DNA from: a virus
Virus record (IMG/VR): IMGVR_UViG_3300025168_000312
Coordinates: 1-34,022 of that record
DNA length: 34,022 nucleotides
Strand: one strand, 5' to 3'
The translations under genes were made by a program, and so were the position numbers. Shown piece after piece: positions 1 through 34,022 of this stretch. The notes beneath the pieces are model-generated. The model saw only the letters and a list, made by a program, of their open reading frames with translations. It did not search any database and had not been told where the DNA came from. Numbering within the stretch: the stretch's first letter is position 1; every line of letters begins with the position of its first letter.

Positions 1-67
1 AATCACTACGAGCTAAATAATTAGCTATGGTAGCTTGCAGCGTTGTATAATCTGTGAAAAATGCCAT
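1..67 (-). CDS. Head-tail adaptor, gp4-like (partial, N-terminus only)
   Basis: Only the first 22 codons are inside the window; the gene runs off the left edge. The start ATG directly follows the TAA of the upstream gene, with AGGGTG as a modest ribosome binding site. The N-terminus reads MAFFTDYTTLQATIANYLAR, then Ser-Asp. This resembles the opening of a head-completion/adaptor family common in P22-like podoviruses (typical pattern: F-x-x-Y-x-x-L-x-x-x-I-A-x-W/Y-L-x-R-S-D). Its place right after capsid genes fits a connector between portal and tail hub. Too little is visible for certainty. Confidence 0.6.
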   Translation of the reverse strand, partial: MAFFTDYTTLQATIANYLARSD

Positions 68-391
68 TTACACCCTACCTTGTTTTGTTCTAAAAAATCT
101 ATTGTCTGGGTCGTTTAACCATTGTTTAAACTTTTTTTGGTCTAATACATGAAAACCTCTCATGATGCCTTTTTGGTTTAATGAATCTATTACTGTCATC
201 GGTATAGATGCTATTTTATTGTCAAATATATCATTACCCCAAGATGTGCTTGTTTGGTTATATTCTTGTTTATTTTTTTCTACTATATCAGTAACATCTT
301 GCTTTACTTCTACCACTTTTCCTAAGTCAGTATCATGCGATTTAGCTGTTCTAAATTGTGATTTTTTTAATTGGTCGTTTAATTTACCCAT
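68..391 (-). CDS. Small virion or head-completion protein, unknown
   Basis: A 107-residue protein beginning MGKLNDQLKKSQFRTAKSHD. I chose the ATG at 391 because AAGGAT lies just before it. A longer reading from 427 begins inside a stable hairpin and has no ribosome binding site. The protein is charged and hydrophilic with no membrane segment or motif I recognise. Its C-terminal half (HVLDQKKFKQWLNDPDNRFFR) looks like a compact alpha-helical segment. It lies between the capsid gene and the adaptor gene, so a structural or assembly role is likely by position only. Confidence 0.75.
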   Translation of the reverse strand: MGKLNDQLKKSQFRTAKSHDTDLGKVVEVKQDVTDIVEKNKQEYNQTSTSWGNDIFDNKIASIPMTVIDSLNQKGIMRGFHVLDQKKFKQWLNDPDNRFFRTKQGRV

Positions 392-409
392 AATAATCCT
401 TATGATACT

Positions 410-425
410 GCCCACCGAAGTGGGC
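410..425 (-). promoter_or_regulatory. UUCG tetraloop hairpin just after the capsid gene
   Basis: The minus-strand RNA would read GCCCAC-UUCG-GUGGGC, a perfect six-pair stem closed by the very stable C(UUCG)G loop. It begins 16 bases after the capsid stop codon. No run of U follows, so it is not a classic terminator. A role as an mRNA 3' end protector, processing site or partial attenuator that sets capsid apart from downstream genes is inference. Confidence 0.6.
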
Positions 426-440
426 ATATATCAATTAGTA

Positions 441-1415
441 TTAAGATACTAATAAGTCAGCCACGATACCGTGTGCTGCTTCGTTGTTAACTTGCAGAGT
501 ATACTCTGAAAGCATTTGATGTTTCTCACTATCACCAACCTTAGCTAATAAGTTGCTTTGGAAAGGACGTAGTGTTGCGATGTTAAGCATTGTAGGGTCA
601 AGTACAAAAGCTTGCTCACCTGTACCAGTGCCTGTGTCTCTAGTCATAAATCTGTCAGGTACAACAGATAAAGTACCAAAGTCTGACATATAAACATCGG
701 CAGCACCTACAATAGTAGATTGCTTGTCTGATGGAGCCATGTAACGCTGTGCTGCAATACCAGTAAATGCTGATACTGCTTGTTTTTGAGTTGGAGGTAC
801 TACCAACATAGTTGGGTTACCACCGTTTTCAAATACAGATTTAACACATTCTTTTAATTTGTCTTCACCGAAAGCTAAAGGAGTTCCTTTAGTACGAGTA
901 GCTGTTCCGTTACCACCTACAGGGCCTGCTGGAGAACCTGCTGTAGCTTCTGTAACATAGTTAGTTAATAACCATGTTTGTAAAGAACCTAAAAGTCTAG
1001 CTGCTGAACCTGCTGTACCCGCTGACTGTGCTACGTTACCAAGGATAGTTTTTTCCATGTCTCGTTTTAGCTCTTGTCCTGCTTTAGCTAATTGATAAGC
1101 TGTTTCTGTCTTACGACCTGCTTTATCAACTGCATCAAGAGTACCAGATACGTGAACTGTTTTACCTTGAATTTGTGTTTTATTAGCCACACGAACAGTA
1201 GGAGTATCTGATGCACCAGATGCATCTGCTCCTTCTACTAAACCTCCTGCAGAAGCCGCAGCGAGATTATCCGTTTGCCATTCATGTGTAGTGCCTTTTG
1301 CAGTAGTTTTTCCTATAGAGGAAACTACTGGTGTTTCTGTTGGTGCAATGTTATAGATTGTGTTGCTTAAATCTTCACGTTGACCAATAGCTGTATACGT
1401 TCTAAATTCTGCCAT
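441..1415 (-). CDS. Major capsid protein, SU10-like
   Basis: A 324-residue protein that forms the icosahedral or elongated head shell. The N-terminus (FRTYTAIGQREDLSNTIYNI, then A-P-T-E-T-P) and the later F-G-T-L-S-V-V-P-D-R-F-M block match the SU10 major capsid protein family (DUF5309), an HK97-fold group found in phiEco32/SU10-like podoviruses. Length is usual for the family. An AAGGAA ribosome binding site precedes the ATG. It follows the scaffold gene by nine bases and is followed by a UUCG hairpin, a common arrangement for the most heavily expressed virion gene. Family assignment is by pattern recognition and is quite secure. Confidence 0.9.
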   Translation of the reverse strand: MAEFRTYTAIGQREDLSNTIYNIAPTETPVVSSIGKTTAKGTTHEWQTDNLAAASAGGLVEGADASGASDTPTVRVANKTQIQGKTVHVSGTLDAVDKAGRKTETAYQLAKAGQELKRDMEKTILGNVAQSAGTAGSAARLLGSLQTWLLTNYVTEATAGSPAGPVGGNGTATRTKGTPLAFGEDKLKECVKSVFENGGNPTMLVVPPTQKQAVSAFTGIAAQRYMAPSDKQSTIVGAADVYMSDFGTLSVVPDRFMTRDTGTGTGEQAFVLDPTMLNIATLRPFQSNLLAKVGDSEKHQMLSEYTLQVNNEAAHGIVADLLVS

Positions 1416-1424
1416 TGTTTTTCC

Positions 1425-2441
1425 TTAAATAAAGTTTTCAATCATAGCCGCTGCGTCTCTAGCATCGCCAGTTTGCATTAGCTTACGTTGTAATTTTTTG
1501 GTTCTATCGGTTACACTTTGCTTCACTTTAGCTCCGCTTTTTATAGTTTTTGGAGCTTTTGCGACTTTCTTCTTTACACCTGATTTAGATGCTTGAAGTT
1601 TATCCCATTGTGATGCTTTATGTAATACTAGAACATGGCGTGAGTCATAGACTTGAGATAACTCTTCGTCTGTAAATCCAGCCTTTTTACCGTAGTTACG
1701 AATTTCATTACGAATTTGTTCGCCTTTGGCTTTGTCTGAAAACTCTGGTAAGGATTGGGCAAGTTTTTGAGCTTCCTGTTTAACAAATGATACCATTTGA
1801 TTGTCTCTATCTGCTTGTTGCTCTTTAGCAATTCTTTGACGCTCAAATTGTACTTTTTGTAGTTGCTCTTTTTTCTCGGTCATTTCTGCGACCTTAACTG
1901 CATATCCTATCGGGTCGTTCTCTTTCATTACAGCTAAATCTTCGGGTTTTTCAGCAGTACCTGTTAAAAGCTCTTCAACTGACTGTAATCTTTGTGAATA
2001 TTCATCCCTAACTTTTCTAGCTTCAATAATAGCTTTAGCTTCTTGGTCTATAATCTTACGCTGCTCAGCTACTTCTTGAGTCTTTTTAGTATAATCAGAG
2101 CCAAGTTGATATGATTTTACAAGCTCGTCAAGGGTAACTTCTTTTTCTTCACCTGCTGCCTTTACTGTGAAAGTTTGTTCTTCCTCAACCTCTTCTTCTT
2201 CAACTTCAGTCTCGGATTCTTCTTCGGCTTCTTCATCAACCTCTTCTACTTCTAGTTCGGTTTCTTCTTCTACCTCAGCGTCCTCTACTTCTGTACTTTG
2301 TGTATCTTCTTCAGTTTCAGTTGGTTGCTCGTTAGAGTCCTCTGTTGTGGATAACATACCTTCAATAGCAGAAGTTGCATCTGATACTGTTAAGTCCGAC
2401 CCACTTTCCTCAACTTCGGAAGTCATGGTTTCTTCACTCAT
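1425..2441 (-). CDS. Capsid scaffolding protein
   Basis: A 338-residue protein. Residues about 1-90 are extremely acidic (long Glu/Asp/Val runs). Residues about 100-240 are predicted helical and coiled-coil rich (KKTQEVAEQRKIIDQEAKAI and onward). The last 60 residues are basic, with KSGVKKKVAKAPKTIKSGAK. A very acidic, helical protein with a basic tail directly before the capsid gene is the standard profile of a phage scaffold, which guides procapsid assembly and then leaves. The basic C-terminus would contact the capsid. Start at 2441 is supported by TAAGGAAATGAA upstream. Sequence identity to a named family is not claimed. Confidence 0.8.
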   Translation of the reverse strand: MSEETMTSEVEESGSDLTVSDATSAIEGMLSTTEDSNEQPTETEEDTQSTEVEDAEVEEETELEVEEVDEEAEEESETEVEEEEVEEEQTFTVKAAGEEKEVTLDELVKSYQLGSDYTKKTQEVAEQRKIIDQEAKAIIEARKVRDEYSQRLQSVEELLTGTAEKPEDLAVMKENDPIGYAVKVAEMTEKKEQLQKVQFERQRIAKEQQADRDNQMVSFVKQEAQKLAQSLPEFSDKAKGEQIRNEIRNYGKKAGFTDEELSQVYDSRHVLVLHKASQWDKLQASKSGVKKKVAKAPKTIKSGAKVKQSVTDRTKKLQRKLMQTGDARDAAAMIENFI

Positions 2442-2480
2442 TTCATTTCCTTAATTACTCTCTAGGCGGAGTATTACCAT

Positions 2481-2496
2481 ATAAGCAAGTGCTTAT
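2481..2496. repeat. Short inverted repeat between scaffold and small head gene
   Basis: ATAAGC, four bases, GCTTAT: a perfect six-base inverted repeat that overlaps the stop codon of the 76-residue gene. It is AT-rich, has a short stem and no T-tract, so it could be an mRNA hairpin or chance. Confidence 0.35.
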
Positions 2497-2723
2497 AATA
2501 TCGTCCATGATTTATCCTTAATCTTGTCGCTGTTTGCAACAGATTCAAGTCTAGTCATCATGCTTTCTATAGCCTTTAATCTCATATATGCAACCTCTCT
2601 ATCTTTAACATCGTGTGGATTAGAGTGCTTTATGCTATCAAGGCATTCGTTAGTCATATCTTTTATTTCTTCTAAAAAAACTTCGTTGCTTATAATTGTT
2701 TTTATTTCTAGTGTTTTATCCAT
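2493..2723 (-). CDS. Small helical protein between portal and scaffold
   Basis: A 76-residue, charged, mostly helical protein (MTNECLDSIKHSNPHDVKDR). Its ATG shares one base with the portal stop codon (TAATG), so translation is likely coupled. I recognise no domain. Small genes in this position often encode assembly or decoration factors, which is the only hint at function. Confidence 0.7.
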   Translation of the reverse strand: MDKTLEIKTIISNEVFLEEIKDMTNECLDSIKHSNPHDVKDREVAYMRLKAIESMMTRLESVANSDKIKDKSWTIL

Positions 2724-4906
2724 TACATACCAGCTATATTATTAATCTTATCTAATGCATCAACAACTACTTTCATTTCACTTTGAGTTACTTTTGCATC
2801 ACTTTCATCAGATTTTTGTATTAACTCTAATTCTTTTATAGCCATTTCTTTTTCAAATTCTACTTTTTCTTGCTCAAGTTTTAACATTGCTTTAGCTGAC
2901 TCCATCTCCAACTTCATCCTGTCTAGCTCTAATTTTTGTGCGTCTGTTTGTGCTTTTAATTGAGCCTTTTCTCTTTCAACGTTTGCTATTGCTTCAGCTG
3001 CTTGTACTTGAGGGTCAGATGCTCCACCAGCTGCTTGTTGCTGTGCTAACATATCAGATTGTTCTTGAGTTACATCTTTTAAGAAACCAGATTCGTCTTT
3101 AAATCCTGCCATGTTTACAAACTTAGCTAATGTATCTCTGTATTGTTTTAAAGATACTAATGGATTGTTAAGACCATACTGTGTAAGCATTTGCTCTTGC
3201 TTATCTAATACCATTTGCATAACACCTAATTGTTCTTGTTTACTACCAGTGCCTAAACCAACATTAACTGTTACATTATATTCTGTATTCCACTCTCTAG
3301 GGTCCATGGGTAAAAACTTATTATTTATTTTAATGATTCTTTCTTTATTTTGGTACTTGCAAACTAAATGCAATATACCTTTCATTAAGGAACTAACACC
3401 AGTATCTGCAAATATTCTAGCAATAAGTTCTATCTTGCCACCTGCTGCACTACTCATACTTGCTACTGCTGTAGCAGTTACGTTCTGTAGTATATTAGGG
3501 TCTAAACCTTGACTAGCCTCTGATACTCCGCTACGTTTAGCCTGAACTGTATCTAAATAATCTAACATTGGAAATGATTGGGCAGCATTAGATTGCACTG
3601 TTAATGGTATTAAAGCATTAGGATTCTTAACTCTAATAACTCCACCTGCAGTAGATGTTAATAAATCATCTAAATTAACTTGTCCTTCAACCGCTCCAAC
3701 TCTATAATTATTAGTTAAGTATAAGTTATCTAGCATTTGCCTTGTGATAGTAGATTTAATTAATTGTAAGTCTACTGCTCTATCTGCAAGTGATTGACCA
3801 AAAAACTTATGGGGTATTGGGAAGGGGCAAATAGAATGGAAAGGTACATAATCACACTCTTCATGCATTAATATCTGATTATCGGCATAACATACTCTAT
3901 GTAACTCTGCTACACCATCTTCATCCATATCTGTTCTTACATAACACTCATAGTACTCTACTAACTCCATGCTTTCATCATTAGTGTCGTTAGTATTATA
4001 TGGTTGCTCACCAGAACCAAATCTTGCTACTCTCTCTGGTGTAAAGTCTAATGTATCACCAATAGATAATGATTTAACTACTTCTGGGTCATAACCCATA
4101 GCTATTAAGTCAGACCTAGTAACTAAACTTCTTTGTGCTACAAAAGTAGCGTCTTCAATAGTAGTCGCTCTTTTATCTATTAAAAATTCTTCTGGTGCTA
4201 CATTTTCTATTTTAACATTAGATGAATCTTTTGTTCTTTTACAAACCACATTATAATAAACAACTTCTAAAGGCTCTACGTCTTCAAATAAAGGTTCACC
4301 TACATCATTCATTATAGGTTGACCCATAGGGTCTAACACAATTCTAGGTTCTTGAGGTATTTGCTCTACAATTTGTTCTTGCTCTACAACCTCTACTTCA
4401 TCATCTTGCATTATCATTGCTAACTCGTCTTCTGTTAGCTTCTTATATTTTTCTTTTGTAGTATCTACTTTGTCATTCCAATATGCCTTAACTATACCTA
4501 CTTTTTGGCAAAGAGCATCCCACATCCAAGCATTCATAACTTCAAAGCCATTATTATCTTTATAGAAAATATGATTAACATACTTAGTAGCCTGTTCAGC
4601 AACCTCACCATCTCCCTCATTAACAGGTTCGAATACAACGGCATTATTGGATTGTGTGAATACCTTCATAATTTGTGGTAATGCACCATCTACTACTTCT
4701 GCAACTTCACCTGTCACTATTTGAGACCTACCTTCTACTTCGTTACCATATGGTTCTCTCATATAGTATTCTAGAGCTGTTTGTCGCTCTAGAGATGTCT
4801 CTGTTTGTATAAAGCCTAATGAATCATCTATATGCGACTCAATAAGGTTTACAAATGTTCTTTCATCATCTTGTGATACTTTCATTTTATTTTTTTCATA
4901 AGCCAT
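2723..4906 (-). CDS. Portal protein, SU10/P22-like
   Basis: A 727-residue protein forming the dodecameric ring through which DNA enters and leaves the capsid. The length and layout match large podovirus portals: an N-terminal wing with E-Y-Y-M-R-E-P-Y-G-N-E-V-E-G-R-S-Q-I-V and E-V-V-D-G-A-L-P, a central stem/clip region (about 370-520, with R-A-V-D-L-Q and L-D-N-L-Y-L-T-N-N), and a C-terminal helical coiled coil (about 590-715, rich in E, K, Q and L). This C-terminal helix resembles the barrel of P22-type portals. It starts one base after the stop of the upstream gene. The SU10-type assignment agrees with the capsid type. Confidence 0.9.
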   Translation of the reverse strand: MAYEKNKMKVSQDDERTFVNLIESHIDDSLGFIQTETSLERQTALEYYMREPYGNEVEGRSQIVTGEVAEVVDGALPQIMKVFTQSNNAVVFEPVNEGDGEVAEQATKYVNHIFYKDNNGFEVMNAWMWDALCQKVGIVKAYWNDKVDTTKEKYKKLTEDELAMIMQDDEVEVVEQEQIVEQIPQEPRIVLDPMGQPIMNDVGEPLFEDVEPLEVVYYNVVCKRTKDSSNVKIENVAPEEFLIDKRATTIEDATFVAQRSLVTRSDLIAMGYDPEVVKSLSIGDTLDFTPERVARFGSGEQPYNTNDTNDESMELVEYYECYVRTDMDEDGVAELHRVCYADNQILMHEECDYVPFHSICPFPIPHKFFGQSLADRAVDLQLIKSTITRQMLDNLYLTNNYRVGAVEGQVNLDDLLTSTAGGVIRVKNPNALIPLTVQSNAAQSFPMLDYLDTVQAKRSGVSEASQGLDPNILQNVTATAVASMSSAAGGKIELIARIFADTGVSSLMKGILHLVCKYQNKERIIKINNKFLPMDPREWNTEYNVTVNVGLGTGSKQEQLGVMQMVLDKQEQMLTQYGLNNPLVSLKQYRDTLAKFVNMAGFKDESGFLKDVTQEQSDMLAQQQAAGGASDPQVQAAEAIANVEREKAQLKAQTDAQKLELDRMKLEMESAKAMLKLEQEKVEFEKEMAIKELELIQKSDESDAKVTQSEMKVVVDALDKINNIAGM

Positions 4907-5635
4907 TTAATACGGTATCCCTAAGTTTCTTAGTATTTTAATTCTGTTTTCTTCCCTGTCAAAATAATCAGGGCTTAAATCTTTACTAGGCATAAATGTT
5001 ATATCAACAGGCCTTGTTTTTTCACCTATAAAAGCATTTCCTAATCTAGATGGTAATGTACCTATTCCTTTACCTAAATCAAATCCTTCGTTAGGCATAA
5101 CAAAAGTTTCTTTAGCAACTAAACCAAGTTTTTGCATATTACTTAAATCTTTGTACCTGTCAGATTTAGAAACAGAATCAGACATAGCTCTAGGTCTATC
5201 ATCTTTAAAATTGTAACTGTCCTTAACGCTTATGGTACCGTCAGGATTTTTAGTATAAGCAAACCTACCTAATGTATTCATAATTGAAGCAGAAGGAGAT
5301 ATATCAACATCACCTCTAGTTTTATTATCTAAGCGTAAATAAGCACCGTAATCTACGTTACCGCTACCTTGTTTGAATGTATCTAAAGCCTTTTGATTTT
5401 TAAAATACTTTTCATACTCATCTAAACCATAAGTTCCTTTCATTGATGGCGAAGATTCATCAGAAAATGCATCTAACAATCCAGTTTTATATTTTCTAGA
5501 CTCAGCAATAGTATCTTCTAATCTTTTTAAATCAGCAGAGCTTAAATTTTCTTTTGTTATTGGAGTAGTATCACCCTTTAATGTCTCAACAAATGTTCTA
5601 ATTTGCAATGGTATTTTTTTATATAGATTATCCAA
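4907..5635 (-). CDS. Unknown protein upstream of portal
   Basis: A 242-residue hydrophilic protein starting with TTG just after the upstream TAA, with AAAGG eight bases before it. It has no membrane segment. Central motifs include D-Y-G-A-Y-L-R-L-D-N-K-T-R-G-D-V-D and L-G-R-F-A-Y-T-K-N-P-D-G-T-I-S-V, the latter suggesting beta structure. No family recognised. It lies between tiny basic genes and the portal gene; it could be virion-associated or a packaging factor. Confidence 0.75.
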   Translation of the reverse strand: MDNLYKKIPLQIRTFVETLKGDTTPITKENLSSADLKRLEDTIAESRKYKTGLLDAFSDESSPSMKGTYGLDEYEKYFKNQKALDTFKQGSGNVDYGAYLRLDNKTRGDVDISPSASIMNTLGRFAYTKNPDGTISVKDSYNFKDDRPRAMSDSVSKSDRYKDLSNMQKLGLVAKETFVMPNEGFDLGKGIGTLPSRLGNAFIGEKTRPVDITFMPSKDLSPDYFDREENRIKILRNLGIPY

Positions 5636-5854
5636 TTACTTTACCTTTATTTTGAAATCTACTTTACCTGAATTAACTATATTGGTATTTTCATTCCAAT
5701 CCTCAGGTATAAATTCTAAATTAATTTCCATTGCTTTTTGAATTCTTATAAAACCTACATCTATAATGAAAAAGTCGTACATCTTTTCTTTTACAGAGTT
5801 AGTGTAAAACTCTACACCAAAATGTAGGCCTAAAAATAAGTGACATGACCACAT
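5636..5854 (-). CDS. Small unknown protein
   Basis: A 72-residue protein with aromatic N-terminal half (GLHFGVEFY, then Y-D-F-F-I-I-D-V-G-F-I-R-I-Q) that reads like alternating beta strands. The start ATG lies one base after the stop of the AT-hook gene; the ribosome binding site is weak (AGAAG), so coupled translation is likely. Function unknown. Confidence 0.65.
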   Translation of the reverse strand: MWSCHLFLGLHFGVEFYTNSVKEKMYDFFIIDVGFIRIQKAMEINLEFIPEDWNENTNIVNSGKVDFKIKVK

Positions 5855-5855
5855 A

Positions 5856-5936
5856 TTACTTCTTTTTCTTTTTATTCATAACTTTCTTAGGTGGTCTTCC
5901 TCTTTTTTTACCGTAAGTTCCTGGTCCCATTGGCAT
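5856..5936 (-). CDS. Tiny basic protein with AT-hook motif
   Basis: A 26-residue protein reading MPMGPGTYGKKRGRPPKK, then V-M-N and five Lys. K-R-G-R-P-P-K is a textbook AT-hook, which binds the minor groove of AT-rich DNA. Ribosome binding site AAGGA lies seven bases before the ATG. It lies in a chain of five tiny basic genes between the 84-residue membrane gene and the portal. A DNA-binding or genome-condensing role is inference. Confidence 0.75.
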   Translation of the reverse strand: MPMGPGTYGKKRGRPPKKVMNKKKKK

Positions 5937-5938
5937 AA

Positions 5939-6112
5939 TTATTTCCTTTTATTTTTAATTGACTTAAAAACTCCAATTGCTGGAGCACCTTTACTACCTG
6001 GTTTACGCATCTTCTCAACCTTTACGCTTTTATTTGATTTCTTTCTTTTCTTTTGTGATTCTATTCTTTTTCTTTTTTTATGTATGTTTGCGTATAACCC
6101 TGGTCTTTTCAT
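5939..6112 (-). CDS. Small basic phage protein (KRPGLYANIH family)
   Basis: A 57-residue, strongly basic protein. It begins MKRPGLYANIHKKRKRIE and later has EKMRKPGSKGAP. Both segments are hallmarks of a small protein family that I recognise from many aquatic tailed phages near head genes; its function is unknown. The ATG follows AAGGATAACAG. About 40 percent of residues are Lys or Arg. Confidence 0.8.
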   Translation of the reverse strand: MKRPGLYANIHKKRKRIESQKKRKKSNKSVKVEKMRKPGSKGAPAIGVFKSIKNKRK

Positions 6113-6115
6113 CTG

Positions 6116-6283
6116 TTATCCTTTTGCTTTTTGTTTAGCTGTTTTAGATAAATCACTAAAATGTACTAACTTCTTTGAAGAAGCTGTATGAGTTTTACCA
6201 GTATGCAAAGTACCATTTGCCATTTTATGAGAGTTACCTTTCCATTCTTTACCATTTCTTAAATAATGTTTTACGCCTTTCAT
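6116..6283 (-). CDS. Small basic phage protein with His/Lys-rich motif
   Basis: A 55-residue protein: MKGVKHYLRNGKEWKGNSHK, then M-A-N-G-T-L-H-T-G-K-T-H-T, ending in L-V-H-F-S-D-L-S-K-T-A-K-Q-K-A-K-G. The H-K-M-x-N/D-G-T-L-H-T-G-K-T-H core is a recognisable small phage family of unknown role. The ATG overlaps the upstream stop by one base (TAATG), with AAGGTG before it. Confidence 0.8.
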   Translation of the reverse strand: MKGVKHYLRNGKEWKGNSHKMANGTLHTGKTHTASSKKLVHFSDLSKTAKQKAKG

Positions 6284-6564
6284 TACCATTTCACCTTGTT
6301 TGACCAGAATGCTGCGCTCATCTTACCCTTTGCAATGTTTGCACCATGCCTAGCTTTAAATGATTTACGCCTCATTTTTTGTTTTTCAGATTCACCTTTT
6401 TTAGGTTTACCTGCAGTTGAGACACCTTGTTGACCGAATCTTATGGTCTTTATTTTATCTCCATCTTTTGCAACAACAATATGAGAGCTGCTTTTATGAT
6501 TTGGAGTTCTTTTAGGTTTATTAAAACCACTTACTCCAGCCCTTTTTAACCTAGGGTCCTTCAT
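6283..6564 (-). CDS. Basic conserved phage protein
   Basis: A 93-residue Lys/Arg-rich protein. Core segments S-S-S-H-I-V-V-A-K-D-G-D-K-I-K-T-I-R-F-G-Q-Q-G-V and F-K-A-R-H-G-A-N-I-A-K-G-K-M-S-A-A-F-W-S-N-K-V-K-W are typical of a family frequent in marine and freshwater phages. The first core looks like a small beta-hairpin, the second a basic helix. Its function is not established; nucleic acid binding is plausible. The ATG lies within the end of the 20-residue gene (ATGA overlap). Confidence 0.8.
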   Translation of the reverse strand: MKDPRLKRAGVSGFNKPKRTPNHKSSSHIVVAKDGDKIKTIRFGQQGVSTAGKPKKGESEKQKMRRKSFKARHGANIAKGKMSAAFWSNKVKW

Positions 6565-6623
6565 TTAGCTCTTTTACTTAAAAACTTTCTCCTAGCCTTT
6601 AACCTTTGTCTCTTACCAATCAT
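6561..6623 (-). CDS. 20-residue basic peptide
   Basis: Reads MIGKRQRLKARRKFLSKRAK, half Lys/Arg. AGGAT lies nine bases before the ATG and the stop overlaps the next start (ATGA). It is the first gene after a promoter-like motif. It may be a real micro-protein or a leader that couples translation. Confidence 0.5.
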   Translation of the reverse strand: MIGKRQRLKARRKFLSKRAK

Positions 6624-6635
6624 TGTTTAATATCC

Positions 6636-6648
6636 TAAGTTATTGATT
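6636..6648 (-). promoter_or_regulatory. Promoter-like motif, copy 1 (degenerate)
   Basis: The minus strand reads AATCAATAACTTA, the 13-base core shared with five other sites. The second, T-rich half of the motif is shortened here (GG then ATATT). The core lies 13 bases upstream of the 20-residue basic gene, so it could start a transcript through the basic genes, portal, scaffold and capsid. A perfect 14-base inverted repeat (TGCACT-CA-AGTGCA) lies at 6676-6689 just upstream of it. Confidence 0.55.
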
Positions 6649-6707
6649 TTTAATACAATTTAATATACAACTTTTTGCACTCAAGTGCATGAGGGAAGCC
6701 TGGTTGA

Positions 6708-6962
6708 TTATATGTATATGTTATATTGACTACTATGTAAAACACCTGTCAGGTATACTATTATAGCTACAGTATTTAATATAATTAATGCTCTATCATT
6801 CCACTTTAAAGAAACGTATGTCCATCCAAAGCTTGCTATTAGTCCTATATATATATTCATAGGGTACATGTTAGCACTTGTTAAAGCCATAGTAACAACC
6901 ATTAATATAGAGCTAATCCATTTTACTAGCCAAACATGGTCTTTCTTATGTATATCTATCAT
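6708..6962 (-). CDS. Small three-helix membrane protein
   Basis: An 84-residue protein with three hydrophobic stretches at about residues 12-30, 36-52 and 58-75, joined by short loops including S-L-K-W-N-D-R-A. Compact 3-TM proteins of this shape occur in marine phages without a known function. The ATG overlaps the stop of the lipoprotein gene (ATGA), so both are probably made together. A holin or membrane-modifying role is possible, but a different holin-like gene lies in the lysis region. Confidence 0.75.
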   Translation of the reverse strand: MIDIHKKDHVWLVKWISSILMVVTMALTSANMYPMNIYIGLIASFGWTYVSLKWNDRALIILNTVAIIVYLTGVLHSSQYNIYI

Positions 6963-7138
6963 GTTTTCTCCTTTATAATATCGATTGCTATTTCTGTTGT
7001 TGTTGGCTCATCATTTAGTAAAGCTTTACCATCATATATATATCTAGCTCTGTCTATGTATTGGTAATATTCGTTACTAATTAGTACCGTGCAACCTTGC
7101 AACATTATACAAATTAATAGGAGGCAACTTAACTTCAT
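6959..7138 (-). CDS. Small lipoprotein
   Basis: A 59-residue protein found by direct translation. It begins MKLSCLLLICIMLQGC, a signal peptide with a clean lipobox (Leu13-Gln14-Gly15-Cys16), so the mature 44-residue chain would be lipid-anchored at Cys16. The rest is N-E-Y-Y-Q-Y-I-D-R-A-R-Y-I-Y-D then an acidic helix. The gene begins three bases after the terminase stop and overlaps the 84-residue membrane gene by four bases. Candidates are an outer-membrane spanin subunit (o-spanin) or a superinfection-exclusion lipoprotein; nothing in the sequence decides between them. Confidence 0.8.
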   Translation of the reverse strand: MKLSCLLLICIMLQGCTVLISNEYYQYIDRARYIYDGKALLNDEPTTTEIAIDIIKEKT

Positions 7139-7141
7139 ATT

Positions 7142-8410
7142 CTATACTATCCAATTCCTATCCTGTTCTAATGGCTTATCCCAACTAGTAGAATATTTAT
7201 TATCTGAAATACCTACAGCTAAGTATCTAAAAGCGTCAGCGCAGTGACTTGACCAATCATGTAATGGTTTATCCATATAAACATTTAACTTATCATTAAA
7301 TTGTCTTCTATAATTTCTTAAGCACTCTAACCCATACTTAGTGCTTTCTTTATTAAACCAACAATTAGGTAGCATCCTTCTAACTTGTTGTATTCCATCT
7401 TCTACAGGTAATTTAGCTGCTACAGTTATATCTAATCCAGATTCTTCTAATACTTCTTTCCTAGATTTTCCTGTTCCAAGCTCTCTAACTACGACATCAT
7501 GTGGAAGTATGTGCTCAAAATTTTTATATCCATTGTCGTTTATCCAACTTACATAATGGTCTAAACCTTGACCATGGTTTTCATAATAATCTATTAGTCT
7601 TATTTCTAAACCATGAAGCTGTGCAACCCATATAGATGTAGAATCTCCAACTCCTAAGTCCCATGAAGTTATACTTCTACAAAGAGAATCTTCATTAATA
7701 TCTACTATTTGGTTTTTAGATGATAATTCATTTATTAATTCTCCATAATAACTACCTACAATAGGTGCATCAAAACTAATTTCAAACTCTTGGTTGTATT
7801 TATTTTCTCCCATAGAGTCTTTCGCGTCAATTAACTCTTTTTCATTTATTATACTTGTGTCACTTGCTTTAAATTCAAGTAAATTCCAACCTTCTCCTTT
7901 ATCCGCTCTATCTCTTAAGTCTTTAAAGTGATTTGCGCCCTTAGGAGTTCCAATGAAAACAGCAAAACCAAGGCGATCAGCCAAAGCGGGTCGAATAACT
8001 TCTGTAAACAAACTAGGAGATACATCCCCAATTTCGTCGATGACAACTCCATCCAAGTATATACCTCGTAGTGTGTCAGGATTGTCAGCACCATAGAGAT
8101 TAATACGCCTACCCATGAAATCCACACGAAGCTCAGAAACACTGGCAACTCCTCCTAAATGTCTGGTATAATCAGTTAAATAGTCCCAAGCTATTCTCTT
8201 TGCTTGGCTATAAGTTGGTGCTACGTATGCAAATCTGGGGTTATCTTTTTCGCATTTTAAAGCGCTATGTATTAATTGATTTATTGCAGCTACTGTTTTA
8301 CCCATGCGCCTATGGCATACAGCAACTGTGAACCTGTTATCCCTTACTGATTTGTGTATTGCTTTTTGAGGTATTCTAGGTATATAACCTGTTTCAACTA
8401 TCTCCGTCAT
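7142..8410 (-). CDS. terL: Terminase large subunit
   Basis: A 422-residue packaging motor. The ATPase domain has Walker A CHRRMGKT at 32-39, Walker B VVIDE at 122-126 and a coupling-type motif F-I-G-T-P-K-G at 152-158. The RNase H-like nuclease has Asp251 (SWDLGVGDS), and Asp392 near the C-terminus (SSHCADAFRY). It pumps DNA through the portal and cuts concatemers. The start overlaps the small subunit gene by 17 bases, the usual terS-terL order. Full length and intact. Confidence 0.95.
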   Translation of the reverse strand: MTEIVETGYIPRIPQKAIHKSVRDNRFTVAVCHRRMGKTVAAINQLIHSALKCEKDNPRFAYVAPTYSQAKRIAWDYLTDYTRHLGGVASVSELRVDFMGRRINLYGADNPDTLRGIYLDGVVIDEIGDVSPSLFTEVIRPALADRLGFAVFIGTPKGANHFKDLRDRADKGEGWNLLEFKASDTSIINEKELIDAKDSMGENKYNQEFEISFDAPIVGSYYGELINELSSKNQIVDINEDSLCRSITSWDLGVGDSTSIWVAQLHGLEIRLIDYYENHGQGLDHYVSWINDNGYKNFEHILPHDVVVRELGTGKSRKEVLEESGLDITVAAKLPVEDGIQQVRRMLPNCWFNKESTKYGLECLRNYRRQFNDKLNVYMDKPLHDWSSHCADAFRYLAVGISDNKYSTSWDKPLEQDRNWIV

Positions 8411-8666
8411 CTATGCCAGTAATAACCTTAACTGTTAAAGGATTATCACCGTCTCCTGTAACCATGTTTTCTTGCATGGATTTACCATCTAATCTATCTC
8501 CTAGCTCTTTAATTGCAGATACATCACCTTCTGCTGCTTTCTCATATAATGCATTAGCAACACGATGTAGTTTAGAATAGTCTTCCTGCACTGCTAATTT
8601 TCTAACAATTTTAGACCATATTCTTTTTTCTACTGTTGAATTCTTATTTCCTTTTGGTGCTGCCAT
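8394..8666 (-). CDS. terS: Terminase small subunit
   Basis: A 90-residue protein that should recognise the packaging site. It begins MAAPKGNKNSTVEKR and has A-L-Y-E-K-A-A-E-G-D-V-S-A-I-K-E-L-G-D-R-L-D-G-K, the signature of a common small TerS family. The acidic C-terminal tail would contact TerL. A TATAAT-like box lies ten bases upstream (8677-8682) and a folded element lies just beyond it (8686-8739). The ribosome binding site is only AGG. Confidence 0.85.
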   Translation of the reverse strand: MAAPKGNKNSTVEKRIWSKIVRKLAVQEDYSKLHRVANALYEKAAEGDVSAIKELGDRLDGKSMQENMVTGDGDNPLTVKVITGIDDGDS

Positions 8667-8685
8667 ATGTTAACCTATTATAATG

Positions 8686-8739
8686 TGGGGAGGATTGATT
8701 TGCACAATCAAACACGCAGGAGAATTACGTGACTCCCCA
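8686..8739 (-). other. Three-arm inverted-repeat structure upstream of terS
   Basis: A seven-pair outer stem (TGGGGAG at 8686-8692 with CTCCCCA at 8733-8739) encloses two hairpins: TTGATT at 8695-8700 with AATCAA at 8706-8711, and CACG at 8713-8716 with CGTG at 8728-8731. Together they form a compact three-way junction of 54 bases with almost no unpaired junction bases. It fills the gap between pqqA and terS. The minus-strand loop of the CACG arm contains UUCUCCU, complementary to a Shine-Dalgarno sequence. Possible roles: packaging site for terminase, structured RNA or translation control. It does not match a tRNA or a self-cleaving ribozyme I know. Confidence 0.6.
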
Positions 8740-8747
8740 GCTATTAA

Positions 8748-8819
8748 TTACTTATTCATCACATACATTGTAACTTCAAAGCCAAATCTCATTTCTGTTG
8801 CAATTGGTTTTGTCCACAT
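8748..8819 (-). CDS. pqqA: PqqA-like PQQ precursor peptide (23 aa)
   Basis: A 23-codon gene preceded by AAGGAAATAAGC and ending in TAA. Its product opens M-W-T-K-P and ends R-F-G-F-E-V-T-M-Y-V-M-N-K. The family signature W-x-K-P ... R-x-G-x-E-V-T-x-Y is complete, at the spacing found in bacterial PqqA peptides (22-29 residues). In known PqqA the Glu and Tyr of E-V-T-x-Y, here Glu15 and Tyr19, are cross-linked by the radical SAM enzyme PqqE with PqqD, and become the cofactor pyrroloquinoline quinone. No pqqB, C, D or E gene is in the window, so a host must supply them. It lies between a DUF3310 gene and terS, in the same direction as neighbours. The identification is strong; the role in infection is inference. 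Confidence 0.88.
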   Translation of the reverse strand: MWTKPIATEMRFGFEVTMYVMNK

Positions 8820-8872
8820 AGCTTATTTCCTTTTTAAATATTAAAAAATACAAATATCATAAGGGAAGTCTC

Positions 8873-9094
8873 CTAAGCCTTACTTGATTGCTCCTCTATC
8901 AACCAATTAAGATAAACTCTTGCTTTGTTATAATCTTCGTCAGCTGAATCTTTATAATTAGCTCTACTCAAATATTTTAATACATTTCCTCTGAGATAGC
9001 CAATGTACTCTTGTTTACTTAATTTAGCCTTAATAAACTCTATAGTTTCTACCGAGCCTATAGTATAATGCTTTACATCTTTTTCTATCTTCAA
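8873..9094 (-). CDS. DUF3310 family protein
   Basis: A 73-residue protein with H-Y-T-I-G near the start, E-Y-I-G-Y-L-R-G-N-V-L-K-Y-L-S-R in the middle and E-D-Y-N-K-A-R-V-Y-L-N-W-L-I-E at the end. This is the pattern of DUF3310, a small phage family often found next to nucleotide metabolism genes; biochemical function is not settled. It sits directly downstream of promoter-like motif copy 2 and just after the ribonucleotide reductase. Confidence 0.85.
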   Translation of the reverse strand: MKIEKDVKHYTIGSVETIEFIKAKLSKQEYIGYLRGNVLKYLSRANYKDSADEDYNKARVYLNWLIEEQSSKA

Positions 9095-9149
9095 AAAATT
9101 CTCCTAAATACTTGTATCAAGTTTTTTTATTTTAACTATCTACATAGTA

Positions 9150-9178
9150 TAATAAAAATATTACGTAAGTTATTGATT
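9150..9178 (-). promoter_or_regulatory. Promoter-like motif, copy 2
   Basis: Minus strand: AATCAATAACTTA, four bases (CGTA), ATATTTTTATTA, a full match to the repeated element. It lies seven bases after the ribonucleotide reductase stop codon and about 55 bases before the DUF3310 start, so it would drive DUF3310, pqqA, terS and terL. Confidence 0.7.
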
Positions 9179-9184
9179 AATAAG

Positions 9185-11047
9185 TTAAATTTCACACGAG
9201 CCTCCTGAGCAAGCTAACGTTTGAGCGCTTATTGTGTTATCATCTTCCTCTATAAAATTAGTAAAATCTATATTAGCAGGAGTTACCTTTTTTAAATCAT
9301 CATAGGTTGCTTTGTCACAATCTTCATATGGTGCCTGCACATAAGAGTGGTCAGAATGAGGTAAGAAACTAATGCCACTAATCTCATCAAAGTATTTCCA
9401 AACCCATGCTCCGACCTCTACCCATTCTTCGTCTCTTACAGATATAGTTACGGATGGCTTATGCTCACACCAATGACGCTGATATATTAGCCAATGTTCT
9501 AGCTGCTCGATAGCTGTCATATCATGTCTTGTTACCGCATCTTTAGGTGCCTTCATTGGAAAACTAAATACAGCAGTGCTATCTGGTCTGAACTGCTCGT
9601 CTTCTACTTGAACACCATTAGTCTTTAAGAAATCATATATAGGGTCTTTCTTATCCATACGGATTCTTCTAATGTAATGGTAAGAATGTCTAGCATGTAT
9701 TCCAGATGCTGAGTCTACTAATTGACTTACTGTACCACTTGGTTTTACACATGTAATACTTACTGACTCTGGTATATTAAATATCTTTGCATACTTCTCG
9801 TTACACTTACGACTTGCATCTCTTAATCTTTCTAACATTTTAGGGTCAGGATTACTTGTAATTTTAGCGTCCATAATTCCTGTTAATGAAACACCAAGCA
9901 GTCTTTCCTCTTCTGTATTATGTTTCCACTCTGCTGATATAAATTTAAAGTCAGTTAAAGTAGACTGGAACGTTCCTAATATCGTAGCTAACTCTACTTT
10001 CTCTTTTAATGTTTTTTCTGTATCACCTGCTCTTACAACTACCTCTGTTAAATTACAAAATTGTTTATCACGTAAAATTATTTCTGAGCAAGGGTTCGTC
10101 CCGTAGTTTAAATCCTTTGGTCTACGTTTCCATTTAGCTGCTTGTACTTGTGCTGCAGTTCTATTAAAAATACCACGCTCACCTGATTTAGATTTTATTA
10201 ATGCTAACCACTCTTCCATGAAAGTTTCTACATCTGGTTTTTCTGTATAAGCAACTGAGTTATTAGCTAGGCCTCTCCAGGAGAAATCGTTATACCAGGC
10301 ACCCATCTTAGCCTCTCTCATTCTTTTGTCAGTTAAGTTTGATAGTGATATAAGAGCAGAGCGCCTAACTCCTCCTACAACAACTATTTCACCAATCATG
10401 CACATAATATCATGCACTTCTAATGAATTAAGTTTTCTACCTCTCGCGCCAATAAATGTTTCTACAGTAAAATCAAATAATCTTTTTAATGGCTCTGGAC
10501 CAGACGCTCTTCCACCAAATGTTTTAAGCCTTGCGCCTGCAGGCCTAACTTGAGAATAATCGATGTTTGGTACATCTCCTTCCCACAAACTAGATAACAA
10601 CTTTTTAAACGCTTTCGCCCAACCAAGCTTGCTGTCACCAACAACAATAACATCGCCGCTATCAATAATTTCTTTAGATATTTCTGGTAATTTATTAATC
10701 TCTTGTCTTTCACAACTAAATCCTACTCCAGTACCATTCATTAGTATATACAAACATTCTGAAAAAGCTCTTTTATTGTTAACAGCTAAATAACTGCAGT
10801 TGTAAGCCGCTATATTATCTCTAGCGCAAGCCTCTCCAGCAGACATCATAAGTCTCATTGAAGGCATGACATCTAAGTTTTTTATAGATTTGCTTAATTT
10901 TGGAGCCACGCCGTGTAGCTCTGGTGCACGTTCTTTGATGTAGTCAATTAGTCTATCAACAGTTTCATCCCACGTTTCTCTTCTTTTTAGTTTAGGTATG
11001 TACCTAGCATACCTACTATTTGCTATGATATTTTGATATAAATCCAT
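9185..11047 (-). CDS. nrdJ: Ribonucleotide reductase, class II (B12-dependent)
   Basis: A 620-residue adenosylcobalamin-dependent ribonucleoside-triphosphate reductase that makes dNTPs. Key residues: Cys84 (N-C-S-Y) and Cys331 (F-C-N-L-T-E) as the active-site redox pair, the thiyl-radical Cys320 with Asn318 and Glu322 (N-P-C-S-E), and a C-terminal Cys613/Cys618 pair (ACSGGSCEI) that passes electrons in. The 11-residue gap between Cys320 and Cys331 and the C-x4-C tail agree with the Lactobacillus leichmannii enzyme. It is shorter than that enzyme (739 residues). The phage needs host B12 but no oxygen or second subunit. GGAG precedes the start. Confidence 0.93.
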   Translation of the reverse strand: MDLYQNIIANSRYARYIPKLKRRETWDETVDRLIDYIKERAPELHGVAPKLSKSIKNLDVMPSMRLMMSAGEACARDNIAAYNCSYLAVNNKRAFSECLYILMNGTGVGFSCERQEINKLPEISKEIIDSGDVIVVGDSKLGWAKAFKKLLSSLWEGDVPNIDYSQVRPAGARLKTFGGRASGPEPLKRLFDFTVETFIGARGRKLNSLEVHDIMCMIGEIVVVGGVRRSALISLSNLTDKRMREAKMGAWYNDFSWRGLANNSVAYTEKPDVETFMEEWLALIKSKSGERGIFNRTAAQVQAAKWKRRPKDLNYGTNPCSEIILRDKQFCNLTEVVVRAGDTEKTLKEKVELATILGTFQSTLTDFKFISAEWKHNTEEERLLGVSLTGIMDAKITSNPDPKMLERLRDASRKCNEKYAKIFNIPESVSITCVKPSGTVSQLVDSASGIHARHSYHYIRRIRMDKKDPIYDFLKTNGVQVEDEQFRPDSTAVFSFPMKAPKDAVTRHDMTAIEQLEHWLIYQRHWCEHKPSVTISVRDEEWVEVGAWVWKYFDEISGISFLPHSDHSYVQAPYEDCDKATYDDLKKVTPANIDFTNFIEEDDNTISAQTLACSGGSCEI

Positions 11048-11058
11048 TTAATCTCCAT

Positions 11059-11382
11059 TTAAGATACGTCTGTAATAACAGACTCCCATCTATTTTTTTT
11101 CTTATGCCATCCTTCAACCAATATAGTCCAGTTAGCTTCTCTCAAGTGTGGTATAGCTTTACTGTCTTCTATTTTTTTTATTCTGGCTCCTGTGTTTGCT
11201 TTAGTTGTAACTTGTATACCTACTGTGTTTCCTTTAATATCTATAGCTAATACATCTATTATACCAAATAAGTCTTGCCTTACCCTAGCAAAAGAGTTCC
11301 ATCTCTCTACTATTTGTATTAAAGGATAATCACCACTATCTCTTAACCTTTTTAATGTTCTTTGAGTTGGGCTTATTGCCAT
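11059..11382 (-). CDS. PD-(D/E)XK-like nuclease
   Basis: A 107-residue protein: MAISPTQRTLKRLRDSGDYP, then D-L-F-G-I-I-D-V-L-A-I-D, then G-I-Q-V-T-T-K-A-N-T-G-A-R-I-K-K-I. The D-V-L-A-I-D ... G-I-Q-V-T pattern is a nuclease fold core of the VRR-NUC/restriction-like type in which Q replaces the usual E of E-x-K. Comparable small proteins occur in many phages near recombination genes. A resolvase or repair role is likely but not proved. GGAG lies ten bases before the ATG. Confidence 0.65.
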   Translation of the reverse strand: MAISPTQRTLKRLRDSGDYPLIQIVERWNSFARVRQDLFGIIDVLAIDIKGNTVGIQVTTKANTGARIKKIEDSKAIPHLREANWTILVEGWHKKKNRWESVITDVS

Positions 11383-11494
11383 TTAATTCTCCAAATTGTT
11401 TATCATTAGGCTTTGAGTTAAATATCCTATTCCACGCTTCCTCTAAATCTTCGTCAGTTATTCCCCTTGGCCTTCTTCCGCTACCTTTACCCAT
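11336..11494 (-). CDS. Small basic phage protein (MGKGSGRRP family)
   Basis: A 52-residue protein beginning MGKGSGRRPRGITDEDLEEA and continuing W-N-R-I-F-N. The G-K-G-S-G-R-R-P start and W-x-R-I-F motif are typical of a small phage family of unknown function. Its end overlaps the following nuclease gene by 47 bases in another frame. The start follows the TAA of the upstream gene directly, with AAGGAAAA before it. Confidence 0.75.
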   Translation of the reverse strand: MGKGSGRRPRGITDEDLEEAWNRIFNSKPNDKQFGELNGNKPNSKNIKKVKR

Positions 11495-11773
11495 TTATTT
11501 TTTTTCCTTTAAAAAATTAAAATCTACTCCAACAAAACCACAAGAATGCTGTTCACTAATAGTATCAAAATCAAATGGACTAGCGTCAACGTGGTCTTTT
11601 GGCAACAATGTATTTTCCTTTAAAGTGCAACTTGCTGCTTTATGATTTGAGCAGTTTTTCTTGAAGTAACTCATGGCAATTTCACAATTATCAAAAGTAC
11701 CTACATACTCTAGGTCTTTATAGTTACCACTTAAGCTAACTGTTAAAATAAATAAACCTTCGCCAACGCCCAT
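11495..11773 (-). CDS. Unknown small protein with several cysteines
   Basis: A 92-residue protein with an excellent ribosome binding site (AGGAGG). N-terminal G-L-F-I-L-T-V-S-L-S-G looks like a beta strand or weak hydrophobic segment. Four cysteines (C-E-I-A, N-C-S-N, S-C-T-L, S-C-G-F) are spread through the chain and could bind metal or stay reduced. No family recognised. Confidence 0.7.
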   Translation of the reverse strand: MGVGEGLFILTVSLSGNYKDLEYVGTFDNCEIAMSYFKKNCSNHKAASCTLKENTLLPKDHVDASPFDFDTISEQHSCGFVGVDFNFLKEKK

Positions 11774-11781
11774 AAAACCTC

Positions 11782-11937
11782 CTATAATTTAGGAATTTCG
11801 TTTATCCTTTTTTTCTTTTTACAAGCACCATGAGATGTTTCGAAATCTACACCACAATACCAGCGCCTATCAAATACCATTCCTTTGTTTCCACATCCTA
11901 CACAAATTCTTTTTTCACTATTTAAGTTAGCAATCAT
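11782..11937 (-). CDS. Small zinc-finger-like protein
   Basis: A 51-residue protein. I chose the start MIANLNSEKR at 11937, preceded by AAGGAATGTC; a start at 11973 would lie within the upstream gene with no ribosome binding site. Cys12-x2-Cys15, Cys28 and Cys39 make a plausible four-cysteine zinc site. The tail is Lys-rich (CKKKKRINEIPKL). It overlaps the upstream gene by 11 bases. Function unknown. Confidence 0.65.
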   Translation of the reverse strand: MIANLNSEKRICVGCGNKGMVFDRRWYCGVDFETSHGACKKKKRINEIPKL

Positions 11938-12073
11938 GACATTCCTTTTTATGAAGTTCATATTCACTTTCACTTAAATTATAAACTTTCATTGACTGCT
12001 CCTTTGAATACACGAATCTTCCACACGATGAAAGATTTGGGTTAATTATTTCAATACCTTTATATATAAACAT
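11927..12073 (-). CDS. Short unknown protein
   Basis: A 48-residue protein found by translation: MFIYKGIEIINPNLSSCGRF, later E-S-E-Y-E-L-H-K-K-E-C-H-D-C. AAGGAG lies eight bases before this ATG; an ATG seven bases earlier is too close to it. The C-terminal C-H-D-C could be metal binding. No known family. Confidence 0.6.
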   Translation of the reverse strand: MFIYKGIEIINPNLSSCGRFVYSKEQSMKVYNLSESEYELHKKECHDC

Positions 12074-12117
12074 AATTCATTCTCCTTTAGTCTCGTCAGT
12101 AACATAATAAATGTTAG

Positions 12118-12133
12118 ACGCTCTCACGAGCGT
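12118..12133 (-). promoter_or_regulatory. GNRA tetraloop hairpin after the 138-residue gene
   Basis: Minus-strand RNA: ACGCUC-GUGA-GAGCGU, a perfect six-pair stem with a GUGA loop (GNRA class). It lies 11 bases after the stop of the 138-residue gene. No U-run follows, so it probably protects or processes the transcript instead of ending it. It resembles the UUCG hairpin after the capsid gene in size and position. Confidence 0.5.
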
Positions 12134-12144
12134 TTCGACTTTTA

Positions 12145-12561
12145 CTATTTTATCCAATAGCCATAAACACATCTACCACCATCTCTTGAGCAATCATAAG
12201 TATCATTAATTACTCCATCAATAACAGCAACATAGTGCTTAGAAACTCTTGCGATAACATTTCCTTTAGGTAGTTCATTTGCATTTAAATGTACCTTACA
12301 TCCGCTTCCAATAGACATAGTAGGAATCCATTTAAAACCTATAGAAACCATGTAGTCTTTAAACCATTTCTTTTTGGTAAAGATACCGTTTCTTGCAGAC
12401 TTAATACCGCAGTCTTTTTGATTACCTAGTGCTAATCTATCATACACAGTTTTATAAGGAAGTTGTGCTGCTATCGCGATAGACCTTGTAACGCAGTCTC
12501 CTGCAACGCCTTGATAGCCAGCGGCACTTCTACCTCCATCATTAAGTATATAATGACTCAT
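12145..12561 (-). CDS. Papain-like cysteine peptidase-like protein
   Basis: A 138-residue protein with G-D-C-V-T-R-S-I-A-I-A at 21-31 and K-H-Y-V-A-V-I-D-G-V-I-N-D at 108-120. A Cys near the N-terminus (Cys23) at the head of a helix, then a His in a strand (His109), followed by Asp/Asn, is the arrangement of papain-fold peptidases and C39-like domains. Related proteins occur in phages without a known target. It has its own sigma70-type promoter just upstream, unlike most genes here, so early expression and action on a host protein is possible. That role is inference. Confidence 0.6.
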   Translation of the reverse strand: MSHYILNDGGRSAAGYQGVAGDCVTRSIAIAAQLPYKTVYDRLALGNQKDCGIKSARNGIFTKKKWFKDYMVSIGFKWIPTMSIGSGCKVHLNANELPKGNVIARVSKHYVAVIDGVINDTYDCSRDGGRCVYGYWIK

Positions 12562-12613
12562 TGTGTTTCTCCTATGATGTTAATGAACAATCAACTTTGC
12601 AGCTGATAATATC

Positions 12614-12643
12614 ATTATACACTATTTTTTAGAAATAATACAA
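12614..12643 (-). promoter_or_regulatory. Sigma70-type promoter
   Basis: Minus strand: TTGTAT at 12643-12638, an 18-base spacer, TATAAT at 12619-12614. It lies 53 bases upstream of the 138-residue gene, in an 87-base gap. A near-consensus -10 with a decent -35 in a gap between genes supports a real host-type promoter. Confidence 0.65.
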
Positions 12644-12648
12644 TTAAA

Positions 12649-12942
12649 TTAAATTTTTTTTAATAAATATTCTAGTAATTCATGCTCTGTACCATACTTT
12701 TTTTGCCAAGTTTTTGGCGCGCTATGAAAACCATCTTGACCTTGATGGTGCTCCCAACACAATGGAAGAACCATATCGTGGCTATTTTTTTGACCCATTC
12801 CCATACCACTTCTTATGTGGTGACAGCTTGCAGGCAAAGGGTCTTCGACATCATAAAACTTTTTGCATATTATACAGCCAAAATTACTTACTTTATTTAA
12901 CCAATCTTTTTCAGATTTTGTTTTTCCTTTTTTCTTAGGCAT
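12649..12942 (-). CDS. Ref-like HNH nuclease
   Basis: A 97-residue protein with Cys23-x2-Cys26, S-C-H-H-I-R-S-G-M-G-M-G at 39-50, P-L-C-W-E-H-H at 60-66 and His73. This matches the HNH-related family of the P1 Ref RecA-dependent nuclease and of DUF968-type phage nucleases, with a zinc site and a His metal-binding catalytic core. The gene overlaps ninB by eight bases, as expected for a recombination cluster. Confidence 0.8.
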   Translation of the reverse strand: MPKKKGKTKSEKDWLNKVSNFGCIICKKFYDVEDPLPASCHHIRSGMGMGQKNSHDMVLPLCWEHHQGQDGFHSAPKTWQKKYGTEHELLEYLLKKI

Positions 12943-13333
12943 CTTGAAAATTTTGAAAAGTACCGCTATGAGTGTTGGTATTATTTTTAAAACCTAACTC
13001 AGAAGCAAACGACTTTACTTGCGATATATAATTAGAAAATTCTTTTACGTTTAATTTTGTTGTAGAAGGTATTACAGTTATTTCCTTATCCATAACATTA
13101 CTTTTATAAGATAAATACTTATAAGCCATTAACGAATGCATTTCTTCTGAACTATACCCAAGATACTTTCCTATTTCAGTTAACAAATCCCAATACATTT
13201 TATTTTGACTAATAGTTCTACTACAACTCCACTCTTCAATGGTAATTTTCCAATCCTTAGACGTATCTAATTTACCAAGAGCAGATATTGTTTGAGCGTT
13301 TTTTCCTTTCGTTATCCGTAGTATTTCTTTCAT
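12935..13333 (-). CDS. ninB: NinB/Orf-like recombination protein
   Basis: A 132-residue protein. W-K-I-T-I-E-E-W-S-C-S-R-T-I-S-Q-N-K-M-Y-W-D-L-L-T-E-I and the later H-S-L-M-A-Y-K-Y-L match the NinB family, whose lambda member (Orf) binds single-stranded DNA and aids recombinase loading. Length is near the family's usual 140. GAGGG lies before the start, inside an overlapping short gene. It sits with helicase, annealing protein and nucleases. Confidence 0.85.
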   Translation of the reverse strand: MKEILRITKGKNAQTISALGKLDTSKDWKITIEEWSCSRTISQNKMYWDLLTEIGKYLGYSSEEMHSLMAYKYLSYKSNVMDKEITVIPSTTKLNVKEFSNYISQVKSFASELGFKNNTNTHSGTFQNFQDA

Positions 13334-13439
13334 CGTAACCCTCTGTTTTATATACTACACCTTTATTGGATGTAGCCTTAAATTGTATGTCACCTCCAAA
13401 TATATCTTTTATTTCTTTTACAAAATCATTTATTGTCAT
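13272..13439 (-). CDS. Short protein overlapping ninB
   Basis: A 55-residue reading frame starting in the helicase stop (ATGA overlap): MTINDFVKEIKDIFGGDIQF, then K-A-T-S-N-K-G-V-V-Y-K-T-E-G-Y. The first 35 residues look like an ordinary small folded domain (helix, then strands). Its last 62 bases overlap the start of ninB in another frame and encode a basic tail. The unusually long overlap lowers confidence. Confidence 0.5.
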   Translation of the reverse strand: MTINDFVKEIKDIFGGDIQFKATSNKGVVYKTEGYDERNTTDNERKKRSNNICSW

Positions 13440-14332
13440 GGTCTTTCTTTATACCTAAACGTTTTGCTGTCAAACCAAAATCCCCATTGAGTCTCTATGC
13501 CGTTACCATGTCTTTGCTTATTTAGGTATACAGTACAATCTGGTAATTTTTTCCACTCTTCTGGGTCTTCTCCAAACATCAAAGCTTTTTCTTTTCTTTT
13601 GTTTCTATGCACCGATATAGAATTATCTGCTAAATTAGTAATGTTTGCACTTCCTGCTACATCAAATTTTGCAGGCGTTGTATCTTCGTCTGCAGTTTTT
13701 CTACTATGTGCAACTAAAAATATGTGTATATCTAAATCTCTTGCCGCCACAGCTAATTTATTCGCAAAGTTTTTTTGGCCATTTAAGTCATCTTCATTAA
13801 TACCACACTTCATTAATGAATCTACAACAAATAATTTTACATTTAATTTTTCAGCTGCATAATATATTACATCCAAAACCTTTGACGCAGAAGTTTCTCC
13901 TTCTGCATCATACAAATATAATTTATGTTCTATTTGACTAACAAAGCTTTCTATATAAGAAGCAGTTGGGTCACTGTTACCAGACTGCATGCATAATCTA
14001 CCTAGAGTAGCTTTTGGAAGCATTTCGAAAGAAGCTATTAATACTTTTGTTTGCTTTAATAAATACAATAGGCAGTAAGAAAGCCACGCTGTTTTACCAT
14101 GGCCACTATAACCAGATACTATGGTTAATTCGCCTGTTCGTATTCTAAAGTCATTTAATGTTTTTTCAAAAGGCAGTGCAATTCCACCTTTAACGTCATC
14201 AGAGAAAAATGATAATATATCGTCTTGATATTGTGATGGTGTTTTAATCTTTAGATACTCACCACTTTTTCTCTGCGACTTATGAGCTGCAACATCTTTT
14301 TCAGTTACTAATACATTATTTGCATTTTTCAT
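13436..14332 (-). CDS. Replicative DNA helicase, DnaB/T7 gp4 type
   Basis: A 298-residue RecA-fold helicase. Walker A is GYSGHGKT at 74-81, followed by L-I-A-S-F-E-M at 98-104, Walker B LFVVD at 167-171 and the V-A-H-S-R-K motif at 207-212, then the L-A-D-N-S-I-S-V-H-R-N-K segment and N-K-Q-R-H-G-N-G that matches motif H4 and its arginine finger. The N-terminal linker is short. It should unwind DNA as a ring at the fork. The gene overlaps the zinc-finger primase gene by 17 bases, which suggests a two-part version of T7 gp4. Confidence 0.9.
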   Translation of the reverse strand: MKNANNVLVTEKDVAAHKSQRKSGEYLKIKTPSQYQDDILSFFSDDVKGGIALPFEKTLNDFRIRTGELTIVSGYSGHGKTAWLSYCLLYLLKQTKVLIASFEMLPKATLGRLCMQSGNSDPTASYIESFVSQIEHKLYLYDAEGETSASKVLDVIYYAAEKLNVKLFVVDSLMKCGINEDDLNGQKNFANKLAVAARDLDIHIFLVAHSRKTADEDTTPAKFDVAGSANITNLADNSISVHRNKRKEKALMFGEDPEEWKKLPDCTVYLNKQRHGNGIETQWGFWFDSKTFRYKERP

Positions 14333-14723
14333 AAGCGCTCCTAATGTTGGATATAGCTTTAAGTAACCTACTATGGTCTTCTTCTGATAATTTATTTCCT
14401 TTTATAATACTAGAAGATGATAACCCTACATGTAAAACTTCATCTCTTAACATTTTTAACACAGCATAAGGATTAAAAGACTTCTTAATTAGTTTGTTCA
14501 TCTCATCATTAGGAGACAGTATATCTTTCCACTGTAATCCTACTGAGTCTAATATAGATTTAACACTACAACCCGCAAAGCAATTCATAAGAATTTTATC
14601 ACCATCTTGTTTTATTCCAAGAGAATTACTTTTATCGTTGTGAGCAGGACATCTGCAACTGTATTGACCACTACCAGTTTCTTTTACATTATCAAATCTA
14701 TTTAAAACTTCTTGTAGGTACAA
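14316..14723 (-). CDS. CHC2-type primase zinc-finger protein (short)
   Basis: A 135-residue protein starting at TTG, with AAGGAG seven bases before. The zinc finger has Cys23, Cys25, His28 (CRCPAHNDKSNS) and Cys48, Cys52 (MNCFAGC), typical of DnaG and T7 gp4 primases, where it reads the priming site in template DNA. The remaining 75 residues are helical; no TOPRIM polymerase core (E-G-x-x-D and D-x-D) is present here or in the helicase gene. Thus priming activity must come from another protein, or the family has changed role. TTG start use is rare in this window. Confidence 0.8.
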   Translation of the reverse strand: MYLQEVLNRFDNVKETGSGQYSCRCPAHNDKSNSLGIKQDGDKILMNCFAGCSVKSILDSVGLQWKDILSPNDEMNKLIKKSFNPYAVLKMLRDEVLHVGLSSSSIIKGNKLSEEDHSRLLKAISNIRSAYEKCK

Positions 14724-14743
14724 TATATTCTCCTTAAACGTTA

Positions 14744-14812
14744 CTAATATGCCAGTGAAAAGTAAAAAGCAAGTAATAATAAAAATGCTGTTGCATAATA
14801 AACTACGTTCAT
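14744..14812 (-). CDS. 22-residue membrane peptide
   Basis: Reads MNVVYYATAFLLLLAFYFSL, then A-Y. It is almost entirely one transmembrane helix. It has the best possible ribosome binding site (AGGAGG, six bases before the ATG) and is the first gene after promoter-like motif copy 3. Such peptides in phages can inhibit membrane enzymes or other phages; no target can be named. Confidence 0.7.
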   Translation of the reverse strand: MNVVYYATAFLLLLAFYFSLAY

Positions 14813-14828
14813 ATTTACCTCCTATTAT

Positions 14829-14857
14829 ATATAAAAAAACAAAACAAGTTATTGATT
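14829..14857 (-). promoter_or_regulatory. Promoter-like motif, copy 3
   Basis: Minus strand: AATCAATAACTTG, four bases (TTTT), GTTTTTTTATAT. The core is conserved except one base; the second half is T-rich but diverged. It overlaps the stop of the SSB-like gene and precedes the membrane peptide, primase and helicase genes. Confidence 0.6.
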
Positions 14858-15128
14858 AAAAAGGAACTTCTTCGTTTTCTTTAATTTTTTGAGCCTCGCC
14901 AAGTCCTGAGGGCTCATCAGGTGCATTAGCTAATTTGCTCTCAATAGTCTCATCAACATTACCTCTTAAATATTTTAAACCGTTTCTAGACTCAGAAATC
15001 CACGCAGCTAACCTCCACTCCTTGCCTTCTACATTAATACTTCCGGTATAGTCAGGTCTTTTTTCATTGCCACCTTTATCTTGTTTAAACAAAACAAATC
15101 TATTACTATCATCATATTCTTCAGCCAT
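14856..15128 (-). CDS. SSB-like single-stranded DNA binding protein
   Basis: A 90-residue protein with one small beta domain (D-Y-T-G-S-I-N-V-E-G-K-E-W-R-L-A-A-W-I-S-E-S at about 26-47, then G-L-K-Y-L-R-G) resembling DUF736-type proteins. The acidic tail ends N-E-E-V-P-F, close to the D-D-I-P-F tip of bacterial SSB that docks partner enzymes. It overlaps the YqaJ gene by eight bases. Role as the phage SSB is likely but inferred. Confidence 0.65.
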   Translation of the reverse strand: MAEEYDDSNRFVLFKQDKGGNEKRPDYTGSINVEGKEWRLAAWISESRNGLKYLRGNVDETIESKLANAPDEPSGLGEAQKIKENEEVPF

Positions 15129-15753
15129 TTTTTACCCCTTCTTTTAATAAATTAACAAGTACATCTACTTCTTTATCAAATTTAATTACCTCATTCTCCA
15201 TCTCCTTTATTAGTTTATCATCTTTTTCTACGAATAAATATTTAATTTCAGTATCAGGTGTAAAATCAGGATTGTATGAAACCCAATAAGCACCTGTTGT
15301 ACCAGTGCAAGCAATTTGCCACTGTATTTGATGTTTATATTGTGATGGAACTTTTTCAGCTAAAATATTTCTAGCGTGAGTAGGCATAGCTGGGCATTTT
15401 ATTTCCAAACAAAAATCTTTACCATCTATTTCTACTATACCATCAGGAGAAGCTCCACTATTTATTATATTAGGGTGCTGTATAGAACCAACTTCACTAA
15501 CATTGTAATTAGTTAGCTTAGCAAAAGCATCTCTAGCGTAAGGCTCACGCTCTACTCCTCTTCTCATATGTTCATTCATAGGTATAGGATTAGCTTGCTT
15601 ACCTGTTAACCTTTCTATTGCTAACTCTATCCTCATGTTTTCTTTATACTTACTTTCACCATACTTGGTTTTTTTCATTAAATTATGAATAGCACTTGCA
15701 TTTATTTTTCCAAGTCTTTTTGCCATCCATTCATCAGTTCTTTGTTTCTCCAT
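15121..15753 (-). CDS. YqaJ-type exonuclease
   Basis: A 210-residue lambda-exonuclease-like recombination nuclease. The core G-A-S-P-D-G-I-V at 100-107 (Asp104), L-E-I-K-C-P at 116-121 (Glu117, Lys119) and H-Q-I-Q-W-Q at 141-146 are the metal-binding and catalytic motifs of the YqaJ family; the N-terminal W-M-A-K-R-L-G-K-I-N-A-S also fits. It degrades one strand from DNA ends, giving tails for the annealing protein encoded just upstream. AGGAG precedes the ATG. Confidence 0.92.
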   Translation of the reverse strand: MEKQRTDEWMAKRLGKINASAIHNLMKKTKYGESKYKENMRIELAIERLTGKQANPIPMNEHMRRGVEREPYARDAFAKLTNYNVSEVGSIQHPNIINSGASPDGIVEIDGKDFCLEIKCPAMPTHARNILAEKVPSQYKHQIQWQIACTGTTGAYWVSYNPDFTPDTEIKYLFVEKDDKLIKEMENEVIKFDKEVDVLVNLLKEGVKNG

Positions 15754-15762
15754 TTTTATCTC

Positions 15763-16131
15763 CTATAACTCAAACTTGTCGTTTGCTTGTTGTGTTTTAG
15801 CATTTTCTACCTCTTCAAAAGAAGCTACTGATGTATCTATACCTATGCCTAATATACCCAATGCTCTACCTACAGCACTAGTTTCGCAGTTTTCTATATA
15901 ACTTGTTTTATTTATAAAACTAGAGCCATCTTTTTCATAAGCATGTCCTACTGCTATTACTTTGTCGTCAACTATAATGCTAGCTTTAAAAACACAAACA
16001 CCGTCTTGCATGTTAACTATTTCAGTTATAATAGAGCCGTTAGCATACTTTTCTCTAAAAAACTTTATTCTTTCATTTACCATGACATAGTCTTTACCTT
16101 TAATGTCAATTTTTTTCATGCTTTGTGCCAT
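15763..16131 (-). CDS. Single-strand annealing protein, Rad52/ERF-like
   Basis: A 122-residue protein. V-N-E-R-I-K-F-F-R-E-K-Y and I-E-N-C-E-T-S-A-V-G-R-A-L-G-I-L-G-I at 79-96 are hallmarks of ERF/Rad52-superfamily annealing proteins of phages, here near minimal size. It should coat and pair complementary strands with the YqaJ exonuclease encoded nine bases downstream. It is the first gene after promoter-like motif copy 4 and has AAGGAG before its ATG. Confidence 0.8.
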   Translation of the reverse strand: MAQSMKKIDIKGKDYVMVNERIKFFREKYANGSIITEIVNMQDGVCVFKASIIVDDKVIAVGHAYEKDGSSFINKTSYIENCETSAVGRALGILGIGIDTSVASFEEVENAKTQQANDKFEL

Positions 16132-16167
16132 AATATATATCTCCTTTAGTTTTAACGTCTACAAATT

Positions 16168-16196
16168 TAATAAAAATATACCCTAAGTTATTGAAT
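16168..16196 (-). promoter_or_regulatory. Promoter-like motif, copy 4
   Basis: Minus strand: ATTCAATAACTTA, four bases (GGGT), ATATTTTTATTA. It overlaps the stop of the glycosyltransferase gene and lies about 37 bases before the annealing-protein gene, so it would drive the recombination block. Confidence 0.7.
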
Positions 16197-17036
16197 TAAA
16201 TGAGGTAACTTAACTTCCCATTCCTTTTTGAATTCATGGTATTTTTTTATATATTCTCCATTTTTAAATGCTTTCTTATGCTGTATAACTGTTCCTAATT
16301 TTACTTTTCCTTTCCAAGGTCCTGTTTTAGTAACCTTTTCTTTTAAACGAACATATTCAGGCCAAAGTTCTTTTAATTTTTTTTGACTTTTGTTGTGAGC
16401 ATCTAAGGTTCTATTAATGGAGCAGCCGCCTTCACTATTAGTGTCACTTGGAGAAACCATATATTTAGTAGATACTCTGTTAGCATATCCTTGAGTAAGT
16501 AACTGTAAGTTAACGTCAAAGTCTTCTGCATATTGTACTCTTTGCCACTCTATGTTATTTGGCATATTTGGACCATCATAAAAAACATTAGTCATTATTT
16601 TGGTATTATCTGCATGAGGCCATAAGTCAATTGAAGGTATAACCCATGTTGTTCCTAATCCTCCGTGTGTTATTTTATTATCCATCCAACTATTGACTGT
16701 ATTAAACATATCGTCAAAGTCCTTGTGATTAAAAACTCTAGACTTCCACTTAGGAGAACCTTCTTTATTAGGCTCCTTTACAGTAAACTCTAAGTCATCG
16801 TCAAAAACAAAGTATCTATCATGTTTAAAATTATTATATATCCACTCGCGAGTTGCAGCTATATTATCTATTGTATTAGGTAACTTATGTACATGGCGGG
16901 ACCCGTGTGCATCACAAAAATCTTCATACTCATGCTCTTGCACGATAAATTGTACCTTTTCTTTCCAACGTGCTGGTAAATTATTAAAAGTAATTTGAGT
17001 TTTTATCCTACCTAAAGTAGGTATTATTATGTTCAT
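16188..17036 (-). CDS. TAGT-like glycosyltransferase, probable DNA base modifier
   Basis: A 282-residue protein. I chose ATG at 17036: GGAG lies in the end of the upstream gene and the start is one base after its stop; a longer reading overlaps that gene by 86 bases. It begins MNIIIPTLGR, typical of GT-A folds, has the metal-binding R-Y-F-V-F-D-D-D at 74-81 and an acidic helix A-E-D-F-D-V-N at 170-176, where the catalytic base is expected. This matches the TAGT group of phage glycosyltransferases, which attach sugar to 5-hydroxymethyl bases in DNA. The adjacent hydroxymethylase-like gene supports this. Alternative: a sugar transfer to protein or glycan. Confidence 0.7.
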   Translation of the reverse strand: MNIIIPTLGRIKTQITFNNLPARWKEKVQFIVQEHEYEDFCDAHGSRHVHKLPNTIDNIAATREWIYNNFKHDRYFVFDDDLEFTVKEPNKEGSPKWKSRVFNHKDFDDMFNTVNSWMDNKITHGGLGTTWVIPSIDLWPHADNTKIMTNVFYDGPNMPNNIEWQRVQYAEDFDVNLQLLTQGYANRVSTKYMVSPSDTNSEGGCSINRTLDAHNKSQKKLKELWPEYVRLKEKVTKTGPWKGKVKLGTVIQHKKAFKNGEYIKKYHEFKKEWEVKLPHLIQ

Positions 17037-17037
17037 A

Positions 17038-17721
17038 TCAATTCTCCAATAAATTAAAGTGATGCTCATATACGTGTAAACTTGCGGCATTCCAAAATAT
17101 AGAGCCTTTTTTAACTTCATCATTAGAATGCAATGCTATACTTTTTAAATCGCCTACAAATTTATCCAGAACATAGTCTTGCCAAGCTCTATCGTTTGGA
17201 TAACCAAATACGGCGTCATTAGACCTCATACTTACTATGGCGTGCACATAATTATCTCTGCATATATATTGAACAGTATTAGTACAAGTGAAATCGTTCA
17301 TTCCAGCATAATTATAATCATAATGCATAGATGGTCTAGTATATACCATAATAGCTCTTCTAGTACCTTTGTCGTATATCATAGCATTTAAAGCATTTTC
17401 ATATTGGTCATAATTTTTTTGAGAAAATACAATATTTCCATAATTGCTATTAACAAATCCGTTAGGAGTTGCTACAGATTTCCAAACTTTAGGCACTGGT
17501 TTTTCTATATCATTTATATTTAACGATTGAGACATATACCAATCAATCTCTCTACGTATATAATCTTCATTTTTAGGCCTTAATAAAAAACTCTTATCTG
17601 CCTCAAAGTTACAATTAACAATTTCTACTAGCTTGCAACCTGTTTTGTCTATTTCAAATTGCTTATTTTGATACTTTAACTTTAGCATTTCTGTTACACT
17701 ATTTGCTCCCGTCTTGACCAT
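17038..17721 (-). CDS. dCMP hydroxymethylase-like (thymidylate synthase family)
   Basis: A 227-residue thymidylate synthase homologue. Nucleophile Cys146 lies in D-F-T-C-T-N-T-V-Q; the substrate loop is M-R-S-N-D-A-V-F-G-Y-P-N-D; H-V-Y-E-H-H at 216-221 matches the D-x-H-x-Y region. In thymidylate synthase the base-reading residue 31 after the Cys is Asn (Cys146/Asn177 in E. coli); in T4 dCMP hydroxymethylase it is Asp (Cys148/Asp179). Here it is Asp177, 31 after Cys146, which favours dCMP and so 5-hydroxymethyl-dCMP. The catalytic chain is shorter than the bacterial enzyme (264). The gene overlaps the upstream Nmad1-like gene by 23 bases. dCMP methylation is an alternative. Confidence 0.75.
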   Translation of the reverse strand: MVKTGANSVTEMLKLKYQNKQFEIDKTGCKLVEIVNCNFEADKSFLLRPKNEDYIRREIDWYMSQSLNINDIEKPVPKVWKSVATPNGFVNSNYGNIVFSQKNYDQYENALNAMIYDKGTRRAIMVYTRPSMHYDYNYAGMNDFTCTNTVQYICRDNYVHAIVSMRSNDAVFGYPNDRAWQDYVLDKFVGDLKSIALHSNDEVKKGSIFWNAASLHVYEHHFNLLEN

Positions 17722-17998
17722 TCATTCTTCCCCTTAAATAAGATACTGCAAAACTACAGTAGTTTATCATGTCCATATATGTATCTTCTAATGATTCATT
17801 ATTAGGTACATCGCCACTTTCTAAGAGAGACTGAGCTCTAATTAATTTCTGATGTATCATGTCGTGTATTGTATCTACACCTCTTCTATAATGCATGCTT
17901 TGCTTTATATTAGATTTAGGTGATTGATAATCTTTTGACTTGCTTATTTGCAAATCGATACACTCATTTAATACCTCAACAGATTCAATATGCATCAT
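17699..17998 (-). CDS. Nmad1-like (DUF1599) nucleotide modification protein
   Basis: A 99-residue helical protein with K-S-K-D-Y-Q-S, R-G-V-D-T-I-H-D-M-I-H-Q-K-L-I-R-A and S-L-E-D-T-Y-M-D-M-I-N-Y. This is the pattern of DUF1599, named nucleotide modification associated domain 1, found in phages with modified bases. It lies between a MazG-like pyrophosphatase and the hydroxymethylase-like gene. AAGGAGGAG precedes the start. Specific reaction unknown. Confidence 0.65.
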   Translation of the reverse strand: MMHIESVEVLNECIDLQISKSKDYQSPKSNIKQSMHYRRGVDTIHDMIHQKLIRAQSLLESGDVPNNESLEDTYMDMINYCSFAVSYLRGRMNGQDGSK

Positions 17999-18006
17999 AC
18001 TCCTCC

Positions 18007-18393
18007 TTAAAATTTGTTTGGATTTAATATCTCAGAAAAATCAGGAGCAATCCAACCTTTAGGTTTTATAACTCCAGCCTTATGTGACTTATCTGTTGTA
18101 TCTTTAATTTTAGACATATTAGCCCTATGAACCTCTTCAAAACATTCCTGAAATTGATTAGAGTTTAAACCAAGTATAGCTGCAGTACCATAAGCTACAT
18201 ATATTATATCTATAAGAGCATCAATCATACCATGCAAATCGTCGCAGTTTTTAGAGTACATAAATTCTAATAGCTCTTCTTGCATATGGTTATATCTTTT
18301 TTCTAACATAACAGGGTCAGCAAAGTCTGGATTTTTGTTTTGCTTTATTCTAAATTTCATTAAAAAATCTTGAACATCTTCGTATCTAGACAT
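18007..18393 (-). CDS. MazG-like nucleotide pyrophosphohydrolase
   Basis: A 128-residue all-alpha protein with E-E-L-L-E at 39-43 and D-A-L-I-D at 58-62, the E-E-x-x-E and E/D-x-x-x-D metal sites of the MazG/phosphoribosyl-ATP pyrophosphatase group; Y-V-A-Y-G-T-A-A-I-L-G-L follows. It may hydrolyse a dNTP (for example dCTP or dUTP, to exclude the normal base) or alter alarmones. First in the modification cassette, with AGGAG before the ATG. Confidence 0.8.
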   Translation of the reverse strand: MSRYEDVQDFLMKFRIKQNKNPDFADPVMLEKRYNHMQEELLEFMYSKNCDDLHGMIDALIDIIYVAYGTAAILGLNSNQFQECFEEVHRANMSKIKDTTDKSHKAGVIKPKGWIAPDFSEILNPNKF

Positions 18394-18394
18394 A

Positions 18395-18691
18395 TTATTT
18401 TACTCCTTTAGTATAAATTTCTTTAAATCTTTCTGCTTGGCTTTTAACTTTAAATTCTTTAGATATTCCTAACTCTAACAACTTACCTGGAGAGTAAGCA
18501 TATTGGTGATTATCTAAATCATTAAAATAATTTTTTACCCACGATATTATTTGTGATTCATTATAATGCTGATCGTTTAGTTTTAAATTTTTCCATGTTC
18601 TATATGCCCATATAGATGAGCCTTTATTATTATAGTTAGGTAAACAATCCCAAACTTTTTGGAATTTTTTACTCATTCTGTAAGGTTTCAT
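18395..18691 (-). CDS. Unknown 98-residue protein
   Basis: Starts with M-K-P-Y-R-M-S-K-K-F-Q-K-V-W and is rich in aromatic residues and Lys/Asn. It has A-Y-R-T-W-K-N-L-K-L and L-E-L-G-I-S-K-E-F, and looks like a small all-helical protein. First gene after promoter-like motif copy 5 and immediately before the MazG-like gene (one-base gap), so a link to nucleotide modification is possible. No family recognised. Confidence 0.7.
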   Translation of the reverse strand: MKPYRMSKKFQKVWDCLPNYNNKGSSIWAYRTWKNLKLNDQHYNESQIISWVKNYFNDLDNHQYAYSPGKLLELGISKEFKVKSQAERFKEIYTKGVK

Positions 18692-18736
18692 TTTTTCTCC
18701 TATTACTGTATATCTTTTTATTGTTTATACAATAGC

Positions 18737-18765
18737 TATTAAAAATATCATATAAGTTATTGATT
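18737..18765 (-). promoter_or_regulatory. Promoter-like motif, copy 5
   Basis: Minus strand: AATCAATAACTTA, four bases (TATG), ATATTTTTAATA. It overlaps the stop of the 122-residue gene. A perfect six-base inverted repeat (TATTGT, four bases, ACAATA; 18719-18734) lies just downstream, where an operator or transcript start would be. It would drive the modification cassette. Confidence 0.7.
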
Positions 18766-19132
18766 AATCATCACAATCATTGTTGCGAGATAAATAATTA
18801 ACGCTTTCTTCAAACTTGTCTCCATAAAAATTAATTGCAACTTTAGGCTTCCAATGTCCTTTACCATCTGATGTGGCATTGCTCCATGACTCATCTTCAC
18901 TTTCATTAATTCTAGAAAGTACCTCATTGTAGCACTCCCAACATTTACTGATACATTCTTCTTTGTAGCCTAGTGGATAGGAGTCATCATTGATTTTATT
19001 TATTCTTTCTACTTTATCCACGATATAATTTAGCAAAACATTTGGCGGTGTTTTATTTATATGTATGGAGTTAGCGTATCTAATACATGTATTTACCATT
19101 TTAGTTAAAGGTCTTACTTTTTTATTTTTCAT
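18764..19132 (-). CDS. Unknown 122-residue protein
   Basis: Helical N-terminal half (MVNTCIRYANSIHINK, L-L-N-Y-I-V-D-K-V) with three further cysteines (K-E-E-C, K-C-W-E-C) and an acidic end (NNDCDD). The W-S-N-A-T-S-D-G-K-G-H-W-K-P segment may form a loop or small beta unit. AAGG lies before the ATG. No family recognised; an early gene by position. Confidence 0.65.
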   Translation of the reverse strand: MKNKKVRPLTKMVNTCIRYANSIHINKTPPNVLLNYIVDKVERINKINDDSYPLGYKEECISKCWECYNEVLSRINESEDESWSNATSDGKGHWKPKVAINFYGDKFEESVNYLSRNNDCDD

Positions 19133-19199
19133 ATTTAAACCTTAAGTTTTTTTGTATTTCATTATTATACATCAAAATTATCATATTCATTTTTTACCT

Positions 19200-19421
19200 T
19201 TAATTAAATTGGTTTATTTTAACTATTTCGAAATCAACTCTTTCATTAATAGCGCTATATGATTCGCCGGCGCTATCTATGCCTTTATTATTCATAGAGT
19301 CTGATTGTTCTTTTAAAGCAAGCACAATTTCTTTTACATGAGTTTTAGATACAGCCAATATCTCTATATCATCTTCTCTTGTTTCTCTTATTGTTACCAT
19401 GTACTTATTTAGTAAACTCAT
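19200..19421 (-). CDS. Unknown 73-residue protein
   Basis: I start it at MSLLNKYMVT (19421) because AAGGAG lies nine bases before. The chain continues I-R-E-T-R-E-D-D-I-E-I-L-A-V-S-K-T-H and R-V-D-F-E-I-V-K-I-N: a likely small alpha/beta fold. It starts two bases after the stop of a zinc-ribbon micro-protein whose last codons form its ribosome binding site. Function unknown. Confidence 0.65.
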   Translation of the reverse strand: MSLLNKYMVTIRETREDDIEILAVSKTHVKEIVLALKEQSDSMNNKGIDSAGESYSAINERVDFEIVKINQFN

Positions 19422-19423
19422 TA

Positions 19424-19543
19424 TTATGCTCCTTTTAGTTTTCTGCAAAATGCACAGATTGAATGCCTGGTCGTTTTAAATACCATTGAAATAGATTTAT
19501 TTTCATATGATGCTTTGCATTTTTTACAACATTTTTTTTCCAT
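19424..19543 (-). CDS. Zinc-ribbon-like micro-protein (39 aa)
   Basis: Found by translation: M-E-K-K-C-C-K-K-C-K-A-S-Y-E, then H-S-I-C-A-F-C-R-K-L-K-G-A. Two C-x2-C pairs (Cys6/Cys9 and Cys30/Cys33) spaced like a small zinc ribbon. AAGGAG lies seven bases before the ATG, which overlaps the upstream stop (TAATG). Such small ribbons bind nucleic acid or RNA polymerase; the target is unknown. Confidence 0.65.
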   Translation of the reverse strand: MEKKCCKKCKASYENKSISMVFKTTRHSICAFCRKLKGA

Positions 19544-19764
19544 TATTTTTCTCCTTGTAATGTTATCATTGCTCGTATCTCTCGCTGAGCTTCTTTACTT
19601 AGTTTACCAAAAGTGCTAGCTACACCATCTTCAACTAACATATGACTAAACTCAACTGAAACAAAATGTTTATGTGCTTCTTCTTGAGCTTGTTTTTCTT
19701 CCTCTAAAGTCATTGGTTCATTTTCTAGTTGCTTTGCTTTTTCTTCACTGTGTGTTGTTAACAT
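19543..19764 (-). CDS. Unknown acidic helical protein
   Basis: A 73-residue protein with E-E-E-K-Q-A-Q-E-E-A-H-K-H and L-S-K-E-A-Q-R-E-I-R-A-M-I-T-L, mostly helical. AGGAGATATT precedes the ATG. No motif. Early-region location only. Confidence 0.65.
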   Translation of the reverse strand: MLTTHSEEKAKQLENEPMTLEEEKQAQEEAHKHFVSVEFSHMLVEDGVASTFGKLSKEAQREIRAMITLQGEK

Positions 19765-19775
19765 AATAATATCTC

Positions 19776-20411
19776 CTATATTGATTGCATTGAAAAAGTA
19801 CCGTTAATATTTTCATTTATATATAACTTTGGTTCTATTATACCATACTTTTCAGGCATAAAGTCTTCGCAAGCTTCTTGCCTAGCTTGCTCTTTACACA
19901 TGTAAGTATCAGTTCTGTAGTTTTTGTATGTAAAATCATTATTCCAAAACTCAGGAATATCACGCTTTGTCCAAACAGCTAGGTGCTGTTTTGCATTTTT
20001 GTAGTAATACCTATAAGCAACTATAGAGCATTTATGCTTGTACTCGTTAGGCATTGCTTGTGTAGGTTGGTAAAATTTATTTTGTGATATATTTTTAGGG
20101 CAAACAGATAGCGGTATGCGTAACCTTTCGTCTGTTTTATGCACTTTGCCATACCTATAAGTATATTCGTCACACAATTCGCAGAACAATGAATATAGCC
20201 ATAAATAATTATTAGCATTGTCACGAGTCCACAAAGCTGAAGGGTGGTTTTTATGTGTAGGCTTGTAAAATACAGCACTAACGTCGACATCCAATATGTG
20301 GTGTGATGTTGATAGTAACTGAGCATATTCCAAAATCATTTTAACTACATGCTTGTCATTATGCATTTTAGCGCATTTTTTTGTGTCATTACTTAAATAA
20401 AAAATATTCAT
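19776..20411 (-). CDS. Conserved aquatic-phage protein, possible DNA repair
   Basis: A 211-residue protein beginning MNIFYLSNDTKKCAKMHNDK followed by H-V-V-K-M-I-L-E-Y-A-Q-L-L. Later N-H-P-S-A-L-W-T-R-D-N-A-N-N-Y, E-Y-T-Y-R-Y-G-K-V-H-K and Q-A-M-P-N-E-Y-K. This family is frequent in phages of aquatic bacteria; annotations link it loosely to pyrimidine-dimer glycosylases, which I cannot confirm. The many conserved His, Lys, Tyr and Arg suggest an enzyme acting on nucleic acid. It has its own sigma70-type promoter with an inverted repeat. Confidence 0.65.
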   Translation of the reverse strand: MNIFYLSNDTKKCAKMHNDKHVVKMILEYAQLLSTSHHILDVDVSAVFYKPTHKNHPSALWTRDNANNYLWLYSLFCELCDEYTYRYGKVHKTDERLRIPLSVCPKNISQNKFYQPTQAMPNEYKHKCSIVAYRYYYKNAKQHLAVWTKRDIPEFWNNDFTYKNYRTDTYMCKEQARQEACEDFMPEKYGIIEPKLYINENINGTFSMQSI

Positions 20412-20446
20412 AATATTATCCTTAAATTAATTTAACTTACAGGTAC

Positions 20447-20476
20447 ATTATACACTATGTACCTGCAAATTAACAA
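20447..20476 (-). promoter_or_regulatory. Sigma70-type promoter with overlapping inverted repeat
   Basis: Minus strand: TTGTTA at 20476-20471, 18-base spacer, TATAAT at 20452-20447. An eight-base perfect inverted repeat (CAGGTACA/TGTACCTG at 20440-20447 and 20458-20465) straddles the -10 box and could bind a repressor. The leader after the -10 matches the leader of the next promoter upstream almost base for base. Confidence 0.7.
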
Positions 20477-20480
20477 TTAT

Positions 20481-20780
20481 TTATCCAATTTGTACCCAAT
20501 GAATTCTTTGAGCTAATACATCAAACTCATCATTATCCATTGGAGTCATATCCATAAGTGTTCCAATAAAATCTTCTACATTGTTACTTATATCACGGTC
20601 AAAATCTTCCAATATTTCATGGTCAAACCAACGTGCTGTAACTAGGTTTATACATCTTTTTGCTTGTACAGTTAGCATTGAATCTCCTTTCCATTCAGTT
20701 GCTAATTTATCATCGATTCGTCCGATAACAAGTTGTCTAACTTCTGCTATTTCACTTTCGCTCATCATATAGTGTTTCAT
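20481..20780 (-). CDS. First early gene, unknown acidic protein
   Basis: A 99-residue acidic protein: MKHYMMSESEIAEVRQLVIG, then D-K-L-A-T-E-W-K-G, and a C-terminal N-D-E-F-D-V-L-A-Q-R-I. It is helical with no domain I know. It follows the strongest-looking host-type promoter and so is probably made first; many such acidic early proteins of phages act on host enzymes, but that is inference. AGGAG precedes the ATG. Confidence 0.7.
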   Translation of the reverse strand: MKHYMMSESEIAEVRQLVIGRIDDKLATEWKGDSMLTVQAKRCINLVTARWFDHEILEDFDRDISNNVEDFIGTLMDMTPMDNDEFDVLAQRIHWVQIG

Positions 20781-20814
20781 TATATTTCTCCTAATTAATT
20801 TAACTTACAAGTTC

Positions 20815-20843
20815 ATTATACCACGTTAGTAGGAAAAGTACAA
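20815..20843 (-). promoter_or_regulatory. Sigma70-type early promoter
   Basis: Minus strand: TTGTAC at 20843-20838, an ideal 17-base spacer, TATAAT at 20820-20815. The leader that follows (TGTAAGTTAAATTAATT) is shared with the promoter at 20447-20476. It opens the early region directly after the late terminator. Confidence 0.75.
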
Positions 20844-21013
20844 CATTTTTTTAACATTTTTTAATATTTTTTTATGCACCAGGTTAATTTTTAATGATTA
20901 GACATACACCACATGTGGTAAAAGTGCCGTGGCGGGACCCTCAGTGTTTTTTAGCATATGTACACGCAATAAAGTTGTTTATAATCAATAGCTTAGGTTT
21001 AGCTAAATTAAAG
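20844..21013. other. Non-coding switch region between late and early genes
   Basis: No gene seen. From left to right it holds T-runs (20844-20876), a perfect 12-base palindrome ACCACATGTGGT at 20908-20919, a GC-rich stretch with TGGCGGGACCC (20930-20940) that also occurs once elsewhere, and a plus-strand copy of the promoter-like core (AATCAATAGCTTA, 20983-20995). It could hold operators or a replication origin; nothing decides. Confidence 0.5.
20983..20997 (+). promoter_or_regulatory. Promoter-like motif core on the opposite strand
   Basis: Plus strand reads AATCAATAGCTTAGG, one change from the repeated core AATCAATAACTTAGG. The T-rich second half is not conserved (T-T-T-A-G-C-T-A-A follows). 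The other copies all face the minus strand. It points at a hairpin 25-50 bases ahead. Confidence 0.4.
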
Positions 21014-21044
21014 CAAAAAAAAGGCCAGCATAATTGCTAGCCTT
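21014..21044 (-). terminator. Intrinsic terminator after the exonuclease gene
   Basis: Minus-strand RNA: AAGGCTAGC, six-base loop, GCTGGCCTT followed by a run of T. The stem has one mismatch, nine positions long. It lies 17 bases after the exonuclease stop and ends the transcript from the lysis side, before the early promoter. Confidence 0.8.
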
Positions 21045-21060
21045 GTATTTTAATTAATTG

Positions 21061-21813
21061 CTATATTCTTACAACTGACGAGTTTCTTCTTTTATCTCTA
21101 ATCATATTTGTTGACTTAGAATGTGAGAAACAATTGTTGCACTTGTATTTTTGATAAGATGCTGTTCTAGACCGGTATATTCCATTTTTTATTAAGTGCT
21201 TACTTCCACAGTTAGGACATACGTCTCCAGTGCTATGGTCATTAAAATTAAATGGAGTTACTATCCAACATTTCAATTTGCCATAAAGTTCTTCAGTTAA
21301 TTTAACATCATTTTTATTATATTTCTCCATTAACTTCCAAGCTTTGTTATCTCCGTTCATACACTCTTGCCACAGGTCAAATCCTTGGTGAGAAGTTTTT
21401 TTGCCTATTCCTAACTCTTGAGATATGTGGTCCAATTTGTTTGATACAAACTTAAAGTTACTTCTTACCGTTTGTAATAAGTCTATGTTTTTATATATAT
21501 CAGGCTTACTTAGTCCTTCTAATAAAAACTCTTTGTTAAGAACTTTCATGTCAAATTTTTTGGAATTGTACCCAACTACTGCATCAGCCTCATTGATTAA
21601 GTTCCAAGCTTCCTTAATCATTTTTTTTCTTGTATCTTTGTGCTCAGAATAAAAGAATATTTTTTTATCATTACACCACTTTGCAGAAAAACATATCATT
21701 TTACTAGTATTTACTATTTGTGATATACCTATGTTAGTATTCCAAATATTCCAAAAATAACCTAAGCATGGAGCTGTTTCTATATCTAAGACAAGTATCT
21801 TAGGGCTATGCAT
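21061..21813 (-). CDS. DnaQ-like 3'-5' exonuclease with zinc ribbon
   Basis: A 250-residue protein; the start at 21813 is chosen because AAGGAG lies six bases before. The exonuclease domain shows D-I-E-T (Asp10, Glu12), G-Y-N-S-K-K-F-D (Asp88), and Y-N-K-N-D (Asp169), a DEDD-type RNase H fold (YprB-like group). A C-terminal zinc ribbon follows (Cys199, Cys202, Cys225, Cys228). It may proofread or degrade DNA; the ribbon would bind DNA. It is the only gene between promoter-like motif 6 and the terminator, so it has its own transcript unit. Confidence 0.85.
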   Translation of the reverse strand: MHSPKILVLDIETAPCLGYFWNIWNTNIGISQIVNTSKMICFSAKWCNDKKIFFYSEHKDTRKKMIKEAWNLINEADAVVGYNSKKFDMKVLNKEFLLEGLSKPDIYKNIDLLQTVRSNFKFVSNKLDHISQELGIGKKTSHQGFDLWQECMNGDNKAWKLMEKYNKNDVKLTEELYGKLKCWIVTPFNFNDHSTGDVCPNCGSKHLIKNGIYRSRTASYQKYKCNNCFSHSKSTNMIRDKRRNSSVVRI

Positions 21814-21842
21814 AATATCTCCTTTTTTATTTAGCATATAAT

Positions 21843-21871
21843 TATTAAAAATATTACCTAAGTTATTGATT
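21843..21871 (-). promoter_or_regulatory. Promoter-like motif, copy 6
   Basis: Minus strand: AATCAATAACTTA, four bases (GGTA), ATATTTTTAATA; closest to consensus. It overlaps the stop of the endolysin gene and lies 30 bases before the exonuclease start. Confidence 0.7.
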
Positions 21872-22312
21872 ATCTTTAAACATTCTGACGCCTTTATTAT
21901 CTATTATAAGCGCTTGTTTTTTGTTATCTTTTTTATTTTTGCAAAAAGCGATATGAACCCAGCTGCCATATTCCAAAATAACTTGGTCATAACTAATATC
22001 GGAATCAACAATAGCGCGTACAATTTTTTCAGGAGTTCCGAAACCTTTGCATATAAAGTCGCAAGCCAACCCTTTAACGTGTTTGCTATTTGGTTTACTT
22101 TTAAGTAGTGTATTGAGCTCCAAGCACCTATAACCACTAGAAACGTTAATAGCATTATTATTAAGCAATTTTCTAACATTTTCCATTCCCTCAGCTGTTA
22201 TTAATAAATTATCTAATTCATTACTTTTTGGCATATTATATATATCATGTCGTATAGCAGTTTCGCTAAAAGTAAATTCTTCTAATGTAAAATGTGGCGT
22301 TAGCCTTGTCAT
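21863..22312 (-). CDS. Endolysin, peptidase M15A type
   Basis: A 149-residue zinc peptidase that cuts peptidoglycan cross-links at lysis. The signature S-x-H-x-x-G-x-A-x-D lies at 76-85 (His78, Asp85), and W-V-H at 118-120 gives the third ligand, His120. N-terminal T-P-H-F-T-L-E-E-F-T-F-S-E-T and V-S-S-G-Y-R-C are typical of the M15A family. No signal peptide, so it depends on a holin. The ATG overlaps the holin-like stop (ATGA). Confidence 0.92.
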   Translation of the reverse strand: MTRLTPHFTLEEFTFSETAIRHDIYNMPKSNELDNLLITAEGMENVRKLLNNNAINVSSGYRCLELNTLLKSKPNSKHVKGLACDFICKGFGTPEKIVRAIVDSDISYDQVILEYGSWVHIAFCKNKKDNKKQALIIDNKGVRMFKDNQ

Positions 22313-22680
22313 TTTGTTAAGCCGTTTTTCTTCTCGTAGCTACGCAGACCACCTAGACCTAACATACCCATAAGTACAGGTAGCATGGTAGAGGTGTCAG
22401 CTTGTGGAATAATAATGCCTAGTGGATGTAGCAATGGAGATATAAGAAAGTTTATAGCAAATCCTGATACACATACCCAACCTACTGCTGGTCTCCAACC
22501 TGCTTGAAACCATGCACCTTTAGCATCTTCTTTGTTAACTGCTATTTGTGCTAAAGCAATTTCATGAGCTTGCTTTTCTGCTAGTGTTGCTATTTCGTGT
22601 GCTAACTTATTTTTCGTGTCTATGTCTGGAATAAATTTATCTAATAATTTAGAAACTGGAGATATAAGTGCTGCTAACAT
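22309..22680 (-). CDS. Holin-like protein, 3TM gene-transfer-release type
   Basis: A 123-residue protein, started at the ATG that overlaps the upstream stop (TAATG); an ATG 12 bases earlier is possible. A charged helix (H-E-I-A-T-L-A-E-K-Q, N-K-E-D-A) is followed by F-Q-A-G-W-R-P-A-V-G-W-V, hydrophobic stretches at about 67-85 and 92-112, and R-S-Y-E-K-K. This is the pattern of the holin family seen in gene transfer agents (3TM holin). It should form membrane lesions that let the endolysin out. Confidence 0.85.
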   Translation of the reverse strand: MLAALISPVSKLLDKFIPDIDTKNKLAHEIATLAEKQAHEIALAQIAVNKEDAKGAWFQAGWRPAVGWVCVSGFAINFLISPLLHPLGIIIPQADTSTMLPVLMGMLGLGGLRSYEKKNGLTK

Positions 22681-22883
22681 TAATTCATCCACCCTCTAAT
22701 GATAATAGAAACTAGACCACCAATGAAAGATGCTATAGCCATACCCATCCAAAAACCACCTTTACTTTGATTAGCTAGGGCAAGCAATTCTTTCATATCT
22801 TTTCTTAACTCATTTTGGCTATTTTGAAGGTGACCTATTTGTTCCTTCATTTTACCAAATTCTACAGGGTCTATTTCGCTCAT
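22680..22883 (-). CDS. Small single-TM membrane protein in the lysis module
   Basis: A 67-residue protein: coiled-coil N-terminus (F-G-K-M-K-E-Q-I-G-H-L-Q-N-S-Q-N-E-L-R-K-D-M-K-E) then one membrane helix at about 46-64 (F-W-M-G-M-A-I-A-S-F-I-G-G-L-V-S-I-I). AAGGAAAA precedes the ATG. It may be a second holin or a regulator of one, or a spanin-like protein; phages often pair such a coiled-coil/TM protein with a 3TM holin. Confidence 0.75.
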   Translation of the reverse strand: MSEIDPVEFGKMKEQIGHLQNSQNELRKDMKELLALANQSKGGFWMGMAIASFIGGLVSIIIRGWMN

Positions 22884-22892
22884 TATTTTCCT

Positions 22893-24425
22893 TTATATTG
22901 GTATTCTAGTATCTGGTCCTATTTCTTCTAAGGAATCTATAAGAGACCTAAGTCTTTCATTAGTACCGTCACGTTCATCAAAAACGTCGTCTAACAAACC
23001 TAAGCCTATGGAACTTGCTGTAGGGTCTATTTGAACACGTGGTTTAAAATTAAAATCTTCAGATACGTTTATTATATTGTCTATATTTTTAGATTGCTTT
23101 TCAAGTAAAGATTTTCCTGCTTTTCTAGCTGCTAGCCCTGTGCCATAGCCACCTACTATAGCGGGTAAAATTGCTTCGAATGGTATGCCCATTTTCTGAG
23201 CTATCATTGTTGGTATACCTCCTGTGACAGCAGCACCTGCTATTGATTTAGGAGCCAATTGGCTGAAAATATTTAAAGTTTTATTAAGCTTTCCTCCCTT
23301 TGCAAACATTTCAAGAGCTTCTATCTCAGCTCTACTATATAGTTTAGTTCTTTTGGGATTAATAACCATATTTAAAACAAGCTGTTGAAACTTATCCATT
23401 TCAGTTCCAGTTTTGCTTCCTCTGAAATCTGCTACACGTTTCATTTGAGCTATTTCTTTCATTTTTGCTTGAGTTCCCCAAGCTGTTCTAGCTAAGCGCC
23501 ATTTTGAAAAAGATTCATTAGACCCTTTAATTAAGTCTATTGGTTTTACAGACATTGTAAATTTATCTAATGCTGTCATTGCGTTTAAACCTAACTTACT
23601 AACTGTATTGTTAGAATGGCTTGCAGCATCTCCTGCTAGTGTTCTTAATGTTTGAAGTTGCTCTAATGTAACACCACCTCTTTGTTTTGATAGCTTTGCT
23701 ATTTCATCTATAATACCTTTCGCTGTGTTTTGGTCTGCTATAGAGCCTCTAAATCCTCCCTTTTCAAATTTAACTTTTAATGAGTCGGCAAAATCTTTAA
23801 ATATCTTTTTCTTAATTACCGCTCCAGCTTCATCTGCTTCTTTGTATAGTTTAGTAGCAAACTGTTTTTGTTCTGATTGAGTTTTTCTTTCTTTTAAAGG
23901 CTTTTTTGTTTTCGTAATTACTTTACCAGGAAGTCTAGATGTAATTGGAGATATTGCCGGTATTTTAGCGTCTTCAAAAAAATCACCTATAGCCTTTACA
24001 TTTCTTTGTCCCTCTTTAGACTCTGGAGCATCTATTGCTTTATTAATAAAGCTAGCGGATTTTTTAGCTTCCACTCCTGCTTCAACATCACTCATACCAC
24101 CAAGCTTATTTTTTGCTTTTAATCCTTCCTCTACTAACACACCAACTAATCCTGCTGGTATTCCTGAAACTAACGTTTTTGCTGTTTCTAATCCACCATA
24201 TATTTCTGAGCCTATATTAGTACCGCCAACATTTTCTAAACCTCTTTGTAGTGGAGTTTTACTGGCCTCATAAATATCATCAGCTTCTTGTGTTTTTAAT
24301 TTTCTTTCGTCGGCTTGGTCTAAACCTTTTAATTGTATTTCTTTTTTAGATAATTTTTCAGGGTCTGCAAATACAATTTCTTCTCTTCCATCAGTTAATT
24401 TTATTTTGTATTTTTTAATTGGCAT
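22893..24425 (-). CDS. Large internal virion (ejection) protein
   Basis: A 510-residue protein, basic and helical. It has Gly/Ala-rich amphipathic segments at about 62-100 (V-G-G-T-N-I-G-S-E-I-Y-G-G) and 390-435 (A-V-T-G-G-I-P-T-M-I-A-Q-K-M-G-I-P-F), as in proteins that enter the membrane during DNA ejection. Long helical stretches with charged residues lie between. It is downstream of the tail hub with three other Ala/Gly-rich genes, as P22 gp7, gp20 and gp16 are grouped. No lytic domain seen. The ATG overlaps the upstream stop (TAATG). Confidence 0.65.
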   Translation of the reverse strand: MPIKKYKIKLTDGREEIVFADPEKLSKKEIQLKGLDQADERKLKTQEADDIYEASKTPLQRGLENVGGTNIGSEIYGGLETAKTLVSGIPAGLVGVLVEEGLKAKNKLGGMSDVEAGVEAKKSASFINKAIDAPESKEGQRNVKAIGDFFEDAKIPAISPITSRLPGKVITKTKKPLKERKTQSEQKQFATKLYKEADEAGAVIKKKIFKDFADSLKVKFEKGGFRGSIADQNTAKGIIDEIAKLSKQRGGVTLEQLQTLRTLAGDAASHSNNTVSKLGLNAMTALDKFTMSVKPIDLIKGSNESFSKWRLARTAWGTQAKMKEIAQMKRVADFRGSKTGTEMDKFQQLVLNMVINPKRTKLYSRAEIEALEMFAKGGKLNKTLNIFSQLAPKSIAGAAVTGGIPTMIAQKMGIPFEAILPAIVGGYGTGLAARKAGKSLLEKQSKNIDNIINVSEDFNFKPRVQIDPTASSIGLGLLDDVFDERDGTNERLRSLIDSLEEIGPDTRIPI

Positions 24426-25816
24426 TATCCGATTTCCTCCATTGATTCTACACCTTCTACTGCTCCACTAAACCCTCTATCAGGGAATAATTCTAACATT
24501 AGCCTACCAGTTTCTTCTTGGTATTCTTGTTGCAATAGAAATAATCCTTCATCTAATTCATTCTTTGTTTTTGCTATAAATTCTCCATTTTCATCTGTCA
24601 ACCTAGAAGTCATACCCATTTTATACTGTAGCATTTTTTTCGATAGATTAGCAGACCTTTCGCTTATTAAACTTAACATTTTAAGTATATCTTCGTTGGC
24701 TTTTTTAGATTTACCTAAATCGTTAACCATTGTTTGGAATACTCTAAAATCGTTATCTGTCATAACACCAGATGCAGCAGGTCTTTGTGCAATTGCTAGT
24801 TTATTACCAATTGATTCAAAAACTTCTCCAGAAGCTAATTCTTCTTCACTGTAACGTTTTGGTTCCATATTCAAAGCAATAAGCATTTTATCTATAGCTC
24901 TAAATGCTTCTGTTCCTACTCCAGTTTGCCCTATGTGTGGTAAAAGTTTAAGAGCTGCTGCATAGTTAGCAAAATTAGAACTTGCTTGTTTCGATGTTTT
25001 AAATTGATTTGAATATTCTCCGTATAAGGTTTCATTGATAGTTTTTTTACCGCTATCTGATAAGTCGACGTTTACCAAAGAAGCTCCTATAGGTTTAAAC
25101 TCTCCAGTTCTTAAATTTACTTGTCCACCTTTTCTAGGGTCCCCTCCATACGCTTCTATTTCTTCTTGTGTTGCAGGTCTAAATTGCTCAGGATTTTGAG
25201 TTTCATAATTTAATTTACCTATTTCTGCTTCAATTTTTGCTATATCATATATAGGTTTAGCTTTGTCAGGGTAAAGCATAGCAAACTCTTGAAGATTTTT
25301 TTTATTTAATTCTCTTGGGAACGTAGTTGTTATTTCTTCTGGGTTACCAACCTTAAAGCTTGGCGCTTGTTGAACACCGTCAGCAGACATTAATCTTTGG
25401 TCTGGTACAGGAGACATAACAGTTCTTGTAATTGGGTCTGCTTGAGTAAATAAATTAGCTCTTGCTTTTTCCATTTCATCGTTTAATTTAATAGCCTTTA
25501 CCTTTTCTCTTAGCTCAGCTAATTGTCCTAAATTGTCGTATGGTTTTTGTGCAGCGTCTAAACCTGTCTTAGCAGCTGTTGCTAAATAAGGTAAAGGACT
25601 ACCATATCCTTTATTCTTAGGTTGCATAGCATAACTTAAAGCCATGTTTAACAAGCCTTGAACTTTAGACTTTTCCCTTGCTCTTTTTACATCTTTATCT
25701 TTTAATATGCCAGCATCTAGCAACATTCTATCCCTGCTGCTTAAACCTAAACCTAATATATCTTCACCTATATTTAGGTTGTCATAAAAATTCTTTGCTT
25801 TGTCAAAAAGTGCCAT
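24425..25816 (-). CDS. Internal virion (ejection) protein
   Basis: A 463-residue helical protein with no transmembrane helix. The N-terminal half has L-G-L-S-S-R-D-R-M-L-L-D-A-G and S-Y-A-M-Q-P-K-N-K-G-Y-G-S-P; the C-terminal half is coiled (I-S-E-R-S-A-N-L-S-K-K-M-L-Q-Y-K). Similar sequences lie in marine podoviruses among internal proteins. AGGAAAAA precedes the ATG. Role in DNA delivery is inferred from position. Confidence 0.65.
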   Translation of the reverse strand: MALFDKAKNFYDNLNIGEDILGLGLSSRDRMLLDAGILKDKDVKRAREKSKVQGLLNMALSYAMQPKNKGYGSPLPYLATAAKTGLDAAQKPYDNLGQLAELREKVKAIKLNDEMEKARANLFTQADPITRTVMSPVPDQRLMSADGVQQAPSFKVGNPEEITTTFPRELNKKNLQEFAMLYPDKAKPIYDIAKIEAEIGKLNYETQNPEQFRPATQEEIEAYGGDPRKGGQVNLRTGEFKPIGASLVNVDLSDSGKKTINETLYGEYSNQFKTSKQASSNFANYAAALKLLPHIGQTGVGTEAFRAIDKMLIALNMEPKRYSEEELASGEVFESIGNKLAIAQRPAASGVMTDNDFRVFQTMVNDLGKSKKANEDILKMLSLISERSANLSKKMLQYKMGMTSRLTDENGEFIAKTKNELDEGLFLLQQEYQEETGRLMLELFPDRGFSGAVEGVESMEEIG

Positions 25817-25825
25817 GTATTTTTC

Positions 25826-26536
25826 CTAGGTAAAATATTTTTGTCTGATTAATCTTTCTTCCATGTCTTCGTAAAGTTGATTATTTAGTAATGAAGGGTC
25901 TGATACTCCCGCTATAGTCTCAGCCTCATTAGGACCTAATACGTTTAAAAAACCTGGTGGTTCTGGTACTATACTAGATTGCTTTACATCTACCGGTAAA
26001 ACCGGTGCTATTTCTTGCGGCTCCATAGAGTCTTTATATGCATCTAGTCCTTCGTTTGCTATTACTGATTCTAAGCCCATATCTTCTGTGTTTTTATCTA
26101 AAAACTCTATTCCTGTTTTAGCAAAATCATTAAGAGGTGAACTAGTTATATCAAAGCCTTTTGTCATTGGCTTAGCATATTCTGCAAAATTAGCTTGCAT
26201 TCCACCCATTTCAACTGGGTTTATAGCCATACTTGGCAGTGCCGCACTTGTTGCATCTAAAGGTAATGCTGCAAAATCTGCAGTACTCATTAATGCAGGG
26301 TTTACTGTCGATTGTGTTAATTGTTCTGCCAGTAAAGCATCTGCGCCAGGTCCCATTGATACAGCACTTGTACCTACAGCCTCTCCTAATCCTCCAGCTG
26401 CTGATAAACCACCAGATAAAGCACTTCCAGCGCCACCTAAAGCTCCTCCAATTAATGCTCCTTTAAATGGAGAATCACCTCTTGCCATACTAGATACTGC
26501 TCCTACTCCTGCTCCTACTAACATTGCATGGGCCAT
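25826..26536 (-). CDS. Small internal virion protein, Gly/Ala-rich start
   Basis: A 236-residue protein whose first 50 residues are nearly all Gly, Ala, Ser, Val and Leu (M-L-V-G-A-G-V-G-A-V-S-S-M-A-R-G and G-A-L-I-G-G-A-L-G-G-A-G), a membrane-active or amphipathic helix like those at the start of phage ejection proteins. The rest is polar and loosely structured. Its ATG overlaps the upstream stop, with GGAGG before it. Confidence 0.7.
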   Translation of the reverse strand: MAHAMLVGAGVGAVSSMARGDSPFKGALIGGALGGAGSALSGGLSAAGGLGEAVGTSAVSMGPGADALLAEQLTQSTVNPALMSTADFAALPLDATSAALPSMAINPVEMGGMQANFAEYAKPMTKGFDITSSPLNDFAKTGIEFLDKNTEDMGLESVIANEGLDAYKDSMEPQEIAPVLPVDVKQSSIVPEPPGFLNVLGPNEAETIAGVSDPSLLNNQLYEDMEERLIRQKYFT

Positions 26537-27345
26537 TATTTACCTCCTCCAGATTGAGTGGTTGTTTGATTAACTGGAGCTGGTGCTCCATAAGCCGCTG
26601 ATAAATAAGATTGCAACTGTTGCCTTGGAGCATTTGCACCATACTCATATCTAGCTATATCTGACTGTAGTGCATTTTTATCAAAACCTTCTCTCATTTT
26701 TCCTACATTCATTAATTGCTGTATATCAGAATAATCTTGCGACGCTAATGAACCAGCTTGGCTTATTGCTGCATCTTGCCTACCTCTTTCTGTGGCATAG
26801 TTTTGATACGCAAGCTCTGAGCCTCTTTGTGATAAAGCATTGGCTAAATTTTCTGTTGCTTGAGATTCTAACTCACCCATTGCTCCAGAACCATACCTAC
26901 CAGATGCTGCTGTTCTTCCACCTATATCTCTAATCGCCTTATTAAATTCAGACACAACAGGTTTTGCAGCATTTGACATCATTTCTGCAAAATAAGGATT
27001 TGTTGCGGATAATCTGTCTCCTCTAATAGTACCTAATGCCTCTGCCTGCGCTGCGGGCACTAGAGGGCTTCCAGAAATAGCTCTTGATTCAGCAAGTGCT
27101 AAGGCATCAGTTGTAGCTGAAGAAGGGTCTACATATGTTTTACCTGGGTAATAATCAGGAGCTCCAGCTTTATACTGTTCTTGAGCTTCATCCAAGCCAT
27201 ATGTTATATACGGTAATATAGCAGGGTCTATTTCTTGTTTTGTCGTAGAAGTTCCACCTCCTCCACCACCTTTAAATAGTTTTCTCCCTAACTTACCGTT
27301 ATCCTCTGATTGAGGTCCGTCTAGCTCTGGAAAATAATCGTTCAT
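26536..27345 (-). CDS. Probable internal virion protein
   Basis: A 269-residue, Ala/Gly/Gln/Ser-rich protein with a run of six Gly after L-F-K. Repeated helices (A-L-A-L-A-E-S-R-A-I-S-G, L-A-N-A-L-S-Q-R-G-S-E-L-A-Y-Q-N-Y-A-T-E) are typical of phage internal or tail-associated proteins found next to ejection genes. It has a four-base overlap with the upstream gene (ATGA). Precise role unknown. Confidence 0.65.
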   Translation of the reverse strand: MNDYFPELDGPQSEDNGKLGRKLFKGGGGGGTSTTKQEIDPAILPYITYGLDEAQEQYKAGAPDYYPGKTYVDPSSATTDALALAESRAISGSPLVPAAQAEALGTIRGDRLSATNPYFAEMMSNAAKPVVSEFNKAIRDIGGRTAASGRYGSGAMGELESQATENLANALSQRGSELAYQNYATERGRQDAAISQAGSLASQDYSDIQQLMNVGKMREGFDKNALQSDIARYEYGANAPRQQLQSYLSAAYGAPAPVNQTTTQSGGGK

Positions 27346-27752
27346 AGTTTTAGCTCCATTAATCTGTACTTAGGTTTAAAATTAAATCTAGAAAATAATC
27401 TTTCTAAAGATTTGTAACCAGTAGAACATTGTACAGATGTTCCACCGCTGCTTTTTATCCACTCGATAAATTCTGAATATACCTCTTTAAATTTTGTTCC
27501 ACCAGCATAGGTAACATATGCTACTCTATCATTAGGGTAAACTATCCATTGTAAAGTACAAGCACTATAACAATTCTTATCATCTCCAATTCCTAACAAT
27601 AACTGTTGCTGCCCTTGTGATGCCATTAATTTTAATTGGTCTATACTAAACTCTCCGTTTCCTTTTTCTATGGCTTTTATTAAATGTTTTTCTGCTAAGT
27701 GCCAATATTGTTGAACATTATTAGTGGGAACAACGTATACTTTTATAGTCAT
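27342..27752 (-). CDS. GNAT-like fold virion-associated protein
   Basis: A 136-residue protein with a pattern of strands and helices that resembles an N-acetyltransferase: L-L-L-G-I-G-D ... Y-S-A-C-T-L-Q-W-I-V-Y ... R-V-A-Y-V-T-Y-A-G-G-T, then F-I-E-W-I-K and R-F-N-F-K-P-K-Y-R-L-M. The usual acetyl-CoA motif (Q/R-x-x-G-x-G/A) is not clear. Similar small proteins lie by internal virion genes of marine podoviruses, sometimes annotated as acetyltransferase. Confidence 0.6.
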   Translation of the reverse strand: MTIKVYVVPTNNVQQYWHLAEKHLIKAIEKGNGEFSIDQLKLMASQGQQQLLLGIGDDKNCYSACTLQWIVYPNDRVAYVTYAGGTKFKEVYSEFIEWIKSSGGTSVQCSTGYKSLERLFSRFNFKPKYRLMELKL

Positions 27753-27764
27753 AATTCTCCTTAT

Positions 27765-28073
27765 TTAACCTACTATAATGTAAGCAAACAATAAGTCTGC
27801 ATGTGCAACACTTGTATGTGTTATAACTGCACTACCTTTAGCATGACTGGAGATGTAAGGTGATTGCGCTGCTGCGTTAGCAGTTAAAGGTGATAGTAAA
27901 ATAACACTATCAAAACCTAATCTCTCATCATTTAAAGTGGTTGTTGTAGAACTTGCTGATAATGTAATACCGCCAGTATTATTTGTTTTGCCATTCATAG
28001 CATTATTAGTTACTTCTGCAACTGCTCTAGGCTCACCGCCTTGATAAGGCAATGTTCTATACATTCCTGCCAT
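27765..28073 (-). CDS. Small virion protein, TLPYQGGEPRAVAEV family
   Basis: A 102-residue beta-rich protein: R-T-L-P-Y-Q-G-G-E-P-R-A-V-A-E-V and N-G-K-T-N-N-T-G-G-I-T-L, ending in D-L-L-F-A-Y-I-I-V-G. This small family is common in phages near tail genes. Role unknown; a decoration or tail-associated part is likely. It overlaps the gp10-like stop by one base. Confidence 0.75.
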   Translation of the reverse strand: MAGMYRTLPYQGGEPRAVAEVTNNAMNGKTNNTGGITLSASSTTTTLNDERLGFDSVILLSPLTANAAAQSPYISSHAKGSAVITHTSVAHADLLFAYIIVG

Positions 28074-29506
28074 TATCTACTACCTTGAGTTTTAAAATCT
28101 ACATCTACAGCCATAGCTGTACGCCATGAGCCTGTGGGTTTTACCGATACCCTATGGTATCTACCCCCAGTTCTAATGTTAGCCCTACCCTCTGAAGAAG
28201 TAGATACAGTAGCTCCAAAAATAATTGAATCATCTAATTCTCTTCGACTAGCTATAGCAATGTCAGCACTTCCATTATCTATTTGTGGTCTTAATAAATT
28301 AATTACAGAATTATACCCATCTTCTAAATCAGTTGTTACTAACTCACTATTATAAGAAGAGCCTGTAAAAGTAATTATCTTAGTATCTTTTGCACCAGCA
28401 AATAAAAATTTTCCACCTATCCATAATCTAGCATCTAGTGATGCAGGCATGGTATCTATATCAGTATAGCCTAAAGTACCTAAACCTTCTAACGTAGTTC
28501 CTGAAGTAGCTATATTTCCTAATACCGTTGCTGTAGTTTCTACTCTTGACCATTTATCAATAGTCCAATTATATACAAGCATGCTTCTGCCACCACCAAC
28601 ATTAGCATAGTTCCATATAGCAATATTTAATGCTGGATTAATAGAGGTTGTCATTGAGTTTAAATCACTTAAGTCACAATCAGAGAAAAACCATCTATCT
28701 ATTTTTTCATTACCTATTGCTTGTACTTGAGTTCCGTCACACCTATAAAAACCGTCATCACTTAAAAAGAATGAAACATTATTATATTGACATACAGAGT
28801 TGCCATTTAGACAACCTAACCCTCTAGATATGTTGTCAAATTGAAAGAATAACGGTGACCCAACATAAGACATTCGCACTACAGATTTTTCTAGAAAAAC
28901 TAAACCAAATTCACCACCTGTTAATGCTTGTACATTACCACCATCTGCAATAACTTGTACATCTGACTGTGAAGTAGAACCTGCAGTCCAATCAGTTTCA
29001 TCGTTGATGTCCGACCAACGTACTGAAGACCGACCTAAAGCTCCTGTTGCTAAACTTCCTGTAACAACAAAATCTCTTACTACTGTTATGTTTTTTACTG
29101 TTGGAGATGTTGCTACGTCTGCCCATGCAGTTGATGTACCAATTGTCCAATATTGTACAGCAGTTGTTCCGTTAACTGCTAAGACTGTTTTTCCAAATTG
29201 CGTAAACTTCCATGGAAATGTACCTGTATAACCACCAGACCTAGATTTATCTTCTAATGCCTCTGTAGCAGAATTAAATTTAAACAATTTAGTAGAGCCA
29301 CCTGCAAATAATACAACTTCTGTGTCCCATTTTGAAACAAATACAGAATTAATATTTTCCGATGCTGCTTCACTAAAATCTTCGGCATTAGGAAAAGGTT
29401 GATAGCCTACAGATACAGGTATTACATTTTTTGCATCATTTAAACTTCCTGCATTATCAGGTTGGTCAGGGTTCCAATCATTAAATAGTACGCGTTTAGT
29501 AGCCAT
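28073..29506 (-). CDS. P22 gp10-like packaged-DNA stabilisation/tail hub protein
   Basis: A 477-residue beta-rich protein; P22 gp10 is 472. It opens N-D-W-N-P-D-Q-P-D-N-A-G-S-L-N-D-A-K-N-V-I-P and contains repeated blade-like units (V-F-L-E-K-S-V-V-R-M-S-Y-V-G, F-F-L-S-D-D-G-F-Y-R-C-D-G-T-Q-V, W-N-Y-A-N). The beta-propeller-like pattern is typical of hub proteins that plug the portal tail after packaging. Position between tail fibres and internal proteins fits. Confidence 0.8.
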   Translation of the reverse strand: MATKRVLFNDWNPDQPDNAGSLNDAKNVIPVSVGYQPFPNAEDFSEAASENINSVFVSKWDTEVVLFAGGSTKLFKFNSATEALEDKSRSGGYTGTFPWKFTQFGKTVLAVNGTTAVQYWTIGTSTAWADVATSPTVKNITVVRDFVVTGSLATGALGRSSVRWSDINDETDWTAGSTSQSDVQVIADGGNVQALTGGEFGLVFLEKSVVRMSYVGSPLFFQFDNISRGLGCLNGNSVCQYNNVSFFLSDDGFYRCDGTQVQAIGNEKIDRWFFSDCDLSDLNSMTTSINPALNIAIWNYANVGGGRSMLVYNWTIDKWSRVETTATVLGNIATSGTTLEGLGTLGYTDIDTMPASLDARLWIGGKFLFAGAKDTKIITFTGSSYNSELVTTDLEDGYNSVINLLRPQIDNGSADIAIASRRELDDSIIFGATVSTSSEGRANIRTGGRYHRVSVKPTGSWRTAMAVDVDFKTQGSR

Positions 29507-30342
29507 TAGTTTATTTCGGTTCCTATTATTGTTCCTGCAACTGTTTTTGTAGTTAATGAAATGCCATCGATAGCATAACCAGCTCTACCACCTAAATTTG
29601 TACCATCAAAATCAGGATTAGGTACTCCACGAGAACCAGCAGTTCCAAGATTACCACCATTACCACCTACTGACCCATATTGTTGTTCGCTAGATCCTGG
29701 AGTTGAGTAATAAGAATTTCCAGAACCTCCTGTGGTTGCTGTACCTACCGAACCAGCTGGGCCTGCTCCTCCTCCACCTTGACCTACAACACTTCCTGCT
29801 CCTCCTCCACCATTTCCTGTGTAGTCATCGTAAGTTTCGCCAGAACGATTAGTTCTTCCACCTCCACCTCCTCCTCCACCACCAGCAGCAATAGTTGTAT
29901 TGTTAGTTAGTTTAAGAGTGTTTCTGGTGTATATAGCAGTACCACCTTCTGTGCCTGGTTTAGCAGCTGGGCCTATTCCAGCTACCCTATCACCACCTTT
30001 TCCACCTGCTCCAATAATACTACCATTATTTGTTAAATAAACAATAGTTCCAGAAGCAAATCCATCTATAGACAGCGCAGGTAATGTATAACTAGAGCTG
30101 CTAATTTCAACGCCAGATGCAATTTCAACTACTGCCGTTATTGGTGATATAGGGCTACCAAGTAAAGTAAATAAATTTACATTTTGTGCAGATGCAGTAA
30201 TGGTAGCTGTGTTAAACATAAGATACCAAGTACCACCTTGTCTAACATAAATTTGGTTTGCTTGTTTCCATACGCCACCATCTTTAGCATAAATTTTAGA
30301 TGGAGCAGCAAATGAGCCAGAATTTTTTACTTGTATTGTCAT
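29506..30342 (-). CDS. Glycine-rich tail adhesin-like protein 1
   Basis: A 278-residue protein started at the ATG that overlaps the upstream TAA (a TTG 15 bases earlier is an alternative). An N-terminal beta domain has G-G-V-W-K-Q-A-N-Q-I-Y-V-R-Q-G-G-T-W; a strand-turn segment V-Y-L-T-N-N-G-S-I-I-G-A-G-G-K-G-G follows, then L-T-N-N-T-T-I-A-A-G-G-G-G-G-G-G-G-G-R and several poly-Gly stretches to the C-terminus. Long Gly repeats can form polyglycine II sandwiches, as in the S16 gp38 adhesin. A receptor-binding tip is likely by analogy. Confidence 0.7.
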   Translation of the reverse strand: MTIQVKNSGSFAAPSKIYAKDGGVWKQANQIYVRQGGTWYLMFNTATITASAQNVNLFTLLGSPISPITAVVEIASGVEISSSSYTLPALSIDGFASGTIVYLTNNGSIIGAGGKGGDRVAGIGPAAKPGTEGGTAIYTRNTLKLTNNTTIAAGGGGGGGGGRTNRSGETYDDYTGNGGGGAGSVVGQGGGGAGPAGSVGTATTGGSGNSYYSTPGSSEQQYGSVGGNGGNLGTAGSRGVPNPDFDGTNLGGRAGYAIDGISLTTKTVAGTIIGTEIN

Positions 30343-30824
30343 TAAATTTGATACCAAATATCTCCATCACTACCACCACTTGGAGAGGATGAAGATATTG
30401 TTTTTGCTCCTGTAGCGTTTGTTCCTATGTCTGCAACATTAACTGAATTTATAGTGCCAGCAGTTGTCCATGTGCCGCCAGTAATTGCAACAGCATTTGC
30501 ATTTTGAGTTGCAATAGTACCTAAAGTACCTACTTTAGTTTGCACAAAAGCAGTGGTAGCTAGTTGTGTGGTATTTGTTGAGGCAGCTGCTGTTGGAGCT
30601 GTTGGAATACCAGTTAAAGTTGTTGTACCATCAACCGTTAAATTACCACCAACCACTAAATTATCATCATCATATCCAGTAGAGAAGTTTTTAACTTGTG
30701 CCATAATTTCACGTAGCGCATTATTAATAGTTGCTGGAGGGCATCCTTCATTTATGTTAATGCCACCAACGTCTGTATTGGAGCCTGCTGTGTCTGACCA
30801 TTCTGATATTTTATCTCTACTCAT
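30342..30824 (-). CDS. Tail fibre protein
   Basis: A 160-residue protein with M-S-R-D-K-I-S-E-W-S-D-T-A-G-S-N-T-D-V-G-G-I and N-E-G-C-P-P-A-T-I-N-N-A-L-R-E-I-M-A-Q-V-K-N. This N-terminal module is found in many fibre and tail-collar proteins of phages. The C-terminal half is Thr/Ala-rich. AGGATAAT precedes the ATG. It attaches or organises fibre parts; its own receptor role is unknown. Confidence 0.8.
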   Translation of the reverse strand: MSRDKISEWSDTAGSNTDVGGININEGCPPATINNALREIMAQVKNFSTGYDDDNLVVGGNLTVDGTTTLTGIPTAPTAAASTNTTQLATTAFVQTKVGTLGTIATQNANAVAITGGTWTTAGTINSVNVADIGTNATGAKTISSSSPSGGSDGDIWYQI

Positions 30825-30825
30825 A

Positions 30826-31371
30826 TTATCCTATCCTTAACCAAATGTTTGAGCCTACTGGAACAGGTGTCCAATTACGACCACGATTATGCCCACTAGC
30901 TGTTAAATTTATTGTTGACGAAATTGATGCATCTGCTGAAAAAATTACACCACTTGCTACACTTACTGAAGCTATCCCAGATATGCTTGGAGTAGCTGAT
31001 ATAGTATATCCACCTAATGCCGTTAGATTACTAGTGCTAGATATATCGGCTTCACCTAACACAAATTGCCCAGCAGATTCTGCTGTTACACTAGCTGTAC
31101 CACTTATAGTTGCTTCTGCACTAACTATTTGACCAGAAGTTATTGCTTGTAATATTGCTGCACCATTTATATCAGCACCACCAATAACTATTTGACTTCC
31201 AGATACGGCTAATACAGTTGCTGTGCCTGTGAAACCAGCTTCACCTAATACAGTTTGACCTGTTGTTATTGCTACAACAGTTGCTGATGCTGTTATAGAT
31301 GCATTGGCTTCTTTAATGCCACTAGGTAATGAACTAAAAGGAGCTGCTGAAAAACTACTTATACCAAACAT
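30826..31371 (-). CDS. Repeat protein of the tail, 20-21 residue repeats
   Basis: A 181-residue Ala/Ser/Thr-rich protein. About seven tandem units of 20-21 residues run from near residue 25 to 157; the repeat core is I-S-G-T-A preceded by a G-E-A/A-E-A and G-Q-x-V strand. The regular spacing suggests a beta-solenoid or stacked hairpins. The C-terminus (N-R-G-R-N-W-T-P-V-P-V) breaks the pattern. AGGAG precedes the ATG. A fibre shaft or decoration is likely; no family name. Confidence 0.7.
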   Translation of the reverse strand: MFGISSFSAAPFSSLPSGIKEANASITASATVVAITTGQTVLGEAGFTGTATVLAVSGSQIVIGGADINGAAILQAITSGQIVSAEATISGTASVTAESAGQFVLGEADISSTSNLTALGGYTISATPSISGIASVSVASGVIFSADASISSTINLTASGHNRGRNWTPVPVGSNIWLRIG

Positions 31372-31380
31372 TCATTGCTC

Positions 31381-31692
31381 CTAAAATTTATCAAGTGTTT
31401 TTTTAATTTTATCTAATATCATAGGCATAAGTTTCATTCCTGAATAGCCTACAAAAAATGCTAATGCAGGTGCAAAAGTACCGTGTAAATTAAATGATTC
31501 TATTACTGGTGGTATTAAAAATTTAGCTGATATTAAAGCAATACCTATATTGTAAAATAATTCTTGTCTATGTCTTTTTCTTTCTACTAACCAATTTATA
31601 TGACCGCCTTTTGGCCTTCTACCTTTTACTTTTTTGGTATTGTAGTTGCATAAACCACCTGCAATAGATGCTATTACAATTATCCAATCCAT
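31381..31692 (-). CDS. Small membrane protein in the tail region
   Basis: A 103-residue protein with hydrophobic segments at about 3-15, 47-62 and 72-92 and a basic loop K-V-K-G-R-R-P-K-G-G-H-I-N-W-L-V-E-R-K-R-H-R. The topology is like a small phage holin, though another holin-like gene lies in the lysis region. It lies among structural genes, so it may be an early-lysis or membrane-targeting component. Function unknown. Confidence 0.6.
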   Translation of the reverse strand: MDWIIVIASIAGGLCNYNTKKVKGRRPKGGHINWLVERKRHRQELFYNIGIALISAKFLIPPVIESFNLHGTFAPALAFFVGYSGMKLMPMILDKIKKTLDKF

Positions 31693-31695
31693 TAG

Positions 31696-32055
31696 TTAAA
31701 GACCTAATTCAGTTTTAAGTTTTGGTATGTTTAGCTGAGGAACAACTATTTCTTCATGTTGTGTTTCTTGTGACCAAGATGTTCCTACTAAAGTTTCTAC
31801 TTCTGTTTGCTTTTCAGGTTTGTCATCAAGCATTTCTTTTTTGCAATATATTTCGCACCAACCTAATCCCGCTAATGCTAAAGCATCTTTTAAATCTTGT
31901 AAACTAGCACCCTCTTCTACAAGGGTTGCTATGTTATAGTTTAATTTTTCATTGTCATCAGGGTTTTGTGATTTAGTTTTATCCGAAGCAAAACTAACTA
32001 CAACAGCTTGAGTGTCCTTATTGTATTCATGTACTTTTGTATATATTGTTGCCAT
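31696..32055 (-). CDS. Unknown small protein in the tail region
   Basis: A 119-residue acidic protein with an alpha/beta N-terminus (Y-T-K-V-H-E-Y-N-K-D-T-Q-A-V-V-V-S-F-A-S-D-K-T-K-S) and V-E-T-L-V-G-T-S-W-S-Q-E near the end. AGGAAAAAA precedes the ATG. Related small proteins occur next to tail fibre genes of marine phages; maybe a chaperone or tail assembly factor. Confidence 0.65.
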   Translation of the reverse strand: MATIYTKVHEYNKDTQAVVVSFASDKTKSQNPDDNEKLNYNIATLVEEGASLQDLKDALALAGLGWCEIYCKKEMLDDKPEKQTEVETLVGTSWSQETQHEEIVVPQLNIPKLKTELGL

Positions 32056-32075
32056 AATTTTTTCCTAAATTAAAA

Positions 32076-32852
32076 TTAAGTTACTCCACCTAATCGTGTT
32101 CCTGTAGTTGCCCATGTAATATTTGAGTTGCCGTTTGCATAATTTCCTGCAGCACCGCCTCCTCCTCCTGAACCACTTCCAGACCCTCCTGTACCACCTG
32201 CAGCACCTAGTCCGCCTCCTGCTCCACCACCATTCCCACCAGAACCTCCTCCGCCTCCTGATGTTTTAGAGCCTCCTGAACCTGCATTACCTCCACCACT
32301 AGAAGATTGACCAGATGTACCACCTCCGCCACCTGCACTATAACCTGCACCACCGCCTCCGCCAGCCCCTCTATTTTGACGGAAAGACAAACAACTATAA
32401 AAATATTGAGCACAATAGGTGCTACCACTCGAACCACCACCGCCGCCACCGCCACCAGCAACTGTACCGTTATTAGTAATATTAACAGCTCGTTGTGCTA
32501 AGATAGCTACGCCACCTGGTCCGCCACCACCACCATTCGCACCAGAATAAGCAAAAGCAGAGCCAGTTCCTCCTACTCCGCCTGTACCTACAATAAATCC
32601 ATTATTAATAATAAATATTTCATCGCCTGCATCGAAGTCACTTGGAATAGTTAATGCTACTGCACCTGCACTATTTGACCCTACATAGATTCCAGAGTTA
32701 ATAGTAAGAGTTAAAATACTATTACCTGCTACATATTCGCTACCTCGATTAGCCCAAATATTATAGTTTTGTGTGTCAGCACTTATAGTTAAAGCAATCT
32801 CTACAGCTCCACCTGCTCCTGCAGCTTGCATCATTCTTGACCTATTAAACAT
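32076..32852 (-). CDS. Glycine-rich tail adhesin-like protein 2
   Basis: A 258-residue protein; ATG at 32852 overlaps the upstream stop (TAATG), with AGGA eight bases before. A beta N-terminus (D-F-D-A-G-D-E-I-F-I-I-N-N-G-F-I-V-G-T-G-G-V-G-G) precedes I-T-N-N-G-T-V-A-G-G-G-G-G-G-G-G and long Gly stretches to the end. It shares the N-N-G-x-I/V-x-G pattern and Gly tail with the protein at 29506-30342, so the two look like paralogues. The C-x-Q-Y-F-Y-S-C loop at mid-chain could form a disulphide. Possible receptor-binding tip. Confidence 0.7.
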   Translation of the reverse strand: MFNRSRMMQAAGAGGAVEIALTISADTQNYNIWANRGSEYVAGNSILTLTINSGIYVGSNSAGAVALTIPSDFDAGDEIFIINNGFIVGTGGVGGTGSAFAYSGANGGGGGPGGVAILAQRAVNITNNGTVAGGGGGGGGSSGSTYCAQYFYSCLSFRQNRGAGGGGGAGYSAGGGGGTSGQSSSGGGNAGSGGSKTSGGGGGSGGNGGGAGGGLGAAGGTGGSGSGSGGGGGAAGNYANGNSNITWATTGTRLGGVT

Positions 32853-33886
32853 TAAGCAAATCCTGTTCCTGATTGCATGCCATACCAATTAGCTCCGTCT
32901 GAATAAAATACATATATATCTATTCCTGTTCCTTTGTCTGGTTCAGAACCACCATTCCATTTAATAGTACCTGCCCAAGTAATAGTGTTACCTGTTGCGT
33001 GGACAATAGTAAAAGATTTACCTGCTGCAGCTGTTGGCATAGTAATTGTCATAGTGCCTGTGCATGAAAAGACTGTGCCTTCTGTTGCAAGGTTAGGTGT
33101 AAAACTCGCTGACTTAGTTACCTGTGTTTCTGTGACACCTGTAAATGTTTGTACACCTGTAAATGTTTGAGCATTAGTTAAATCTAATGTAAAGGCTGTG
33201 CCACCAAGACTTAAACCTGCTCCTGCTGTATAAGTAGTGTTGGTTGGTACTGCCCATGTCATTACGCCAGAACCATTAGTTTGTAAAAACTCATTAGCAT
33301 CACCATCATCATTAGGAAAAGTTAATGTGTAACTAGCTCCTGCACTATGTGGTGGACTTTTAAGTTTAATACCATGAGAGTTTACATAACAATTTAATTG
33401 TATATAACCATCTTGTGATACTCCATCACCCTTAGCTTCTAAACTAGGTACAGAAGCTGTAGATACTAAATTTAATTTGTCTGTAGTAACTGCATCATTA
33501 ACAATCTTATTAGTAGTAACTGCATTGTTAGTAATGTTAGCTTCTACTACCACATTACTGCCACTAATATTATCAGAGTTATCTAATGCTACAGCTTTTT
33601 CAGCAGGATAGGTGCAAAATACATCACTTGTACCAGCTAAAGTAATTGCACTACCACTATTACTAGATTCAAGAACAGTTGTTCGTGCTAATACTGTACC
33701 TGATGCTGTATAAGTGCCTAGACCTACTTCCCAATTATTGCCACTTTTAATAGCATAATAGGTAGTATTACCATCACCAATAACAGAAAAAGACTGGAAT
33801 CCATCTTTAGCACCTGCTAGTGTTATATTACCAGTACCAGTAGTCGTGGTAGTTTCTTGTACTCTATCTTTGACAATAAGTGCCAT
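32852..33886 (-). CDS. Tail fibre protein with podovirus N-terminal module
   Basis: A 344-residue protein: V-K-D-R-V-Q-E-T-T-T-T-T-G-T-G-N-I-T-L at the start, F-Q-S-F-S-V-I-G-D-G-N-T-T-Y-Y-A-I and G-T-Y-T-A-S-G-T-V-L-A-R-T-T-V-L-E-S-S-N, a module I recognise from tail fibres of marine podoviruses and roseophages. Ser/Thr/Asn-rich strands fill the rest; a C-terminal domain ends in N-W-Y-G-M-Q-S-G-T-G-F-A. The central T-F-T-G-V-Q-T-F-T-G-V comes from an 18-base DNA repeat. AGGATAA precedes the ATG. Confidence 0.8.
   Translation of the reverse strand: MALIVKDRVQETTTTTGTGNITLAGAKDGFQSFSVIGDGNTTYYAIKSGNNWEVGLGTYTASGTVLARTTVLESSNSGSAITLAGTSDVFCTYPAEKAVALDNSDNISGSNVVVEANITNNAVTTNKIVNDAVTTDKLNLVSTASVPSLEAKGDGVSQDGYIQLNCYVNSHGIKLKSPPHSAGASYTLTFPNDDGDANEFLQTNGSGVMTWAVPTNTTYTAGAGLSLGGTAFTLDLTNAQTFTGVQTFTGVTETQVTKSASFTPNLATEGTVFSCTGTMTITMPTAAAGKSFTIVHATGNTITWAGTIKWNGGSEPDKGTGIDIYVFYSDGANWYGMQSGTGFA
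33135..33169 (-). repeat. Tandem 18-base repeat in the tail fibre gene
   Basis: ACACCTGTAAATGTTTG occurs at 33135-33151 and 33153-33169, giving the duplicated T-F-T-G-V-Q/T-E in the protein. A recent slippage or in-frame duplication; may alter fibre length. Confidence 0.8.
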
Positions 33887-33896
33887 GATTTATCCT

Positions 33897-34022
33897 CTAT
33901 GCTAATGTTACTGTTAGGTTACCTGTTACAATTTTAAATACATCGCCTGTGTCAATAGTTTTAGCTGCATCTAAAGCTGTGTGGTATAACATATTACCAC
34001 TAGAAGCTGCATCCCATAAACC
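33897..34022 (-). CDS. Virion protein, C-terminal part
   Basis: The last 41 codons of a gene that enters from the right edge in frame. It reads G-L-W-D-A-A-S-S-G-N-M-L-Y-H-T-A-L, then D-T-G-D-V-F-K-I-V-T-G-N-L-T-V-T-L-A. The W-D-A-A-S-S-G-N and G-D-x-F-K-I-x-x-G-N-L-T-V-T-L pattern resembles C-termini of small tail or fibre-linked phage proteins. TAG ends it ten bases before the next start. Confidence 0.75.
   Translation of the reverse strand, partial: GLWDAASSGNMLYHTALDAAKTIDTGDVFKIVTGNLTVTLA

Follow-up and report, generated by a model that had tools for sequence, protein, structure and literature searches.

In a set of uncultured phages, a conserved RNA fold of the coding strand was found downstream of pqqA and ahead of the gene that begins the packaging operon. 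Judged from comparisons of related sequences, the element probably controls when the packaging genes are made, and we give a probability of about 0.45 to the reading that it would act in cis as a leader RNA of the packaging (late) operon, most likely a translational operator read via its loop.

The window analysed, a stretch of 34,022 nt of phage DNA (IMG/VR record IMGVR_UViG_3300025168_000312), carries its large ORFs on the minus strand, running from tail-fibre-like and virion genes through replication genes, a B12-type ribonucleotide reductase (RNR), and a DUF3310 gene to pqqA, and then through the element, terS, terL, an SU10-like portal, and scaffold and capsid genes. The pqqA gene (8748–8819, minus strand; 23 aa, MWTKPIATEMRFGFEVTMYVMNK; Pfam PqqA, 7.8e-11) has its stop codon 8 nt 5' of the element. 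The first gene of the packaging operon is terS-like (8394–8666, minus strand; 90 aa), with a weak DUF5681 match, below the cut-off, for its product and 117 relatives in viral contigs (tblastn), and it is followed by terL (7142–8410, minus strand; 422 aa), 65.6% identical to a Venkman gene annotated as a terminase. A spacer of 19 nt (8667–8685, minus strand) between the element and the terS start codon contains a weak Shine-Dalgarno (SD)-like AGG (8674–8676, minus strand) and a TATAAT (8677–8682, minus strand). A TATAAT-like box beside the element had been part of the original prediction, and it is present, but it is not conserved: four of the 42 leaders have one 5' of the start codon, including a case where it overlaps the ATG. 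Some phages related to the pqqA-carrying group infect methanol-eating bacteria, and phage-borne pqqA is on record from Lake Baikal (PMC7678222).

Within the window, the element (8686–8739, minus strand) forms a three-way junction in which an outer stem of seven pairs (8733–8739 with 8686–8692) closes two hairpins of six pairs each with 1, 1, and 2 unpaired junction bases, or, from 8739 to 8686, (((((((.((((((.......)))))).((((((.....))))))..))))))). Hairpin 1 (8713–8731, minus strand; CACGUA/UGCGUG) carries the loop UUCUCCU at 8718–8724, and hairpin 2 (8693–8711, minus strand) has UUGAUU/AAUCAA as its MFE register and GAUUG/CAAUC (minus strand, 8709–8693) as the homologous register, as in L011 and L014. 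Both the nested fold and its position agree with the original prediction. The minus-strand fold (−19.3 kcal/mol) was better than all of 200 shuffles (mean, −9.8; z = −4.02), in line with the earlier view that chance formation is unlikely, and the plus-strand fold was weaker (−16.5; z = −2.84). With 106 nt of context around the element the z-score was only −1.49; the single-sequence energy is therefore modest evidence, and it is the comparison with relatives that decides.

Relatives were collected by TerS similarity, which returned 160 loci, many from the same contigs; 77 distinct terS leaders remained, with 4 loci left out for too little upstream sequence. The 77 comprised 33 leaders with the UUCUCCU element, 33 with a hairpin embedding the SD sequence, and 11 with neither (six loci scored as having both by the script were counted with the element, their inner match being due to chance). 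The 11 with neither consist of nine members of a group in which terL lies directly before terS, together with L077 and L416, the last with an HNH gene between the element and terS. Pattern scans contributed further leaders beyond the TerS-similarity set, and the 42 distinct leaders with the element are 47 minus 5 coding or chance matches. A covariance model, R1, built from six sequences of the most common architecture (type C, below) and modelling that type only, had 33 matching places in 74 chosen loci, among which was L159, a known element carrier, and 0 matches in a separate set of 100 loci that consisted mostly of pqqA loci. R1 also matched 44 of 53 tight-pattern stretches, and the other nine look like coding matches. 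The copy number was one per record in the 13 matched records of 47 searched. In the terL-before-terS group, the element precedes the portal in the four contigs where it was found (L482, L485, G004, G006), and there was no R1 match in G001–G003, G007, and G009–G011, most of them short contigs (G009, 20.6 kb). The element was not found by R1, with its restriction to type C, in six named phage records, and of the 10 stretches that a pattern scan returned from 84,980 species genomes, none is a true element.

Three architectures share the outer stem and the UUCUCCU hairpin and differ in the third part, which is either a second hairpin or a UUUAAA linker. Type C, found in most leaders, has an outer stem of 6–7 pairs and an inner hairpin of ~5–8 pairs with the loop NNUUCUCCU, followed by UUUAAA; in type A (the window, L011, L014) and in type B (L015, L378, L374, L375) a second hairpin stands where type C has UUUAAA. 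The four-base loops of hairpin 2 in type B vary (GAAA, GCAA, UUCG, CUCG), with the hairpin itself kept, and the stem of hairpin 1 changes from CACGU/GCGUG in the window to CACAU/AUGUG in L011. An alignment of six sequences made without a model (A3) had 100% of cells paired and double changes in 7 of 12 pairs. A larger alignment (A4, 20 distinct rows) had standard pairs in 99.6% of pair cells and both-side changes in 8 of 12 pairs, with 47 double-change cells compared to 11.3 in shuffles (0 of 500 reached 47) and 1–3 such cells left when the partner was slid by 1–3 columns as a control. A5 (25 distinct rows, including the chance match L592 and a partly broken copy, L554) agrees with A4; both were fitted to the model, and A3 shows the same picture without it. 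The type A junction is retained in L011 and L014 through compensating changes, but for type A alone the statistics are weak (three sequences; 20 of 500 shuffles reach the observed value). The sense fold was more stable than the antisense fold in 30 of 31 distinct elements, and 27 G.U pairs occur among the sense folds. The search for compensating changes that had been proposed as a check thus came out positive: in related phages the stems are preserved through compensating substitutions and the loop is retained, and on this basis the element is a functional RNA adjoining terS.

The order along the leaders is pqqA, sometimes an inserted gene, the element, and the first packaging gene, which is terS or, under the other gene order, the portal. 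In 35 of the 42 leaders the start codon lies 14–23 nt 3' of the element, be the gene terS, portal, or HNH, and the structure thereby sits next to the ribosome-binding site of the gene that would be regulated, as in translational operators. The spacing is 8 nt in two leaders and 51–109 nt in five, all five with a second terS family, so the place next to the ribosome-binding site is not absolute, and the compactness of phage genomes, together with common descent, could account for part of the short spacing. Upstream, pqqA is present in 37 of 42 leaders, and the other five have at most 532 nt of upstream sequence; an element independent of pqqA was rejected, as pqqA is found wherever the sequence suffices. 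The distance from the pqqA stop codon to the element ranges over 7–543 nt and reaches ~1.1 kb in L580, with an inserted gene of 324 aa in between. With a variable distance to pqqA and a short one to the start codon, the element keeps to the packaging gene, and in portal-first genomes (L258, L448, L482, L485, G004, G006) it stays with the portal and not with terS. Translation control of either pqqA or terS had been suggested originally; control of terS expression is the best reading, and control of pqqA is less likely than that of the downstream gene, because insertions have built up between pqqA and the element, with the packaging gene remaining close.

Several other features were seen around the element. 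Putative HNH endonuclease genes of several kinds (named from their motifs) are inserted beside it, at the early/late boundary, in L434, L445, L485, L546, L548, L555, and L294; a mobile HNH cassette that includes the element was rejected, because these genes lie between pqqA and the element (after the element in L294) and most leaders have no HNH gene. Divergent pqqA copies in L546 and L548 (MNKNVWTKPVANEMRWGFEICMYVLNK, MWVKPEATVLRFGFEVTCYIFNHSD) retain an E-x3-Y motif, which we take to be the PQQ precursor residues. L569 and L252 have in common a promoter-like stretch, TATATGACAGTTTTATGACAATAA.TATAATAG, between the element and the second terS family. A third structured-looking stretch occurs between pqqA and the element in many type C leaders (L018, L020, L050, L054, and L056 among them), and may include an H-type pseudoknot (ACAGUCGAAGGACGCUGUAAGUCC), after which comes GGAUGCCAGC-stem-AGAUUAC-stem-GGGCU.

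A separate covarying hairpin, GUAAGG CUUAGGAGACUUC CCUUAU in the window (8859–8883, minus strand), lies in the pqqA leader ~55 nt 5' of pqqA in the window, L017, L018, L025, L048, L429, and others, with varied stems (GGAUGA/UCAUCU, AAGUGA/UCACUU, AUCAGA/UCUGAU, GGUAGG/CCUACU) and a loop of the form CUUR...CUC. Phage pqqA loci that lack the UUCUCCU element (among L634–L644) have this hairpin too, and it is for this reason assigned to the pqqA leader and rejected as a second half of the element. Kissing between its loop and that of the element, for which the window offers 6–7 complementary bases, was likewise rejected because L011 (CUUAGAAUACUUC) and L014 (CUUAGACUACUUC) are without the complement.

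The UUCUCCU loop is present in 42 of 42 leaders while the stems change, an invariance that is partly due to selection, as UUCUCCU was the seed of the pattern searches. The TerS-similarity set was not chosen by the loop, and its leaders without UUCUCCU contained, among the matches listed, no similar structure with another loop; the loop is therefore taken as truly conserved. UUCUCCU resembles an anti-SD sequence, and pairing with the terS SD sequence in cis had been raised as an option, but this is disfavoured, with −2.8 kcal/mol in the window and mostly −3.5 to −6.8 kcal/mol elsewhere, and with permuted loops about as good in many leaders (typical permutation fraction, ~0.2). A loop-SD pseudoknot is likewise weakly supported. 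As loop-SD pairing is unconvincing, a trans-acting factor must be assumed, and a search by gene content of genomes with the element against other genomes gave no clear candidate: RNR and several small proteins are common to the former and rare in the latter, with 0 RNA-binding Pfam matches.

Among the terS loci that lack the element, 44 of 54 have a covarying hairpin that embeds the terS SD sequence (for example GUAAUGACCC..GGAGUUAC, GUGAC..GGAGUCAC, and GCAAC..GGAGUUGC; L019, L027, L045, L060, L069, L078, L083, L085). In five element-less contigs scanned over the whole genome, a hairpin of this type occurred once, directly 5' of terS, and in ctXG6705 it lies directly 5' of terL (record positions 12128–12150); the scan was loose, with scattered other matches in both groups. 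Examination of nine genomes (or parts of genomes) with the element showed none before terS, and there was no co-occurrence of the two structures in the leaders and genomes compared. The SD hairpin is like the element in its place, gene family, covarying stem, and single copy per genome, but it holds the SD sequence itself and a loop of the form ACC...GGA, and is unrelated in sequence and fold.

Under the preferred reading, covarying stems would present the invariant UUCUCCU just 5' of the ribosome-binding site, a putative trans-acting factor (a phage or host protein, or an RNA) would read the loop, and its binding would set the translation of the first packaging gene and hence the onset of DNA packaging. 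Translational operators known from phages include the MS2 coat operator and the leaders of T4 genes 32 and 43, which the element resembles in placing a folded RNA next to a phage gene's ribosome-binding site and in having a loop possibly read by a factor; it differs from them in lying wholly 5' of the SD sequence, in having both three-way-junction and interrupted-hairpin versions, in the invariant UUCUCCU, and in that its factor is only putative. A strong intrinsic terminator lies between the element and terS in L431, L434, and L437 (in L437, 13 pairs and T8 directly 3' of the element, with an identical sequence in the other two), and a purely translational model leaves this terminator unexplained.

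The main rival, a serious though less likely one, is processive antitermination of the kind known for HK022 put, in which the nascent RNA at the early/late boundary would make the host RNA polymerase read through terminators into the late operon. In the excerpted source, put is an RNA of ~70 nt located after early promoters, with two stem-loops arranged in a V and an RNA triplex, and it acts via the zinc-binding domain of the RNA polymerase beta' subunit (PMC9378689). The element is similarly a short, cis-acting, structured phage RNA that heads a long operon, its three-way-junction types (A and B; 54–60 nt) are near put in size, and its position between the replication genes with pqqA and the packaging genes, its single copy, the tolerance of differing distances and first genes, and the wide gap before the start codon in five leaders would all suit such a role, as would the terminator of L437, which leaves little room for another promoter before terS. 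Against this, put differs in lying after early promoters, and the fold is not that of put: types A and B have two hairpins inside an outer stem and type C a single interrupted hairpin, whereas put pairs long stem-loops in a V and adds a triplex; a pyrimidine loop is not described in the excerpt of that source. Further, a separate terminator of the L437 kind was noted in one leader lineage only, and antitermination would not require the spacing of 14–23 nt seen in 35 of 42 leaders. A more specific form, which we regard as doubtful, is a protein-free processive antiterminator of new architecture that via the UUCUCCU loop would convert the host RNA polymerase at the early/late boundary for readthrough into the packaging and structural genes, with the SD hairpin of sister phages as its counterpart at the translational level.

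Next in order, and also doubtful, the element could be an intercistronic 3' element of pqqA that ends, processes, or protects the pqqA mRNA and so yields the peptide in excess over the packaging genes. The presence of pqqA upstream in every leader with sufficient sequence fits this reading, and host pqq operons have a structure after pqqA. It is at odds with the 0 R1 matches (type C) in 100 loci, mostly pqqA loci, and with the HNH and other genes inserted after pqqA while the element stays beside the packaging gene. Nor does the element itself have the GC stem and direct T run of an intrinsic terminator, as a T-rich tail occurs in just 5 of 42 leaders, the window not among them. Very improbable is a trans-acting anti-SD RNA whose UUCUCCU would bind the AGGAGAA of ribosome sites in other mRNAs, of phage or host: this heptamer is over-represented in the window (16 compared to 6.3 expected), with several matches directly before gene starts, but such enrichment is expected from any SD sequence, the element is embedded with short spacing in the intergenic stretch before the packaging genes, and no promoter-like site was reported beside it. 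A DNA site (pac, cos, or TerS binding site), suggested originally from a location directly 5' of terS that holds in the window and most relatives, is close to negligible, because the stems covary as RNA with G.U pairs on one strand, an ordinary site in duplex DNA would give compensating stem changes no evident purpose, and where the portal comes first the element stays beside it, with terS distal.

The element matches no family in Rfam 15 at or above the gathering cut-off, either for the window or for 16 relative loci; a permissive search of 8640–8900 gave weak matches only, all outside the element, and no paper describing it was among those listed by a literature search. To our knowledge, phage leader RNAs have been little catalogued outside model phages. 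The translational-operator reading apart, the element is a defined, testable RNA that heads the packaging operon in uncultured pqqA-bearing phages from many metagenome samples and that can be annotated with a covariance model. As sister lineages have either this element or the unrelated SD hairpin at the same spot, the timing of packaging appears to be RNA-controlled in these phages, a problem that would have been solved twice.
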